This document shows positions 1 through 64,000 of a stretch of 64,000 nucleotides of DNA, piece by piece. The notes under the pieces are model-generated. The model was given only the letters and a program-made list of their open reading frames with translations, did not search any database and was not told the DNA's origin. Location of the stretch: NCBI GenBank assembly GCA_945863875.1, contig CAMBBS010000002.1, forward strand, positions 124,001-188,000, read 5' to 3'. The DNA comes from Desulfopila aestuarii DSM 18488 (GTDB lineage Bacteria; Desulfobacterota; Desulfobulbia; Desulfobulbales; Desulfocapsaceae). Both the position numbers and the translations under genes were made by a program. Numbering within the stretch: position 1 is the stretch's first letter; every line of letters starts with the position of its first letter.

Positions 1-178
1 AACAGGGACCGCCCGATAAGACAATGCCGGACGGCCTGAGTTCTTTCAGCTTTTCGAGGGATATGGAGAAAGGATGAATTTCGCTGTAGACCTTCTGCTC
101 TCTGATGCGTCTGGCAATCAGCTGGGTGGTCTGCGACCCAAAATCAAGGATGACTATTTTTTCGCTATGAATATCCAT
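1..178 (-). CDS. guaA: GMP synthase (glutamine-hydrolysing), N-terminal part, cut by window edge
   Basis: GuaA converts XMP to GMP using glutamine and ATP, the last step of guanine nucleotide synthesis. Only the first 59 codons are present. They read as the start of the class I glutamine amidotransferase domain: an ILDFGSQ strand near residues 9-15, a [10 protein letters not shown] helix and the LSGGP turn at the cut end. The ATG at 178 is preceded by GAGGAG about 14 bases upstream. It lies 96 bp downstream of guaB on the same strand, the classic guaBA order, so the two are probably co-transcribed. The ATP-pyrophosphatase and dimerisation domains lie outside the window. Confidence 0.93.
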
Positions 179-274
179 GGATTTTATCTTGTTCTCCTCA
201 ATAGTTATTCCGGTATGACGCCCTGACTCGGTCGACGTCATCCTTTTTTCCGACGGATCGAATCCCGCAGCTTC

Positions 275-1744
275 CTAGGCAGTCCGATAATTAGGCGCTT
301 CCTTGGTGATGATGACATCATGCACATGGGATTCCCTGAGCCCTGCGGCGGAGATCCGCACAAATTGCGCCTTCTGCTGCAGATCGGCGATAGTCGCGGC
401 ACCGACGTAGCCCATGCCCGATCTCAAACCGCCGATCAGCTGATAGATGACCGTTGACAGCGGTCCGCGATAGGGCACCTTGCCTTCAATGCCTTCCGGT
501 ACCAGCTTGGAAGAGCTGGTCACCTCCGACTGAAAATAGCGATCGGCTGAGCCCTGGCTCTGATTCATTGCCCCAAGCGAGCCCATGCCCCGATAGCCCT
601 TGTAGGTTCTGCCCTGGTAGAGAAAGGTATCTCCCGGGGTTTCATCGGTTCCGGCAAAAAGACTGCCGAGCATGACCGTACTGGCACCGGCGCCGATAGC
701 CTTGGCCAGGTCACCGGAATACTTGATGCCGCCGTCGGAAATTATTGGAATATCGTATTTATTGGCAACCTTGACGCAATTCTGTAAAGCGGTCATCTGC
801 GGCACGCCGACACCGGCGACGACGCGGGTTGTACAGATCGAGCCGGGCCCGATGCCGACCTTCACGCCGTTTGCCCCGGCCTTGATCAGATCCGCCGTTC
901 CCTCGCCGGTGGCGACATTGCCGGCAATAACCGAAAGGTGGGGAAAGGCGGCCTTGACCCTGGCGACCGCCCGCAGCACACCTTTTGAATGGCCGTGGGC
1001 GGAATCGACCACCACCACGTCCACCCCTGCCTTGATAAGCCTTTCCGCCTGGCTTTCGATATTATCGCCGACACCGAGAGCGGCGCCAACGAGCAGGCGG
1101 CCGAAAGAATCTTTGGCGGCCAGGGGATATTTTTTAATTTTTTCCAGATCCTTGATGGTGATCAGCCCCTTCAGACCACCCATATCGTCAACCACCAGCA
1201 GTTTCTCAATGCGATGCTCATGCAGCAGGGCCTTCGACTGCTCCAGGCTGATACCGACCCTGGCGGTGACCAGGTTCTTCGAGGTCATGACGTCGGCTAC
1301 CCGCAAGCCGTCATCGGAGACAAAACGAAGATCGCGGTTGGTGACGATCCCGGCCAGTTTGCCATCGTGCAGAACAGGAAGACCGGAAATTTTGTAGGTG
1401 CTCATGATCTCCTGCACTTCGGCGACCGACTGATCCTGGGTAACGGTGATCGGATCGATGATCATGCCGGATTCGGACTTTTTCACCCGTTCAACCTCTG
1501 TCGCCTGCTGCTCAATGGTCATGTTTTTGTGGATGATGCCGATGCCGCCTTCACGGGCCATGGCAATGGCCGTCCGGTGTTCGGTCACGGTGTCCATGGC
1601 CGAACTGGCCAGAGGGACCTTGAGGAGGATGGTGTCGGTGAGCCGGGTATCGAGTTTTACTTCACTGGGAAGAACTTCGGAAGCGGAAGGTACGAGCAAT
1701 AAATCGTCAAATGTAAGTGCGGTTTCTATATGATCTGGTAACAT
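275..1744 (-). CDS. guaB: IMP dehydrogenase
   Basis: This enzyme oxidises IMP to XMP with NAD+, the committed step of GMP synthesis. The 489-residue protein is full length. The TIM-barrel start ([10 protein letters not shown]) is at residues 10-19. A pair of CBS domains inserted at about residues 95-205 includes the VMTSKNLVT segment. The catalytic loop GPGSICTTR has its nucleophilic cysteine at residue 304. The flap and C-terminal MGSLGAM and EGIEG motifs are also present. The ATG has an AGGAGGGGAC ribosome-binding site directly upstream. It is the first gene of a guaB-guaA pair. No purine riboswitch was recognised in the 266-bp leader region on its right. Confidence 0.97.
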
Positions 1745-2010
1745 GTCCCCTCCTTGTCAGGGAGTGAAGCATAAAAGGCTGTTTCTGGTCCTCTTTGCAG
1801 GCAAAGCAGGTGTTTTGCGGAAAAGGACGCCGGGGCTGCCTTTCATAATTCACATTATGCTCTATTTTTAAAAGTATCACAGTACAGGCATCTTTATTAA
1901 AGATCTCATTTTTTTATGATACCCGATTATCTTACCTGAAATTTGATAATTTCGTAAAGTGTCGGATTAATACCGGTCCGCTCTTTGCCGACAAAGGAAC
2001 TCTCGCCACT

Positions 2011-2622
2011 ATGCTGCTCGAAATCAACCCGATAAATCCTCAACTCCGTCTTATTGAAAACGTCGTCAAGGCACTGAAGAACGGTGCGATAGTCTGTTAC
2101 CCCACCGACACCGGCTACGGCATCGGCTGCGACCTTTTCAATCAGAAAGCCATCAAACAGCTGGTCCAGTTGAAAAAAAGGCCGAAGGATAAGCCTTTTT
2201 CCTTCATGTGCTCCGACCTGACCGATATCAGTCAGTATGCTCATGTCTCGAATACCGCCTACCGACTCATGAAAAAGAACCTGCCCGGGCCCTATACCTT
2301 TGTCCTGCCCGGCACCAAACTGGTGCCAAAGACCATGGCCACCAGGCAAAAGACCGTCGGTATCCGGGTATCAAGCCACCCGATCAGCAAACTCCTGCTT
2401 GAGACCCTGGGCAACCCCATCGTCAACACCAGTGTCCAGCTGGAAGAGGAAGAGACAAAGCTGGCCGAACCCTACGAAATAGAACAGTATCTCGGCAAAA
2501 GAATAGATCTCATCGTTGACGGCGGCCCAATCTATCCCGACCCCTCTTCGGTCATCGATCTGACCGGCGATTCCCCGGAGATTCTCCGCGTCGGCAAAGG
2601 GGACGTCAATCCTTTTCGCTGA
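2011..2622 (+). CDS. YciO/Sua5/YrdC-family putative RNA-binding protein
   Basis: This 203-residue protein belongs to the YrdC-like fold family. TsaC/Sua5 members make threonylcarbamoyl-AMP for tRNA t6A modification, while YciO members are paralogues whose role is less certain. Visible family features are the YPTDTGYGIGCD strand-loop near residues 33-44, the KKRPKDKPFSFM basic motif near residues 59-70, the LPGPYTFVL motif and a VGIRV strand followed by SHP. The length and KDKPFSF wording are closer to YciO than to TsaC. An AAAGGAA sequence lies upstream of the ATG. Its 3' end overlaps the convergent IHF/HU gene by 17 bp, so the two mRNAs are complementary at their ends. Confidence 0.85.
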   Translation: MLLEINPINPQLRLIENVVKALKNGAIVCYPTDTGYGIGCDLFNQKAIKQLVQLKKRPKDKPFSFMCSDLTDISQYAHVSNTAYRLMKKNLPGPYTFVLPGTKLVPKTMATRQKTVGIRVSSHPISKLLLETLGNPIVNTSVQLEEEETKLAEPYEIEQYLGKRIDLIVDGGPIYPDPSSVIDLTGDSPEILRVGKGDVNPFR

Positions 2623-2890
2623 TGAGTGCTTCTTTCAAAGATTTGCTCATGGTGAAATGCAGGGTTTTCCGGTCGGGAATATCCATAATTTTACCGGTGC
2701 GGGGATTTTTCGTTGAACGCGGTTTTCTCGCCCGCACGGAAAAACTGCCAAATCCACGCAGCTCGATACGTCTCTCATCCATCAGAGCCGTGGCCATAGT
2801 CTCCAGCATAATATCAACCGCCAGGCTGATGTCCTGTTTCTGCATGGAAAGTTCACTGCTGACTTTATCTACCAGATCTTTTTTCAACAT
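2606..2890 (-). CDS. IHF/HU-family DNA-binding protein
   Basis: This 94-residue DNA-bending protein has an N-terminal helical body (residues 1-45), the RIELRGFGSFSVR beta-arm base near 41-53 and the RNP-like arm tip KNPRTGK near 61-67 with the intercalating proline. The ending MSKSLKEAL is typical of the family. RGFGSF with NPRTG resembles the IHF beta subunit more than HU, but the paralogue cannot be fixed by eye. IHF would be a plausible partner for sigma-54 promoters such as the nif promoter at 42073, though that link is only inference. It lies downstream of rpsA with a strong terminator between them, so it is probably transcribed separately. An rpsA-ihfB order is well known in proteobacteria. 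Confidence 0.92.
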   Translation of the reverse strand: MLKKDLVDKVSSELSMQKQDISLAVDIMLETMATALMDERRIELRGFGSFSVRARKPRSTKNPRTGKIMDIPDRKTLHFTMSKSLKEALISEKD

Positions 2891-2950
2891 ACCTAATTAC
2901 GCATAATCAACTTGTTACCAAGGACGACCCTGCCGGTCGCTCCCCATAGA

Positions 2951-2995
2951 TATAAAAAAAGGTTGCCTTGCCATACATCCGGCAAGGCAACCTTT
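2951..2995 (-). terminator. Rho-independent terminator of rpsA
   Basis: A perfect 15-bp stem (2958-2972 with 2981-2995) encloses an 8-base loop. On the minus strand it is followed by a run of T residues (A-tract 2954-2960 on the plus strand). It sits 36 bp past the rpsA stop and upstream of the IHF/HU gene. Confidence 0.92.
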
Positions 2996-3030
2996 CAGCT
3001 GCATTCCAAGCGCCTTAATCAGGCGGATTC

Positions 3031-4761
3031 CTAATCGTTGTCAGCGGAATCATTGCCTTCCGCAGCTGCCTTCAACAGATCACCAAAAGTTGACGGGGCG
3101 GATTCGGCGGCGACCTTTTCAGCTTTCTTGAATTTTTCTACCGCTACCTCTTCGTCATCCCCCTCAAGGGTTTTCACGGAAAGGCCGATCTTACGATCCT
3201 TCGCAGAAACATTAATAACAATCGCCTTCAGGGTATCGCCGACCTGATACATGCCGACCGGAGTTTTCACCTTGTCTTTGGAGAGTTCGGAGACGTGCAC
3301 GAGGCCTTCAATGCCTTCTTCGAGTTTGACGAAGACACCAAAATCGGTGACGTTGGTGATCTCACCTTCAACGACGGTGCCGGAGGGGTAGTTGTTATAG
3401 GCTGCCTGCCATGGATCGGGAACAAGTTGTTTGATACCGAGGGAGAACCTCTCATTTTCCTTGTCGATCTTCAGGACGACCGCCTGGATGGTTTCCCCCT
3501 TGGCATATTTCTCCGATGGGTGTTTAATCCGCTCGGTCCAGGAGAGATCAGAGACATGGATCAGTCCGTCAATGCCCTCTTCAATGCCGATGAACACACC
3601 AAAGTCGGTAATATTTTTAATTTTTCCTTCAATAACGGAGCCGACCGGGTAATTTTCCGTGACCAGGTCCCATGGGTTCGGCTGGAGCTGTTTCATGCCG
3701 AGCGAGATACGTTTGGTCTCGGTCTCGATATTTAAGACCATGATCTCGACTTCATCGCCGACGGAGACCATCTTGGAGGGATGACGCGGTTTCTTCGACC
3801 AGGTCATTTCGGAGACATGGATCAGGCCTTCAACACCTTCTTCCAGTTCGACGAAAACACCGTAATCGGTAATGGAAACAACCTTTCCTTTGGTCGTCTG
3901 ATTCACCGGATACCTTTCGGTGACCGTCGCCCATGGATCGTCGCGCAGCTGCTTGACACCAAGGGACACGCGATCATGCTCCTTGTCGTATTTGAGGACT
4001 TTAACCTCCAGCTCTTCGCCGACCTTATAGAGTTTCGCCGGATGGGAGACACGTCCCCAGGAAAGATCGGTGATATGACAGAGACCGTCCATACCGCCCA
4101 TATCGATGAAGAGACCGTAGTCGGTAATATTGGTAATGGCGCCCCTGATGATCTGGCCTTCTTCGAGCTTGGAGCGCATCTCTTCGCGGAGCTTGTTCCG
4201 TTCCTCTTCGAGGATAGCCCGGCGGGAAATAACGACGTTGTTTCTTTTCTTATTGAATTTCAGAATCTTGAAATCCATCGATTCGCCGATCAGCCCATCG
4301 AGATCCTTGACCGGACGAAGGTCGATCTGCGAATAGGGCAGGAATGCCGGAACGCCGATATCAACCGACATACCGCCTTTGACCCGACTTTCGATTTTTC
4401 CGGAAATTGTGCCGTCAGCTTCCTGAATCTCGGCAATTCTTTCCCATACTTTTATTGCAATAGCCTTTTCTCTCGACAGGAGGAGTCCACCTTCTTCTTT
4501 TCGTCGCTCGACGAACACCTCGAACATATCACCAATTTTAATTTCTTCACCATCCTCCAGGCGGAATTCCGACTTGGCAATATAACTTTCTGCCTTATCG
4601 CCGACATCAACAAGGAGATAGTCGTCTACCGTGCCGATAATGGTGCCCATGGCAACATCACCTACGGCGACCACCTTGTTGTTTTCTTCCATTTCGAAGA
4701 GTTCCGCGAAACTCATCTCTTCATTGCTGTCCTGGGTTGATTGATTAAGTTGTTCTGTCAT
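3031..4761 (-). CDS. rpsA: 30S ribosomal protein S1
   Basis: S1 binds mRNA on the 30S subunit and helps initiate translation on structured or weak ribosome-binding sites. The 576-residue protein has the six-repeat S1 architecture of proteobacterial S1. Two divergent N-terminal repeats (about residues 30-100 and 115-185) bind the ribosome. They are followed by four canonical repeats, each with an ITDYG or ITDFGVF strand and a GLIHVSEMSW-like motif (about 205-275, 290-362, 377-449 and 464-536). An acidic, alanine-rich tail follows. The ATG has AGGAAG upstream. The leader is about 130 nt and contains a run of eight G on the plus strand (4865-4872). S1 genes are usually autoregulated through the leader, but no specific element is asserted here. 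Confidence 0.97.
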   Translation of the reverse strand: MTEQLNQSTQDSNEEMSFAELFEMEENNKVVAVGDVAMGTIIGTVDDYLLVDVGDKAESYIAKSEFRLEDGEEIKIGDMFEVFVERRKEEGGLLLSREKAIAIKVWERIAEIQEADGTISGKIESRVKGGMSVDIGVPAFLPYSQIDLRPVKDLDGLIGESMDFKILKFNKKRNNVVISRRAILEEERNKLREEMRSKLEEGQIIRGAITNITDYGLFIDMGGMDGLCHITDLSWGRVSHPAKLYKVGEELEVKVLKYDKEHDRVSLGVKQLRDDPWATVTERYPVNQTTKGKVVSITDYGVFVELEEGVEGLIHVSEMTWSKKPRHPSKMVSVGDEVEIMVLNIETETKRISLGMKQLQPNPWDLVTENYPVGSVIEGKIKNITDFGVFIGIEEGIDGLIHVSDLSWTERIKHPSEKYAKGETIQAVVLKIDKENERFSLGIKQLVPDPWQAAYNNYPSGTVVEGEITNVTDFGVFVKLEEGIEGLVHVSELSKDKVKTPVGMYQVGDTLKAIVINVSAKDRKIGLSVKTLEGDDEEVAVEKFKKAEKVAAESAPSTFGDLLKAAAEGNDSADND

Positions 4762-4897
4762 GGATTTTACTCTTCCTGTAGACCAGAGGCCAAATTGTAA
4801 AAGGTTATTTTATCCCCGTGCGCAAGAGGTACGGAAATAAAAAGAAAATAAGGTATACTCCCGAGGGGGGGGTAACCTTTGGAGACATAAACCGCAC

Positions 4898-4926
4898 TGT
4901 ATAGCAATTTTTCGACGAAAGGACAA
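4898..4926 (-). promoter_or_regulatory. Candidate sigma-70 promoter for rpsA
   Basis: On the minus strand TTGTCC (4921-4926) and TATACA (4898-4903) are separated by exactly 17 bp. Each hexamer matches the consensus at 4 of 6 positions. The predicted start gives a leader of about 130 nt before the rpsA ATG at 4761. Confidence 0.4.
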
Positions 4927-5041
4927 CAACTTCTTGCAGGAAAGGAGATTTTTTTCGTATTTTCAGAGGACTCGACCACAGCCCTTCGCAGCCGAGAATG
5001 TTTTTTGCTTTCATTCCCGGCTCATCATGAAGAGCTCGTGT

Positions 5042-6601
5042 TTATGCGGATTTTTTTTCGAACTTGCCTCGGCTCCGGCTTGAACTGCCGCTTCTTGGTT
5101 TTCGCCCGACGTTCGGCCGCGGCCGGGGACTGGCCTGGTCGGCATCCGGGCCTTTTTCCCGACCCTTGGGCGGAGGGGTGAGAAGATTTTCATCCGGCAG
5201 CACACAGTCCAGTTTTTTGCCGATAAATTCCTCGATGGCCGGCAGATAAAAGGAGCCTTCTTCACAGGCAAAACTCACCGCCTTACCTTCAGCACCGGCC
5301 CGGCCCGTCCGGCCGATGCGATGGACGTAATCCTCCGGCTCGTAGGGCAAGGTGTAGTTCACCACAAAGGTTATGCCCTCAATGTGGATGCCGCGTCCGG
5401 CAACGTCGGTCGCCACGAGGACTTTCACCTTGCCGGATCTGAAGCTCTCTAGCCTACTCACCCGCTTATTCTGGTCAACATCGCCGGACAACAGCACGCA
5501 GTCGATATTATTTCGCTGCAGACGGTTGGATAATCGCTTCGTTTCATTTTTCATGTTGGCGAAAACAATGATTCGATCGTCCGGATTCTGCTGGATGAGA
5601 TTATAAAGAACGGCATATTTCTCCTCCGCCGTGACCAGATAGACGGTTTGCTCCACCGTTTCGACAGCCATCTGCTCCGCCTCCGCCTCGACCACTTTCG
5701 GCTGCACACTCCATTGTAGCGCCAGGCGTTGGACATCTTCCGAGACAGTGGCCGAAAAGAGCAGGGTCTGCCGGTCGTTTTTCGCAGGCAGCCGGCCGAT
5801 GATTCGCCGGACGTCGGGGATAAAGCCCATATCCAGCATTCGATCCGCCTCATCGAGCACGAGGATTTTGCAGCCGCCCAGGTCGACGACTCTTTTATTC
5901 ATAAAATCAATAAGACGTCCGGGGGTGGCAACGAGGAGATCGCACTGCTTATTTTGCAGATAATCCATCTGTTTCTGGTAGTCGACGCCGCCGTAGACGG
6001 CGCGTACCGAAAGATTGCAGTATTTGGCGAACACCGCCCCCTCTTTGGCGATCTGCATCACCAGCTCACGGGTGGGTGCCAGGACCAGGGCACGGACATT
6101 TCCTTTGCCGGATCTTGTTTCCGCCAGCAGCCTGGACAAAATGGTGATCAGGAAAACGGCGGTTTTGCCGGTACCGGTATTGGCTTTGCCGACAAGATCC
6201 TTGCCGGCCAGGACATCTTCCAGCGCCTTTTCCTGAATCGGTGTGCAGTACTCGAATTTCTGATCGGCTATGGCCCGCATCACCTTCAAGGGGATGGGGT
6301 AGTCGTGGAAACGGCTTTTGCCTTCCATCGGGGTGACCGGAAAATCCTCCAGGCTCCAGGCTGGTTTCACCCTGGCCTTTTCCGGCGCACGATATTTGCT
6401 TTTTTCCGTCACCGTCGGGACCCTTTGCTCGACGGGCAGTTCTTTCTCTTCGCCTGGTTTTGCTGCCGGAGTGGCGGTCAGGTCTGGCTCAGTGGTGCCT
6501 GCGGCCGGAGTTGCACGACCCAGCAATCTACCACATCGATGTCTTCCGGCCTGGGCTATTCGCCTGATTTTTCTGCCTACGGCAAGGATGGTTTTTTTCA
6601 T
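5042..6601 (-). CDS. DEAD-box ATP-dependent RNA helicase (RhlB/RhlE-like)
   Basis: This 519-residue RNA helicase remodels RNA duplexes or RNA-protein complexes. The conserved motifs appear in order: a Q motif (CTPIQEK, about 119-125), motif I ANTGTGKT (140-147), PTRELV, TPGRLID, motif II DEADRM (about 252), motif III SAT, ARGIH in motif V and HRIGRTGRAG in motif VI. An N-terminal extension of about 85 residues is basic then Ala/Pro/Glu-rich. The C-terminal tail of about 40 residues is rich in Arg, Ser and Gly, typical of RNA-binding tails. No good Shine-Dalgarno sequence precedes the ATG at 6601, so the true start could be internal. It may act in mRNA decay or ribosome assembly; the sequence does not separate RhlB from RhlE. 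Confidence 0.93.
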   Translation of the reverse strand: MKKTILAVGRKIRRIAQAGRHRCGRLLGRATPAAGTTEPDLTATPAAKPGEEKELPVEQRVPTVTEKSKYRAPEKARVKPAWSLEDFPVTPMEGKSRFHDYPIPLKVMRAIADQKFEYCTPIQEKALEDVLAGKDLVGKANTGTGKTAVFLITILSRLLAETRSGKGNVRALVLAPTRELVMQIAKEGAVFAKYCNLSVRAVYGGVDYQKQMDYLQNKQCDLLVATPGRLIDFMNKRVVDLGGCKILVLDEADRMLDMGFIPDVRRIIGRLPAKNDRQTLLFSATVSEDVQRLALQWSVQPKVVEAEAEQMAVETVEQTVYLVTAEEKYAVLYNLIQQNPDDRIIVFANMKNETKRLSNRLQRNNIDCVLLSGDVDQNKRVSRLESFRSGKVKVLVATDVAGRGIHIEGITFVVNYTLPYEPEDYVHRIGRTGRAGAEGKAVSFACEEGSFYLPAIEEFIGKKLDCVLPDENLLTPPPKGREKGPDADQASPRPRPNVGRKPRSGSSSRSRGKFEKKSA

Positions 6602-6832
6602 TATCGACTCAATATATAACCTAGAAATGGCTCCGGCATGGCTGGTTAAAAGACCCGTGCCGGACCTGGCCTGCGCATACAGATGGAGACAATGCTCTCC
6701 TGTGACAGGGGGGTAAGTGGCAGGTTGCGCCGTTGCGCGGCCTGCAGAAGAGAAGTGGCGTAAACGAACGAAAAAGGAAGATTATAACGTTCGGACAACA
6801 TTGATCACAGCTCAGACATTGACCAATTTACT

Positions 6833-7546
6833 CTATTTTCCAATGACCCGCAACTCCTCCATCAACGGCCCGAATAATGTTTCGAATTCAGGAATAGCCT
6901 TTTTCAGCACCGTTCCCACATAGGGTATTTCAGCGTCATTGACGACAAGGTTGACCGAATAGGCCAGCGCCTGCAGATCGTACAGGGTTTCAAACTGTTC
7001 CCCCAGCAGGACATAAAAGATATAGCGGCGGCGGGACATATCCATCATACGCATAAAGCGGTGAAATTTGCCGGTATTGATACCGCCCGGTTCAAAACCG
7101 CTATGCAGAAAAACCGCCGCATAATTGACAAAGCGCATCTTGTCGATGGCTTCCTCCGCCGTCTGCGCCGGCTCGACGAGATAACCGAATTCCGTGGCGG
7201 CTTTCACGACCATGGCGCGATTCGATGACTCAGGCATAAGTACCAGCGCCCTGGGGATATCTTCAACAACCTCTTTTTCTTCAAAAGAGCCATCCCTCAG
7301 CCAGTCCGTGGCAGGCGGGGCCGGTGGTCTGACCCTTCCAGCCGGTGGCGATTCTTGCCGGGCGGGGCGAGCGGCGTCGGTACCTGGACGAGCGACCTGC
7401 ATACTCTTTGCATCGAGACCGAACGGGACAGCGCAGTGGACACATTTCACCTTGAGCTGCCTGCCGGGCTCAAGCCGCTGCACACTTTCCCGGATTTTAT
7501 CATTGAGCTTCAACTGCTTCCCACAATGTGGACAATTCACTATCAT
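6833..7546 (-). CDS. Zinc-ribbon protein with a receiver-like C-terminal domain
   Basis: The first 45 residues form a zinc-ribbon finger of the MJ0042 type: CPHC near residues 5-8 and CVHC near 35-38. A Pro/Ala-rich linker (about 50-85) follows. Residues 95-237 look like a receiver-type alpha/beta domain: the strand RALVLMPES, the strand GYLVEPAQTAEEAI and the strand AAVFLHSGFE. The usual acidic cluster and phospho-acceptor Asp are not in standard positions, so it is probably a pseudo-receiver. The start at 7546 has TGAGGA upstream. It lies 42 bp downstream of a PilT-like ATPase, probably in one operon. It may be a motility or surface-signalling adaptor, which is inference; no exact function is known to me. 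Confidence 0.75.
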   Translation of the reverse strand: MIVNCPHCGKQLKLNDKIRESVQRLEPGRQLKVKCVHCAVPFGLDAKSMQVARPGTDAARPARQESPPAGRVRPPAPPATDWLRDGSFEEKEVVEDIPRALVLMPESSNRAMVVKAATEFGYLVEPAQTAEEAIDKMRFVNYAAVFLHSGFEPGGINTGKFHRFMRMMDMSRRRYIFYVLLGEQFETLYDLQALAYSVNLVVNDAEIPYVGTVLKKAIPEFETLFGPLMEELRVIGK

Positions 7547-7588
7547 AGTTTCCTCATACCCTGGTTAGTCACTGCCGCCCCCATCCTG

Positions 7589-8770
7589 TCATCGGCCATA
7601 GAAACCGTAACTTTCCTCTTTTTCCTCTTCCATGGCCAGATCCGTCAGACTGGTTGTCGATTCCCCCCGCTCCGCCTTGATCCGGTCGAGCCCACGGTTC
7701 ATTTCCGCTCGATGGGAACAGTAGGTAATGGCATTTTTCTCGGTTATCACTCCCCGGCTGTACAGTTCAAGAATATGCTGATCAAAGGTGCGCATATCGA
7801 GAGCCGAACCTTCGCTGATAATATGATAGAAGGTTTTTTCTTCGGTCTCGCCGTTTAAAATGAGATCCTTCACCCGTAAACTGGTGCGCAGAATCTCCAT
7901 GGCCGCCACCCGCCCGCCACCGACACGGGGCAGCAGGCGCTGGCTGACGATCCAGCGAATAGTATCGACAAGTCTGTTGCGAATCTGCGGCTGTTCATCC
8001 TGCTCGAACATGCCGAGGATACGGTTGATGGTCTGCCCGGCATCGATGGTATGCAGGGTCGACAGTACCAGATGCCCTGTTTCCGCGGCGGTCAGACCGA
8101 TCTCCATGGTGTCCCGGTCGCGCATCTCACCGACCAGGATGACCTTTGGCGCCTGGCGAAGTGCGGCCCGCATGCCTACGGCAAAACTGCTGAAATCGTT
8201 GCCCAGTTCACGCTGATTGAAAGTGGCCTTATGCTGTTCATGGACATACTCGATGGGATCTTCCAGGGTCACCACATGCACCGGCCGCTCATGGTTGATG
8301 CGGTTGAGCAGGGCGGCAAGAGATGTCGTCTTGCCCGTGCCGGTGGCCCCAGTGAAGAGGATAAGCCCGTTCAGATCGGCGGCCATCTTGCCGAAGGCGT
8401 CGGGAAACTGCATACCCTCGATGGACGGCACTTCGGTCTCAAGTTTTCGTAAAACGGTGGTAAAATAGCCCTTCTGGGTGAAAATATTGACCCTGAACCT
8501 GGCTTTTTCGGAAAGCGAATAGGAAAGATCACACGACCCTTTTTCGACCAGATCCTTGAGCAGCCGCCGGTTATTTCCGATGAGATTAAGGGCGAAGGCT
8601 TCGGTCTGAAAGGGCGTCAGTTCGGTGACCGGCGGTGAGACGGCAACCGGCACCAGCAGCCCGGACGACTCGACCTGCAGGGATTTGCCCACGGTTATAT
8701 TGAGGTCGGAAACGTTGTCATGGGACTCCAGCATGGCCGCTATCCAGTAGTCTATTTCCGTCTTTTTCAT
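7589..8770 (-). CDS. PilT/PilU-family twitching-motility ATPase
   Basis: This is a hexameric AAA-like secretion ATPase of the type that powers type IV pilus retraction. The 393-residue protein has an N-terminal PAS-like domain (about 1-100), Walker A GATGTGKT at 141-148, the Asp box around EDPIEYVHE, a Walker B region ILVGEMRD and the His box GHLVLSTLHT. The classical PilT AIRNLIR segment is replaced by VKDLILNGE, and the C-terminus carries an acidic extension ending GFYGR. It may therefore be a PilU or PilT2 paralogue rather than the main retraction motor. The ATG has GGGAG upstream. It heads a two-gene minus-strand operon with the zinc-ribbon protein and is divergent from ilvD. Confidence 0.88.
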   Translation of the reverse strand: MKKTEIDYWIAAMLESHDNVSDLNITVGKSLQVESSGLLVPVAVSPPVTELTPFQTEAFALNLIGNNRRLLKDLVEKGSCDLSYSLSEKARFRVNIFTQKGYFTTVLRKLETEVPSIEGMQFPDAFGKMAADLNGLILFTGATGTGKTTSLAALLNRINHERPVHVVTLEDPIEYVHEQHKATFNQRELGNDFSSFAVGMRAALRQAPKVILVGEMRDRDTMEIGLTAAETGHLVLSTLHTIDAGQTINRILGMFEQDEQPQIRNRLVDTIRWIVSQRLLPRVGGGRVAAMEILRTSLRVKDLILNGETEEKTFYHIISEGSALDMRTFDQHILELYSRGVITEKNAITYCSHRAEMNRGLDRIKAERGESTTSLTDLAMEEEKEESYGFYGR

Positions 8771-8913
8771 TTTGCTCCCTTGAAAAATTGTGCAATACTA
8801 CTTGTTTTCATAGTATATTGTCTCTAAACTAGAGCGTGTTGCAAGCTTTTTTTCTATTTTTCTACATATTTCTTTCCGTTATGGATTCCCTATAAAAATT
8901 ACGGAGTACTATC

Positions 8914-10749
8914 ATGGCCATACCATTGCGCAGCGCAACCACGACAGAGGGACGAAGAATGGCCGGGGCCCGCAGCCTCTGGCGGGCCAACGGCGTCAAG
9001 GAAGAGCAGTTCGGCAAACCGATCATCGCCATCGTCAACTCCTTCACCCAGTTCGTCCCCGGCCACGTCCACCTCCATGCAATCGGCCAGCACTTGAAAA
9101 AGATTATCGACAAGGCCGGCTGCTTTGCCGCCGAATTCAATACCATCGCCATCGATGACGGTATTGCCATGGGCCACTCCGGGATGCTCTATTCCCTGCC
9201 GTCCCGGGAGCTGATTGCCGACAGCGTCGAATATATGTGCAATGCCCATACGGTTGATGCGATGATCTGCATCAGCAACTGCGACAAGATCACCCCCGGC
9301 ATGCTTATGGCCGCCATGCGTTTGAATATCCCGACCATCTTCGTCTCCGGTGGTCCCATGGAGGCCGGTGTTGATGGCGACAAGCGATACGATCTGGTCG
9401 ATGCCATGGTGCTCGCCGCCGACAGTAGTGTCAGCGACGAGGAGATCAACCGGGTGGAGCGCTGCGCCTGCCCGACCTGCGGCTCCTGCTCGGGGATGTT
9501 CACCGCCAATTCCATGAACTGCCTGAACGAGGCCCTCGGGCTGGCGCTGCCCGGCAACGGCACGGTAGTGGCCACCCACGCCAATCGTAAACTGCTCTTT
9601 GAAAGGGCGGCCGAACGTATCGTCACCATGGCCTCGGCCTGGTACGGCAGGGAAGACAGCTCGGTTCTGCCCCGGTCCATTGCCACCAAGAGCGCTTTTA
9701 TGAATTCCATGACCCTCGACATCGCCATGGGCGGCTCGACCAATACCGTACTGCACCTGCTGGCTATCGCCCATGAGGCCGGGGTCGATTTCACCATGGA
9801 CGATATTGACCGCCTGTCGCGCAAGGTTCCCAACCTGTGCAAGGTCTCACCGTCTTCCAGCTACCATATTGAAGATGTCAACCGCGCCGGCGGCATCATG
9901 GCCATCCTCGGAGAACTCGACCGGGCCGGCCTGCTCGACGCAACCGTCCATCGGGTTGACAGTCCGACCCTGCGTGAGACCCTTGACACATGGGACATCT
10001 CCCGCCCCGGCCACAGCCAGGAAGCGGCCACGCTTTACCTGAGCGCGCCGGCTGCCGCCGGGCTGAATCTGGTCATGGGTTCCCAGAGCACCATGTACAA
10101 AAAAGCCGACCTGGACCGCAAGTCCGGATGTATCCGGGACATGACCCACTGCTACAGCAAGGAAGGCGGCCTTGCCGTCCTCTTCGGCAATATTGCCGAG
10201 AACGGCTGTATCGTCAAAACCGCCGGCGTCGATCCATCAATTTTTCAATTCTCCGGCTCCGCCCGGGTGTTCTCTTCCCAGGAGGCCGCCTGCGAGGCTA
10301 TTCTCGGCGGCACCATCAAGGCCGGTGACGTGCTCATTATTCGTTACGAAGGCCCCAAGGGTGGACCCGGCATGCAGGAGATGCTCTACCCGACCTCCTA
10401 CCTGAAATCGATCCATCTCGGCGCGGCATGTGCCCTGGTCACCGACGGACGTTTCTCCGGCGGCACCTCGGGGCTGTCAATCGGTCACGTTTCGCCGGAA
10501 GCGGCGGCCGGCGGGGCCATTGCCCTGCTTGAAGACGGCGACACTATTAACATCGACATCCCGGCAAGAACGATTACTGTTGCCCTCACCGACGAAGAAC
10601 TCGCCGTGCGGAGAACAAAAGAAGAGGCAAAAGGAGCCGCCTCCTATAAACCGGCCAACCGGGACAGGAGTGTCAGTAAGGCCCTGCAGGCATACGCCCT
10701 TTTTGCCGCCTCGGCCGATAAGGGTGCGGTGCGCATTCTCCCTGAATAG
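8914..10749 (+). CDS. ilvD: Dihydroxy-acid dehydratase
   Basis: IlvD dehydrates 2,3-dihydroxy-isovalerate and 2,3-dihydroxy-3-methylvalerate to the 2-oxoacid precursors of valine, leucine and isoleucine. The 611-residue length matches the long E. coli-type enzyme. Fe-S cluster ligands are visible in the [10 protein letters not shown] and [17 protein letters not shown] motifs. The [13 protein letters not shown] motif and the C-terminal [22 protein letters not shown] substrate-site region are intact. The ATG follows CGGAGT. It is the first gene of a plus-strand set running through an oxidoreductase, a 2-oxoacid synthase and ilvA, all consistent with branched-chain 2-oxoacid metabolism. Confidence 0.97.
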
Positions 10750-10838
10750 CTACGGTGCCTGCCCATGCGCTTTTGCGCATGAAAACCACCCATGGCTGTT
10801 TACGACATCTTGTACCACCGACAACAGAGGAGCGATTC

Positions 10839-12617
10839 TTGAAACCGACAAACACAGAAGATCCGGAATATTTTCATAAAGTCATCGACTGCCAGTACGC
10901 CTGTCCGTCGCACACCCCGGTACCGGAATATATCCGGCTGATCAGCCAGGGCAAGTACGATGAGGCATTCACAATAAACTGGATTTCCAATGTCTTCCCC
11001 GGCATCCTCGGACGTATCTGTGACCGGCCCTGCGAACCCGCCTGTCGACGGACCCGGGTCGAGGAGACGCCGGTGGCCATCTGCCGCCTGAAAAGGGTCA
11101 CCTCGGACTTTAAAAGCGACAACACCGACTTTATGCCCAAAGTTCCCAGCGAAAAAAACGGCAAAAAAATTGCGCTGATCGGCGGCGGTCCCGCCTCGCT
11201 AACCGTCGCCCGCGACCTGCTGCCCCTCGGCTATGAGATTGACCTCTACGATGATCAGTCGAAGGCCGGCGGATTTATCCGCACCCAGGTACCCTCTTTT
11301 CGCTTGCCCGAGAAAGTGCTCAATGAAGAGGTCGACCGCATTCTCAACATGGGGGTGACCACCCATTTCAATCACTATGTCGAGAGCCTGAAGACCATTG
11401 CCGACAAGGGCTACGACGCCATCTTCGTCGGTACCGGCGCCCCGCGCGGCCGTGACCTGCCTGCCCTGCCCGGCAGAGTTGCCGGCGATGCATCGATTTT
11501 TATCGGCATCGAATGGCTCGCCGCGGTGCTCTACCGCCATGTCTCCTCAACCCCGGAAAAAGTATTGGTGCTCGGCGGCGGCAACACGGCCATGGACTGC
11601 TGCCGCATGGCGCGAAGGCTCGGCGGAGAAGACGTCCGGGTCATCGTCCGCAGCCCGCGCGCCGACATGAAGGCCTCGCCCTGGGAAATCGAGGATGCCG
11701 AGGACGAGGGCATACCCATTATCGACAACCACGCACCGGTCGATTTTGTTGTTGAAGACGGGCGATTAATCGGCATGCATTTCCAGAAGATGACCGCCGA
11801 ATACGATGCGAACGGCAGGCGCAAACTGCTCGCCAGCAAGGAAGCGCCGGTCTTTATCGCCTGCGACCAGGTACTCCTCGCCGTCGGCCAGCAGAACGCC
11901 TTTCCGTTCATCAAGGAGGATATGCCTATCCAGATGAACGAACACGGCCTCCCCGTCCTCGACGAAAAAACGTACCAATCTTCCGTACCGCATATCTTTT
12001 TTGGCGGCGATGCCGCCTTCGGACCGAAAAATGTCATCACCGCCGTGGCCCATGGCCACCAGGCGGCGATCTCCATCGATCTTTTCTGTCAGGGCAAAGA
12101 TCTCCATGACCGTCCCGGCCCGACAACCAATCTCGTCAGTCAGAAAATGGGCATGCAGGACTGGATCTATGACAGCCACGTCTCCCCTGACCACCGTTAT
12201 GCGGTACCGACCGCCGACCGGGTCAAATCGCTGAAGGACCGGTTGGTCGAAGTTGAACTCGGTTTCAGTAAAAAAACCGGCCACCAGGAGGCCCTGCGCT
12301 GTCTGAACTGCGATGTGCAGACGGTTTTCGATTTTTCCACCTGCATTGAATGCGATGCCTGTGTCGATATCTGCCCGGAATTCTGCATTAATTTCGTAGA
12401 AAATGGCGATGAGGACGATCTCCGCGCACGACTTCTCGCCCCGGCCGACAATCGGCAGCAGGCCCTCTACGTCTCGCCGGTCCTGCCCACCGGCCGGGTC
12501 ATGGTCAAAGACGAGAATGTCTGCCTGCATTGCGGGCTCTGCGCCGAACGCTGCCCGACTTCCTCCTGGGAAATGGTGCAGTTTACCTATAATTCCGCAC
12601 TGGCAGGTCAAAAATGA
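10839..12617 (+). CDS. NAD(P)H:acceptor FAD oxidoreductase (GltD-like) with two C-terminal [4Fe-4S] motifs
   Basis: This protein resembles the small subunit of glutamate synthase and NfnB-type flavoproteins, which pass electrons between NAD(P)H and Fe-S clusters through FAD. The N-terminal part has the DPGD-type Cys region (YACPSHTPVPEY, then CDRPCEPACRR). It is followed by an FAD fingerprint (IGGGPASLT, about residue 112) and an NAD(P)-binding fingerprint (LGGGNTAMDC, about residue 246). The C-terminus adds two ferredoxin motifs, CIECDACVDICPEFC and CLHCGLCAERCP. A TTG at 10839 preceded by GAGGAG fits as the start; the ATG at 10755 has no ribosome-binding site and adds 28 unlikely residues. 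It overlaps the next gene by ATGA, so it is probably the electron-transfer subunit of that 2-oxoacid oxidoreductase. Confidence 0.85.
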   Translation: MKPTNTEDPEYFHKVIDCQYACPSHTPVPEYIRLISQGKYDEAFTINWISNVFPGILGRICDRPCEPACRRTRVEETPVAICRLKRVTSDFKSDNTDFMPKVPSEKNGKKIALIGGGPASLTVARDLLPLGYEIDLYDDQSKAGGFIRTQVPSFRLPEKVLNEEVDRILNMGVTTHFNHYVESLKTIADKGYDAIFVGTGAPRGRDLPALPGRVAGDASIFIGIEWLAAVLYRHVSSTPEKVLVLGGGNTAMDCCRMARRLGGEDVRVIVRSPRADMKASPWEIEDAEDEGIPIIDNHAPVDFVVEDGRLIGMHFQKMTAEYDANGRRKLLASKEAPVFIACDQVLLAVGQQNAFPFIKEDMPIQMNEHGLPVLDEKTYQSSVPHIFFGGDAAFGPKNVITAVAHGHQAAISIDLFCQGKDLHDRPGPTTNLVSQKMGMQDWIYDSHVSPDHRYAVPTADRVKSLKDRLVEVELGFSKKTGHQEALRCLNCDVQTVFDFSTCIECDACVDICPEFCINFVENGDEDDLRARLLAPADNRQQALYVSPVLPTGRVMVKDENVCLHCGLCAERCPTSSWEMVQFTYNSALAGQK

Positions 12618-14464
12618 ACAAGAGAGAGAGTGTCAACGATTTTGTCGTCCGCTTCGCCAATGTCAACGGCTCCGGCTCGGCCAGCGCCAACAATCTCTTT
12701 GCCCGGGCCATCTTCCGGCTCGGCGTCCCGGTCAGCCCGAAAAATATTTTTCCCTCGAACATCCAGGGATTGCCGACCTGGTATGAAGTACGAATCAATG
12801 AGCATGGCTTTCTCGGCAGACGGAGCGGGGTTGACCTGGCCGTGGCCGTCAATGGCCAGACCCTTTACCAGGATTACCAGGAGGTTTTGCCCGGCGGCTA
12901 CTTTCTCTACGATTCGACCAGAGAGTTGTCGGAAAAATTCAACCGTGACGATATCACCGTCATCGGCGTCCCGCTCACTACGCTGTGCAATGACGAATTC
13001 AAAAATCCCAAACTGCGCCAGCTGCTGCGCAATATCATTTACGTTGGCGCCCTGTCCTTTCTCCTCGATCTGGACTTTTCCATTCTGACCGAGTCCATCG
13101 AGAAACAGTTTCGCAAAAAACCCAAGCTGGGTGAACCAAATATCAAGGCCCTCGAGCTCGGCTTCGCCTACGCCAAAGAGCACCACGCCGGGGTCTGCCG
13201 GCTGTCGGTGCGAAAGTCGAAAAAACTCGGCGACGAAATCCTCATGGACGGCAATTCCGCCCTTGGCCTGGCCGCCGTCTATGCCGGGGCCACGGTCACC
13301 GGCTGGTATCCGATCACCCCATCCACCTCGGTGGTCGAAGCCTTTGAGCGCTACAGCAGGCAATTCAGAACGGAACAAGACACCGGCAGAAACAAGGTCG
13401 CCATCCTGCAGGCGGAAGATGAACTGGCGGCCATCGGCATCGTCATCGGTGCCTCGTGGAATGGCGCCAGAGCCTTTACCGCCACCTCCGGTCCGGGCAT
13501 TTCACTGATGAGCGAATTTCTCGGCCTGGCCTATTTCGCCGAAATTCCGGCGGTGCTGGTCAATGTCCAGAGAGCCGGCCCAAGTACCGGCATGCCGACG
13601 CGTACGCAGCAGGCCGACCTGCTTGCCTGCGCCTACGCCTCACACGGGGATACGAAAAACGTCCTGCTTTTCCCCTGTGATCCGAAGGAATGTTTTGATC
13701 TCGGGGCCGACGCCTTTGACCTCGCCGAGCGGCTGCAGACGCCGGTCATTGTCATGCTTGACCTTGATCTCGGCATGAACGACCATATCTGCGCCCCTCT
13801 TGTCTGGGACGACAGTCGAAAATACGACCGCGGCAAGGTGCTCAGCGCCGCAGAGCTGGACAGCCGCCAGGAAAAATGGGGCCGCTATCTCGATATCGAC
13901 GGCGACGGCATCTGTTATCGCACCTATCCGGGGACACATCCGACCAAAGGCGCCTATGTCACCCGGGGAACCTCACATAACGAATACGCCGGCTACACCG
14001 AGGAAAGCCCCATTTACCAGGCCGGGATGGAACGTCTTCTGGTAAAATGGCAGACCGCCCGCAGCCTGATGCCCCCGCCGCGCATCAAGATCAGAGACAC
14101 GGGTTTTGCTGTCGGCGTCGTTTTCTTCGGCACCACTACCCACGCCGCCTACGAGGCTATCAGCCGCATGGCGGAGCAGGGGCTGGAAATCAACAGCCTG
14201 CGGCTGCGCGCCTTTCCCTTTCAGGACGAGGTGGTCGAATTTATCAACCGACATCAGATGATCTTTATTATAGAACAGAACCGCGACGGCCAGCTCCGCA
14301 CCATGTTGATGACGGAAATTGGTGTTTCCCCGCGAAGGCTGCAGTCCATACTCAACTTCGACGGCCTGCCCATTACCGCTGATTTCATTACCAAGAAAAT
14401 CCAGGCTCTCCTTGCCGATGAGCATCAGGAAAATCTTCAGGTTTCCCAGGGAGGACAAGCATGA
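12614..14464 (+). CDS. 2-oxoacid:acceptor oxidoreductase, gamma-alpha fused subunit (KorA-like)
   Basis: This subunit belongs to the CoA-dependent 2-oxoacid:ferredoxin oxidoreductases, which interconvert a 2-oxoacid with acyl-CoA, CO2 and reduced ferredoxin. Residues 1-190 are the gamma domain (VNGSGSASANN loop at about 17-27). Residues 205-616 are the alpha domain, with GWYPITPSTS, TATSGPGISLMSEFLG and the RAGPSTGMPTRTQQADL signature typical of KorA-type proteins. It overlaps the upstream flavoprotein and the downstream beta subunit by 4 bp each (ATGA), indicating translational coupling and a three-subunit complex. The substrate is not fixed by sequence: 2-oxoglutarate, 2-oxobutyrate or branched 2-oxoacids are possible. 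The ilv neighbours favour a role in amino-acid synthesis. Confidence 0.88.
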   Translation: MNKRESVNDFVVRFANVNGSGSASANNLFARAIFRLGVPVSPKNIFPSNIQGLPTWYEVRINEHGFLGRRSGVDLAVAVNGQTLYQDYQEVLPGGYFLYDSTRELSEKFNRDDITVIGVPLTTLCNDEFKNPKLRQLLRNIIYVGALSFLLDLDFSILTESIEKQFRKKPKLGEPNIKALELGFAYAKEHHAGVCRLSVRKSKKLGDEILMDGNSALGLAAVYAGATVTGWYPITPSTSVVEAFERYSRQFRTEQDTGRNKVAILQAEDELAAIGIVIGASWNGARAFTATSGPGISLMSEFLGLAYFAEIPAVLVNVQRAGPSTGMPTRTQQADLLACAYASHGDTKNVLLFPCDPKECFDLGADAFDLAERLQTPVIVMLDLDLGMNDHICAPLVWDDSRKYDRGKVLSAAELDSRQEKWGRYLDIDGDGICYRTYPGTHPTKGAYVTRGTSHNEYAGYTEESPIYQAGMERLLVKWQTARSLMPPPRIKIRDTGFAVGVVFFGTTTHAAYEAISRMAEQGLEINSLRLRAFPFQDEVVEFINRHQMIFIIEQNRDGQLRTMLMTEIGVSPRRLQSILNFDGLPITADFITKKIQALLADEHQENLQVSQGGQA

Positions 14465-15513
14465 GCTTTGATCGACCAAATTTTCGTCATCCAAAACTTG
14501 CTAAAAATTCGGCAGGATATTCCCGCACGGATTATGAAGGGGCAATTTCCACCCTCTGTGCCGGCTGTGGGCACGACTCAACGACCAACGCAATTATCCA
14601 GGCATGTTTTGAATTGTCGATAGTACCGCATCGGGTGGCGAAAATGTCCGGGATCGGCTGCTCGTCGAAAACGCCCGCCTATTTTCTCGGCAAATCCCAC
14701 GGCTTCAACGCCGTGCACGGGCGCATGCCATCGGTGGCCACCGGGGCGAACATGGCCAATCGTGAGCTGCTGTACATCGGCATTTCCGGTGACGGCGACA
14801 CCGCCTCCATCGGCATGGGCCAGTTTGCCCACGCCCTGCGCCGCAACCTCAACCTCAATTACATCTGCATGAACAACGGCTGCTATGGCCTGACCAAGGG
14901 ACAGGATTCGGCAACCGCCGATAAAGGGTCAGTGGGCAAGAGAGGGGCGCCGAACATGTACGCCTCCATCGACCTGTGCGAACTGGCCATCGAACTGGGC
15001 GCCAGTTATGTCGCCAGGGGCTTTTCCGGCGACAAGCAGCAGCTGGTGCCGCTCATCAAGGGTGCTATTGCCCACAACGGTCTGGCCTTCATCGATGTCA
15101 TCTCGCCCTGCGTCACCTTTAACAACACCTCCACCTCGACCAAGAGCTATGAATATGTCCGGGAACATATCGAGGCGACCAATACCTTTGATTTTGTCCC
15201 CCTGCAGCAGGAAATCCTCGCGCAATATTCCGAAGGCGCAAGCCAGGAGGTGGTGATGCACGACGGCAGTATCATCCATCTGCACAAGGCAAATTCGAGC
15301 GAGGACGTCACCGACAGGCTCCAAGCGGTGAACAAACTGGAATTAGAAAAAAAACGGGGCAGGCTGCTCACCGGCCTTTTATATGTCAACCCGGACATCC
15401 AGGAGACCCACGATATTATCAATTCGACTCTCCGGCCGCTGAATACCCTGACCGAGGCGGATCTTTGCCCGGGTAACAGTGCGCTGCAGCGCATCAACGA
15501 AAGCTTGCGCTAG
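14461..15513 (+). CDS. 2-oxoacid:acceptor oxidoreductase, beta subunit (KorB-like, TPP-binding)
   Basis: The 350-residue beta subunit carries thiamine diphosphate. The N-terminal CAGCGHDSTT motif (about residues 24-33) and GIGCSSKTP with HGRMPSVATGANMA are family signatures. The TPP/Mg motif is GDGDTASIGMGQ followed by the CMNNGCYGLTKGQDS loop. There is no intrinsic 8Fe ferredoxin domain, consistent with electrons leaving through the Fe-S flavoprotein encoded two genes upstream. The C-terminal 60 residues are longer than in minimal KorB proteins. It overlaps the alpha subunit gene by 4 bp and ends 25 bp before ilvA. Confidence 0.9.
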   Translation: MSFDRPNFRHPKLAKNSAGYSRTDYEGAISTLCAGCGHDSTTNAIIQACFELSIVPHRVAKMSGIGCSSKTPAYFLGKSHGFNAVHGRMPSVATGANMANRELLYIGISGDGDTASIGMGQFAHALRRNLNLNYICMNNGCYGLTKGQDSATADKGSVGKRGAPNMYASIDLCELAIELGASYVARGFSGDKQQLVPLIKGAIAHNGLAFIDVISPCVTFNNTSTSTKSYEYVREHIEATNTFDFVPLQQEILAQYSEGASQEVVMHDGSIIHLHKANSSEDVTDRLQAVNKLELEKKRGRLLTGLLYVNPDIQETHDIINSTLRPLNTLTEADLCPGNSALQRINESLR

Positions 15514-15538
15514 TACGCTTTGACCGTGAGGCGTACCC

Positions 15539-17047
15539 GTGCAGAAACTTTTTAAACAGATACTCACCTCCCGTGTCTATGAAGCAGCGGTAGAAACATC
15601 GCTTGATACAGCGGCAAGCCTTTCCACCCGACTTGAAAACAAAATCCTTCTGAAACGAGAGGACCAGCAGCCGGTTTTTTCCTTCAAACTGCGAGGCGCC
15701 TATAATAAACTCGCCCACCTGTCGCCCGCGGAGCGGGACAGAGGGGTCATTACCGCCTCCGCCGGCAACCACGCCCAGGGCGTCGCTTTTGCCGCGGCCA
15801 AACTGGGCATACGGGCGCTGATCGTCATGCCGCAGACCACGCCAAAGATAAAGATCGATGCGGTGCGGGGGTTCGGCGGCGAGATAGTCCTGTGCGGCAA
15901 TAACTACTCGGAAGCGGCGAGCCACGCGGAAAAGCTTGCCCTGGAAACGGCCATGGTCCCGGTACATCCCTTTGATGACGAACTGGTCATTGCCGGACAG
16001 GGAACCATCGCCGATGAGCTGCTGCGGCAAAATCCCGGCCGACTCGACGCGGTCTTCGTCCCGGTCGGCGGCGGCGGACTTATCAGCGGCATGGCCCTGT
16101 ACCTCAAGACCCTGCGTCCAAAGATCCAGGTGATCGGCGTGGAACCGGTGGACAGCGACGCCATGTACCAGTCCCTGGCCGCCGGGAAACGGATCTCCCT
16201 TGACTCGGTGGGCATTTTCGCCGACGGGGTGGCGGTCAGCAAGGTCGGGGTACTCACCTTTGCACTGTGTCAAAAATACGTCGATAGAATAATCCGGGTG
16301 ACCACCGACGAGTTGTGCGGCGGCATCAAGGCAATCTACCAGGCGACCCGCGCCATTGTTGAACCGGCGGGCGGCCTGGGCATGACCGGCCTGCTGAAAT
16401 ATATCCAGGAAAGCGGCTGCACCGGGCAGACCCTGGCGGCCATCAACTCCGGCGCCAATATGAATTTTGAACGGCTGCGTTACGTCGCCGAACGGACCAT
16501 GGTCGGTGAAAAGCAGGAGGCACTTTTTGCCGTGACCATTCCCGAGACCCCCGGCAGCCTGAAGGCCTTCTGTCGCGACATGGTCGGAGACAGGAATATT
16601 ACCGAATTCAACTACCGGCTGTCGAGCCGAAAAGAGGCGCATATCTTTGTCGGCATCTCCATTCGCAACGAACAGGAACGCTTTGATTTTGGTGCCCAGC
16701 TCAGTGCCGCGGGCTATGAAAATCTTGATATTACCGACAACGACCTGGCCAAGACCCATATTCGTTACATGGTCGGCGGCAAATCGGGCGTGGTCGACCA
16801 TGAACGGCTGTTTCGATTCCGATTTCCGGAAACCCCCGGCGCCCTGAGCCGTTTTCTTCGCGCCACCCGGGGCCGGCACAATATTTCCCTTTTTCATTAT
16901 CGGGCCGATGGCGGCGATTTCGGCCGGGTTCTTATTGGCCTGGAGTCTCCGGAAGAAAAAGCCGGTGCGCTGGAAAAACGACTCGACGCCCTCGGCTACC
17001 TCTACCAGGAAGAGACCAACAACCCGGCCTACAATCTCTTTCTGTAG
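15539..17047 (+). CDS. ilvA: Threonine dehydratase (biosynthetic type)
   Basis: IlvA deaminates threonine to 2-oxobutyrate, the first step of isoleucine synthesis. The 502-residue protein has the PLP-dependent fold with the Lys in FSFKLRGAYNKL (about residues 45-56), the ASAGNHAQGVA motif, and the glycine-rich phosphate loop PVGGGGLISG. Residues 325-500 form two ACT-like regulatory repeats, each starting AVTIPETPGSLKAF or RFPETPGALSRF. That is the allosteric, isoleucine-sensitive form. The GTG start at 15539 follows GTGAGG. It lies 25 bp after the KorB-like gene, so two potential 2-oxobutyrate sources (threonine, and propionyl-CoA carboxylation if the Kor enzyme does that) would sit in one operon. 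Confidence 0.95.
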   Translation: MQKLFKQILTSRVYEAAVETSLDTAASLSTRLENKILLKREDQQPVFSFKLRGAYNKLAHLSPAERDRGVITASAGNHAQGVAFAAAKLGIRALIVMPQTTPKIKIDAVRGFGGEIVLCGNNYSEAASHAEKLALETAMVPVHPFDDELVIAGQGTIADELLRQNPGRLDAVFVPVGGGGLISGMALYLKTLRPKIQVIGVEPVDSDAMYQSLAAGKRISLDSVGIFADGVAVSKVGVLTFALCQKYVDRIIRVTTDELCGGIKAIYQATRAIVEPAGGLGMTGLLKYIQESGCTGQTLAAINSGANMNFERLRYVAERTMVGEKQEALFAVTIPETPGSLKAFCRDMVGDRNITEFNYRLSSRKEAHIFVGISIRNEQERFDFGAQLSAAGYENLDITDNDLAKTHIRYMVGGKSGVVDHERLFRFRFPETPGALSRFLRATRGRHNISLFHYRADGGDFGRVLIGLESPEEKAGALEKRLDALGYLYQEETNNPAYNLFL

Positions 17048-17097
17048 TGTTTTAAGGTGAGGCTACACCGGCGATTCGATCTTTCCCGCAAGGATAT

Positions 17098-17126
17098 TTG
17101 ACATTCCCCTGTATAATCTGGATAAT
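17098..17126 (+). promoter_or_regulatory. Strong sigma-70-type promoter for the alcohol dehydrogenase/kinase operon
   Basis: A consensus TTGACA at 17098-17103 and GATAAT at 17121-17126 are separated by 17 bp. The expected start near 17133 leaves a leader of about 85 nt before the dehydrogenase ATG. An overlapping TATAAT at 17112 is spaced too closely to be the -10. Confidence 0.65.
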
Positions 17127-17217
17127 GAAGCGATACTACCGTGCAGGGGCAAAATTTTTCCCACCCTGGCGCACGCCGCAGGCTAAATATCCTCCAGTTA
17201 TGCACAGGTGCTGAAGT

Positions 17218-18369
17218 ATGCTCGAACTTCGCAAATTTGTTGCTCCGGAATTTGTTTTTGGTGCCGGATCTTTTGATCTGGTCGGCCGATACGCCCGTAA
17301 TTTCGGCGGCAAAAGGGTCATGGTGGTCGCTGACCAGGGGATCATCGATGCCGGCTGGTGCGCCCAGGTGGTTGCCAACCTGGCGGAAGAAGACATTGAC
17401 TGCCGAATTTTTTCGGCGATATCGCAGAACCCCCGCGCAGAGGAAGTTATGGCCGGGGCGGCATTCTATGCCGAGAACAACTGTGATGTGCTTGTTGCCG
17501 TCGGTGGCGGCAGTGTTATGGACTGCGCCAAGGGTATCGGCATTGCCGCGACTAATCACCGAAACATTGTCGAGTTTGAAGGTATCGACAAGGTACCTGT
17601 CCCCGGGCCGCCGCTCATCTGTATTCCCACCACGGCAGGGACCTCCGCCGATGTCTCGCAGTTCGCCATTATCTCCAACCCTGCACGGCATTGCAAAATT
17701 GCCATCATCAGCAAAACGACGGTCCCGGATGTGGCCCTGATCGACCCTGCGGTCACCCTGACAATGGGCAGCTATCTTACCGCCTGCACCGGCATGGATG
17801 CCCTCGTCCATGCCATCGAGGCCTATGTTTCCACGGCGCATTCACCCCTTATTGATCTCCATGCCCTGGAGGCGATACGCCTGATCAGCACCTACCTGCC
17901 CGCGGTCATGGAACAGCCGGACAATCTGGAATTACGCGGCTGGGTGATGCTCGGCAGCCTCGAGGCCGGCCTGGCGTTCTCCAATGCCAGTCTTGGCGCC
18001 GTGCACGCCATGGCACACAGCCTCGGCGGTCTCTTTGATCTGGCCCATGGCGAATGCAACGCCATCCTCCTTGAGCCGGTAATCGCCTACAATTTCCCGC
18101 AAGCGGCAAACCGCTATCATAAAATCGGCGAGGCCCTCGGCCTTGAACTGCACAACCACTCCCCGCGGGAGGTGGAAGCGGCAATCCTCAACAAAATAAG
18201 ACGCCTCAGAGAAAAAATCGGCATTCACAGTACTCTTGCGCAAAGAGGGGTGACCTGCGCCGACATCACCGGCCTTGCCCGCAATGCGCTGCAGGATCCC
18301 TGCATGGTAACCAACCCGAGAATGCCCAACCGCCAAGATATCGAGAAGATCTATGAAAAAGCCCTCTGA
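17218..18369 (+). CDS. Iron-containing alcohol dehydrogenase, ErcA-like
   Basis: This 383-residue group III alcohol dehydrogenase has an N-terminal Rossmann-like domain with the NAD(P) loop VGGGSVMDCAKG (about residues 98-109), and PTTAGTSADVS. The metal ligands are the Asp and His of TGMDALVHAIEAYVS, and the His residues of GAVHAMAHSLGG and DLAHGECN. The N-terminal wording LELRKFVAPEFVFGAG resembles ErcA, a dehydrogenase linked to regulation of alcohol oxidation in pseudomonads. That recollection is not verified by a search. Its last 17 bp overlap the following hybrid kinase gene, so alcohol or aldehyde metabolism and sensing are probably coupled here. Confidence 0.92.
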   Translation: MLELRKFVAPEFVFGAGSFDLVGRYARNFGGKRVMVVADQGIIDAGWCAQVVANLAEEDIDCRIFSAISQNPRAEEVMAGAAFYAENNCDVLVAVGGGSVMDCAKGIGIAATNHRNIVEFEGIDKVPVPGPPLICIPTTAGTSADVSQFAIISNPARHCKIAIISKTTVPDVALIDPAVTLTMGSYLTACTGMDALVHAIEAYVSTAHSPLIDLHALEAIRLISTYLPAVMEQPDNLELRGWVMLGSLEAGLAFSNASLGAVHAMAHSLGGLFDLAHGECNAILLEPVIAYNFPQAANRYHKIGEALGLELHNHSPREVEAAILNKIRRLREKIGIHSTLAQRGVTCADITGLARNALQDPCMVTNPRMPNRQDIEKIYEKAL

Positions 18370-20074
18370 GGCGGAGGTCATCAGGGCGAAACTCCAAGAG
18401 AGCATTATCGGCCTTGGCGAACGATCCATCCGGAAAAGCTATTATCCCGAGCTGCAGCAGCGTATCATCGAACTGGAACGGGCTAACGCAGAACTTTCCA
18501 ATGAAATTGCCGAGCGGGAAAAGAGTGAACAGGCCCTGCATAAAAAAGAAAACTACTTCCGCGCCCTGTTTGAAAATGCCGGTGATGCGATATTTATTGA
18601 AGACGAGATGCACCGCATTATCGATGTCAATACCCGGGCCTGCGAGTTGCTGAACTACCAGCGGGAAGAACTGCTGCGCATGCATATTCCCGATGTGCAT
18701 GCGGTTAAAAAAGATACTCAGAAAGTCGGCCCGATCAAAGAGGACCTGCTGCGCAGCCATGGGATACCTTTTGAAACTATTGACATAACCAAAGATGGGC
18801 GCTTTGTCCCGGTGGAAATTACCACGGTGAAGCTGACCACCATCGATGAGAATCTGGTTTTATCAATTGTCCGCGATATCACGGAACGTAAACTGGCCGA
18901 GGTAGAAAAAGAAAAACTGCAGTCCCAGCTCATCCAGTCCCAGAAAATTGAATCCGTCGGCCGACTGGCCGGCGGCGTGGCGCATGACTACAACAACATG
19001 CTTGGGGTCATTCTCGGCCATGCCGACCTGGCCCTGCTCAAGGCAAGGGAGACCCATCCCCTCCATGATCATCTCAAAGCAATACGCCATGCGGCGCGGC
19101 GGTCCGCCGAACTGACCCAGCAGTTGCTCGCCTTCGCCCGCCGCCAGGCCATAGCTCCGCAGATCATGAACCTGAATGCTGCCGTGACCACCACCCTGCA
19201 GATGCTGCAATTGCTCATCGGCGAAGACATTGCCCTGGACTGGCTGCCGGGAAGCGAGACATATCCGGTGAAGATCGATCCCAGTCAGTTTGATCAGCTG
19301 CTGATGAATCTGTGCATTAATGCCCGGGACGCCATCAGCGGCGCCGGGAGAATTTGTATCGAAACCCGGAAAACAGCCATAGACGAGGCCTACTGTGCGA
19401 CAAAATTATATTTCGTTCCCGGCGACTACGCTGTCCTCATCGTCAGTGATAACGGTATAGGCATGGATAGACAGACCCAGGCCAAAATCTTTGAACCCTT
19501 CTTCACGACCAAGAATTTAGGCAGGGGCACCGGTCTCGGCCTGGCCACGGTCTATGGCATCGTCAAGCAGAACAGCGGCTTCATCAACGTCTACAGTGAA
19601 CCAGGCCAGGGAACCACTTTCAGTATCTATCTCCCCCTCGCTGTCGGCTTGACTCTTGCGGATATAAAATCACCCGGCAGCACCATCGCAACAAATAACA
19701 CTGAGACCATTCTCATCGTCGAAGATGAGCAGAATCTGCTGCATATCTGTCAGACAATGCTGCTTGATCTGGGCTATAACGTGCTTGCCGCGGGTACGCC
19801 GGAGGCGGCTCTGCGCCTGGCGGCTGACCATAAGGACGGGATTGACCTGCTGCTGACCGATGTCGTCATGCCCGGGATGAACGGCCGTGAACTGCAAACC
19901 CAGATGCAAAAGAGCAATCCCGACGTAAAGTGCCTGTTCATGTCCGGCTATACGGCAAATGTCATCTCCCATCACGGGGTGCTCGATCAAGACGTGCATT
20001 TTATCCAGAAACCGTTCACCTTCAAGGAGATAAGCGGAAAAATCGTCGAGACCCTCAACAGGAAGGCGGCATAA
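18353..20074 (+). CDS. PAS hybrid sensor histidine kinase with C-terminal receiver
   Basis: This 573-residue protein has no transmembrane segment, so it is cytoplasmic. Residues 30-60 are coiled coil. A PAS domain (about 65-180) includes [15 protein letters not shown]. The H box is [12 protein letters not shown] with the phospho-accepting His, and the ATPase domain has an N box ([12 protein letters not shown]), G1 (DNGIGMD) and G2 ([15 protein letters not shown]). A receiver domain (about 450-570) has the phospho-acceptor in [13 protein letters not shown]. No DNA-binding output is attached, so phosphate may pass to an unlinked regulator. It overlaps the ErcA-like dehydrogenase by 17 bp and precedes a similar kinase. 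Confidence 0.92.
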
Positions 20075-20281
20075 TCCGACAGGCTCCGAGGATCCCTGGT
20101 GAACGTTCTTCGTTGCTTGCTGTTGCTTTCGGCAAAAAAAACATCTTCCTCTACAAAAGATATTGATCTCCTCCCTATCACTCGTTAGGTTATAAGTATT
20201 CAGTACTTGTGTATCAACAGATACATCCTCGACGCCACGCATGCAGAGGAAAAAATCTTGCGGGAGATATCTCGGGAGAGC

Positions 20282-22039
20282 ATGACAATCGATAATGACC
20301 TGCCCACCAACAGGGACAAGAGTGAAATCCGCAGACAGGCTGAGGAAAAAATCCATAAAAAAATGGCGCGGACCTCGACGGATCTCCAGTCCATGTCGTC
20401 CGAAGACATAAATCGGCTGGTCTTTGAACTGCAGGTGTACCAGGCCGAGCTGGAGATACAGAACGAAGAACTGCGCCGGTCTGAAGAGGCCCTGAACAAA
20501 ACACGCGCCAGTTATTACGATCTTTACAATCAGGCGCCGGTGGGCTATGTCACCGTCACCAGAGAAGGTTTGATCCTCGAAGCCAACGCCACCGCCGCCG
20601 CTCTCGTGGAGGCCGACAAAAGAGATCTTGCCGGACAGCCGATCACCCGTTTTATTCTCCCGGCAGACCAGGACGTTTTCTACCATCATCGCAGAAAGCT
20701 CCTTGCAGCCGGGACACCCCAGGTCAGTGAGCTGCGCTTGCTGAAAAAAGATGGGGTGTCATTCTGGTCAGAACTGAGGTCCACCCTGGCGAAAGGGCAA
20801 GACGACTCGCCCGTATGGCGAATTGTCCTAAGTGATATCAACCGGCGCAAACAGATGGAAGAGACCAATGCGCAACTGAAGGCCCATCTGAATCAGGCGC
20901 AGAAAATGGAAGCCATCGGCACCCTGGCCGGCGGTATCGCCCATGATTTCAACAATATTCTTGGGGCCATTCTCGGCTACGCGGAACTGGCCCGGGAAGA
21001 CAGCCCACCGGAATCGACTGTTGCGCACGACCTGGAGCAGATTATTACAGCCGCAACCAGGGCCCGGGATCTGGTCATCCAGATACTCGCCTTCAGCCGT
21101 CAGACGGAAACCGAAAGCGTCCCGCTCGAACCGGCACATATCGTCCGGGAAATACTCAAACTGCTTCGCTCCATCCTGCCGACCGGCATTGACATCCAGC
21201 CAGATATCGATGACGAGACGGATTTAATTGTTGCCGATCCGACGCATATTCATCAGATACTCATGAACCTTTGCACCAACGCCTTTCATGCCATGGAGGC
21301 AAGCGGCGGCACCCTGTTTATTTCCCTGCGCGGGACGGTGCTCGGCAAAGAAGATCTGCTCGAGGTGTCAAACGTTGGGCCGGGAAATTTCATGCAGTTA
21401 TCCATCGGAGACACCGGTCCGGGCATTCCACCGGAAATACAGGATAAAATATTTGATCCGTACTTCACCACCAAAGCAGTCGGCAAGGGGACCGGCATGG
21501 GTCTGGCCATTGCCCATGGCATCGTGCAGAGTTACGGTGGTTTCATACGGTTGCACAGCACGCCGGGCAAGGGCACAGTCTTCCATATCTTCCTCCCGAC
21601 GGTCACGGAACATACCCTGCAGAAAGCCGATTCCATCGAGCTACCCTCTGCCGGCGGTGAACGAATCCTTTTTGTCGACGACGAAAAAATGCTGGTCAAG
21701 ATGGCCGAGACCATGCTGGAACGGATGGGCTACAGCGTGACGGCGCGCACGAGCAGTCTTGAGGCGCTGACCACTTTCCAGAATCAACCCAATGCCTTCG
21801 ATCTGGTCATTACCGATTATTCCATGCCGGCCATGACCGGTATGGATCTTGCCCGGCGCATGCTGCAGATTCGGCCGCAGCTGCCGATCATTCTCTGCAC
21901 CGGATTCAGCTCGACTATTTCCGAGGAAAAGGCCAGAGCTGCCGGTATCAAAGGCTTTGCCATGAAACCTGTGGCGATGAAAGAACTTTCAGCCTTGATT
22001 TGCAAAGTTCTCAATAAGAAAAATAAGGTTCTCCGCTAA
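20282..22039 (+). CDS. Second PAS hybrid sensor histidine kinase with C-terminal receiver
   Basis: This protein has the same architecture as the preceding kinase: an N-terminal helical region, PAS domain ([15 protein letters not shown] onward, with PAC end), H box [13 protein letters not shown] box [12 protein letters not shown]1 DTGPGIP, G2 [14 protein letters not shown] and a receiver with [12 protein letters not shown]. It is cytoplasmic. I chose the ATG at 20282 (585 residues) because GGGAGAG lies just upstream. The frame stays open to a TTG at 20207 that lacks a ribosome-binding site. It lies about 200 bp after the first kinase. The two may be diverged tandem copies that form a sensory relay. 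Confidence 0.9.
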
Positions 22040-22047
22040 AAAAACCG

Positions 22048-23349
22048 ATGACGATTGTTTCCCACGACACCACCCCGTCCATGGCAGCCGGCCTCTTCGT
22101 CTGGGGGTTTGGCGCCGTTTTCTATCTCCTTGGTTTTTTTCATCGGGTCGCCCCGGCGGTGATCACCGGCGAACTGATGCGCGATTTTCAGATCAGCGCC
22201 GCCGCCCTGGGCAATCTTTCGGCATTTTATTTTTACAGCTATGTGGCCATGCAGATCCCCACCGGGATTCTTGCCGACCGTTGGGGACCGCGGCGGCTCC
22301 TTACCCTGGGGGCTCTGGTGGCGGCCATGGGTGCGGTCATGTTTGCCTGGGCGCCAAGCCTTGCCTGGGCTGCCGCCGGGCGTCTGCTCATCGGCGGCTC
22401 GGTGGCGGTTGCCTTCGTCTGTCTGTTAAAACTGGCGGCAAGCTGGTTTTCGCCACAGCGCTTTGCCATGGTGACCGGACTTGCGCTTTTTTGCGGTATC
22501 ATCGGGGCGGTCTTTGCCGGTACGCCGTTGCGCATCTTTGTCGATCAGTTCGGCTGGAGAAACGTGATGCTCTTCTCCGCGGCCACGACCGTTCTTATCG
22601 GCGCGGGCACCTGGCTGTTCGTCCGGGATTACCCCGAAGAAAAAGGCTACCGCGATTTCATACCGCTGCCTTCCCATCCTGCCGCAAAAAAAGATTCAGG
22701 CATCATCGCCGATGTCCTTCATGTCTTTACCTACCGCAACATTGTTCTTCTTTTTGTTATTCCCGGCGGCATTGTCGGTTGCGTGCTCACCTTTTCAGGC
22801 CTGTGGGGCGTCCCCTACCTGACCACCCTGCATGGTGTTTCCCCGACCGCTGCCGCCACACTGACGTCGGCCCTGCTGGTTGCCTGGGCTGTCGGCGGTC
22901 CATTTTTCGGCTGGCTGTCCGACAGGCTGCGCAACCGGAAAAAGCTCTATCTCATAGGCTGTGCCATTTCAGTGAGCGGCTGGGCGGCGCTTATACTGGT
23001 GCGGGATATTTCTCTCAGTATGCTCATTCCACTTTTAGTGATAACCGGTTTTTCTTCCGGGTGTATGATCATCAGCTTTGCCTTTGCCAAGGAATCGGTG
23101 CCGACGCATCTGGCGGGAACCGTCTCCGGGGTGATCAACATGGGGGTCATGGCCGGACCAATGATCCTTCAACCGGCCGTCGGCTGGGTTCTCGATCGCA
23201 TGTGGACCGGGGACATGGTCATGGACGTCAGGATGTATGATGTGGTCGCCTACCGCAGCGGTTTTGGCTTGATGCTCCTCTGGATTACCGCATCCTTTTT
23301 CCTGCTTTTCTTTACCCGGGACACCGGCTGTCGCCAGAGGGTGGCATGA
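22048..23349 (+). CDS. Major facilitator superfamily transporter
   Basis: The 433-residue inner-membrane protein has about 12 hydrophobic segments in two halves. The MFS loop 2-3 signature reads GILADRWGPRR (about residues 74-84) and its repeat in the second half is GWLSDRLRNRKK. The first helix includes GFGAVFYLLGFFHRVAPAVI, a form common in organic-anion or sugar-phosphate type carriers. The substrate is unknown. It starts 8 bp after the second kinase gene, so it may be co-transcribed with the dehydrogenase-kinase operon. It is convergent with the LysR gene, with a 14-bp gap and no clear terminator. Confidence 0.88.
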   Translation: MTIVSHDTTPSMAAGLFVWGFGAVFYLLGFFHRVAPAVITGELMRDFQISAAALGNLSAFYFYSYVAMQIPTGILADRWGPRRLLTLGALVAAMGAVMFAWAPSLAWAAAGRLLIGGSVAVAFVCLLKLAASWFSPQRFAMVTGLALFCGIIGAVFAGTPLRIFVDQFGWRNVMLFSAATTVLIGAGTWLFVRDYPEEKGYRDFIPLPSHPAAKKDSGIIADVLHVFTYRNIVLLFVIPGGIVGCVLTFSGLWGVPYLTTLHGVSPTAAATLTSALLVAWAVGGPFFGWLSDRLRNRKKLYLIGCAISVSGWAALILVRDISLSMLIPLLVITGFSSGCMIISFAFAKESVPTHLAGTVSGVINMGVMAGPMILQPAVGWVLDRMWTGDMVMDVRMYDVVAYRSGFGLMLLWITASFFLLFFTRDTGCRQRVA

Positions 23350-23363
23350 AGGGGCAGACCGTG

Positions 23364-24272
23364 TCAAAGCTCGGTCTGGGGAATCTCGGTCAGGATGCAT
23401 GCAGCACCATCCATCTCGGCCACGATAAAGTCAATGGTCACCCGGACCCGGGCAATCTGCCTTGCATCAGGATTAACCTGCAGCCAGAAGGTTCGTTCGG
23501 CACTGACCCGAGGCAGTACCGGGACAAGGGTTGGTTCGCAACAGGCCATAAAATAAGGCAGAACGCCAATGCCGTTGTCGGCGAGGATGGCCATCTTCTG
23601 GCCGACGAGGGTGGAACTCCTGAATTGAGGCCGCACCCCTGGATGGAACTCGTTGATGAAATTCAAGTCCTGATCATAGAGCAGATCATCGATATATCCG
23701 ATGGTCCTGTGTCGGCGCAGATCTTCCCTGCTCTCTATCGGCGCACGTTCTTCGAGATATTTTTTCGTGGCAAACAGGCCGAATTTATAGTTGGCCAGCC
23801 GCCTGACGATAACATTGCCCGCCGCCGGTTTTCTCACGGTAATTAAAATATCGATCTCCCGCCTGGCCAGACTGTAATACATCGGCACGGCAATGAGTTC
23901 GACCTCAAGGGTCGGGTGCATGCGTTGCAATACGCTGAAGCGCGGGGCGAGAAAGCAGGTTCCGAAGCCATCCGGGGCACCGATGCGAATGGCCCCGGAA
24001 AGCTGGTTGTTCCTTCCTGAAACATCTTCCTCAAGACGAATCACCGTTGTTTCCAGCTGCTCGGCATAGGGGAGCAGCTTTTCTCCCGCCGGCGTAAGGC
24101 GGCAGCCCCTTTCCGTGCGGGTAAAAAGCTGGGTCTGCAGGGAGGCCTCGAGTGCCGACAGCCGCCTGGAGACCGTGCTGTGGGTGACTTTCAGCTCACT
24201 GCCCGCAGCAACGAAAGACTGTGTCCGGCAGAGCACGAGGAAAAAGCGCATATCATCCCAGTTCAGTTTCAT
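23364..24272 (-). CDS. LysR-family transcriptional regulator
   Basis: Residues 1-60 form a winged helix-turn-helix (DDMRFFLVLCRTQSFVAAG, then THSTVSRRLSALE). Residues 90-300 are the periplasmic-binding-protein-like effector domain, starting after SGAIRIGAPDGFGT. The ATG at 24272 is chosen because the family begins MKLNWDDM and AGGG lies upstream; the frame extends to 24323 without support. The form with WDDMRFFL is typical of small AraC-independent LysR regulators that act locally. Its likely targets are the small divergent open frame at 24460 or itself. The effector is unknown. Confidence 0.9.
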   Translation of the reverse strand: MKLNWDDMRFFLVLCRTQSFVAAGSELKVTHSTVSRRLSALEASLQTQLFTRTERGCRLTPAGEKLLPYAEQLETTVIRLEEDVSGRNNQLSGAIRIGAPDGFGTCFLAPRFSVLQRMHPTLEVELIAVPMYYSLARREIDILITVRKPAAGNVIVRRLANYKFGLFATKKYLEERAPIESREDLRRHRTIGYIDDLLYDQDLNFINEFHPGVRPQFRSSTLVGQKMAILADNGIGVLPYFMACCEPTLVPVLPRVSAERTFWLQVNPDARQIARVRVTIDFIVAEMDGAACILTEIPQTEL

Positions 24273-24459
24273 TATTTTTTCCCTGGTGATTGTAACCTTG
24301 GCCCACAGCCCGTTTCCCACCACGGCTAATGATCATTCATGCACAACTGATGGGTATTATTACGCGTAGACTGTTCGTTATTATATGCTCTAATAGAAGG
24401 GAGGGAAAGATACATGCCGTAACCGTTCACGGAAAAATCCCAACCACAGGAGATACCAT

Positions 24460-24666
24460 ATGAAAACGCACGTTGATAACAGCTTGGCAGCGCAAGGGGA
24501 ATACGTAGCACTGGAGAAGTTACTGGAACAGGGTCGACAATTGCACACCGCGGCGGTCTTTGCCCTCTGTGCCGGCATATTCAGGCGACTGACCTGCCGC
24601 TCACTTTTTCAAAAACCAGGGTTCCCGGCCACCGGTAAGGATCTCCGCACCGCCGGCAGTGACTAG
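24460..24666 (+). CDS. Possible small hypothetical protein, divergent from the LysR gene
   Basis: This 68-codon frame has a well-placed AGGAG upstream of its ATG. It encodes a helical segment (LAAQGEYVALEKLLEQGRQL at residues 10-29) followed by a Cys-containing hydrophobic stretch. The last 66 bp run antisense into the end of the methionine aminopeptidase gene, so the C-terminal third may be out-of-gene sequence. It resembles no family I know. If it is not a gene, positions 24273-24600 hold only a LysR-side promoter region with nothing else recognised. Confidence 0.3.
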   Translation: MKTHVDNSLAAQGEYVALEKLLEQGRQLHTAAVFALCAGIFRRLTCRSLFQKPGFPATGKDLRTAGSD

Positions 24667-25602
24667 CAGCGTATGCTCGAACTGGGCGCTTCTGGCCAGG
24701 TCGCAGGTTACCGCCGTCCAGTTATCGGGCCAGATGACGCATTCCGCACGTCCGGCATTGATCATCGGCTCGATGGTGAAGGTCATGCCCTCTTCAAGAA
24801 TCGTTTTATTATTCGGCTCATAAAAATGGGCCACATAGGGCAACATATGAAACGATTCGCCGATGCCATGGCCGGTAAATATACGGACGATGCCGTAACC
24901 ATGTCGCTGGACATGTTCTTCAATAACCTGCCCGATGGTATTGAGCTTCTGCCCCGGCCTGACCACATCGATGGCCTTCATCAAACACTCCCAGGTTACC
25001 TGCACCAGCCTTTTCGATTCTTCATCGACTTCCCCGACAAAAACGGTCTCGGAACAGTCGCCATGCATGCCATGGACATAGACGGTTACATCGCAGTTGA
25101 TGATATCACCCTCGGCCAGCTCCCTGCTGTCGGGGATACCGTGGACCACCACCTCGTTGACCGAGGTGCAGATGGATTTCGGGAAACCCATATAATTTAA
25201 AGGGCTGGGATAGGCGCCAAGTTCGATGGTCCGCATGTGGGCGATCCGGTCAAGGGCATCGGTGGCGATGCCGGGTCGGACCTCGGCAAGGACCGTATCC
25301 AGTACATCGCGGGCAATTTTTCCCGCCTGGCGCATCCGTTCGATCTGCTCGGCGCTGCCCTTTTTGCAGGAAACCTTGCCAGGGGCGGGAACCCCGCTGA
25401 CGGCATATTCAGGCAGGCTGATATGCTCCGGCACAGTTCTGCGTGGACTTATCCTGCCGGGTGAGACCGTGGCTTCGCCGCCTCTTTTTTTCGGCATACC
25501 GGGGGGAGCGGTTTCTCCAAGCTCATCGGAAAGCAGATGACACTTCTTATACTTACTGCCGCTGCCGCACCAGCAGGGATCATTTCTCTTTGGTAATTTC
25601 AT
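24601..25602 (-). CDS. map: Methionine aminopeptidase type I with N-terminal SEC-C zinc motif
   Basis: The enzyme removes the initiator methionine from nascent proteins. Residues 1-22 carry a SEC-C zinc motif (PCWCGSGSKYKKCH), also found at the end of SecA, which probably binds the ribosome or a partner. The catalytic domain (about 80-333) has a YMGFPKSICTSVNEVVVHG segment with the substrate His. The metal ligands are D and D in DIINCDVTVYVHGMHGD, the His of GHGIGESFHMLP, and the glutamates of TFTIEPMIN and near the C-terminus (FEHTLLVT). A linker rich in Gly and Pro joins the two parts. GGGAG precedes the ATG. The 333-residue length exceeds the usual 260 because of the extension. Confidence 0.94.
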   Translation of the reverse strand: MKLPKRNDPCWCGSGSKYKKCHLLSDELGETAPPGMPKKRGGEATVSPGRISPRRTVPEHISLPEYAVSGVPAPGKVSCKKGSAEQIERMRQAGKIARDVLDTVLAEVRPGIATDALDRIAHMRTIELGAYPSPLNYMGFPKSICTSVNEVVVHGIPDSRELAEGDIINCDVTVYVHGMHGDCSETVFVGEVDEESKRLVQVTWECLMKAIDVVRPGQKLNTIGQVIEEHVQRHGYGIVRIFTGHGIGESFHMLPYVAHFYEPNNKTILEEGMTFTIEPMINAGRAECVIWPDNWTAVTCDLARSAQFEHTLLVTAGGAEILTGGREPWFLKK

Positions 25603-25762
25603 TTTTTCTCCCTTGTCCGGTCTGTTTTACAACTGAACACTTGGAAATCCAAGGAAAAACAACTACCCTATGTGAGAGCGCCACAATGAATACGTCGTCC
25701 TCCAACATGGTATCTCATCCCCTTTTCTTTTTTGGGATGTAAATCTCGCACAGAACAGACAG

Positions 25763-27127
25763 ATGGTACAAATTAACCGATCGGAACTGCAGGCAAAAAT
25801 TCAGGAAGACCCCTTCCCTTTCGGATCCCAGGTCTTTCTTTTTTTCGGCGAACGTTTTCTCTGTAAGGAGGCCGCCGATCTGCTGCAGAATAGTCTCCTG
25901 GCCCAGCAGGCCGGCGCTGTACACAGCCTCGACGGCGACACGGAAGACCCGGCCCAGACCCTGGCCAGACTGATGAGCTTCAGCCTGCTCCCGGGCCGAC
26001 AGCTCTACCGGGTCGCAAACAGCCGGATTTTTCATAGTAAAACCGTCGCCTCGGACATATGGCAGAAGGCGGCCCAGGCCTTCCAGGCCGGCCGTCCCGG
26101 CCCGGCCCTCCGTCACCTCCAGGCCATGGCCCAGGCGGTTGAGCTGAAAATCGACGGCCCCAGTCCACTCTCGGAAATAACCGGGAAGGAATGGAAAAAG
26201 ATATTCGCCTTTGACAAGCCGGACGAAAGCCTTGCCTGGGCCGACGTGCTCCTCAGTCAAGCCCAGGGGCCGGCCAAGGTCAACACAGCCAACCTGGTCG
26301 ACCGTTATCTTGAGGCATTCGACAAAGGACTCCCCGGCGGCAACATTCTTCTATTAACCGCGGAGACAGTGGACAAGCGCCAGCGATTGTTCACCTATCT
26401 CAAGAAAAACGGTATCATTGTCGACTGTTCCGTCGCCTCCGGCGCCAATGCCTCCGCGCAAAATGAACAAAAGGCCGTGCTGAAAGAGGTCATGCAGAAG
26501 ACCCTCAGGGAATTCAATAAAAGAATAGATCCCCGGGCAGTGGAAATATTTTTTGAGCGGGTGGGTTTTCATCCGGTGGCCGTTGTCACGGAAACAGAAA
26601 AACTGGCCCATTTTGTCGGTGACCGGCCGGTGATCACCTGCGATGACCTGGAAGAAATGGTCGCCCGCAACCGGGAAGACGCCCTGTATGAATTGACCGA
26701 TGCCTTCAGTAAGCGGCAGGTAAGCAGAACCCTGATAATTTTGTCGCGCCTGCTGGAACAAGGGTTCCACAGCCTGGCCATCCTCGCCACCATGCGCAAT
26801 TTTCTCAAAAAACAATTGATCTATCGCTCTCTGCAGATGCGCCCCACCCCGGCCTGGCGACGTGGCATGAATGCCAAGGAATTCCAGAACAGCTACCTGC
26901 CGGACCTTAAGCTCCAGGGGGAATGGAGTGATATGCTCCAGGGCCACCCATACGCCCTGTTCATGAGTTTCACCAAGGCATCGGAATATTCCTGTTCGGG
27001 GCTGAGACGATGGCTGGCCATGCTCCTCGAGGCGGAATTTCGCCTGAAGGGCTCGCCTTTGCCGGCACAACTCATCCTTGAAGAACTTTTCCTGGCAATG
27101 CTCCAGGGGGCACCAAAATTTTCCTGA
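25763..27127 (+). CDS. holA: DNA polymerase III delta subunit
   Basis: The delta subunit is the wrench of the clamp loader that opens the beta sliding clamp. The 454-residue protein starts with a sheet-forming segment, FGSQVFLFFGERFLCKEAAD. The middle domain has ILLLTAETVDKRQRLFTYLKK and PRAVEIFFERVGFHPVAVVTE. The C-terminal collar helices include AILATMRNFLKKQLIYRSLQ. It is longer than the usual 340 residues, with an insert of about 70-100 residues in the first domain (about 75-160). No Walker A motif is present, as expected. The ribosome-binding site is weak. It is divergent from the aminopeptidase gene. Confidence 0.8.
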   Translation: MVQINRSELQAKIQEDPFPFGSQVFLFFGERFLCKEAADLLQNSLLAQQAGAVHSLDGDTEDPAQTLARLMSFSLLPGRQLYRVANSRIFHSKTVASDIWQKAAQAFQAGRPGPALRHLQAMAQAVELKIDGPSPLSEITGKEWKKIFAFDKPDESLAWADVLLSQAQGPAKVNTANLVDRYLEAFDKGLPGGNILLLTAETVDKRQRLFTYLKKNGIIVDCSVASGANASAQNEQKAVLKEVMQKTLREFNKRIDPRAVEIFFERVGFHPVAVVTETEKLAHFVGDRPVITCDDLEEMVARNREDALYELTDAFSKRQVSRTLIILSRLLEQGFHSLAILATMRNFLKKQLIYRSLQMRPTPAWRRGMNAKEFQNSYLPDLKLQGEWSDMLQGHPYALFMSFTKASEYSCSGLRRWLAMLLEAEFRLKGSPLPAQLILEELFLAMLQGAPKFS

Positions 27128-27210
27128 GACGCAGTTTTGTGGTATATTGAAAATGCGCCGAGAGTTATTATCGTAAGTGGTGTTTGATGATCCTGTCGTC
27201 ATGGGCAGTG

Positions 27211-27298
27211 GATTCCGGGCCAGGCCCCGGAATGACGGCAGGTCAACCATAATTTGTCGGTCGGCAGGAATGGGCAAGGGCCAGGCCGGGAACGACGG
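27211..27298. repeat. Two degenerate copies of a short palindromic intergenic repeat
   Basis: GGGCCAGGCCCCGGAATGACGG at 27217-27238 and a related GGGCCAGGCCGGGAACGACGG at 27278-27298 share a 61-bp spacing. The first lies in a hairpin (TTCCGGG 27213-27219 with CCCGGAA 27226-27232). The pattern resembles the common bacterial GTCATTCC..GGAATGAC class of intergenic repeats. It lies in the 261-bp gap between holA and clpS, which otherwise shows no gene. Confidence 0.5.
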
Positions 27299-27388
27299 AT
27301 GGCACCAGGTAACGATGCAGTCCCCAAGCTACCGATCGGTTCCTAACAGAACAAAACAATTAACGTTTTTATTATTTATTGCAGAACC

Positions 27389-27703
27389 ATGGCAGAGAGC
27401 AAACGACGAAGAGAAGGATCGGTAGTTACCAAAGATACCATTGAGACAAAAGAACCGCGACTCTACAAAGTATTGATGCACAATGACGACTATACTTCCA
27501 TGGAATTTGTCATTGCCATCCTTGAAACCGTTTTTCACAAGTCGCCCCATGACGCAACAAAAATAATGCTTAATGTCCATAACGAAGGTGTAGGAATCGC
27601 TGGCGTCTATACCCGGGAAATCTGCGAAACAAAGATCTCGGTGGTGCACCAGCTGGCGAAGAAAAACGAGTTTCCACTCCGCTGTTCAATGGAAACAGTC
27701 TAA
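27389..27703 (+). CDS. clpS: ATP-dependent Clp protease adaptor ClpS
   Basis: ClpS binds substrates with N-end-rule residues and delivers them to ClpA. The 104-residue protein has a variable basic N-terminus. The adaptor core begins LYKVLMHNDDYTSMEFVI (about residues 25-42), with the conserved HNDDYT loop that forms the hydrophobic pocket. The His of VHNEG and the ISVVHQLA strand follow, as does the C-terminal FPLRCSMET. It is encoded 41 bp upstream of clpA, the usual pairing. No clear Shine-Dalgarno sequence is visible before the ATG. Confidence 0.96.
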   Translation: MAESKRRREGSVVTKDTIETKEPRLYKVLMHNDDYTSMEFVIAILETVFHKSPHDATKIMLNVHNEGVGIAGVYTREICETKISVVHQLAKKNEFPLRCSMETV

Positions 27704-27744
27704 CAGGCGAAAGTACCCCTTTCACCCAACAAAGTGCGAGAATT

Positions 27745-30009
27745 ATGCTGAGCAAAACACTGGAAAAAGCCCTGATAATGGCTATAAGAGAAGCAAAAAC
27801 CCATAATCATGAATATGTCACTGTTGAGCACATGCTCTATGGCCTTTTGCATGACGAGCTCACCAGTTACATCATTAATGAGTGCGGTGGGTCAACCCAG
27901 GTATTAAAGGAACGCCTGGAGAAGTTTTTTCTTATGGAAATTCCAAAATTTACCAACACCACCTCAGGTGAACCGGCCCAGACCATCGCCTTCAACCGGG
28001 TACTGCAACGTGCCGTCGCCCATGTGCAGAGCTGCGGCAAACAGCAGGTCGACAGCGGTGATGTGCTGGTCTCCATCCTGGCCGAGGAAGAGTCCCATGC
28101 CGTCTACTTCCTCACATCAATCGGCATCGGCAAGATGTCGGTGGTGAACTTCATTTCCCACGAACTGCCCGCCGATGGCCTGCAGAAAGAACCTTTTACC
28201 ACACCACCTGAGAGTCCCTTGCCGCAAAAAGGGATAAAAGACGCCAAGGCCCTGGAAGATTTCACCATCAACCTGGCGGAATATGCCGCCCAGGGCAGAC
28301 TCGACCCGCTCATCGGTCGCAATGAGGAAATCGGCAGAATCATGCAGGTGCTGTGCCGGCGGAAGAAAAACAATCCGCTGCTGGTCGGAGAACCAGGCGT
28401 TGGTAAAACGGCCATGGCCGAGGGGCTCGCCCTGCGTATTTATGAGGACAAGGTTGCCAGAGAAAAAGGTGAAAAACCACGGGTTCCCGACCTGCTGCAG
28501 GATGTCGAGATCCACCTGCTCGATATGGGCACCCTGGTCGCCGGCACAAAATATCGCGGCGACTTTGAAAAAAGGCTGAAAAGCGTGGTGTCGGCCATAG
28601 AGCAGAAAGAAAATGCCATCCTCTTCATCGACGAGATGCATACCATCGTCGGCGCAGGCGCCACCAGTGGCGGCTCGATGGACGCCTCGAACCTGCTGAA
28701 ACCTGCCCTGCAGGCCGGCATTTTGCGCTGCATCGGTTCGACCACCTATGAAGAGTATAAAAACCAGATTGAAAAAGACCGGGCCCTTTCCCGACGTTTT
28801 CAAAAAATCGACATCGAAGAACCATCGGTCGCCGATACCCATCTTATCCTCAAGGGGCTGAAAGATAAATACGAAAGCCACCACGACGTGCGCTACTCGC
28901 AGAATTCACTGAAGGCCATGGCCGAACTTTCCGACCGCTATATCAACGAGCGTTTCCTGCCGGACAAGGCCATTGATATCATGGATGAGGTCGGTTCTTT
29001 TTTCCGGCTTGAAGGCAGACAGGGCACCATGGTCAGGGTAGGCGATGTCGAAAAGGTCGTCTCCCGGATAGCCAGAATTCCGGCGAAGAGCAGTTCCATC
29101 TCGGAAATCCATGAACTGCGTGAGCTGGCGGTCAATCTGAAAAACGTGGTCTTTGGCCAGAACGACGCCATCGAGGCGGTGACGACCGCGGTCAAGCGGT
29201 CGCGGGCCGGCCTCGGCAACCCTGACTCCCCCACCGGCAGCTTTATCTTTGCCGGCCCGACCGGGGTTGGCAAAACAGAGGTGGCCAGACAACTGGCCGT
29301 CACCCTCAATGTCCATTTCGAGCGCTTTGACATGAGTGAGTACATGGAAAAACATGCCGTGGCCAGGCTGATCGGTTCACCTCCCGGCTATGTCGGTTTC
29401 GATCAGGGCGGCCTGCTCACCGAAGCCATCCGCAAACATCCCTACTCGGTGCTGCTGCTCGACGAGATCGAAAAGGCCCATCCAGACATTTTCTCCATCC
29501 TGCTGCAGGTGATGGATCACTCGACCCTCACCGACAATTCGGGCCGAAAGGCGGATTTTCGAAACGTCATACTGATCATGACCACCAACGCCGGCGCGAG
29601 AGAATTGGCCAACAGAAGCATCGGTTTCGTCACCAGCAAGAAAGGCAGGGATCAGGCGGCGGTGAACAAGCTCTTTGCCCCCGAGTTTCGCAACAGGCTT
29701 GATGCCATCGTCTCGTTCAGCTCGCTTGATCAGCAGGCGACCGAGCACATTGTTGACAAGTTGATCCGCGAACTCGAAGGACAGCTGGCCGAAAAACGGG
29801 TGAGCATCAAGCTCAGTGCGCAGGCCAGAAAATACCTGGCCGTCAAGGGCTACGACCCAGACTATGGCGCCAGGCCGCTCAGGCGTCTGATTATGAAGGA
29901 GATTGGCGATACCCTCACCGAGGAAATCCTCTTCGGCAAACTGGCCAAGGGCGGAGAAGTGCTTATCGACGAAGCCAATAAGGAACTGACCTTCAATTAC
30001 ACCAGGTAA
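27745..30009 (+). CDS. clpA: ATP-dependent Clp protease ATP-binding subunit ClpA
   Basis: ClpA is the double-ring unfoldase that feeds ClpP. The 754-residue protein has the N-terminal repeat domain (about 1-145) that docks ClpS. AAA domain 1 has Walker A GEPGVGKT (about 215) and Walker B ILFIDEMHTI. AAA domain 2 has Walker A GPTGVGKT (about 507) and LLLLDEIEKAHPD. The ending PDYGARPLRRLIMKE belongs to the D2 small domain. There is no coiled-coil middle domain, which separates it from ClpB. It follows clpS directly and ends just before a strong terminator. Confidence 0.97.
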   Translation: MLSKTLEKALIMAIREAKTHNHEYVTVEHMLYGLLHDELTSYIINECGGSTQVLKERLEKFFLMEIPKFTNTTSGEPAQTIAFNRVLQRAVAHVQSCGKQQVDSGDVLVSILAEEESHAVYFLTSIGIGKMSVVNFISHELPADGLQKEPFTTPPESPLPQKGIKDAKALEDFTINLAEYAAQGRLDPLIGRNEEIGRIMQVLCRRKKNNPLLVGEPGVGKTAMAEGLALRIYEDKVAREKGEKPRVPDLLQDVEIHLLDMGTLVAGTKYRGDFEKRLKSVVSAIEQKENAILFIDEMHTIVGAGATSGGSMDASNLLKPALQAGILRCIGSTTYEEYKNQIEKDRALSRRFQKIDIEEPSVADTHLILKGLKDKYESHHDVRYSQNSLKAMAELSDRYINERFLPDKAIDIMDEVGSFFRLEGRQGTMVRVGDVEKVVSRIARIPAKSSSISEIHELRELAVNLKNVVFGQNDAIEAVTTAVKRSRAGLGNPDSPTGSFIFAGPTGVGKTEVARQLAVTLNVHFERFDMSEYMEKHAVARLIGSPPGYVGFDQGGLLTEAIRKHPYSVLLLDEIEKAHPDIFSILLQVMDHSTLTDNSGRKADFRNVILIMTTNAGARELANRSIGFVTSKKGRDQAAVNKLFAPEFRNRLDAIVSFSSLDQQATEHIVDKLIRELEGQLAEKRVSIKLSAQARKYLAVKGYDPDYGARPLRRLIMKEIGDTLTEEILFGKLAKGGEVLIDEANKELTFNYTR

Positions 30010-30070
30010 CCGGAGAAAGGAGATCTTTTCCTCCTGACCTGGCAGAGCGTATATTTATTTCATTTTCCGC

Positions 30071-30110
30071 CGCAAAACAGTATGCCCCACGTACTGTTTT
30101 GCGTTTTTTT
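30071..30110 (+). terminator. Rho-independent terminator of clpS-clpA
   Basis: A 12-bp perfect stem (30071-30082 with 30092-30103) with a 9-base loop is followed directly by seven T residues (30104-30110). It lies 61 bp after the clpA stop. Confidence 0.93.
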
Positions 30111-30249
30111 ATGCTCTTTACCGGAAAAGCCGAAAAACCGTCCTTCCGTGCATTTACGAAAACCGACTGTTGTTGTATAGAATACCAATACATGTGGTTT
30201 TTATGTTCATTTCTACAACGAGATGATCAATAACAAAGGAGAAGCGGCC

Positions 30250-30588
30250 ATGCATGACTGTATCTTTTGCAAGATTGTTGCAGGTGATATCCCCGCAGAA
30301 AAGCTCTATGAGGACGACGAGGTGCTGGCCTTCCGGGATATTGCCCCCCAGGCACCCGTGCATTTTCTGGTAATCCCGAAAAAACATATTGCCGGTCCGG
30401 CGGATGTGGTTGAAGCCGATGACAGACTCGTCGGCAAGCTGCTGCGTGTCGGTGCCCAGGTGGCAGCGGAAAACGGCACCGGTGGCGCCTACCGGGTCAT
30501 CTGCAATAATGGCAGCAAGGCCGGGCAGGTGGTGTTCCATATCCATCTGCACATCCTCGGCGGCAAAGACCGCCCCTGGCCCATTTGA
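30250..30588 (+). CDS. HIT-family nucleotide-binding protein (HinT-like)
   Basis: HIT proteins hydrolyse purine nucleoside phosphoramidates such as AMP-lysine or AMP adducts. The 112-residue protein begins MHDCIFCKIVAGDIP, the standard HinT opening. The catalytic histidine triad is at VFHIHLHILGG (about residues 97-107). The chosen ATG at 30250 is preceded by AAAGGAG, while the frame extends upstream to 30223 without a site. It is followed by a ZIP transporter 44 bp downstream. Confidence 0.95.
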   Translation: MHDCIFCKIVAGDIPAEKLYEDDEVLAFRDIAPQAPVHFLVIPKKHIAGPADVVEADDRLVGKLLRVGAQVAAENGTGGAYRVICNNGSKAGQVVFHIHLHILGGKDRPWPI

Positions 30589-30632
30589 TCTCTGTGTTCC
30601 GAGCTTAGAGAAAACAGCAAAGGAAAAACCGT

Positions 30633-31445
30633 ATGGAAGAATGGCTCCGTCAATTTTCGCCGATCACCCAGGCCTTCATGGGCACCTGCTTTACCTGGTT
30701 TTTGACCGCCCTGGGCGCGGGTCTCGTCTTTTTCTTTAAGAAAATTGACCGGAAGGTCATGGACGGCATGCTCGGCTTTGCCGCCGGGGTGATGATTGCC
30801 GCCAGTTTCTGGTCCCTGCTCGCCCCGGCCATTGACATGGTCGAGTCGAGAGGCGGAATCGCCTGGCTGGCGTCCTTGGTCGGCTTTTTAAGCGGCGGGC
30901 TGTTTCTCTGGTGCGCGGACAAACTTCTGCCGCATCTTCATCCTGGTTTTCCGCCCAAAGAGGCGGAGGGAATTAAAACCGGCTGGCAGCGCTCGGTCCT
31001 GCTGGTTCTGGCCATAACCCTGCACAATATCCCTGAAGGACTGGCGGTGGGCGTCGCCTTCGGGGCCGCGGCTGCCGGGCATCCTGCTGCCTCTATCGGC
31101 GCGGCGGTTGCCCTGGCCATCGGTATCGGCATCCAGAATTTTCCGGAAGGTGCCGCTGTTTCCGTACCGCTCCGCCGGGAAGGCATGTCGCGCACGAAAA
31201 GCTTTCTCTACGGCCAGGCTTCCGGGATCGTCGAGCCGGTCGCCGGGGTTCTCGGCGCGGTCGCGGTGATCTCCATGCAGCCGATTCTGCCCTACGCCCT
31301 GTCCTTTGCCGCCGGGGCGATGATCTACGTCGTCGCCGAAGAACTGATTCCCGAGTCACAGGCCGCGCGGCACTCGGACATCCCGACCATCGGTGTTATG
31401 CTCGGATTCGCCATCATGATGACCCTTGATGTGGCACTTGGTTGA
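30633..31445 (+). CDS. ZIP-family divalent metal transporter (ZupT-like)
   Basis: ZIP transporters import Zn2+, Fe2+ or other divalent cations into the cytoplasm. The 270-residue protein has about eight membrane segments. The metal-binding helix signatures are [16 protein letters not shown] (about residues 128-143) and [13 protein letters not shown] (about 165-177), plus a [17 protein letters not shown] His-containing loop. AAAGGAA precedes the ATG. It follows the HIT gene closely, but no functional link is evident. Confidence 0.92.
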
Positions 31446-31475
31446 GATGATCTTTTTTCCGGCAGAGCCTTTGAC

Positions 31476-32822
31476 ATGAATGACTTTTCCATGGCATTCG
31501 TCCTTTTTCTCCAGGGTTTCCTGCCACGGGATCTCCCTGTACCGAGCCTGGTCCTGCTGCTGTTCGGTACCTCGTCGCTGTTGTTGTGTGTCTGCATCCT
31601 GCTGTTGGTCAAACGTGCCGCATTACAGGCGCAGCACCGGGTGAGCCAAGAGCGACTGACGGCGGCTGAAAAAACCATCGCCGACACCCTGGCAAAGAGC
31701 AACAGCCAGGCCATCCGGGAAGCCCGGCTGACGACGCTGCTGGAAAATGAACGTAAACACGCCGGCGAAAAGCTGCAGCTGCTTGAAGACGCCAGGGAAG
31801 AGCTGCGCCTGCAGTTCGCCGGCCTGGCCCAGCAGATCTTCGACGAAAAAAGTGTCAGATTCAGCGAACTGAACCGGGACAAGCTGGAGGCGATCCTGCA
31901 GCCATTCAACAGTCAGCTGACCGCCCTCAAACAGGAAATAACCGAAATCTATCGACATGACAGCCGCGAAAGGTTTTCCCTGAAAGGTGAGATCGTCCAG
32001 CTGCGTGACCTCAACCAGCAGATAAACCAGGAGGCGATCAACCTGACCAGGGCCCTGAAAAGTGATACGAAGGTTCAAGGCAACTGGGGCGAGCTGGTTC
32101 TGGAACGGGTCCTCGAGCGGTCCGGCTTGCGCCGCGGCCTTGAATACGACAGTCAGGGCGGCTTTCGGGATAACAATAACCGGTTATTAAAACCGGATGT
32201 GCTGGTGCATCTGCCGGAAGGCAAAGATATCATTATTGACTCCAAGGTATCCTTGATAAGCTGGGAGAGATATGTCAACAGTGATGACGAAGACGACCGC
32301 GCCGCCCATCTCACCGCACTGCTGCAGGCCATTCGCGAACATATCAACAGCCTGAGTAAAAAAAATTATGCCGAGCTGAGCGGCGTACACTCCCTGGATT
32401 TCGTCCTGATGTTCATGCCTATCGAGGCTGCTTTTTCCACCGTCTTCGCCCAGGATGACAATCTTTTCGGCGAGGCGCTCAGCAAAAACATCATCATTGT
32501 AACGCCGACAACCCTGCTCGCCACCCTTCGCACGGTGGAAAATATCTGGCAATTTGAACACCAGAGCAAGAATTCCCTGGAGATCGCCAGACGGGCCGGT
32601 ATTATGTATGATAAATTTCGCGGCTTTATGGAAGAGATGGAAAAAATCGGCAAACAGCTGGCCACCTGCCACAGCACCTACGATGGCGCGCTGCTGAAAC
32701 TGACCCAGGGCCGGGGCAACCTGATTGCCCAGGCCGAACAGTTGAAGGAATTAGGCGTACAGGTGAAAAAGGATATGCCCTCTTCGATAACCGATATGGC
32801 CGACCTCGAACTGAAAAACTAA
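31476..32822 (+). CDS. rmuC: DNA recombination protein RmuC
   Basis: RmuC-family proteins limit DNA inversion at repeats and look like nuclease-fold proteins. The 448-residue protein has one N-terminal membrane segment (about 22-46) and a long coiled coil (about 50-190). The RmuC domain spans about 195-420, with VQGNWGELVLERVLERSGL, PDVLVHLPEGKDIIIDSKVSL and DFVLMFMPIEAAF. The DIIIDSKVSL stretch corresponds to the conserved nuclease-like core. The ribosome-binding site before the ATG is weak. It stands alone in context. Confidence 0.93.
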   Translation: MNDFSMAFVLFLQGFLPRDLPVPSLVLLLFGTSSLLLCVCILLLVKRAALQAQHRVSQERLTAAEKTIADTLAKSNSQAIREARLTTLLENERKHAGEKLQLLEDAREELRLQFAGLAQQIFDEKSVRFSELNRDKLEAILQPFNSQLTALKQEITEIYRHDSRERFSLKGEIVQLRDLNQQINQEAINLTRALKSDTKVQGNWGELVLERVLERSGLRRGLEYDSQGGFRDNNNRLLKPDVLVHLPEGKDIIIDSKVSLISWERYVNSDDEDDRAAHLTALLQAIREHINSLSKKNYAELSGVHSLDFVLMFMPIEAAFSTVFAQDDNLFGEALSKNIIIVTPTTLLATLRTVENIWQFEHQSKNSLEIARRAGIMYDKFRGFMEEMEKIGKQLATCHSTYDGALLKLTQGRGNLIAQAEQLKELGVQVKKDMPSSITDMADLELKN

Positions 32823-32823
32823 C

Positions 32824-32857
32824 CCCGGTAAACGGGAAACTAGCCGGGATTCTTTTT
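32824..32857 (+). terminator. Probable Rho-independent terminator of rmuC
   Basis: CCCGG (32824-32828) and CCGGG (32844-32848) can pair across 15 bases, followed by ATTCTTTTT. The stem is short, so this is only likely. Confidence 0.45.
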
Positions 32858-32993
32858 AATGCTCGCCTGTCGGGTACTCTTTCCAGTACCCGTGCTTTGC
32901 AGCGGACACCGTACCATCAACCTTGACAAGCTCGCTAAAAGCCAGATTGCAAGATGGCTGAGTAAAAAAACTTCACCACAGCAGGAGACGCCG

Positions 32994-34523
32994 ATGCTGT
33001 TACATCATCAATTTATCGACATCGCCAAACGGTTTGGCAAAAAACTGGCCATGCATGACTTCTCCACCGACCGGAAACTCACCTACTCCAGAGCGCTTAT
33101 CGCCTGTTTCATTCTCTGCCGTTTTTTTTCGCGGCTCGATAAGGGGTTTATCGGCATCATGATACCGACGTCGGCCGGCTGCATTCTCTGCAAAATTGCC
33201 GTTTTGATGAGCGGTCGTATCCCGGTGATGATCAACTACTCGACAGGGGCGGAACAAAACGCCGGATATGCCCAGCGGAAGTGTGATTTCAAAACGATCA
33301 TTACCTCGAAGGCCCTGCTGGAAAAAATAGAATGCCCCCATGTCGCCGGCATGATCTATATCGAAGACATCATGGCGTCCATAACCACCGCCATGAAAGT
33401 GCGGGCCGCCATCACCGCGGCCCTTCCGGCAGCACTGCTGAAAAAGCTCGTCCACGGCGGTCAGGAAGATGACACGGCGGTTATCCTGTTTACCAGCGGC
33501 AGTGAAAAAGATCCGAAGGCGGTGCAGCTGACCCATAAAAACATTCTTTCCAATATTGCCTCCGTTTCGCCGATTTTCGATTTTCGCAGCGACGATGTGT
33601 TCATGTGCACCCTGCCTTTTTTCCATGTCTTCGGCCTTACCGTCAACCTCTGGCTGCCCATATACCACGGCATGACCATGCTCACCTACGCCAATCCGCT
33701 CGACTTCAAGAAGGTGTGCACCATCGTCCGCGACCATAAAGCAACCTTCCTGGTCGGCACGCCCTCTTTTTTCTGGGGATATCTGCGAAAATCCGAGAGA
33801 GGCGATTTTGATACGCTGCGTATCGCCCTGACCGGAGCGGACAAGTGCCCCGAGGCGCTCCGGGAAGGTTTTAAAACCAAACACAATATTACCGTCTACG
33901 AAGGGTATGGCGCAACGGAATGCTCGCCGGTAATATCGACCAACACCCCGGAATTCAACAGGCCTGGCAGTGTCGGCAAGCCTATTCCCGGTATCCAGAT
34001 ACGTATCGAGAATTACGAGACCGGCGAGGAATGCGCTCTTGGCGAGGATGGCCGTATCCTGGTCAAAGGCGACAGCGTCATGAAGGGATATTTCAATGAC
34101 TTTGAACAGACCTCCCTGCACATCCGCCGTGGCTGGTATGATTCCGGTGATATGGGAAACCTGGACGAAGACGGCTATCTGTGGCATGTCGGCCGGTTAA
34201 AGCGATTTGTTAAAATCGGCGGGGAAATGGTTTCTCTGGTGAAGATCGAGGATGTACTGGAAAAATTTCTGCCCGCAGACAGCTATTGCTGTGTTGTGGA
34301 GATCCCCGATGCCATAAAAGGGGCGCGAATCGTCGCGGTGGTCACCACGCCGCTGAATGAAAAAACCGTCCTGAAACAGATGGCCAGACAGCTTCCGGCC
34401 ATCGCCCTGCCGAAAATTTTTCTTGTCTGGGAGACACTGCCGAAAATGGGCAGCGGTAAAATTGATTTCCGCACCATCTCGGAAATGGCCAGGGAGCAGC
34501 TGACACGGAAAGGTATTGCCTGA
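32994..34523 (+). CDS. AMP-forming acyl-CoA/acyl-ACP synthetase
   Basis: This protein activates a carboxylic acid as acyl-AMP and transfers it to CoA or ACP. The 509-residue protein has the P-loop ILFTSGSEKDPKAVQLTHKN (about 163-182), which resembles the C-terminal synthetase half of Aas. YEGYGATECSP (about 302-312) and the YDSGDMGNLDEDGYLWHVGR hinge region are typical of the adenylate-forming superfamily. The catalytic Lys near the end is in MGSGKIDFRTI. I start it at 32994, where GCAGGAG lies upstream; the frame opens at 32859 without a site. A related acyltransferase domain is missing, so it is not a fused Aas. The substrate is unknown. Confidence 0.88.
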   Translation: MLLHHQFIDIAKRFGKKLAMHDFSTDRKLTYSRALIACFILCRFFSRLDKGFIGIMIPTSAGCILCKIAVLMSGRIPVMINYSTGAEQNAGYAQRKCDFKTIITSKALLEKIECPHVAGMIYIEDIMASITTAMKVRAAITAALPAALLKKLVHGGQEDDTAVILFTSGSEKDPKAVQLTHKNILSNIASVSPIFDFRSDDVFMCTLPFFHVFGLTVNLWLPIYHGMTMLTYANPLDFKKVCTIVRDHKATFLVGTPSFFWGYLRKSERGDFDTLRIALTGADKCPEALREGFKTKHNITVYEGYGATECSPVISTNTPEFNRPGSVGKPIPGIQIRIENYETGEECALGEDGRILVKGDSVMKGYFNDFEQTSLHIRRGWYDSGDMGNLDEDGYLWHVGRLKRFVKIGGEMVSLVKIEDVLEKFLPADSYCCVVEIPDAIKGARIVAVVTTPLNEKTVLKQMARQLPAIALPKIFLVWETLPKMGSGKIDFRTISEMAREQLTRKGIA

Positions 34524-34577
34524 CGTGGCCATCTTGAAATTCGACTTTTGACGAATTTATCAATTTATCAATCAATT

Positions 34578-35390
34578 ATGTTATCTGCCGAAAAAAATGA
34601 CAGTGCGCTGCGAACGTTTTTCCGCAGCCCGCTTTTTGATTGTTTCCAGTTTACTGTCCTCATTGCCGTCCTCGGCTGGCTGGCGGTGCACAGTGCCGAC
34701 AATATCGGCTATAACTGGCAATGGTACCAAATCCCCCGCTACCTGTTTTCGACGACCGAGTCGGGGGTGGTCGCCGGTCCGTTACTCGAAGGGCTGCTGA
34801 TTACCCTGCAGATCTCTCTGATAAGTTTGTTTTTTGCCCTGGCTATCGGCCTGCTAACCGCACTGTTTCGCCTGTCCAACTCCTTTGTCGCACGGTGGCT
34901 GGCAATCATCTATCTTGAAACAAGCAGAAACACCCCCCTGCTTATCCAGATATTTTTCATCTATTTCGTCCTTGGGCCTATGCTTGGGCTGGATCGAATG
35001 ACCGCCGCCATCCTCGCCCTCAGTCTCTTCGAAGGCGCCTACGCCTCGGAGATTTTCCGTTCCGGGATCCAGTCGGTTGACCGGGGGCAGATCGAGGCGG
35101 CCAGCAGCCTTGGTCTGACCACCTTTGCCACCTACCGCCATATCATCATTCCACAAGCCATCCGAACGGTGCTGCCGCCGCTCACCAGTCAGGCCATCTC
35201 GCTGGTCAAGGATTCGGCCCTGGTCAGCACCATTGCCATTTACGATCTAACCATGCAGGGCCAGGCCCTTATCGCCGAGTCCTATCTGACCTTTGAGATC
35301 TGGTTTACCGTCGCGGCCATGTATCTGTGCATTACATTATTTTTATCGGTGGTTGTTGGCATAATGGAAAAACGTCTTAGTTTACCTTGA
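34578..35390 (+). CDS. Polar amino-acid ABC transporter permease
   Basis: This is an inner-membrane permease of the His/Glu/Gln family that would pair with the solute-binding protein encoded next. The 270-residue protein has about five hydrophobic segments. The family signature, the EAA loop, is EAASSLGLTTFATYRHIIIPQAI (near residues 174-196), and LETSRNTPLLIQIFFIYF lies before it. The upstream TTG at 34548 would add ten residues; neither start has a clear ribosome-binding site. It precedes the binding protein by 46 bp. There is no ATP-binding subunit gene in the window. Confidence 0.86.
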   Translation: MLSAEKNDSALRTFFRSPLFDCFQFTVLIAVLGWLAVHSADNIGYNWQWYQIPRYLFSTTESGVVAGPLLEGLLITLQISLISLFFALAIGLLTALFRLSNSFVARWLAIIYLETSRNTPLLIQIFFIYFVLGPMLGLDRMTAAILALSLFEGAYASEIFRSGIQSVDRGQIEAASSLGLTTFATYRHIIIPQAIRTVLPPLTSQAISLVKDSALVSTIAIYDLTMQGQALIAESYLTFEIWFTVAAMYLCITLFLSVVVGIMEKRLSLP

Positions 35391-35436
35391 GATGTATGGG
35401 TTACCCACTTTATTCCTAACGTACAGGGAGACTGAG

Positions 35437-36270
35437 ATGAAAACACAACACCATAGCCTGCGCCTGACCACATTCGCCCTCCTGCTGCTGTGCATCACCG
35501 GCTTCAGCTACGCGGCAACCATCCAGCAGGAGATTTCCGCGACCAGCACCATCGAAACCGTTAAAAAAAGAGGGGTTTTGAAAGTCGGCATGGATATCTT
35601 CCAGCCCTGGGCGATGAAGGATAAAAACGGCAAACTGATCGGTTTTGAGATTGATGTCGCCACTCGTCTGGCTGAAGATATCGGCGTTAAAGTTGAATTT
35701 CTGCCCACCGCCTGGTCCGGGATTATTCCGGCGCTGCTGACTGGGAAATTCGATGTCATTATTGGCGGGATGGGTATCACGCCGCAACGTGGTCTGCAGG
35801 TCAACTTCACCCAGCCCTACGACTACTCGGGGATGGCTATCGTCGCCCACAAAAAGCTCGCCGCCGGTTTTGACTCTCTTGAAGACTTCAACCAACCGGA
35901 GGTGCAGATTGCCGTAAAACTTGGTACCACCGCCGCAGCCGCCGCCAAGAAATTCCTGCCCCAGGCCAAACTGCGGATGTTTGACACCGAGCCCCAGGCC
36001 TACCAGGAGCTGCGCAACGGCAATGTCCATGCGGTGGTGGGCAATGCGCCACGGCCGGCCTATGAGGCCGTCGATTACAGCGACACCCTGTTTCTGCCGG
36101 TGCAGGGCACCTTTACCAGGGAGCCGATTGGTTTTGCCATGAGAAAGGGCGATCCGGATACTCTCGCCTTCTTTAACAGCTGGATCACCGTGGCCACCCT
36201 TGAAGGCTGGCTGGAAGAACGGCACACCTACTGGTTTGGCGGCAAAGACTGGCAGAACCAGGTCGAATAG
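35437..36270 (+). CDS. Amino-acid ABC transporter periplasmic binding protein
   Basis: The 277-residue precursor has a signal peptide (residues 1-25: basic start, hydrophobic core LLLLCITGFS, then a small-residue cleavage site AYA-like SYAA). The SBP family 3 fold follows: RGVLKVGMDIFQPWAMKD (about 43-60), EIDVATRLAEDIGV, and DVIIGGMGITPQRG. The C-terminal lobe has KLGTTAAAAAKKFLP and AVVGNAPRPAYEA. The ATG at 35437 has AGGGAG upstream; the frame extends to 35392 without support. The ligand would be a polar or charged amino acid, but the binding residues do not settle which. Confidence 0.9.
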   Translation: MKTQHHSLRLTTFALLLLCITGFSYAATIQQEISATSTIETVKKRGVLKVGMDIFQPWAMKDKNGKLIGFEIDVATRLAEDIGVKVEFLPTAWSGIIPALLTGKFDVIIGGMGITPQRGLQVNFTQPYDYSGMAIVAHKKLAAGFDSLEDFNQPEVQIAVKLGTTAAAAAKKFLPQAKLRMFDTEPQAYQELRNGNVHAVVGNAPRPAYEAVDYSDTLFLPVQGTFTREPIGFAMRKGDPDTLAFFNSWITVATLEGWLEERHTYWFGGKDWQNQVE

Positions 36271-36318
36271 GCAAGAAACCATTAGCCACCATGGCTGTTT
36301 TGCCGGCTTTTTCTCTTG

Positions 36319-36350
36319 AGGCGGGGGCAACCTTTGCCGTTACCCCGCCT
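36319..36350 (+). promoter_or_regulatory. Intercistronic GC-rich hairpin between binding protein and permease
   Basis: AGGCGGGG (36319-36326) and CCCCGCCT (36343-36350) form a perfect 8-bp stem with a loop of 16 bases. No T-run follows, so it looks like an mRNA-stabilising or partial attenuator hairpin. Such hairpins are common after high-copy binding-protein genes. Confidence 0.5.
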
Positions 36351-36399
36351 TCTTGTCCACGCCTCCCCCGAGTGCTGGACTTTTAATCCTCCTTTTTCT

Positions 36400-37314
36400 A
36401 TGCAAGCGAAGAAACCAGCAGTCACCCTCCTCGACGGCGTCATTCTCCTGGCCATTATTGGTTTCTTCGCCTACATCTGGTATCGGCTTTTCTTCTCCCT
36501 CAACTACAAGTGGAACTGGGAGATTATTCCGACCTATCTTGTTCGTTTTGATGCGGAAAAACAACGATGGACGGCAAACATTCTCCTTGAAGGATTCCTC
36601 ACCACCATCAAAATCAGTATCTGGGCGACACTGCTGGCGGCCCTGCTCGGCTTTACCATTGGCCTGATGCGCGTCTCCCCCCGGCTTTTTTTCCGCCTGA
36701 TCGGCAGGACGTATATCGAGGCGATCCGCAATACCCCGCCACTGGTGCTGGTGTTTATCTTTTATTACTTTGTCAGCGACCAGCTGCTCACCTTTCTCGG
36801 CATCGAAGATATGTTCCGGGCAAGCCCGGACGGCGTGCGGCAATTTCTCGCCTTCGTTCTTGCCGAACCAGGCCTGATCACCCCTTTTCTGTCAGGAGTG
36901 CTCACCCTCGCTCTTTTCCAGGGCGCCTATATCGCCGAAATCGTCCGGGCGGGAATCCAGGCCATCGATACCGGACAATGGGAAGCAGGCATGGCCCTCG
37001 GCCTGACCCGATGGAAGATGATGCGTCTGGTCGTTCTGCCCCAGGCCATACGCATTATGCTGCCGCCGCTGGCCAATGAATTTATCAATACCATCAAATG
37101 GTCATCCATTGTCTCGATAATTTCCATCCAGGAACTGACCTTCCAGGGATTGCAGGTGATGGCCTCGACCCAGGCAACAATTGAGGTCTGGTTGACTATT
37201 TCTTTTATGTATCTCCTCCTCTGCCTGACGCTTTCTCTGGTGGTCCGGAGAATAGAGATACATCTGAGCCGTTCCGACCAGACGGTGCTTCCCAGTCGTC
37301 AATATATGCCGTAA
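36400..37314 (+). CDS. Polar amino-acid ABC transporter permease, second
   Basis: The 304-residue inner-membrane protein has several hydrophobic helices. The loop EAGMALGLTRWKMMRLVVLPQAIRIM (about 198-223) is the permease EAA motif, and ILLEGFLTTIKISIWATLLA and EAIRNTPPLVLVFIFYYF match the HisM/GlnP family. I start it at the ATG 36400 because the preceding frame (from a TTG at 36316) runs through the hairpin. The ribosome-binding site is poor. It pairs with the permease at 34578 to form the heterodimer. The missing ATPase must be encoded elsewhere. Confidence 0.85.
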   Translation: MQAKKPAVTLLDGVILLAIIGFFAYIWYRLFFSLNYKWNWEIIPTYLVRFDAEKQRWTANILLEGFLTTIKISIWATLLAALLGFTIGLMRVSPRLFFRLIGRTYIEAIRNTPPLVLVFIFYYFVSDQLLTFLGIEDMFRASPDGVRQFLAFVLAEPGLITPFLSGVLTLALFQGAYIAEIVRAGIQAIDTGQWEAGMALGLTRWKMMRLVVLPQAIRIMLPPLANEFINTIKWSSIVSIISIQELTFQGLQVMASTQATIEVWLTISFMYLLLCLTLSLVVRRIEIHLSRSDQTVLPSRQYMP

Positions 37315-37348
37315 TATGGTCCGGCTATTTTTCTTTAAAGGACTTATA

Positions 37349-38701
37349 ATGCCAGCCGCAGTTTCGCCTTTTTCGATTACCAATATCAGGCTGTTTATCG
37401 CCTTTAGGTTTTTTTTCAATGCCCGGTTTTACTACCCGGTCTTCACCATTCTCTTTCTCGATTTCGGCCTGACCATTGAACAGTTTGCCCTGTTGAACAC
37501 CGTCTGGGCAATGACCATTGTCTGTGCCGAAGTCCCCTCCGGCGCCCTCGCGGATATTCTCGGCAGAAAATACCTGCTGGTCTCGACAGCCCTGCTCATG
37601 GTAGCAGAAATGTCTCTTCTGGCCTTCGTTCCCCTTGGCAACAGCAGCCTTATTTTCTTGGTCTTTCTCATCAACCGCGTTCTCAGCGGTCTGGCGGAGG
37701 CCATGGCCAGCGGGGCTGACGAGGCAATTGCCTACGACACCCTGGCCGCAGAGGGCAACCCCGACGACTGGCCGAAGGTACTCAGCCTGCAGATGCGGCT
37801 GCGCTCCATCGGCACGATTGTCACCATGACCACCGGGGCGCTCATCTACGACCCGAACATGGTCAACCGTTTCCTCGCCTGGACCGGCACCTCTTTCGTT
37901 GTCGACCAGCAGACAACCATGCGCTTTCCAATCTACCTGACCCTTGTTCTCGCCATACTCGCGACCATTACTGCCTGCAAAATGGAGGAAAAAAAGAAAG
38001 GGGACACGGAGGGCATTAATTTCAGAACACTGGCCGCACTGAAAATGACCTGGCAGGCCGGCGCATGGATCGCCCGGACGCCGCTGGCCATGGCCATCAT
38101 CCTCTTTGGCATGTGTTACGACCATATTCTGCGCATGATTGTCACCATGAACAGCCAGTACTATCGGCAGATCGATCTCCCGGAGGCCAGTTTCGGGGTG
38201 ATCGGTTCAGGCATTGCCCTGCTTGGCCTGCTCGCCCCGAAACTGGCCGAATACATGATTGAAAAAAATTCACCGACCACGAACATGCTCTGGGTGGCGG
38301 CCATCAGTCTCGCCGGACTGTTCGGCCTCACCGGCTTTTTCCCTTACTGGGGGCTGCTGCCCATGGCCTTGATCTTTGTCGCCATGATGTTTGTCTCCTT
38401 TTTTACCAGCCACTATCTCAATCGCATAACCGCATCGCACCAGCGGGCAACGGTGCTCAGTTTCAAGGGGATGGCCTTCAATCTCGCCTATGGCCTGATC
38501 GGCTTTCTCTTTGCCCTGCTCATCACCCACCAGCGGACGGCCGCAGCAGGGCTCCATCCGACATGGTCACCCTCGGCCATTGACAATCTGGCCTTTGTTC
38601 GAGCCATCTCCTGGTTTCCCTGGTATACGATCATCTGCCTCGGCTTGATCAGCCTCTACTGTCTGCTCCGGCTGCGAGGCCGACCGGCCGAATCACTGTA
38701 G
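37349..38701 (+). CDS. Major facilitator superfamily transporter, second
   Basis: The 450-residue inner-membrane protein has about 11-12 hydrophobic segments. The MFS signature is in the loop GALADILGRKYLLV (about residues 67-80). The central part has a hydrophilic loop with KMEEKKKGDTEG. The substrate is unknown. I start it at the ATG 37349, where AAAGGA lies upstream, rather than at the earlier ATG at 37316. It follows the ABC permease by 34 bp and may be co-transcribed with it. Confidence 0.83.
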   Translation: MPAAVSPFSITNIRLFIAFRFFFNARFYYPVFTILFLDFGLTIEQFALLNTVWAMTIVCAEVPSGALADILGRKYLLVSTALLMVAEMSLLAFVPLGNSSLIFLVFLINRVLSGLAEAMASGADEAIAYDTLAAEGNPDDWPKVLSLQMRLRSIGTIVTMTTGALIYDPNMVNRFLAWTGTSFVVDQQTTMRFPIYLTLVLAILATITACKMEEKKKGDTEGINFRTLAALKMTWQAGAWIARTPLAMAIILFGMCYDHILRMIVTMNSQYYRQIDLPEASFGVIGSGIALLGLLAPKLAEYMIEKNSPTTNMLWVAAISLAGLFGLTGFFPYWGLLPMALIFVAMMFVSFFTSHYLNRITASHQRATVLSFKGMAFNLAYGLIGFLFALLITHQRTAAAGLHPTWSPSAIDNLAFVRAISWFPWYTIICLGLISLYCLLRLRGRPAESL

Positions 38702-38717
38702 CAGGCTGTCAATGCGC

Positions 38718-38746
38718 TTGCATAGAACACAACGAACATTTATAGT
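38718..38746 (+). promoter_or_regulatory. Candidate sigma-70 promoter for nikR
   Basis: TTGCAT at 38718-38723 and TATAGT at 38741-38746 are separated by exactly 17 bp, 42 bp upstream of the nikR start. No NikR palindrome of the known type was found beside it. Confidence 0.5.
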
Positions 38747-38787
38747 GGGGACCATAACAACCGCGACCGCCTGGGGAGGTGATTTTC

Positions 38788-39198
38788 ATGTTAAAGCGAT
38801 TTTCCATATCACTTGAAGAAAAGCTGCTGGACATTTTCGATGAGCACATCAAGACGCACAGTTACAACAATCGCTCGGAAGCTATCCGGGATCTGATCCG
38901 CAAGGCCTTCGTCAAGGAAGAATGGGAAGCCGACAAACAGGTCATGGGCGTTATCAGCCTGGTCTATGATCATCATCAGCATAAGCTGCAGGAAAAAGTT
39001 ACCCTGGTGCAACACGACTACCATCATCATATCGTCTCCACCACCCACGTGCATATGGACCATGACAACTGCCTCGAAGTCATCGTCGTCCGGGGCAAGG
39101 CCAAAGAAGTGCAGGAGCTGTCGGATCGGCTCACGTCCCTCCGGGGGGTTCGGGACGGCAACCTGGCCATGTCCAGTACCGGAATATCGCTGCATTAA
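38788..39198 (+). CDS. nikR: Nickel-responsive transcriptional regulator NikR
   Basis: NikR is a ribbon-helix-helix repressor that blocks nickel uptake when Ni2+ is high. The 136-residue protein has the RHH DNA-binding part LKRFSISLEEKLLDIFDE (about 2-19) and a following SEAIRDLIRK helix. The C-terminal ACT-like domain holds the metal site, with the histidines in HDYHHHIVSTTHVHMDHDNC and the closing Cys matching the E. coli His-His-His-Cys pattern. The start is at the ATG after GGGGAGGTG; the frame reaches three codons further up. No nickel transporter lies next to it in this window. Nickel would be needed for hydrogenase or CO dehydrogenase elsewhere. Confidence 0.95.
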   Translation: MLKRFSISLEEKLLDIFDEHIKTHSYNNRSEAIRDLIRKAFVKEEWEADKQVMGVISLVYDHHQHKLQEKVTLVQHDYHHHIVSTTHVHMDHDNCLEVIVVRGKAKEVQELSDRLTSLRGVRDGNLAMSSTGISLH

Positions 39199-39203
39199 CT
39201 CCC

Positions 39204-40058
39204 ATGAAAAAGATCACATTGGTCTCCGTGCATGGTGGCCATAGCGGCCAGTTCTGCCACCATGCCACCGATTCGCTGGAAGAAATAGTCCAGTTATATA
39301 TAAAGAAGCAATTCCGCTGGGTCGGCATCACCGAACACTCCCCGGCCATCAGCGATGCATTGCTTTATCCTGATCAGAGAGCGGCCGGTCTAACGCCGGA
39401 TTTCCTCCTCGATCGTTTTGCCGCCTATATGCAGGAATGCCGCCGGCTGCAAAAGAAATATCGCTCGGAGATCCGTATCTTTGCGGCAATGGAGATTGAA
39501 ACCTACAGCGGCTATGAGACGTTTATTCCGTCGCTGATCAACAGGTTTCAGCCGGATTATATCGTCGGTTCCGTGCATTTCGTCAACGATATGGGCTTTG
39601 ACTATTCCCAGGGGCAGTACGACAAAACGGTCGCCGCCGCAGGCGGCATAGACCAGCTGTACTGCAACTACTTTGACGCCCAGTACCAGATGATCAAACT
39701 GCTGCAGCCGGCGGTCGTCGGCCATTTCGACCTGATCCGTATTTTTGATCCAGGCTATAAGCAGAGACTTCTGCAGCCGAAGATCATGGCGCGGATCAAA
39801 AGAAATCTCCAGCTTATCCGCGAGCTGGATCTGATCATGGATTTCAACCTTCGCTCGCTGCTGAAGGGAGCAGACGAGCCGTACATTTCCCGGGTGATCC
39901 TGGAAATGGCCCTGGCCATGGGCATCGCCGTGGTCCCCGGAGACGATTCCCACGGCCTGGCCTCCGTCGGCGCCAATATGGAGCAGGGTATCGCCATTCT
40001 TCGCGAACAACCGGGCTGCGACAATGGTTGGAGAGAGCCGCAGCTACTGCACTATTGA
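39204..40058 (+). CDS. PHP-domain phosphatase (histidinol-phosphatase HisK-like)
   Basis: This 284-residue PHP-family phosphoesterase uses several metal ions. The first metal motif, SVHGGHSGQFCHHATDS (about residues 8-24), has the HxH-like layout. VGITEHSPAIS (about 47-57) holds the second cluster. The EIETYSGYE and GSVHFVNDMGFD segments and a final PGDDSHGLASV are typical of HisK (PHP-type histidinol phosphate phosphatase). It follows nikR by 5 bp and may be co-transcribed with it. It is convergent with nifA, with 22 bp between stop codons. Histidine synthesis is a likely role, but other PHP substrates are possible. Confidence 0.82.
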   Translation: MKKITLVSVHGGHSGQFCHHATDSLEEIVQLYIKKQFRWVGITEHSPAISDALLYPDQRAAGLTPDFLLDRFAAYMQECRRLQKKYRSEIRIFAAMEIETYSGYETFIPSLINRFQPDYIVGSVHFVNDMGFDYSQGQYDKTVAAAGGIDQLYCNYFDAQYQMIKLLQPAVVGHFDLIRIFDPGYKQRLLQPKIMARIKRNLQLIRELDLIMDFNLRSLLKGADEPYISRVILEMALAMGIAVVPGDDSHGLASVGANMEQGIAILREQPGCDNGWREPQLLHY

Positions 40059-40080
40059 TGGACACCTGTTCCCGTCGGCT

Positions 40081-41679
40081 CTAGCGAAAAGATTCATAGC
40101 GATTGAGACCGTATTTTTTTATGCGGTAGCCGATCTGCCTCTCGGTCAGCCCCAGGTCCCGTGCCGCCCGCACCTGCACCCAGCCATGACGGCGAAGAGC
40201 TGCTTCAATCTCCGTCCGTTCAATATCCTGCAGCGACTTTCGGGTAAAGTTCGGCTGTCGGTTCACCGATTGATCTCCCGCCTCCCGAGATTTTTCCAGC
40301 TTCATTTTTTCCAGAGAGAACAGGCTGGGGGGCAGATCCGCCAGTCCGAGCCGATCGCCTTCGGCCAGGATAACCATGCGTTCAACCAGATTCTGCATCT
40401 CGCGGACATTGCCGGGCCAGGAGTAGTTAATCAAAAAATCAAGGAGCTCCGAGGTAATCTTGATCTCTCTGCCGTTGCGCTCATTGCTCTTACTTAAAAA
40501 ATGGCTGAACAACAGTGGAATATCGTCTTTGCGGTCGCGCAGAGGTGGCAGAACAATGGGCACGACATTGAGGCGGTAGTATAAATCCGCCCGGAATTGT
40601 CCGTTGGCCACCGCCTGTTCCAGGCTGACATTCGTTGCGGCGACGATGCGTACGTCGATGGTGAAGGTTTTCGAACCGCCGATTCTTTCAAATTGTTTTT
40701 CCTGCAGCACCCGAAGCATCTTTGCCTGCAGAGACAGAGGCATTTCGCCGATTTCATCGAGAAAAATAGTCCCGGCGTCGGCCAGTTCAAATCTGCCGGG
40801 CCGTGAGGCATGGGCCCCGGTAAAGGCGCCCCGCTCATGACCAAACAATTCACTTTCCAGCAACGTTTCCGGCAGGGCGGCACAGTTAATCTTAATAAAG
40901 GGATTATTCTTGCGCCGGCCGCCCTCATGGATCGCCTTGGCCACCAGCTCTTTTCCCGTCCCCGATTCACCGAGCAGCAGCGCCGTTACATCACTGCTGG
41001 AAATTTTATCGATGACGCTGAACACCTCCTGCATCGGTTTGGAGTGGCCAATGATAAAATGCCCCTGATGGACATGGTGCAGTTTCGCCTTGAGCGTGGC
41101 GTTCTCCTTGAGCAGTTTCGCCTCCTTTTTCTCAATCTCCCGGTGCAGGGTGAGAAACTGGGCAATCAAGGTCGCCAGTACCGTGAGAAAGCGCAGGTCT
41201 TCCTCAAAGGAAATGTCATCGGCGAACAACCGGTCAACGGTCAGCACCCCTTCCGGCGTCCCTTTGACCATTACCGGCACGCCAAGAAAGGAGATCTTAC
41301 TTTTGCGCACTTTTGACCGCGCGCCGGTTCTATTGAGAAAAAGCGGCTCGCTGTTGATGTCGGGCACGACAAACGGCGAGCGGGTCTGAAATATCTGCCC
41401 GCACACCCCTTCATCCGGGCGGTAAACACCGCGCATTTCCTCCGCTTCCGACAAGCCGCAGGAGGCCTTGATCGTCAGTTTCTGTTTGGCCTTGTCAAAC
41501 ATCAACAGGGTCGCCCGTTCCATTTTCATGGTATCATTGAGGACACCGAGAATACGCGACAGGGTATTGCTCAGATCAACCGCCGTGCCGATCAGTTCGG
41601 TGATGCGGTACAAGGCAATGAGTTCCATGCCCTGGGTTTTGGTCTGCCCGTCCAGCAAAATTCCTTTAAATGACTGCAT
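40081..41679 (-). CDS. nifA: Sigma-54-dependent activator, NifA-like
   Basis: This 532-residue enhancer-binding protein activates sigma-54 promoters. Residues 20-175 are a GAF domain (LIALYRITELIGTAVDLSN). The AAA+ domain has Walker A GESGTGKE at 237-244, the sigma-54 contact loop GAFTGA at 284-289, and Walker B TIFLDEIGEM at 304-313. The C-terminal HTH is in the Fis-like segment near residues 485-525 (AARDLGLTERQIGYRIKKYGL). It lies divergent from nifHDK with the nif promoter between them, and the GAF-AAA-HTH layout matches NifA. It lacks the extra linker cysteines of oxygen-sensitive NifA proteins (only Cys74, Cys93 and Cys266 are present before the HTH). Confidence 0.9.
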   Translation of the reverse strand: MQSFKGILLDGQTKTQGMELIALYRITELIGTAVDLSNTLSRILGVLNDTMKMERATLLMFDKAKQKLTIKASCGLSEAEEMRGVYRPDEGVCGQIFQTRSPFVVPDINSEPLFLNRTGARSKVRKSKISFLGVPVMVKGTPEGVLTVDRLFADDISFEEDLRFLTVLATLIAQFLTLHREIEKKEAKLLKENATLKAKLHHVHQGHFIIGHSKPMQEVFSVIDKISSSDVTALLLGESGTGKELVAKAIHEGGRRKNNPFIKINCAALPETLLESELFGHERGAFTGAHASRPGRFELADAGTIFLDEIGEMPLSLQAKMLRVLQEKQFERIGGSKTFTIDVRIVAATNVSLEQAVANGQFRADLYYRLNVVPIVLPPLRDRKDDIPLLFSHFLSKSNERNGREIKITSELLDFLINYSWPGNVREMQNLVERMVILAEGDRLGLADLPPSLFSLEKMKLEKSREAGDQSVNRQPNFTRKSLQDIERTEIEAALRRHGWVQVRAARDLGLTERQIGYRIKKYGLNRYESFR

Positions 41680-42046
41680 TATTTTTCACCCGCCTGTTCT
41701 GTTCGTGCCTTACAGATTACCTGGTGTCTTGCCAGGTTTCTTCTGCATAAAAGCAAAGCAAACATCGTTCCATTTCAGCAAATACTCAGAATAATGAGAT
41801 ATTTTATTTCCCGTCTCCACCATATCCCTCTTTTCCATGTCTACGCCGGTTTTTTTACAACAGATTTGTTTTTGCCCCGAGGCTTTTATAACATTTTTGT
41901 AATGTAATTTACCAAGCAGACAAAGCGACAACAATTTCCACACTCTATTACTTTTTTGTTGCTTTCCTACCATACTGCGCCGCCTGGCCAGCGCGTTTTT
42001 TTCCACGAGACATGACCGTTTTTGCCGCTTATCATACTATTTTTAT

Positions 42047-43045
<999 letters not shown>

Positions 43046-43073
43046 CACTTACAAAAACGAAGGAGATAAACAA

Positions 43074-43427
43074 ATGATGATCATGATCAGAGCCATTGTT
43101 CGACCGGAAAAAGCAGATGACGTTCTTGCCGCCTTGATGGATGCCGGATTTCCGGCGGTAACCAAGTATTCGGTCACCGGTCGCGGCAAACAGCGCGGTA
43201 TAAAAATCGGCGAGGTGACCTATGACGAGATTCCGAAAACCATGTTGCTCAGCGTCGTCAAGGCGGAGGACAAGGATTTCGTTATCAGCACCATCATGGA
43301 TGCGGCCCGCTCCGGCATCAAGGGCGCCTTTGGCGACGGGAAGATTTTCGTCGCCGAGGTTGAAGACGTCTACACCATCAGTTCCGGCGTGAAAGAGGGT
43401 GCCGATACGGCCGAGGTGACCGCATGA
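43074..43427 (+). CDS. nifI1: PII-like nitrogenase regulator NifI1
   Basis: NifI proteins are PII-family signal proteins that, as a NifI1-NifI2 complex, inhibit dinitrogenase when ammonium is available. The 117-residue protein starts MIMIRAIVRPEKADDVLAAL and has the PII-type core with the T-loop region TGRGKQRGIKIGE, shorter than in GlnB. The C-terminal DGKIFVAEVEDVYTISSG is the PII beta strand. The start at 43074 follows AAGGAG. Its stop overlaps nifI2 by 4 bp (ATGA). A position between nifH and nifD is typical of methanogens, clostridia and sulfate reducers. Confidence 0.95.
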   Translation: MMIMIRAIVRPEKADDVLAALMDAGFPAVTKYSVTGRGKQRGIKIGEVTYDEIPKTMLLSVVKAEDKDFVISTIMDAARSGIKGAFGDGKIFVAEVEDVYTISSGVKEGADTAEVTA

Positions 43428-43798
43428 AAGAAATTGTTGCCGTCGTACGCATGAACATGATGAACAAGACCAAGGCGGCCCTCACCGCCGCCGGCGTCAA
43501 CGCTTTTTTTGCCCATGAAGCCCAGGGACGAGGCGTTGGTTTTATCAACCGAAAATTGGTCAAAGGTGCCGAACAGGGCTATGAAGAAGCCGCCGCTCTG
43601 CTCGGGGAAAAGGGCAACCTCTACCCAAAACGAATGGTCACCATCGTCGTCGACGATGATGACGTCGACGATGTTATCGAGGCACTTATCACCACCAACC
43701 AGACCGGCAAACCCGGTGACGGTAAAATATTCGTCCTCCCCGTGGCCGACGGCGTCAGGGTGAGAACAGGCGAGAAAGGTACAAAATCAATAACATAG
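43424..43798 (+). CDS. nifI2: PII-like nitrogenase regulator NifI2
   Basis: NifI2 partners NifI1 to switch off dinitrogenase post-translationally. The 124-residue protein starts MKEIVAVVRMNMMNKTKAAL, has a T-loop segment rich in Gly, Phe and Arg (HEAQGRGVGFINRKLV), and ends DGKIFVLPVADGVRVRTGE. It carries an acidic DDDDVDDV helix near residues 77-84. It overlaps nifI1 by 4 bp and ends 18 bp before nifD. Confidence 0.94.
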   Translation: MKEIVAVVRMNMMNKTKAALTAAGVNAFFAHEAQGRGVGFINRKLVKGAEQGYEEAAALLGEKGNLYPKRMVTIVVDDDDVDDVIEALITTNQTGKPGDGKIFVLPVADGVRVRTGEKGTKSIT

Positions 43799-43816
43799 AT
43801 TGTGAGGAAACACGTC

Positions 43817-45454
43817 ATGGGAAAAGCACATAAACTGGTGCAGTGGGATCCCCACAACATCAAGGAAAAACTTCTGGAAAAATATCCGCCGAAGGTCGCC
43901 CGAAAACGCGCCAAGCAGATAATGATCAACGAGGCGCTGGAAAACACCACGCCGGAAATTGTCGCCAACGTGCGCACCATCCCCGGCATCATCACCATGC
44001 GCGGCTGCACCTATGCCGGATGCAAGGGGGTTATCATGGGACCGGCCAGCGATATCGTCAATCTCGTCCACGGGCCGATCGGCTGCAGTTTTTACGCCTG
44101 GCTGACCCGTCGCAACCAGACCGACGGTATCAACGACACGGATGCGAACTTTATCAACTACTGCATGTCCACCGACATGCAGGATTCGGATATCATCTTC
44201 GGCGGAGAAAAAAAACTCGAAGCAGCTATCCAGGAGGCCTACGAGCTGTTTCACCCGAAGGCGATCGCCGTCTTTGCCACCTGTCCGGTCGGCTTGATCG
44301 GCGACGATATCCACGCCGTGGCAAAAAAAATGCGCGAAAAGTTCGGTGACTGCAACGTCTTTGCCTTCAGCTGCGAAGGCTACAAAGGTGTGTCGCAATC
44401 CGCCGGGCACCATATCGCCAACAACCAGGTATTCACCCACGTCGTCGGCAGGAGCGAAACCGAGAAAACGGAAAAGTTTAAAATCAACCTGCTTGGCGAA
44501 TACAACATCGGCGGGGACGGCTTTGAGATCGACCGCATCTTCCAGAAATGCGGCATCACCAATATCTCAACCTTTTCCGGCAATGCGACCTATGACAAAT
44601 TTGCCTCGGCCAACCAGGCGGACCTGAGCTGCGTCATGTGCCACCGGTCGATCAACTATGTGGCCGACATGCTCGAGACCAAATACGGTATACCGTGGAT
44701 CAAGGTCAATTTTATCGGCGCGGAGGCGACGGCAAAATCGCTCAGGAAAATTGCCCAGTACTTCGGCGACCAGGAACTGACCGACCGGGTTGAAGCAGTC
44801 ATAGATGAAGAAATGCCTGCGGTGGCCTCGGCCCTGCAAGAGGTATTGCCAAGGACCCAGGGTAAAACGGCAATGATTTTTGTCGGCGGTTCCCGGGCGC
44901 ATCATTACCAGGAACTGTTTAACGAACTGGGCATGAAGACCATTTCAGCAGGCTATGAGTTCGGCCATCGTGACGACTACGAAGGCAGGGAGGTCATTCC
45001 TACCCTGAAGGTCGACGCCGACAGCAGGAACATAGAGGAAATAAAAGTCGAAGCGGATCCTTTCTTGTACAAGCCGAGAAAAACGCCGGAAGAACTGGTG
45101 GCGCTTGAAGAGGCCGGCCTTGAATTCAAGGCCTACACCGGGTTGAACCCGGATATGGCATTGAACACGCTGGTCGTCGATGACCTGAACCAGTATGAGG
45201 CGGAAAAACTGGTGCAACTGATGAAGCCGGACCTGTTCTGTGCGGGCATCAAGGAAAAATATTCCATCCAGAAGCTCGGCGTGCCGATGAAACAGCTGCA
45301 CAGCTACGATTCAGGCGGACCGTATGCCGGCTTCAAGGGTGCGGTCAATTTCTATCAAGAGATCGACCGGTTGGTCAACAGCAAAATCTGGAGCTATATG
45401 AAGGCGCCCTGGCAGGAAAAACCGGAACTTTCCGCGACCTACGTCTGGGAGTAA
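43817..45454 (+). CDS. nifD: Nitrogenase molybdenum-iron protein alpha chain
   Basis: NifD holds the FeMo-cofactor and part of the P-cluster. The 545-residue protein has the P-cluster cysteines in RGCTYAGCKG (first Cys), GPIGCSFYAW and FATCPVGLIGD. The FeMo-cofactor ligands are the Cys in CVMCHRSINYV and the His of LHSYDSGGPY. Residues equivalent to A. vinelandii Gln191 and His195 are kept in VSQSAGHHIANN, and Arg96 in WLTRRN. These support catalytic competence. The start at 43817 follows GTGAGG; the frame is open to 43802. It lies between nifI2 and nifK. Confidence 0.98.
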   Translation: MGKAHKLVQWDPHNIKEKLLEKYPPKVARKRAKQIMINEALENTTPEIVANVRTIPGIITMRGCTYAGCKGVIMGPASDIVNLVHGPIGCSFYAWLTRRNQTDGINDTDANFINYCMSTDMQDSDIIFGGEKKLEAAIQEAYELFHPKAIAVFATCPVGLIGDDIHAVAKKMREKFGDCNVFAFSCEGYKGVSQSAGHHIANNQVFTHVVGRSETEKTEKFKINLLGEYNIGGDGFEIDRIFQKCGITNISTFSGNATYDKFASANQADLSCVMCHRSINYVADMLETKYGIPWIKVNFIGAEATAKSLRKIAQYFGDQELTDRVEAVIDEEMPAVASALQEVLPRTQGKTAMIFVGGSRAHHYQELFNELGMKTISAGYEFGHRDDYEGREVIPTLKVDADSRNIEEIKVEADPFLYKPRKTPEELVALEEAGLEFKAYTGLNPDMALNTLVVDDLNQYEAEKLVQLMKPDLFCAGIKEKYSIQKLGVPMKQLHSYDSGGPYAGFKGAVNFYQEIDRLVNSKIWSYMKAPWQEKPELSATYVWE

Positions 45455-45522
45455 AACCTGCGCGAGTGTATTAAAAAATAGAAGATGACGAGTTTTGGCT
45501 CGATCATCGGGAAGGGAAGACA

Positions 45523-46896
45523 ATGTTACTACGACATACACCTCAAGAAATAACAGAGCGTAAAGCCCTGATGATAAACCCGGCCAAGACCTGTCAGCCG
45601 ATCGGTGCCATGTACGCCGCCCTGGGAATAAAAGGATGTCTGCCGCACAGTCATGGTTCCCAGGGTTGCTGCGCCTATCATCGCAGCACCCTGACCAGGC
45701 ACTACAAGGAACCGATTTCCGCAGCCACCAGTTCCTTTACCGAGGGTGCGTCGGTCTTCGGCGGGGCGGCTAATCTGATACAGGCAATCGATAATATCTT
45801 CACGGTCTACCAGCCGGAGGTTATCGCCGTGCATACCACCTGCCTGTCGGAAACAATCGGCGACGACCTGCCGCAGATTTTCGACAAGGCCAAAAAAGAC
45901 AAAAAAGTCCCGGCGGGCAAGACTGTTCTCGGCGCCCCGACGCCAAGCTATGTCGGTTCCCATGTCACCGGTTTTTCCAACATGGTCAAGGCGATGGCGG
46001 CTCTGGCCGAGCCCTCGACGAAGAAAAACGGCAAGATCAACGTCATTCCCGGCTGGGTAGAGCCCTCGGACATGGAAGAGATCAAGAGGCTTGCCGCCAT
46101 GGTTGGCGCCAGAATCAACATGTTCCCGGACACCTCGGGGGTGCTCAATGGACCTTTGACCGGCGAATACAAGATGTTCCCCGACAGCGGCGCCTCCATC
46201 GACGACATTAAAAACAGCGGCAGCAGTATCGGGACCCTCGCCCTCGGCGAATGGTGTTCCGCCGATGCAGCCAGACTGCTCGATACTAAATGCAAGGTGC
46301 CCTGCTCTATCCTCGATATGCCCTTTGGGCTGCAGGCCACCGATCGATTCATCGATGCCCTGAGAACTGTGGCCGGCACCTCGGTACCCGATGAGATCGC
46401 CGCGGAAAGAGGCACCCTGGTGGATTTGATTTCCGATATGCACCAGTATTTCTACGGCAAGAAGGTTGCGCTGGTCGGAGATCCCGATCAGGTGATTGCC
46501 ATGACCGAATTCCTCGTGGCCATCGATATGCGTCCCGTGCATATCATCACCGGAACGCCGGGTAAAAAATTCGAGTCCCGGATAAAAGAGATCACCAAGG
46601 ACATGGGCCGTGCGGTCAATGTCAAGGCCAAGGGCGACATGTTCCTGCTGCACCAGTGGATAAAAAATGAGCCGGTTGAGCTGCTTATCGGCAACACCTA
46701 CTGCAAGTACATCGCCCGGGATGAAGACCTGCCTTTTGTTCGCTGGGGTTTCCCCATTCTTGACCGCCAGGGGCATCAGCACTTTCCGACGGTCGGCTAC
46801 AAAGGGGGACTGCGCCTGCTGGAGAAGATCCTCGGCGTATTACTTGATCGTAAAGATCGAGACGACCCTGAAGAAAAGTTTGAACTGGTCCTGTAA
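45523..46896 (+). CDS. nifK: Nitrogenase molybdenum-iron protein beta chain
   Basis: NifK pairs with NifD to form the dinitrogenase tetramer and shares the P-cluster. The 457-residue protein is the short form lacking the long N-terminal arm of Azotobacter NifK. P-cluster ligand cysteines are in PAKTCQPIGAMYAA (about 22), GSQGCCAYHRS (about 46) and HTTCLSETIGDD. The SHVTGF segment keeps the Ser position that can bind the oxidised P-cluster. The C-terminal region has HQHFPTVGYKGG. The ATG follows AAGGGAAG. An 8-bp hairpin lies 14 bp after its stop, before the next gene. Confidence 0.97.
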   Translation: MLLRHTPQEITERKALMINPAKTCQPIGAMYAALGIKGCLPHSHGSQGCCAYHRSTLTRHYKEPISAATSSFTEGASVFGGAANLIQAIDNIFTVYQPEVIAVHTTCLSETIGDDLPQIFDKAKKDKKVPAGKTVLGAPTPSYVGSHVTGFSNMVKAMAALAEPSTKKNGKINVIPGWVEPSDMEEIKRLAAMVGARINMFPDTSGVLNGPLTGEYKMFPDSGASIDDIKNSGSSIGTLALGEWCSADAARLLDTKCKVPCSILDMPFGLQATDRFIDALRTVAGTSVPDEIAAERGTLVDLISDMHQYFYGKKVALVGDPDQVIAMTEFLVAIDMRPVHIITGTPGKKFESRIKEITKDMGRAVNVKAKGDMFLLHQWIKNEPVELLIGNTYCKYIARDEDLPFVRWGFPILDRQGHQHFPTVGYKGGLRLLEKILGVLLDRKDRDDPEEKFELVL

Positions 46897-46910
46897 TACC
46901 GGCTTTTCCC

Positions 46911-46940
46911 GCAGCAGCCGAGCGTTCATGCCGCTGCTGC
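46911..46940 (+). promoter_or_regulatory. Intercistronic hairpin after nifK
   Basis: GCAGCAGC (46911-46918) and GCTGCTGC (46933-46940) form a perfect 8-bp stem with a 14-base loop. No long T-run follows. It may stabilise or process the nifHDK mRNA and lower expression of the next gene. Confidence 0.5.
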
Positions 46941-46955
46941 CTTTGCTATAAAGCT

Positions 46956-48140
46956 ATGAAGTTTTTGGTGAAAAAGATGACTGAGCTCTCCAGTACACAC
47001 CGTCACGATTGCCGTTGTTGGCAGAAAACAGACAAAACGGCCGGAGTTATCCACCTGCCCATTGCGCCCCAGATTGTCGCCCGAACACGGTTTTCGCCGC
47101 CGCCCCCTGTGCGCAATTCAAGCATCATGGTTCCCGAGGCAATGGACTACTTAGCCCAGGCAATGCAAGGGAAGCCGGACGTCACCATGGTGGCCATAAC
47201 CGGCCCCGGCGATCCGCTGGCAACACCAGGGATCACCATAAGTGCGGTGGAGCAGATTCGAACACGTTATCCGGGACTGAAGATCGGCCTGAAGACGCTC
47301 GGCATGGGCGGCGACAAATTAGCAGGCGCTCTCGCCCAGGCCGGCGTCGATTATGTTGAAATGCAGGTGGATGGCGTTCGTGCCGAGATTCTTGAAAAAA
47401 TCTATGCCTGGATCAGGCCGGGTCTGAAGACTCTGAAGATATCCGAAGCCGTGAAACTGCTCCTCAAGGAACAGCAAAACGCGATTCCGGCACTCAAATT
47501 TCATAATGTCGATGTGTCCATCCTGACGACGCTCTACCCCGGATGCAACATCGACCATGTGACGAAAATCGCAGTTGAAATGATGGAACTCGGCAGCAGG
47601 AGCATCTCGCTTCTGCCCTACAAACCCGAACCGGGCGCAGAAGTTGATCTGGACAGCCCAGACGCGAAGATCCTCCAGGAAGCCGCGGAAAAAGTGCGCA
47701 GATATCTGCCCATAGTCGAGCCGACGCTGCTGCAGCCGACTGGCCATTCCGGCGGCGAAGCAATTTCCGAGCAGCCGTATCAGGCCAAGCCGAGTAAACA
47801 GCGGCCGAATGTGGCGGTCGTCAGCTCCAACGGCATCGAAATCGACCTGCATCTCGGCCAGGCCAGCCGTTTTCTGATTTACGGCCCCCGGGCAGACGGT
47901 CTGCCCTGTCTTCTCAGCACCAGAGATGCCCCGGAACCGGGCACAGGAAAAAACCGCTGGCAGGACGTGGCCGCTCTCCTGGCCGACTGCTTTACCCTTC
48001 TTGCCGTCAGTGCCGGGGAAGGTCCTCGGCGCATTCTCGGCGAAACAGGCCTCAAGGTGCACCTTGCCGAGGACAACATCGAAGGGCTTGTCGATGTGCT
48101 GTACGGCGGCGGTAAAAAATGTAAAAAAAATAAAAAATAA
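46956..48140 (+). CDS. NifB-NifX-like protein lacking the radical-SAM cysteines
   Basis: NifB normally makes the NifB-co core of nitrogenase cofactor by radical-SAM chemistry. Here the NifB frame is recognisable: GVIHLPIAP at 30-38 (NifB has RIHLPVAP), AITGPGDPLATP at 80-91, and RRYLPIVEPT at 248-257. The CxxxCxxC SAM motif that should follow IHLPVAP is replaced by QIVARTRFSPPPP at 39-51, and the C-terminal Cys pair after RYLP is absent. Only Cys19, 21, 197, 318, 345 and 389 remain. A NifX-like cofactor-binding domain spans about 284-385 (RPNVAVVSSNGIEIDLHLG onward). It should therefore be non-catalytic and may bind or carry cofactor. The start could instead be the ATG at 46977. Confidence 0.75.
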   Translation: MKFLVKKMTELSSTHRHDCRCWQKTDKTAGVIHLPIAPQIVARTRFSPPPPVRNSSIMVPEAMDYLAQAMQGKPDVTMVAITGPGDPLATPGITISAVEQIRTRYPGLKIGLKTLGMGGDKLAGALAQAGVDYVEMQVDGVRAEILEKIYAWIRPGLKTLKISEAVKLLLKEQQNAIPALKFHNVDVSILTTLYPGCNIDHVTKIAVEMMELGSRSISLLPYKPEPGAEVDLDSPDAKILQEAAEKVRRYLPIVEPTLLQPTGHSGGEAISEQPYQAKPSKQRPNVAVVSSNGIEIDLHLGQASRFLIYGPRADGLPCLLSTRDAPEPGTGKNRWQDVAALLADCFTLLAVSAGEGPRRILGETGLKVHLAEDNIEGLVDVLYGGGKKCKKNKK

Positions 48141-48206
48141 ACTGCCTGCACAAACAACAACCTGTTTTTACAAGTATTTTACCCTCAACACCGGAGTACA
48201 TATACC

Positions 48207-48509
48207 ATGGCCTTACCTGCGAGGCAGATTCTTCTCTGCCAGAGTTTTCGATCAAAAGGCGACCCCAAGGGGATCTGCCACAAACAGACCGACGGTTTTC
48301 TGCAGTATATCGAGGAGGAAATTCTCGATCGCGGTCTGGATATGCAGATTGTCGCCACCGGCTGTCTGAAACAGTGTGAATCCGGGCCAATCATGGTCAT
48401 CCAGCCGGACAATCTCTGGTTCAAAAACATTGACAGCGAGGAGGCGATTGATGCGGTGCTCGATGGGCTGGAAGACGGCGAGCCGCCAAGCGACTATCTC
48501 CTCGCATAG
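48207..48509 (+). CDS. Thioredoxin-like [2Fe-2S] ferredoxin in the nif cluster
   Basis: This 100-residue protein resembles the [2Fe-2S] ferredoxin of Clostridium pasteurianum, which is known to bind the nitrogenase MoFe protein. Its four ligand cysteines are Cys11, Cys24, Cys53 and Cys57, as C-x12-C and C-x3-C, in a thioredoxin-like fold (VATGCLKQCESGPIM at 49-63). A GGAG lies upstream of the ATG. It is encoded between the NifB-NifX-like gene and a GNAT gene, so it is likely a nitrogenase-linked electron carrier or assembly partner. Confidence 0.88.
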   Translation: MALPARQILLCQSFRSKGDPKGICHKQTDGFLQYIEEEILDRGLDMQIVATGCLKQCESGPIMVIQPDNLWFKNIDSEEAIDAVLDGLEDGEPPSDYLLA

Positions 48510-48515
48510 GGCACA

Positions 48516-48986
48516 ATGGACATATCGCCGATAATCCGCCCGGCCGAACAGTCGGATGTCGACGGCATGGTGTTGCTGCTGCAGCAACTTTTCGCCCTTG
48601 AAAAAGACTTTGCTTTTGATGCAGATCGACAAAAAAAAGGGCTGAATCTGCTGCTTGAGGCGGCAAACGGCGTGATCATGGTCGCCTGGGCAAAGCAGGG
48701 GGTGATCGGCATGGGCAGTGGTCAGCTGGTTATTTCCACCGCCGAGGGCGGGCCGTCGCTGTTCGTTGAAGATGTCGTGGTACAGCCATCACGGCACAGC
48801 CACGGAATCGGCACCAGGCTGCTGCAGACACTTGGCGACTGGGGGGCGGCAAGAGGGGCAAGACGCATGCAGCTGCTGGCCGATCGGAACAACGCTTTTG
48901 CCCTCGAATTTTACCATCGCCGCGGCTGGCAGCAAACGCAACTCATCTGTCTGCGAAAATTTCACCGTGAAAGGGACCAAACATGA
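48516..48986 (+). CDS. GNAT-family N-acetyltransferase, nif-linked
   Basis: This 156-residue protein has a GNAT fold. The acetyl-CoA binding region is VEDVVVQPSRHSHGIGTRLLQ (about 87-107), with the R/Q-x-x-G-x-G/A loop as RHSHGIG. The substrate strand FYHRRGWQQTQL (about 130-141) is the C-terminal signature. It begins 6 bp after the ferredoxin gene and overlaps the next gene by 4 bp (ATGA), so it belongs to the nif operon tail. It could acetylate a protein or small molecule; the target is unknown. Confidence 0.88.
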   Translation: MDISPIIRPAEQSDVDGMVLLLQQLFALEKDFAFDADRQKKGLNLLLEAANGVIMVAWAKQGVIGMGSGQLVISTAEGGPSLFVEDVVVQPSRHSHGIGTRLLQTLGDWGAARGARRMQLLADRNNAFALEFYHRRGWQQTQLICLRKFHRERDQT

Positions 48987-49402
48987 ACATTGTACAGATT
49001 GACAACTGGCGCGACTATCGGCGGGACGGCGAGCAGTTTCTGCACACCGCCACGGCGGCACACCAGAAAAAACGCAAGGCCTTCTCGACGGACACCCTCT
49101 ACAATGTCACCTGTATGGCCATCGAAAAGCTGATCATGGCCTTTTTGATGAAAAACGGTGATCTTGCCGAAAACCATACCATGGCCGATCTGCTCAGGGC
49201 GCTGCAGCTCCATCTCGGCGATATTCCTGATCTCACCGAAAAGCTTCTGTATATGGACACCTTTCAGGAGATATGCTCGCTGGATAATTTTACCATCCAT
49301 ACGCCAAGCGAGGATGATGTCGCTAAAATGCTCGCCATCGGTGAGGATGTCCGGGCGCTTTTGCACCCCCATCTCTATGACCAGCGTAGTTCTCTACATT
49401 AA
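48983..49402 (+). CDS. HEPN-like helical protein, nif-linked
   Basis: This 139-residue protein is mostly helical. The AIEKLIMAFLMKNGDLAENH segment (about 51-70) followed by TMADLLRALQL resembles the HEPN fold, where an AxxKALKALL helix is followed by a THDLxxL motif. The canonical RxxxxxH RNase motif is not seen, so it is not an obvious toxin. It overlaps the GNAT gene by 4 bp, so the two proteins are probably made together. I do not know a function. HEPN assignment is by pattern only. Confidence 0.6.
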   Translation: MNIVQIDNWRDYRRDGEQFLHTATAAHQKKRKAFSTDTLYNVTCMAIEKLIMAFLMKNGDLAENHTMADLLRALQLHLGDIPDLTEKLLYMDTFQEICSLDNFTIHTPSEDDVAKMLAIGEDVRALLHPHLYDQRSSLH

Positions 49403-49422
49403 CAATCAACAAGGACAATATC

Positions 49423-49668
49423 ATGGAAAAAGAAACCTTAGAAAAGATCTTTGAATATGCTTCGATGCCGGTGCATGGCACCCTGTCGAGAAAAATCAGG
49501 AAAAATGTCAAAGTGCAGATCAACGAAGGGGCGATATATGAAAGCGCGGTGCTCTTTCTCGGCGACGGCTTTATCCGTGTCACCGAACAGAAGGAAAAAG
49601 AGGCCGTCAATACCTATTACGGCTGGGATAAAATTGCCTCCATCCGCACCCTTAGCCTGGCCGAATAA
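49423..49668 (+). CDS. Small hypothetical beta-rich protein, nif operon tail
   Basis: This 81-residue protein lies 21 bp after the HEPN-like gene on the same strand. After a short helix (residues 1-20) the rest looks like four or five beta strands (VKVQINEGAIYESAVLFLG, DGFIRVTE, VNTYYGWDKIASIRTL), a layout like a small Sm-like or SH3-like barrel. No Sm signature was identified, so the fold is a guess. An ACAAGGAC sequence precedes the ATG. No function is recognised. Confidence 0.7.
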   Translation: MEKETLEKIFEYASMPVHGTLSRKIRKNVKVQINEGAIYESAVLFLGDGFIRVTEQKEKEAVNTYYGWDKIASIRTLSLAE

Positions 49669-49708
49669 CTCTGTCGCTGCATGCTGGCTGTTTTGTAAGG
49701 AGAATATC

Positions 49709-50044
49709 GTGACAATGACCCAAACGGTTCCCTACCGCCCCTTAGGCATCCTGAAAACACTCGTGGAAAGTCTTGGCTTCGAGGTGAGCCACTGCTACGA
49801 GGATCTGGTCTTTTTGGCACACAATGCCTTTTTGTTTCGCATGGAGGACAAAGGCGAAGAGGTCAGCCTGCTGTTCAATATGGATTCGCACCCAGGCAAG
49901 CGCCTCGAAATAACCGAACTTCTGGCAACCGAGGGGAAAAAACACCACCTTGTCATTACCAGTCCGGGCACCTACCGGATAACCGCCAACGAAGCAGACG
50001 GCGCTATTAACCTGGAGTTTTACGAAGAAACGGAAGAGACGTAG
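49709..50044 (+). CDS. Small hypothetical protein, last gene of the nif cluster
   Basis: This 111-residue protein begins at GTG 49709, where AAGGAG is 6 bp upstream; an ATG at 49715 is the alternative. The N-terminal helix PLGILKTLVESLGFEV (about 9-24) is followed by mixed strands, AFLFRMEDKGEEVSLLFNM, and an acidic C-terminus. I do not recognise its family. It is followed by a perfect inverted repeat (50061-50104), which probably ends the operon. Confidence 0.7.
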   Translation: MTMTQTVPYRPLGILKTLVESLGFEVSHCYEDLVFLAHNAFLFRMEDKGEEVSLLFNMDSHPGKRLEITELLATEGKKHHLVITSPGTYRITANEADGAINLEFYEETEET

Positions 50045-50060
50045 TAGGCAGCGTTACTCG

Positions 50061-50104
50061 ATTCGCGATCACCGCCATGGGTAGCCATGATGGTGATCGC
50101 GAAT
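50061..50104. repeat. Perfect 13-bp inverted repeat at the end of the nif operon
   Basis: ATTCGCGATCACC (50061-50073) and GGTGATCGCGAAT (50092-50104) are exact inverse complements around an 18-base loop that can itself pair (CATG with CATG). It lies between two convergent genes. No T-run follows, so it may end transcription by a Rho-dependent or bidirectional route, or be a mobile-element relic. Confidence 0.7.
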
Positions 50105-50131
50105 GCACATTAAAGCCATCCTTCAGAACCA

Positions 50132-50404
50132 TTATTTCCCTTTTTTTCCGCCTCCGGATCCCTTCCCACTGCCACCTTGCGTTTTGGAACGCTCTTGCAT
50201 GAGTTGATGATTTTCCCGTCGAATTTGCTCTTGTTCCTCCGATGTTTTCGCTGAACGCATTCTTGACTGAAATTCGTTACGCTCCTGCTGGGTCATGAGC
50301 TGCCGGCTTTTGCCCTGATCCCCGGCGGTAGCCGGGGAAATACCGGCAGCAAATAGCGACAGAACAGCAACCGAGGCAAACACTGCCAATAATCTTTTCG
50401 TCAT
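50132..50404 (-). CDS. Small exported protein with lysine/glycine-rich tail
   Basis: This 90-residue precursor starts at ATG 50404, where AAGGAG precedes it; the frame opens further at 50440. Residues 1-27 form a signal peptide (basic start, hydrophobic core VFASVAVLSLFAAG, cleavage after ATA). The mature part is charged and helical (QERNEFQSRMRSAKTSEEQ) and ends in a Gly/Lys-rich tail. It probably goes to the periplasm. No function is recognised. Confidence 0.75.
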   Translation of the reverse strand: MTKRLLAVFASVAVLSLFAAGISPATAGDQGKSRQLMTQQERNEFQSRMRSAKTSEEQEQIRRENHQLMQERSKTQGGSGKGSGGGKKGK

Positions 50405-50489
50405 ATTGCACTCCTTAGATAAACTCTTTGTCTGCTTCATTATGTCAATTTTGAGATCGCAGCGACTGCGACGGCAGACCAGTCAATAG

Positions 50490-50846
50490 TTATCTGCTAT
50501 AATATCGCGGGAGAAGCAGAACGACAAGCAACGTCATAGGCCGGGTCAGTTTTTTTTCTTGCCATTTTGGCTGAATGTTCCACCACCACTTGTGCATCTC
50601 CATGGCCGCAAAGATAGTCAGAGCAAGCCCAGGCAATGCGGCGAAGGTGAGTGTGCAGGTTTTATCGCTGCCGATCAAAGTGCAGCCGCCCAGCCCTTTG
50701 ACCGCCGCCAGCCGGCGGACGTTTACACCCCGGCGGGCCATGTGCGCTGTGGCGATGACCAGGGCAACCGTCAAGGCTACCGGTAGCCCTTCAGGAATGG
50801 CGGAAAGCGCCAGAGCAACGCTGAACAAAAACTTATCGTTCAGACT
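50490..50846 (-). pseudogene. Remnant of a P-type cation-transporting ATPase
   Basis: The 112-codon frame has the P-type ATPase segment VALALSAIPEGLPVALTVAL, a VRRLAAVKGLGGCTLIGSD stretch and DKTCTLT, which is the phosphorylation motif DKTGTLT with Gly changed to Cys. It then jumps directly to the C-terminal membrane end (FAALPGLALTIFAAMEMHKW). Hundreds of codons that should lie between them are missing, as is the N-terminal half; a stop codon precedes the frame at 50847. It is a decayed gene. It lies downstream of the AhpD-like gene on the same strand. Confidence 0.8.
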
Positions 50847-50870
50847 CTAGCCGCGAAAAGAATGCAGCAA

Positions 50871-51233
50871 TCATCGTTTCTCGGCCGATGCGGACGAGGT
50901 AAACTGGTCGAAGGCCTCCAGCGCCTTGCAGGCATAGACCACCGCCGGGCCGCCGCCCATCAGGATTGCCAGGGCTATGGTCTCCATTATTTCGGGCCTG
51001 GTGGCCCCGGCCCGGATAGCGTCATGAACGTGGTAGGCGATACACCCTTCACACCGGGCAGTGATGCTCATGCCGAGTGTCATGAGCTGTTTTGTCCGGG
51101 CATCGAGAGCGCCCGGTGCGGTTGCCGCACCGTTGAGCTGGGCAAAGGCCGACATCGGCGAGCCCAGCTCTTTCGCCAGTTCAGCGGACAACCGCTGCAG
51201 ATGTTTATGCAAGGCAGGGTAGTCTTCACTCAT
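50871..51233 (-). CDS. AhpD/carboxymuconolactone-decarboxylase-like protein with CxxC
   Basis: The 120-residue protein has the AhpD-type helical fold. The motif CEGCIAYHVHDA (about 61-72) supplies the CxxC pair and His of alkylhydroperoxidase-like family members. A conserved GATRPEIMETIALAILMGGGPA helix follows. AGAGGAG precedes the ATG. It is the last intact gene of an operon with a lipoyl E2 and an acyl carrier protein. In mycobacteria AhpD is reduced through a lipoyl E2, so the context allows a thiol-exchange role here; that is inference. Confidence 0.88.
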   Translation of the reverse strand: MSEDYPALHKHLQRLSAELAKELGSPMSAFAQLNGAATAPGALDARTKQLMTLGMSITARCEGCIAYHVHDAIRAGATRPEIMETIALAILMGGGPAVVYACKALEAFDQFTSSASAEKR

Positions 51234-51284
51234 ATCGTCGATCTCCTCTGTTCAAGTGAGCTGCGGCCGATGGAGGTAGATGCT

Positions 51285-51530
51285 TCAAGCCAGACGGCGG
51301 GAGAAATAGGCAAGCATTTCCGTGAGGGTATTCAGCTTGCCGTAATCCGCCTCGGGGACGGAGACGCCGAGTTCCTCATCGATACGGACAAAGAAATTCA
51401 GGGCATCAAAGGAGTCGATATCCAGCGCTTTCCGGATATTTTCGTCCGGCGCCAGCTCGCTTGGGTCCGACTCGGGTGCAAGCCGTTTAAGAATGGTGAA
51501 GATAACCTCTTTGATATCATTTTCGTTCAT
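51285..51530 (-). CDS. Acyl carrier protein
   Basis: The 81-residue protein has the four-helix ACP pattern with the phosphopantetheine attachment Ser in [12 protein letters not shown] (about residue 39). It is acidic, ends YFSRRLA, and resembles stand-alone ACPs. It overlaps the end of the E2 gene by 4 bp (ATGA), so it is translationally coupled. An ACP in a 2-oxoacid dehydrogenase operon is unusual; it might accept an acyl group from E2 or the ligase, which is not shown by the sequence. Confidence 0.9.
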
Positions 51531-52651
51531 AGCTTTTCCGGCTCCTGCAGGTAGCGGTTCAAGGCGTCGAGAAACTGGGCGCCGCGATGGCCGTCGGTAG
51601 CCCGGTGGTCGGCGGCAAGGGTGGCGGTAAGAACCGGCCGTATGCCGAGCATACCGTCCTCGGCCCAGGGCTGCTCGATGATCTTGCCAAAGCCGACCAG
51701 GGCCACCTGGGGCGGGTAAATAATCCCGTAAACCGTCTCCACGCCGAGGTCGCCTAGACTGGTGATGGTGACGGTGGCGTCGGTCATCTCGGTGCTGCGC
51801 AGTCCGCCGGATCGGGCGCGCTGAATAAGGTCGCGCAGCGCGGTCATAAGTTCATCCAGGCCCAGGGCGTCGGCATGGAGGATGGCCGGGGCCATCAGGC
51901 CACCCTGGCGCAGGGCGATGACAAACCCGATATGCATCGCCTCGGAAATCCGATGGTGGTCATCGAGCCAGTAGCCATTGAGTTCCGGCACTTCGCCCAG
52001 GGCCAGCGCCACCGCCCTGATGAGCGGGACGACGGGCAATATCCGCTCCTTGATCGGCCGCTGCGCATTTTCCGACGCCAGCCATTGCAGGGTGCGGTGC
52101 ATATCGATGCGCGTCTGCAGATAGTAGTGGGGGATTTCCCGCTTCGAGCGGGCCATGGCCGAGGCGATGGCCCGGCGCATGGCCGCCCGCTGCGTCGGTT
52201 CGGCCACCTCCCCAGGCTGCTCGGCCGGCTTGGCTGGTTCGGCTGGAGCTGCCTGCTCGATGTCGGCGGCGCATATGGCGCCCTCCGGACCGGTCCCGAT
52301 AACCATGTTCAGGTCGACGCCGCGCGCGGCGGCCAGCGTGCGGGCATACGGCGAGACCTTGCCCCGGTGCATTCCGGGGGCGGAAATGGCCGGCATGGCC
52401 TGTTCCTTCACCGCTGATTCCGTGCCGATGACGGCCATGGCCGTGCCCACGGCCACCTTTTCGCCCGGCTCGACCAGGAGCGATTCAATGACCCCGTCTT
52501 CGTACACTTCGATCTCGATGGCCGCCTTGTCCGTTTCCACCACGGCGATGACATCCCGCCGCCGGACGCGGTCTCCCTGCTGCACCCGCCATTCGATAAG
52601 TGTCCCCGCCTGCATATCCGAACCCAGACTGGGCATGCAAAATTCAGCCAT
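51527..52651 (-). CDS. Dihydrolipoyl acyltransferase E2 of a 2-oxoacid or acetoin dehydrogenase complex
   Basis: The 374-residue E2 has one lipoyl domain (about 1-78) with the lipoylated Lys in [12 protein letters not shown] (about residue 43), one peripheral-subunit-binding domain (about 105-145, [16 protein letters not shown]), and a catalytic core (about 165-374). The active-site motif [10 protein letters not shown] lies near the C-terminus. I start it at ATG 52651 because the family begins [10 protein letters not shown]; the frame opens at 52855 inside the E1 beta gene. It overlaps E1 beta by 8 bp and the ACP gene by 4 bp. Confidence 0.93.
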
Positions 52652-53648
52652 CGGCACCCACCATTTTACGAACGAGGTTGACGATTTGATCCACCTGCGG
52701 CAGGACCGCCTGCTCAAGATGTCCGGCGTAGGGCATGGGCACCTCGACGCTGCACAGGCGTGCAACCGGAGCGTCCAGCTCGTAGAAAACATTCTCCATA
52801 ATCCGCGCGGCAATCTCGGCGGCAATGGAGCCGCTGCGGCATCCCTCATCGACAATGAGGGCGCGGTGTGACGCCGCCACCGAGTTCAGAAAGGTCTGTT
52901 CATCCAGAGGGCGCAGGGAGCGCAGGTCGATGACCTCCGCCTCAATTCCCTCTTTGGCCAATATTGCCGCCGCCTCGATCGATTTGTGCAGGCTCGCCGA
53001 ATAGCTGATAATTGTGATATCTTTTCCGGCCCGGCAGACACGGGCCCGGTCGATATCGACCGGGCCGGCAGTGGCAGTAACAGTCCCTTCCATATTGTAG
53101 AGGCCGGCGTTTTCAAAGATCAGCACCGGATCCGGGTCCTGCAGCGCCGTCCAGAGCATGCCGCGCGCGTCCTCAAGGGTCGCCGGGCATACTACCTTGA
53201 TGCCAGGGATATGGGCATACCAGCCCTCGAGCGAGCGGGAGTGCTGCGCCGCCAGCTGTCGACCGCCGCCGGTGGCCATGCGGATGACGAGGGGCACATT
53301 GAACTGGCCGCCGGACATGTACAGGTAGACGGCGGCGGTATTGAGGATCTGGTCGGCGGCGAGCAGGCTGAAGTTGACCGTCATCACCTCGACGATCGGG
53401 CGCATGCCGCCGAGAGCCGCGCCAATGCCCGCCCCGACGAAGCCGGATTCGGACAGCGGCGTGTCGCGGATTCTCTCCGAGCCAAACTCCTCGAGCAAGC
53501 CTTTGCTTACCGCAAAACAGCCGCCGTATCGGCCGACGTCCTCGCCCATGAGGAAAACCCGTTCGTCTTTGTGCATCGCCTCGCGGATGGCTTCGCGCAC
53601 CGCTTCACGGTAGGTCAATTTGTGCAGGCCCTTGTCAGAGTTGGTCAT
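52644..53648 (-). CDS. 2-oxoacid/acetoin dehydrogenase E1 component beta subunit
   Basis: The 334-residue E1 beta starts [20 protein letters not shown] and has the transketolase-like fold with [17 protein letters not shown] (about 36-52). [17 protein letters not shown]-type and [13 protein letters not shown] segments follow. The C-terminal domain has [10 protein letters not shown] and [12 protein letters not shown]. The start at ATG 53648 overlaps the E1 alpha stop by 4 bp (ATGA). It forms a heterotetramer with E1 alpha and oxidatively decarboxylates a 2-oxoacid or cleaves acetoin. Pyruvate is likely from the surrounding genes but is not proven. Confidence 0.93.
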
Positions 53649-54652
53649 GGCGCCCTCCGTTCCGAATAGACAAAGCGGGTCAGGTCTTCGAGAGACTCCC
53701 AGGGAGAGGCCTCGGCAAAGGCCACGGCTTCGTCGATTTCCCGGGCGACGTCCTGCTCGATCTTCTCGATATCGCCATCGCCGACCGTCCCCTGATCCTT
53801 CATCTTTCCGGCGAATGTGGCGATCGGGCAGCGCCCTTTCCACTCTTCGACTTCCGCTTTGCTGCGATAGAGTTCCGGGTCGTACATCGAGTGGGCGCGA
53901 AAACGATAGGTGCGGCACTCGAAAAAAAACGGTTTGCCACTGCCGCGAACCACCTCGGCCGCCTCTTTTGCCGCCTTTTCGACGGCCAGTACATCCATGC
54001 CGTCCACCGCCGCGGCCGCCACGCCGTAGCTTGCCGCTTTGGTGGCAAGATCGACGACGGCCTGGGAATATTTCAGCGCCGTGCCCATGGCATACAGGTT
54101 GTTTTCGCAGACGAAGAGCACCGGCAAATGCCACAGGGCGGCGAGATTCATGCTTTCGTGGAACTCCCCTTCGGCCACCGCGCCATCGCCAAAAAAGCAG
54201 CAGGTCACCCGCGATCTCTGCTGCATTTTGTCGGCGAGGGCCAGACCGACGGCCATCGGCAGGCCACCGCCGACGATGGCATTGCCGCCATAGAACCTGG
54301 CTTTGCCATCGAAAAGATGCATCGAGCCGCCGCGCCCCCGGCTGCAGCCGTCCTGCTTGCCGTACATCTCGGCGAGGATAGCGCCCATGCCGATACCCCG
54401 GATGAGGGCATGGCCATGCTCGCGGTAGGTGGCGACGACGGCGTCGTCGCCGGTCAGCGCCTCCAGCACGCCGACGGCCACCGCCTCTTCGCCGTCATAG
54501 AGGTGGAGAAAGCCGCGTATCTTCATGGCGCTGTACAGTTCGGCACACTTTTCCTCCAGGCGACGGATGCGTATCATGCTGTGCAGCAGGTGGCGTGCAT
54601 GGACAGAGTCGACCATGTCGGTCTTGGTTTTGCCGGATTCTTTCCTATGCAT
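53645..54652 (-). CDS. 2-oxoacid/acetoin dehydrogenase E1 component alpha subunit
   Basis: The 335-residue E1 alpha has [19 protein letters not shown] (about 26-44) and [14 protein letters not shown]. The TPP/Mg2+ motif is [20 protein letters not shown], with NNLYAMGT completing it. The phosphorylation-loop area has [14 protein letters not shown]. The ATG at 54652 follows GGAGG with a 7-bp gap; a TTG at 54658 is an alternative. It overlaps the upstream acetate-CoA ligase gene, which ends at 54655, only if that TTG is used; the ATG leaves a 2-bp gap. No E3 gene follows in the operon. Confidence 0.93.
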
Positions 54653-54654
54653 TG

Positions 54655-56412
54655 TCAATCCTCCAGTGTCGACAGATCGCCTTCGGGCAAGCCCAGCTCG
54701 CGGGCCTTGAGCAGTCGCCGCATGATCTTGCCGCCCTTGTTTTTCGGGATGTTCTGCTGGAAATCGATCTCTTTGGGCGCCACGGCCGAGCCGAGTTTTT
54801 TACGGGCAAAACCGAGAAGCTCCAACCGCAGCGCATCGCTCGGCAGCCTCCCCGGCTTCAGCGCCACGAAGGCCTTGACGATTTCACCGATAAGCGGATC
54901 CGGTTTGCCGATGACCCCCACTTCGGCAACGGCAGGGTGCTCCATGAGCGCACTTTCGACCTCGAAGGGACCGACCATGTGTCCGGAGGTTTTGATGATG
55001 TCATCGGCGCGGCCGACGAACCAGAAATAGCCGTCCGCGTCGCGTCTGGCCAGGTCCCCGGTCAGATACCAGCCGCCGGCGAAGCACTTGCGGTAGCGCT
55101 CCTCGTCGTGCAGGTAGCCGCGAAACATCGACGGCCAGCCCGGCCGGAGGGCCAGATCGCCCTGCACGTCGGCCTCCTCGACCACCCTGACCCTGTCGTC
55201 ACCAAGGCGCTGGACAATGGCCGCCTCGATGCCGGGAAGCGGTCGCCCCATCGAGCCGGGACGAATGGCCATGGCCGGGAAATTGGCGATCATGATGCCG
55301 CCGGTTTCCGTCTGCCACCAGTTGTCATGGATCGGCAAGCCCAGCGCCTTTATCCCCCAGATCACCGCCTCCGGGTTGAGCGGTTCCCCTACGCTGTGAA
55401 TGAGGCGCAGATGACCCAGGTCGACGGCCTGGGCCGGCTCGATACCGAGCCGCATGAACCGCCGGATGGCCGTCGGCGCCGTGTACCAGACGCTCACCTG
55501 CCGGGAGGCGAGAATTTGACACCAGCGCATGGCGTCAAAATCCGCCTCATCAACGATATTGGTGATGCCGTGCAGCAGCGGGGCAATGATGCCATACGAC
55601 GTCCCGGTCACCCAGCCGGGATCGGCCGTGCACCAGAAAATATCCTCCGGATGAAAATCCATGACATATTTGCCGGTCATGTAATGGGTGAGGGCGGCGC
55701 TGTGGGCATGGAGCGCGCCCTTGGGCATGCCGGTGGTGCCGCTGGTAAAATGCAGCAGGGCGATATCTTCCGGGTCGGTCGGCGGAATGGTATAGACGTC
55801 GGAAGCCGCCTCCATCAGTTTCGGCAGCGACATCGGACCGCCCCCCGGATGCTCTTTGACGTCTACCAGCAGGACATAGCGCAGCGCCGGCAGCCTGTCC
55901 ATCAGCTGACTCACCTTCTGGCGGTACAAACGTTCGGTGGTCAGCAGAAGTTTTGCCTCCCCCTTGCTCAGCCGCTGAAAAATCGGCTCGGGACCAAAGG
56001 CGGAGAACAGGGGACAAAAGATGCTCGTGTTTTTGAAAACCCCCAGGGCACCGATATACAATTCGGGGATACGGCCGGCCAGGGTGCAGACCGTATCCCC
56101 CTTGCCGATGCCGAGGTCGGCAAGGATGTTGGCAAAGCGGTTGCTCTCTGCTCTTAATTCGCCGTAGGTGAAGGTGCGGGAGGTATCGTCGCTGCCGAGC
56201 CATTGCAAGGCCACGTGGTCGCGCAGACGACCGCCGGCATGACAATCGACCGCCGCATGGGCGATGTTAAAGCCTCTGCCCTCGGCAAGCCTTGGTAATT
56301 CGGCCCGGATGGTCTCCCAGGAAAACGTGGCCCGCGTGTCGGCATACTCCAGGAGATTTGGCGCCTTCTTCAACGAATCCAGATGTTTCTCAATTGAGTT
56401 ATACAGCATCAT
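54655..56412 (-). CDS. acsA: AMP-forming acetate-CoA ligase (AcsA-type)
   Basis: The enzyme activates acetate, or a related short acid, to the CoA thioester. The 585-residue protein has the P-loop [20 protein letters not shown] (about 218-237), the WWQTETGG motif (about 342-349) and the [20 protein letters not shown] hinge segment. The catalytic Lys near the C-terminus lies in [11 protein letters not shown]. It is shorter than the usual 650-residue Acs and resembles the Bacillus AcsA type. A GAGG lies just upstream of the ATG pair at 56412/56409. It is the first gene of the minus-strand operon with E1 alpha, E1 beta, E2, ACP and the AhpD-like protein. Confidence 0.9.
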
Positions 56413-56464
56413 CGCACCTCGCCGCCCTGTCTCATCCGAAAAATACGCTTAAAGTATGTTATGT

Positions 56465-56494
56465 ATTATATGTCGAAGTCCGGTGTTTTGTCAA
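56465..56494 (-). promoter_or_regulatory. Near-perfect sigma-70-type promoter for the acsA-E1-E2-acp operon
   Basis: On the minus strand TTGACA (56489-56494) and TATAAT (56465-56470) both match the consensus exactly and are 18 bp apart. Transcription would start about 45 bp before the acsA ATG. Confidence 0.75.
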
Positions 56495-56525
56495 GAACCC
56501 TCAGCCGTTAATGCAGCGGACAAAA

Positions 56526-56579
56526 AACAGCCGCTCACCTAATTCCTCAACCGGACAATTGAACATACAACCGCTTACC
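56526..56579 (+). promoter_or_regulatory. Three 20-bp-spaced direct repeats, possible LytTR/BtsR-type binding sites
   Basis: CAGCCG (56528-56533), CAACCG (56548-56553) and CAACCG (56568-56573) recur at exactly 20-bp intervals. The first and third copies share 11 of 14 positions (AACAGCCGCTCACC and TACAACCGCTTACC). ACCGCTTA at 56570-56577 fits the BtsR motif ACC(G/A)CT(C/T)A that I recall, and GCCGCTCA at 56530-56537 differs by one base. They lie between the acsA promoter and dctP. The LytTR regulator is encoded about 5 kb downstream. Confidence 0.5.
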
Positions 56580-56680
56580 GATATGGTTGTTTCTTCTCTG
56601 AATGATTCGGGTACGATGCGAGGATCCTCAATAGGGATATACTCGGGAGGATATACTCAACTCAACGAAAGGAGGAAACA

Positions 56681-57754
56681 ATGAGACTGGTTTATCGTAT
56701 TTCAACCGCGCTGGTCGCACTCGTTCTGATCGCTGCACCGGCCCTGGCCGTTGAAAAAGTGCGCTGGAAGATGGCCATGTCCTGGTCATCAACACTCACC
56801 CCCTTTGCCACCGCCCCGATTGAATTGGCGAAAATTATCGAGGAAATGAGCGGCGGCGACTTCACCATCAGGGTAGAGGGCGCTGAAAAACACAAGGCGG
56901 CCCTGGGTATTCTCGACATGACCAAAGGCGGCCAGTACGAGATGGGTCACAGCGCCTCCTATTACTGGAAAGGCAAGGATATCACCACGGTCTTTTTCTG
57001 CACCGTTCCCTTCGGCATGAATGCCGACGAGCAGAATGCCTGGTTCTACAAAGGCGGCGGCATGGAGCTGATGCAGAAGACCTACGACAAATTTGATGTC
57101 CTCAGCTTCCCCGGCGGCAACACCGGGGTGCAGATGGGCGGCTGGTTCCAAAAAGAAATCAAGGGATTAGATGATCTGAAAGGCCTGAAAATGCGTATCC
57201 CCGGACTGGCCGGAGAGGTTTTTGCGAAACTCGGCGTCAATGTCACCAATATCGCACCGGGGGAACTCTACACCTCTCTCGACCGTGGCACCATCGATGC
57301 GCTGGAATGGGTTGGACCGGCCATGGATATCAAGATGGGCTTTCATAAGATAGCGCCTTTCTATTACACCGGCTGGCATGAGCCCGCCACCGAACTGCAG
57401 TTCCTCATCAACAAGAAAGCCTACGACAAGCTGCCGAAAGAGTATCAGGCCATGCTGGTCACCGCCATGAAAGCGGTAACCGCCGACCTGTTCATCGACA
57501 ACTTTGCCGGCAGTGCCGATGCCTGGGAACAGATGAAGACCGAATTCCCGAACATCCAGGTGAAGACCTTCCCGAAAGAGGTCATGCAGGCGATGAAGAC
57601 CGCCTCCGACGAACTCTATGATGAATATGCCGCAAAAGACGCCAGCTTCAAAGAGGTACTCGATTCGCAGCGGGCCTACACCAAAAAGGCCCGGGCCTGG
57701 ACCAACATTTCCGAATACAACTACATAAAAACCTTAGAGGAACTGGCGGACTAA
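56681..57754 (+). CDS. dctP: TRAP transporter periplasmic binding protein
   Basis: The 357-residue precursor has a signal peptide (residues 1-23: RISTALVALVLIAAPALA). The mature part is the DctP family: VRWKMAMSWSSTLTPFA (about 27-43), LGVNVTNIAPGELYTSLDRGTIDALEWVGP (about 185-214, including the conserved Arg-like carboxylate region) and YYTGWHEPATELQFL. The DALEWVGP and GWHEP wording is close to TakP-like binding proteins for 2-oxoacids; this is a family-level resemblance. GAAAGGAGG precedes the ATG. It is the first gene of dctP-dctQ-dctM. Confidence 0.92.
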   Translation: MRLVYRISTALVALVLIAAPALAVEKVRWKMAMSWSSTLTPFATAPIELAKIIEEMSGGDFTIRVEGAEKHKAALGILDMTKGGQYEMGHSASYYWKGKDITTVFFCTVPFGMNADEQNAWFYKGGGMELMQKTYDKFDVLSFPGGNTGVQMGGWFQKEIKGLDDLKGLKMRIPGLAGEVFAKLGVNVTNIAPGELYTSLDRGTIDALEWVGPAMDIKMGFHKIAPFYYTGWHEPATELQFLINKKAYDKLPKEYQAMLVTAMKAVTADLFIDNFAGSADAWEQMKTEFPNIQVKTFPKEVMQAMKTASDELYDEYAAKDASFKEVLDSQRAYTKKARAWTNISEYNYIKTLEELAD

Positions 57755-57788
57755 CGCTGGCAACAGCCCACCCGCCGGCCATGCCGCA

Positions 57789-57814
57789 CCGTCCAGTCTT
57801 CGCCGGCTGGACGG
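57789..57814 (+). promoter_or_regulatory. Intercistronic hairpin after dctP
   Basis: CCGTCCAG (57789-57796) and CTGGACGG (57807-57814) form a perfect 8-bp stem with a 10-base loop, 35 bp after dctP. No T-run follows. It could protect the dctP mRNA and lower expression of the membrane genes. Confidence 0.5.
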
Positions 57815-57848
57815 GAGCATCCCTCATTTTCCCTTACAACCGATAGCC

Positions 57849-58352
57849 ATGCTTACAAAAATCGAAAAGGTTATTCACCGTCTCGTCGACATCATCGGCA
57901 AATTTCTCGCCATCGCCCTGCTGCTGATGGTGCTCAACATCGCCTTTGATGTGATGATGCGCTATCTCTTCCACGCCAGTTCTGTCGGCATGCAGGAGAT
58001 GGAGTGGCATCTGTTTGCCATTATCATCCTCTATGGCGTCGGGGTGGCCTTGCAGCATGAGGCCCATGTGCGGGTCGATTTTCTCTATGACAAAATGAGC
58101 CTCAGGACCAAATCGCTCATCAATATCCTTGGCACAATTCTGTTTCTTATGCCGCTGAGCCTGCTCATTCTGTTCGGTTCATTCGATTTCGTCGGCGATG
58201 CCTACACCATAAATGAGATCTCCGAAGATCCCGGCGGGCTGCCCTACCGCTGGATCATCAAGAGCATGATCCCGATTGCCTTCGGGTTTCTGCTGTTCAG
58301 CGCAACCGGCTATATTCTGAAAAACATCCATCAGCTGAGGATCGCTCAATGA
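57849..58352 (+). CDS. dctQ: TRAP transporter small permease
   Basis: The 167-residue membrane protein has four hydrophobic segments (about 16-36, 48-68, 88-112 and 135-158). The conserved EWHLFAIIILYGVGVALQHEAHVRVDFLY segment is the DctQ signature. Its stop overlaps the dctM start by 4 bp (ATGA). It links the binding protein to the DctM channel. The ribosome-binding site before the ATG is weak. Confidence 0.92.
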   Translation: MLTKIEKVIHRLVDIIGKFLAIALLLMVLNIAFDVMMRYLFHASSVGMQEMEWHLFAIIILYGVGVALQHEAHVRVDFLYDKMSLRTKSLINILGTILFLMPLSLLILFGSFDFVGDAYTINEISEDPGGLPYRWIIKSMIPIAFGFLLFSATGYILKNIHQLRIAQ

Positions 58353-59680
58353 CAGGTATAATTATGTTTTTCGCGGCGCTAATTCTCCTCAGCGTCGGTT
58401 ATCCGGTGGCCTTTACCTTCGGCGCGGTGGCGATGTTTTTCGGGGCGATTGCCGCCTTTGTCGAACTGATGCCCGACCCAAATCTAGTCCTGGTCGCCGA
58501 AGAATTTTTCAGCATGTTTTCGATGATGCCGTTTCGCATCTATTCCATCATGACCAACACAATCCTGATGGCCGTACCGCTGTTTATCCTCATGGGCATC
58601 ATCCTGCAGAAATCAGAACTGGCGGAACGGCTGCTGGAATCAATGGGCATCCTGTTCGGCAGAGTCCGTGGCGGGCTGGCCATCAGCACCGTACTGGTCG
58701 GTACGCTGCTGGCTGCTTCCACCGGGGTGGTCGGCGCCTCGGTGGTGGCGATGGGCGTCATTGCCCTGCCGGTCATGCTGAAATACGGCTACTCGAAAAA
58801 ACTGGCCACCGGCACTATCTGTGCGGCGGGAACCCTGGGCCAGATCATCCCACCGTCGATTGTGTTGATCATCCTCGGGGATGTCTTTCAGCTGCCGGTC
58901 GGAGATCTCTTCAAGGCGGCGTTGGTGCCCGGCCTCGTACTGGTCGGCTGCTACATTGTCTACATCGTCATCATCGCCCTGGTCGACAAAAAGGTCGCCC
59001 CCGAGATTACCGTGCCGGAGGCGAAGAAGAAGGGATCGGTCATGCGGGCCCTCATTGCCATTCTGCCACCGCTTGCCCTGATTATCATCGTCCTCGGCTC
59101 AATCTTTGTCGGTATCGCCACGCCAACCGAATCGGCGGCGGTCGGCGCCCTGGGCGCCATGATTCTCGCCGCCATGTACCGCAAACTCAGCTGGCAGATC
59201 GTCATCGACTCTTCTCTGCAGACGGTGATGATTACCGCCATGGTCTTTGCCATCCTCATCGGCGCCACGGCTTTTTCCATGGTCTTTGTCTACACCGGCG
59301 CCGATCTCATCGTCGAAGAATTTATGACCGGGCTGCCCGGCGAAAAATGGGGCTTTCTCATTCTCTCCATGGGCGCCATCATGCTGCTCGGCTTTTTCAT
59401 TGATTTTATCGAGATTTCCTATATCGTCGTGCCGATCCTTTTGCCGATCGCCCAGGTCATCGGCATCGAACCGATGTGGTTCGCCATCCTCATTGCCATG
59501 AATCTGCAGACCTCGTTTCTCACTCCACCGTTCGGTTTTTCTCTCTTTTACCTGAAAGGAGTATGCCCGCCGGAGGTCCGGACCGTGGACATCTACCAGG
59601 GGGTAGTGCCGTTTATCATTATTCAGGTGCTGGTTCTCGCTTCCATTGTCATTTTTCCCCATCTTTATGGGTTGACCTGA
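58349..59680 (+). CDS. dctM: TRAP transporter large permease
   Basis: The 443-residue protein has about 12 membrane segments. Family features are MAVPLFILMGIILQKSELAERLL (about 68-90), FGRVRGGLAISTVLVGTLLAASTG (about 97-120), AAGTLGQIIPPSIVLIILG and GIATPTESAAVGALGA. A scoop-motif pair and the C-terminal LQTSFLTPPFGFSLFYLKG are visible. It forms the sodium-coupled channel with DctQ. It follows dctQ with a 4-bp overlap and ends 35 bp before a strong hairpin. Confidence 0.95.
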   Translation: MTGIIMFFAALILLSVGYPVAFTFGAVAMFFGAIAAFVELMPDPNLVLVAEEFFSMFSMMPFRIYSIMTNTILMAVPLFILMGIILQKSELAERLLESMGILFGRVRGGLAISTVLVGTLLAASTGVVGASVVAMGVIALPVMLKYGYSKKLATGTICAAGTLGQIIPPSIVLIILGDVFQLPVGDLFKAALVPGLVLVGCYIVYIVIIALVDKKVAPEITVPEAKKKGSVMRALIAILPPLALIIIVLGSIFVGIATPTESAAVGALGAMILAAMYRKLSWQIVIDSSLQTVMITAMVFAILIGATAFSMVFVYTGADLIVEEFMTGLPGEKWGFLILSMGAIMLLGFFIDFIEISYIVVPILLPIAQVIGIEPMWFAILIAMNLQTSFLTPPFGFSLFYLKGVCPPEVRTVDIYQGVVPFIIIQVLVLASIVIFPHLYGLT

Positions 59681-59715
59681 TGGGGAAGATCCTGCCGCCC
59701 AAGAAAAAATAACCT

Positions 59716-59755
59716 CTCCGGGCGGAGGGGAATTTGGTTTTCCCGCCGCCCGGAG
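59716..59755 (+). promoter_or_regulatory. Strong hairpin between dctM and the sensor kinase gene
   Basis: CTCCGGGCGG (59716-59725) and CCGCCCGGAG (59746-59755) are perfectly complementary, with an inner GGGAA/TTCCC pairing (59728-59732 with 59740-59744). A T-run starts only 12 bases later (near 59768). It could attenuate read-through into the sensor genes. Confidence 0.55.
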
Positions 59756-59814
59756 TATGGTAGGCTGTACATTTTTTTGGCATGTGACGGTACAATGCGA
59801 CGTTCAGGAACTCT

Positions 59815-61512
59815 ATGGATCTGCTCACTTTCTCCCTGCATAATATTTTTGCCCTCCTGCAGCAGATGTCGGTTTTTCTTGTCATCGCCTATCTCTTCAC
59901 CAAGTCGCCATTTTTCCGGTCTTTTCATGTTCACACCCTGCATCCGCGGACATTGCTGCTGCTCTATTTTATTTTTTCAACCTTTTCCATTCTCGGCACC
60001 TACTTCGGTTTGCCGATCAACGATGCCATTGCCAATACCCGGGCCATCGGGGCGGTGCTTGCCGGCATCATCGGCGGACCACTGCTTGGCGGGGCGGTCG
60101 GCCTGACCGCCGGACTGCATCGTTTTTCCCTTGGCGGCTTTACCGCTGTCTCCTGCGGCGTCTCCACCACCGTGGAGGGGTTGATCGGCGGCCTGGTGCA
60201 TATCTACCTGGTGCGCCATTACCAGCAGCACCGACTGCTCAGTCCAATGGTCGCTTTTCTCACCACCTTGGTCGCCGAGATTACCCAGATGCTCATCATC
60301 CTGACACTGTCACAGCCTTTTGAGCAAGCGGTAGCCCTGGTCCGCATCATCGCCCTGCCGATGATTCTGGCCAACAGCACCGGGGCGGCCGTCTTCGTCA
60401 GTATCATCCGCGACCAGCGCAAAATGTATGACGAACTGAGTGTCTTTTTCTCGACCAAGGCGCTGAAAATGGCCGAAAAGACCGTGGCGATTCTTGGCCG
60501 GGGTTTCAATATGCAGACGGCCGGGGAGGTTGCCTCGGTCATCCTGCAGGAAACCGGGGTCGGGGCGGTGGGAATTACCGACCGGGAAAAGGTGCTCGCC
60601 TTTGTCGGTGACGGCAGTGACCACCATCAGGTCGGCCAGGGCATCAGCTCGACGCAGACCATGAAAGCGATCCGGGAAAACCGGATAGTCTATGCCGACG
60701 GCGGAGAAAAGAAATGGCGCTGTAATCTTTCAGCGGCGTGTCCACTCGGTTCGGTGCTGTGCGTTCCGCTGCGCCTTGATAATGAGCTGATCGGCACCAT
60801 CAATCTCTTTGAGCCGAAAAATAAGCTTTTTCTGGTGACCAACAAGACCCTCGGCGAAGGTATCACCAAGCTGCTCTCCGATCAGATTCTCTATGCCCGG
60901 TATATCGAGCAGAAAACCCTGGTCACCTCGGCGGAGCTGAAGATTGCCCAGGCACAGATAAGCCCGCATTTTTTATTTAACGCACTCAACACCATCATCG
61001 CCATTACCCGTAAGGATGCCGATCGGGCGAGGGATCTGCTCTTGCATCTTTCCAATTTTTTTCGTAAAAATCTTAAACATACCGGAAATCTGGCGACACT
61101 TGAAGAAGAACTCAATCATGTGCATTCCTACCTGGTGATCGAAAAAGCCAGGTTTGAGGACCGTTTGCAGCTGGAAATGGCTGTCGATGACGACCTGCTC
61201 GCCCTGAAGCTGCCGGTCTTTTCCCTGCAGCCGATTGTCGAAAATGCCATCAAGCATGGGATATCGAATATGCTCGGCCAGGGCGTGATCCGTTTGACCG
61301 CCGTTCGACAGCCAGGCTCTCTGCGCATCATGGTCGAGGATAATGCCGGCAATTTCATCGAGAGAGGAAAAAAGGGTCTGGGCATGAGCATTGTCGAAAA
61401 AAGGATCAAAAATCTCTGCGGCGAAAACCACGGCCTGGAGATTTCCTGTAATCCAGGGGAACGGACGGTCGTCGCCATAACCTTACCGGAAGGAGGGTGT
61501 GGAGAAAAATGA
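59815..61512 (+). CDS. LytS/BtsS-type membrane sensor histidine kinase
   Basis: This 565-residue kinase has an N-terminal 5TMR-LytS membrane domain (about 1-195, six hydrophobic segments with GLPINDAIANTRAIGAVLAGI and a GGPLLGGAVGLTAGLHRF loop). A GAF domain (about 225-365) carries Cys residues in the KKWRCNLSAACPLGS stretch. The kinase domain has the SPHFLFNALNTIIAI H box (about 385-399) and an ATPase domain with NAIKHGI and GLGMSIVEKRI. The BtsS and YpdA members sense pyruvate; this one may do so too, which is inference. Its stop overlaps the regulator gene by 4 bp. Confidence 0.93.
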   Translation: MDLLTFSLHNIFALLQQMSVFLVIAYLFTKSPFFRSFHVHTLHPRTLLLLYFIFSTFSILGTYFGLPINDAIANTRAIGAVLAGIIGGPLLGGAVGLTAGLHRFSLGGFTAVSCGVSTTVEGLIGGLVHIYLVRHYQQHRLLSPMVAFLTTLVAEITQMLIILTLSQPFEQAVALVRIIALPMILANSTGAAVFVSIIRDQRKMYDELSVFFSTKALKMAEKTVAILGRGFNMQTAGEVASVILQETGVGAVGITDREKVLAFVGDGSDHHQVGQGISSTQTMKAIRENRIVYADGGEKKWRCNLSAACPLGSVLCVPLRLDNELIGTINLFEPKNKLFLVTNKTLGEGITKLLSDQILYARYIEQKTLVTSAELKIAQAQISPHFLFNALNTIIAITRKDADRARDLLLHLSNFFRKNLKHTGNLATLEEELNHVHSYLVIEKARFEDRLQLEMAVDDDLLALKLPVFSLQPIVENAIKHGISNMLGQGVIRLTAVRQPGSLRIMVEDNAGNFIERGKKGLGMSIVEKRIKNLCGENHGLEISCNPGERTVVAITLPEGGCGEK

Positions 61513-62219
61513 TTCGCGCGCTGATTGTCGATGATGAAATACATGCCCGCGAGGAGATGGCGATTCTCCTGGCGGAAACGGCGGTAATCGAGGTAGTCGG
61601 TTCCTGCGGCAACGGCATCGAAGCGCTAAAAATGATCAACAGGCTGCGGCCGCAGGTGCTGTTTCTTGACATTCAGATGCCGGTCATCAGCGGTTTCGAG
61701 CTGCTCAATATGGTCAACCAGGAGATCATGCCCCATGTGGTCTTTGTCACCGCCTTTGACCAATACTCGCTGAAGGCCTTTGAGGAAAAGACCCTCGACT
61801 ACCTGCTCAAGCCGGTCGACAGTCACCGCCTGGCAAAAACCGTCAGCAAGCTGCAGCAGACCATCGGCGAAAACCGCCCGCCGACCTTCGACAGCGAGGA
61901 GATACGCCGCATCCCCTGCCTGCTTGGCAACAGGATCAGGCTCGTTGGTCTGGAGGAGGTGGAATTCATTGCCACCAGCATCGCCGGAGTCCACCTGACG
62001 ACCAGGGACCACGAGTATTTCACCGAGGTCACCCTCAAGGTCCTCGAAGAACGAACGCCGCTCTTACGCTGCCATAAACAGTATCTGATCAATATCGACC
62101 AGATCAGGGAAATTGTCCTGCTTGACGGCGGCATGGCCCAAATCGCCACCCACGGCGGAAAACATATCCCGGTGAGCAGACGCTATCTGAAAATCATCAA
62201 GAAAAAATTATTTATCTGA
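61509..62219 (+). CDS. LytTR-type response regulator, BtsR-like
   Basis: The 236-residue regulator has a receiver domain (about 1-120) starting MIRALIVDDEIHAREE with the phospho-acceptor Asp in VLFLDIQMPVISG (about residue 54) and the signature Lys in TLDYLLKPVD. Residues 130-236 form the LytTR DNA-binding domain (VEFIATSIAGVHLTT, LEERTPLLRCHKQYLINID). I start it at ATG 61509, preceded by GGAG and overlapping the kinase stop. The three direct repeats at 56526-56579 are candidate binding sites. Confidence 0.93.
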   Translation: MIRALIVDDEIHAREEMAILLAETAVIEVVGSCGNGIEALKMINRLRPQVLFLDIQMPVISGFELLNMVNQEIMPHVVFVTAFDQYSLKAFEEKTLDYLLKPVDSHRLAKTVSKLQQTIGENRPPTFDSEEIRRIPCLLGNRIRLVGLEEVEFIATSIAGVHLTTRDHEYFTEVTLKVLEERTPLLRCHKQYLINIDQIREIVLLDGGMAQIATHGGKHIPVSRRYLKIIKKKLFI

Positions 62220-62344
62220 GGCCGACTCCGGTTCCAGAACCCCTCTCCCTCTGCCCTGGATACCCTGCCCGGGCGGTGTCCTGACGGTACTTGCCCCAAG
62301 GGGGGTACTGCCACGAGCCCCGGCTTATTTTCCGTTTACCGGTA

Positions 62345-62695
62345 TTAGACAAATTTGCTGCGGAACATGAAATAAACCGAACCGACAAGGCACAAGCCGG
62401 CCCATAAATAATCCAATTTCAACGGTTCTTTTAAATACATTACCGAAAACGGTACAAAAATGGACAGGGTAATGACTTCCTGCAATATCTTCAGCTGGCC
62501 GACGTTTAACACGGTATAGCCGATTCTATTGGCCGGAACCTGGAAAAGATATTCCAGCAGGGCAATTCCCCAGCTGACAAAAGCGGCAATTATCCAGGGC
62601 TTGTTATTTAATTCCTTGAGATGGGCATACCAGGCAAAGGTCATAAAAACATTACTGCAGAGAAGCAAAGCTATTGAAATTATTACTGGGCGCAT
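62345..62695 (-). CDS. DUF486-family small membrane protein
   Basis: This 116-residue inner-membrane protein has four hydrophobic helices, as in the DMT superfamily small members. The sequence NVFMTFAWYAHLKELNNKPW, VSWGIALLEYLFQVPANRIG and LKILQEVITLSIFVPFSVMYLKEPL fit the DUF486 family. I start it at the ATG 62695, since the frame's earlier start at 62803 adds an unlikely hydrophilic stretch. No function is known to me. It stands alone. Confidence 0.85.
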   Translation of the reverse strand: MRPVIISIALLLCSNVFMTFAWYAHLKELNNKPWIIAAFVSWGIALLEYLFQVPANRIGYTVLNVGQLKILQEVITLSIFVPFSVMYLKEPLKLDYLWAGLCLVGSVYFMFRSKFV

Positions 62696-62907
62696 ATTAT
62701 ACCTGCATACTTGCTGGGTGCTTGTGCACAATGTGATCAACGGGGTATCCGGCAATAGTCTCTGGCTGGAACAATTGAAACTCCAACCGCATGACGATGT
62801 CAAGCGCGATCCATTCTACCGCCTCGCACGCACCATTTTCTGCCAAGGCCGGTGACGGATCATGCTGCACACATCCCCCCAGGCACCGAGGAGCAACAGA
62901 GGATAAT

Positions 62908-64000
62908 TCAGCGAAAGAGCAGGGACTTGAGGCGTACCGGCCAGAGCCGGGGACTGCGCAGTCTGGTGCAGGCCGCCCAGGCGTGGTGCAGCCGCTCCCC
63001 CTGTCCGGTTCGTCCGCCATAGACGGATGCATTGTGCACGGCGATAATAAGTTCGATTTCGTCGGTTACCGCCGGCAGCCGTTTAATCAGCCGCCGGCCA
63101 TATTCCCTCGGCGTTTCCGACGGCGCGAGGGGCAGCCCACTCACAGCACCCCAGTTCATCAGGGACAGATAGAGCTGAACGGGACTCCGGGAAGGTCTGC
63201 CCGTACCGCGCAATTTCCCCGGCAGGACCATGACTGCGGCAAGAATGGTGCGCAGCAGTTGCCAGAACAGCCGCCAGGGGCTGGGACCAGGCACTGCCCT
63301 GTCAGTTTTCTTGGTGAGCCACCAGACCAGCTGCCAGACGAGCAAGGCGCACAAAGCAAGCGCGAGCAGCACACCCAGGCCGGCAGCGAAAACAAGAAGG
63401 ATTTTCTGCACCAGCAGCAGCCATCCCTGCACCGGCTGTTCAGCGATTAGCTGGATGGAGGCATCCGCCGCCGAGCCGGAACCTGCCGCATCCGAGCGAA
63501 GGCGGCCAGGGCCAAAGACAAAGGTCAGAATACGCAGCAAGAGTGCACAAAGCGGCGCGGTCACCGTTTTCAGAACCGCCACCCCGGTCTCGGCAGCCAC
63601 GGCCAGATACGGCAGAGACAAGGCGGTGACGCCGCCGCCCAGCAGCAGCACCAGGGCGAGAAAACTGACTGCCGCACCGATGCCGCGAAAGCCGGAGATG
63701 AAACCGCTTGTCCCTTGCCCCGTGCCGCAGCGGGCCAGGCAGAAAGCCGGTACAGTGAAGGCAAAAAAAGCCAGGAGCAGCCGCGGCAGGGAAAGCCCGG
63801 TAAGAATAATGCCCCCTTCGACCAAGAGGAGCATCTCAAGCAGGTGCAGCAACACCAGGGCGATGACACCGAAATCAAAGTGATTAGATACCGTGACATG
63901 GCTTCTCGGCAGCAGAGCCAACCGGGTTCCCGTTATCCACAGGGCACAGCAGCAGCAAAGAGTCACCGCCAGCCGCAGCCAGTGCAGCGGCGTTCTGGAC
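62908..64000 (-). CDS. DUF4129-domain membrane protein, C-terminal part, cut by window edge
   Basis: The frame remains open to the right edge, so the N-terminus is outside the window. The visible 363 residues have five or six hydrophobic helices (about positions 30-200 in the visible part). The last 110 residues hold the DUF4129 region: VQLYLSLMNWGAVSGLPLAP, SETPREYGRRLIKRLP, and HNASVYGGR. Proteins like this are often encoded beside transglutaminase-like and MoxR-type genes in a membrane protein maturation locus. Those neighbours would lie outside the window. Confidence 0.85.
   Translation of the reverse strand, partial: SRTPLHWLRLAVTLCCCCALWITGTRLALLPRSHVTVSNHFDFGVIALVLLHLLEMLLLVEGGIILTGLSLPRLLLAFFAFTVPAFCLARCGTGQGTSGFISGFRGIGAAVSFLALVLLLGGGVTALSLPYLAVAAETGVAVLKTVTAPLCALLLRILTFVFGPGRLRSDAAGSGSAADASIQLIAEQPVQGWLLLVQKILLVFAAGLGVLLALALCALLVWQLVWWLTKKTDRAVPGPSPWRLFWQLLRTILAAVMVLPGKLRGTGRPSRSPVQLYLSLMNWGAVSGLPLAPSETPREYGRRLIKRLPAVTDEIELIIAVHNASVYGGRTGQGERLHHAWAACTRLRSPRLWPVRLKSLLFR

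Follow-up and report, generated by a model that had tools for sequence, protein, structure and literature searches.

The nif operon of Desulfopila aestuarii DSM 18488 encodes, immediately 3' of nifK, a NifB-NifX-type protein in which the CxxxCxxC motif of the radical SAM cluster is missing. This raises the question of whether the gene is a decayed nifB or belongs to a family with its own function in nitrogenase maturation. The locus was analyzed within a window of 64,000 nucleotides (the whole stretch of DNA examined, to which plain coordinates refer). The original prediction of a NifB-NifX-like protein behind nifK without CxxxCxxC held, except that the start probably lies 21 bases later than 46956: since the orthologues begin there, position 46977 (MTEL...), 7 codons downstream, is likely the better start. 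The resulting protein of 387 residues is composed of a NifB-type barrel (residues ~20-250) and a NifX-like domain (~270-387). The features of the locus are listed in Table 1.

Table 1. Features of the nif locus in the window.
Feature	Position	Strand	Remark
sigma-54-type site TGGCAC-N5-TTGCT	42073..42088	+	upstream of nifH
nifH	42215..43045	+	
nifI1	43077..43427	+	PII-like
nifI2	43424..43798	+	PII-like
nifD	43802..45454	+	
nifK	45523..46896	+	directly upstream of the Cys-less gene
Cys-less NifB-NifX-type gene	46977..48140	+	387 aa; orthologue alignment
VARTRF, residues 34-39	47076..47093	+	conserved stretch replacing CxxxCxxC of the SAM cluster
GPGDP, residues 76-80	47202..47216	+	retained NifB motif (AGPG in NifB)
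HLG, residues 292-294	47850..47858	+	histidine motif in the NifX-like domain; putative cofactor ligand by alignment
2Fe-2S ferredoxin	48207..48509	+	thioredoxin-like; downstream neighbour
GNAT acetyltransferase	48516..48986	+	often next after the ferredoxin
HEPN-like protein	48983..49402	+	below Pfam gathering score; often next

All genes are encoded on one strand in the order nifH-nifI1-nifI2-nifD-nifK-Cys-less gene-2Fe-2S ferredoxin-GNAT-HEPN-like, in which the two PII-like genes are taken to be nifI1 and nifI2 from the usual nifH-I1-I2-D-K order. The sigma-54-type site upstream of nifH, which is likely the promoter of the nif operon, is the sole match to the pattern without mismatch; with up to one mismatch, 5 matches were found compared to 4.9 expected. 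A scan of 46700-49500 gave no sigma-70-type site, and matches to the NifA-type UAS pattern showed no excess (5 versus 8.3 expected). It had been stated that no catalytic nifB is present in the window, which is true, yet a check of the remaining genome identified a canonical nifB (G000:C2:208300-209478) in which CxxxCxxC is intact. It is located on the same contig, behind nifE-nifN and 20 kb beyond the end of the window. A genome without catalytic nifB was thereby ruled out. The nif cluster is split, as nifE begins ~35 kb behind nifK (window 46896 to G000:C2:205541), whereas in BRH_c16a (L035) nifH to nifB are found within ~12 kb. Distant from the nif genes, two adjacent small PF02579 proteins are encoded at G000:C8:117885-118559, and similar pairs are present in relatives without nifD, e.g. 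G017 and G019.

The Cys-less NifB-type protein represents a conserved family rather than a decayed gene. Of 57 related genomes examined, 37 harbor nifD, and an orthologue (39-100% identity) was detected in 33 of these but in none of the 20 without nifD. In the four nifD-containing genomes without the gene, the contig ends inside nifK (L110), nifK is directly followed by the ferredoxin (L111 and L112), or neither the Cys-less gene nor the ferredoxin is present (L113). A full-length NifB match was found in 32 of the 33 carriers; the remaining one (G034) shows only the C-terminal part, at a contig end. In 40 loci selected for holding the Cys-less gene, nifK is located directly upstream in 39, the last one (L087) being cut by the contig end, and the ferredoxin follows next in all 40. 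In G551 (L128) the gene-ferredoxin-GNAT-HEPN block occurs without nifK in a 10-kb stretch. For 24 of the 25 closest listed pairs dN/dS ranged from 0.07 to 0.66, and one pair was saturated. In alignment A1, CxxxCxxC is also lacking, in the same frame, from the other 28 rows (36-61% identical), the closer of which retain the replacement stretch LPVAPQ-vARTRFSPPPP. The claim that a frameshift does not explain the loss therefore held. Other nif operons with the Cys-less form adjoining nifK, for which a search had been suggested, do exist, and the position is nearly fixed. A randomly decayed nifB without orthologues, which would have refuted the original prediction, is excluded.

Loss and retention of NifB residues were counted in an alignment of 93 Cys-less family proteins and 53 NifB, from which one of 93 initial family proteins was excluded for its length (330 aa or less) and to which L168, classed as NifB by the blast rule, was added; a smaller earlier set (58 family proteins, 35 NifB) had suggested a more complete Cys loss and is superseded. 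The complete Cx3Cx2C motif was found in none of the 93 family proteins and in all 53 NifB, the three SAM-cluster columns containing Cys in 0, 3 and 2 of 93 compared to 53 of 53. The YDC cysteine is absent (0/93), and of the C-terminal Cx2CRxDAxG pair the first Cys is present in one protein and the second in 35; for the window protein, the predicted absence of the Cys pair after RYLP was confirmed. Likewise, the ExRP motif is not met, with a gap at its Glu and Arg in 91 of 93, nor is TxTxN, whose second Thr column is occupied by L in 62 and by Q in 13 proteins (VEMQVD in the window protein). The assignment of cysteines to the SAM, K1 and K2 clusters was taken from the literature (PMC6053413) and transferred here by motif. 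Loss of the SAM-binding cluster site is thus shown by sequence, and we infer from it that the family should not perform radical chemistry. This loss of catalytic residues supports the proposed inactive relative of NifB. The SAM-cluster loss held, but some NifB-type cysteines remain elsewhere in the family: the N-terminal Cys of the HPC column in 56 of 93 (HDC in the window protein), C114 in 34 and C264 in 35. All three are found together in 28 proteins and none of them in 29, while the window protein retains only the N-terminal one.

Other positions are kept. The AGPG motif is met, with both Gly and the following Asp/Glu in 93 of 93, the Ala position being Thr in the window protein. W155, Q176, the DC Cys and both His and Gly of HLG are invariant (93/93 each), and N201 is present in 92. 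In the R-x-R-F stretch beside the lost SAM motif the two R were found in 73 and 80 and the F in 75 of 93. A basic C-terminal tail (at least 4 K/R in the last 12 residues) is carried by 81 of the 93 family proteins and by none of the 53 NifB, and the whole protein has on average a net charge of -5.0 in the family versus +0.8 in NifB.

According to an AlphaFold2 model of the window protein (mean pLDDT 86.3, pTM 0.73), the family is predicted to retain the NifB barrel fold. Residues 23-248 superpose on NifB 7jma (Z 29.0, rmsd 1.5, 214 aligned), and the best non-NifB structure match to the barrel reached Z 19.0. The family therefore shares with two-domain NifB (TIGR01290) the order of radical SAM and NifX-like domain, the barrel fold, the GPG glycines, W155, Q176, the HLG His and Gly and the DC Cys, but differs by the absence of CxxxCxxC, ExRP, TxTxN and CxxCRxDA. 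TIGR01290 matched 29 of 29 A1 members, and the window protein (91.5 bits) did not reach its curated cut-off of 343.65. The Radical_SAM profile matched 27 of 29, the window protein scoring below the gathering score, and PF02579 matched 29 of 29 at E<=0.001, with 28.7 bits for the window protein compared to a gathering score of 26.3. The NifX-like domain matches 1p90 (E 1.1e-4), which is the core of NafY (PMC8496260), and NifX of the NifEN-NifX complex (9ian, E 0.0073). The invariant HLG histidine aligns with H35 of NifX, which ligates NifB-co (PMC13128457), and with the His of the NafY HFG motif, within which H121 ligates FeMo-co (PMC8496260).

The slot behind nifK was tallied in stretches in which nifK is followed by 900 bases or more. 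L116, L161 and L179 had been left out beforehand, and of 103 stretches 10 had no nifK and 1 was cut, leaving 92. These were mostly chosen for family or NifB search matches, so the fractions are not prevalences. The slot was occupied by the Cys-less form in 64, by a paralogue that keeps CxxxCxxC in 4 (L165, L169, L170 and L182) and by a NifX domain alone in 7, and it was empty in 17. In all 75 occupied slots HLG is present and a ferredoxin is found within 2.6 kb of nifK. The Cys-keeping slot paralogues are already damaged, as the HPC and C114 cysteines are missing from L165 and L169, and L170 additionally lacks ExRP and the C-terminal Cys pair. The NifX-only genes (L195, L202-L207) all belong to genus g334, where they were present in 7 of 7 genomes opened, and do not carry the basic C-terminal tail. 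Empty slots include Nitratidesulfovibrio vulgaris, and 13 of the 17 have a ferredoxin close behind nifK; in G039, G044 and G045, the only empty-slot genomes checked, no Cys-less gene was found elsewhere in the genome.

A tree was calculated from 76 rows picked for diversity (42 Cys-less and 34 others; SH-aLRT support, midpoint root). Thirty NifB were placed on one side of a branch (99), three Cys-keeping paralogues grouped together (99), and the 43 Cys-less rows, L168 included, were separated from all others by a branch with an SH-aLRT of 94. At this support, a single origin of the Cys loss is neither shown nor rejected; four rows (L118, L058, L171 and L034) have long end branches. If NifB is placed outside, the tree suggests a single duplication and subsequent loss in steps, albeit with an untested root and some long branches. 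The NifX-only tree comprised only 118 columns and leaves the origin of this form unresolved; in it, L207 (NifX-only) is labelled 'cysless' by the length rule.

With moderate confidence, we favor the interpretation that the Cys-less protein is a NifX/NafY-like carrier or insertion factor for NifB-co or FeMo-co, built on a dead NifB barrel; its cargo, partner, direction of transfer and the binding itself are inferred. The NifX domain is regarded as the working part on the grounds of its invariant histidine, the loss of the catalytic site and the occupation of the slot by this domain alone in one genus, and we infer that the NifX function is what is selected. In such a mechanism, the NifX domain would pick up NifB-co or finished FeMo-co via the HLG histidine, the dead barrel, perhaps together with the basic C-terminal tail, would dock on NifEN or apo-NifDK, and the protein would shield the cofactor and hand it over, as NifX and NafY do elsewhere. 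The place behind nifK may favor a NafY-like step, i.e. delivery to apo-NifDK; in A. vinelandii, nifX is located behind nifEN (PMC13128457). NafY has a separate docking domain for apo-NifDK (PMC8496260), whose part the barrel could take, and the C terminus of NifX anchors it to NifEN through salt bridges (PMC13128457). NafY, an escort of FeMo-co and prop of apo-NifDK, resembles the family in its two domains and its C-terminal NifX-like domain with the aligned cofactor histidine, but carries its own all-helical N-terminal domain for apo-NifDK binding (PMC8496260) where the family has a NifB-type barrel. NifX, the carrier of NifB-co to NifEN, shares the PF02579 domain and the histidine at the place of H35, whereas the Cys-less protein has 387 aa with a dead barrel, is encoded behind nifK and coexists with stand-alone NifX in at least five genomes.

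Several observations speak against a carrier. The 17 empty slots of 92 indicate that the Cys-less gene is not universal in nif genomes, and at least 5 of the 33 carriers encode a stand-alone NifX beside nifB as well, which would make a plain NifX role superfluous in them. The three non-SAM cysteines in 28 of 93 could possibly mean a cluster-holding barrel. Moreover, known cofactor-binding sites are positive (PMC13128457), whereas the family is acidic in net charge (-5.0). The NifX-only form has no basic tail. Of the two functions originally proposed, carrier of NifB-co or FeMo-co and pseudoenzyme regulator, the carrier is favored by inference only. The further proposal, that the gene adjoining nifK stands for a candidate accessory family of the nif system, is supported by conservation, co-occurrence with nifD and the fixed place, and the invariant histidine and the NifX-only genes in the slot fit as well. 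A bolder reading, which we consider slightly more likely to fail than to hold, is that a duplicated radical-SAM maturase became a non-catalytic FeMo-cofactor insertion chaperone whose dead barrel docks on apo-nitrogenase. Its steps would be seen in living genomes as SAM-motif paralogues, SAM-less forms with the three other cluster cysteines, Cys-stripped forms and the NifX domain alone.

Among the rival explanations, a pseudoenzyme regulator or placeholder remains possible. Such a protein would occupy the docking site of NifB, NifEN or apo-NifDK without cofactor and thereby tune the flux or protect the empty site. The NifB fold with a dead active site and the position at nifK are in line with this, NifY and NafX, regarded as possible placeholders or antagonists (PMC13128457), are precedents, and MoFe protein devoid of cofactor is co-purified with NifY and with NafY (PMC6016461). 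However, NifY and NafX lack the cofactor histidine (PMC13128457), which the family keeps in 93 of 93 proteins and in the 7 NifX-only genes. A product scaffold or store, in which the barrel holds NifB-co or a 4Fe cluster via the HPC Cys, C114 and C264 without SAM chemistry, appears unlikely: 28 of 93 proteins keep these cysteines together despite the lost SAM cysteines, but 29 keep none, and the window protein has only the N-terminal one.

A role as electron-transfer adaptor, linking the adjacent 2Fe-2S ferredoxin with the MoFe protein, is even less probable. All 75 occupied slots are followed by the ferredoxin, and the 2Fe-2S ferredoxin of C. pasteurianum binds MoFe protein (PMC8561814); however, 13 stretches have the ferredoxin directly behind nifK without the Cys-less protein, and FeSI of A. 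vinelandii shows no MoFe binding (PMC8561814). A decayed nifB or a sequencing or assembly error, for which only the lost catalytic cysteines of the window protein speak, is practically excluded, as the orthologues share the replacement, the position is fixed and dN/dS is below 1 in every listed pair with a value. Specifically, a frameshift or assembly error was ruled out by the orthologues keeping the same frame, and a pseudogene by nifD co-occurrence, the fixed locus and dN/dS.

Members of the family may have been met before. Arragain et al. (2017) discarded 28% of 390 'NifB' sequences as misannotated NifX; all of these had a NifX domain, and the majority lacked Cx3Cx2C (PMC5715403). These sequences resemble the Cys-less family in both respects, but no family, neighbourhood or barrel is described in the relevant sections of that paper; that family members are among them is possible, though no more than a guess. 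No description of the family was found in the titles and abstract starts of the open-access literature searched, which does not cover subscription papers. The genome paper of Desulfocapsa sulfexigens lists nifHDK, a 'nitrogenase associated protein' and nifENB (PMC3739170). If the carrier interpretation is true, the protein would add to the maturation factors of nitrogenase in anaerobes, where cofactor delivery has received little attention. It would also be a clear example of the conversion of a radical-SAM enzyme to a cofactor escort and a new candidate for cofactor delivery to NifDK in engineered hosts. The graded slot occupants make the loss of chemistry directly testable, and counts of nifB by homology can mislead in such genomes.

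Within the order of the window's genome, 133 of 242 sampled genomes gave a row of at least 303 bits, a limit that lies above the first row resembling NifB by frame length; the count was made by hand, and for 47 of the 133, by our count, the sequence itself was read. Outside this order, family members were found in f29, f54 and G413, and many more are listed in the class of G095. The carriers Desulfobulbaceae bacterium BRH_c16a and Desulforhopalus sp. GLR1684 are the two loci of one contig scan. On plasmids, 154 records matched, all below 60% identity, and the five opened were all canonical NifB regions; two plasmids of Nitratidesulfovibrio vulgaris have nifK and the ferredoxin without a Cys-less gene in between. 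On the plasmid of N. vulgaris DP4, nifB is followed by a gene with the annotation antiviral reverse transcriptase Drt2 (L161, 13844-15127); this gene is not listed at the corresponding place in strain L2 (L160), where the gene table is incomplete. In L083 (G026, 7899-9271) the nifK matches are split in three, as from frameshifts or sequence errors. The GNAT acetyltransferase and the HEPN-like protein (window 48516-49402) are present behind the ferredoxin in most loci compared. Near a nifB, L178 (G768:C45, 9-3105) harbors NifD/NifK-like genes 31-33% identical to those of the window, which possibly encode an alternative nitrogenase or a nitrogenase-like enzyme.
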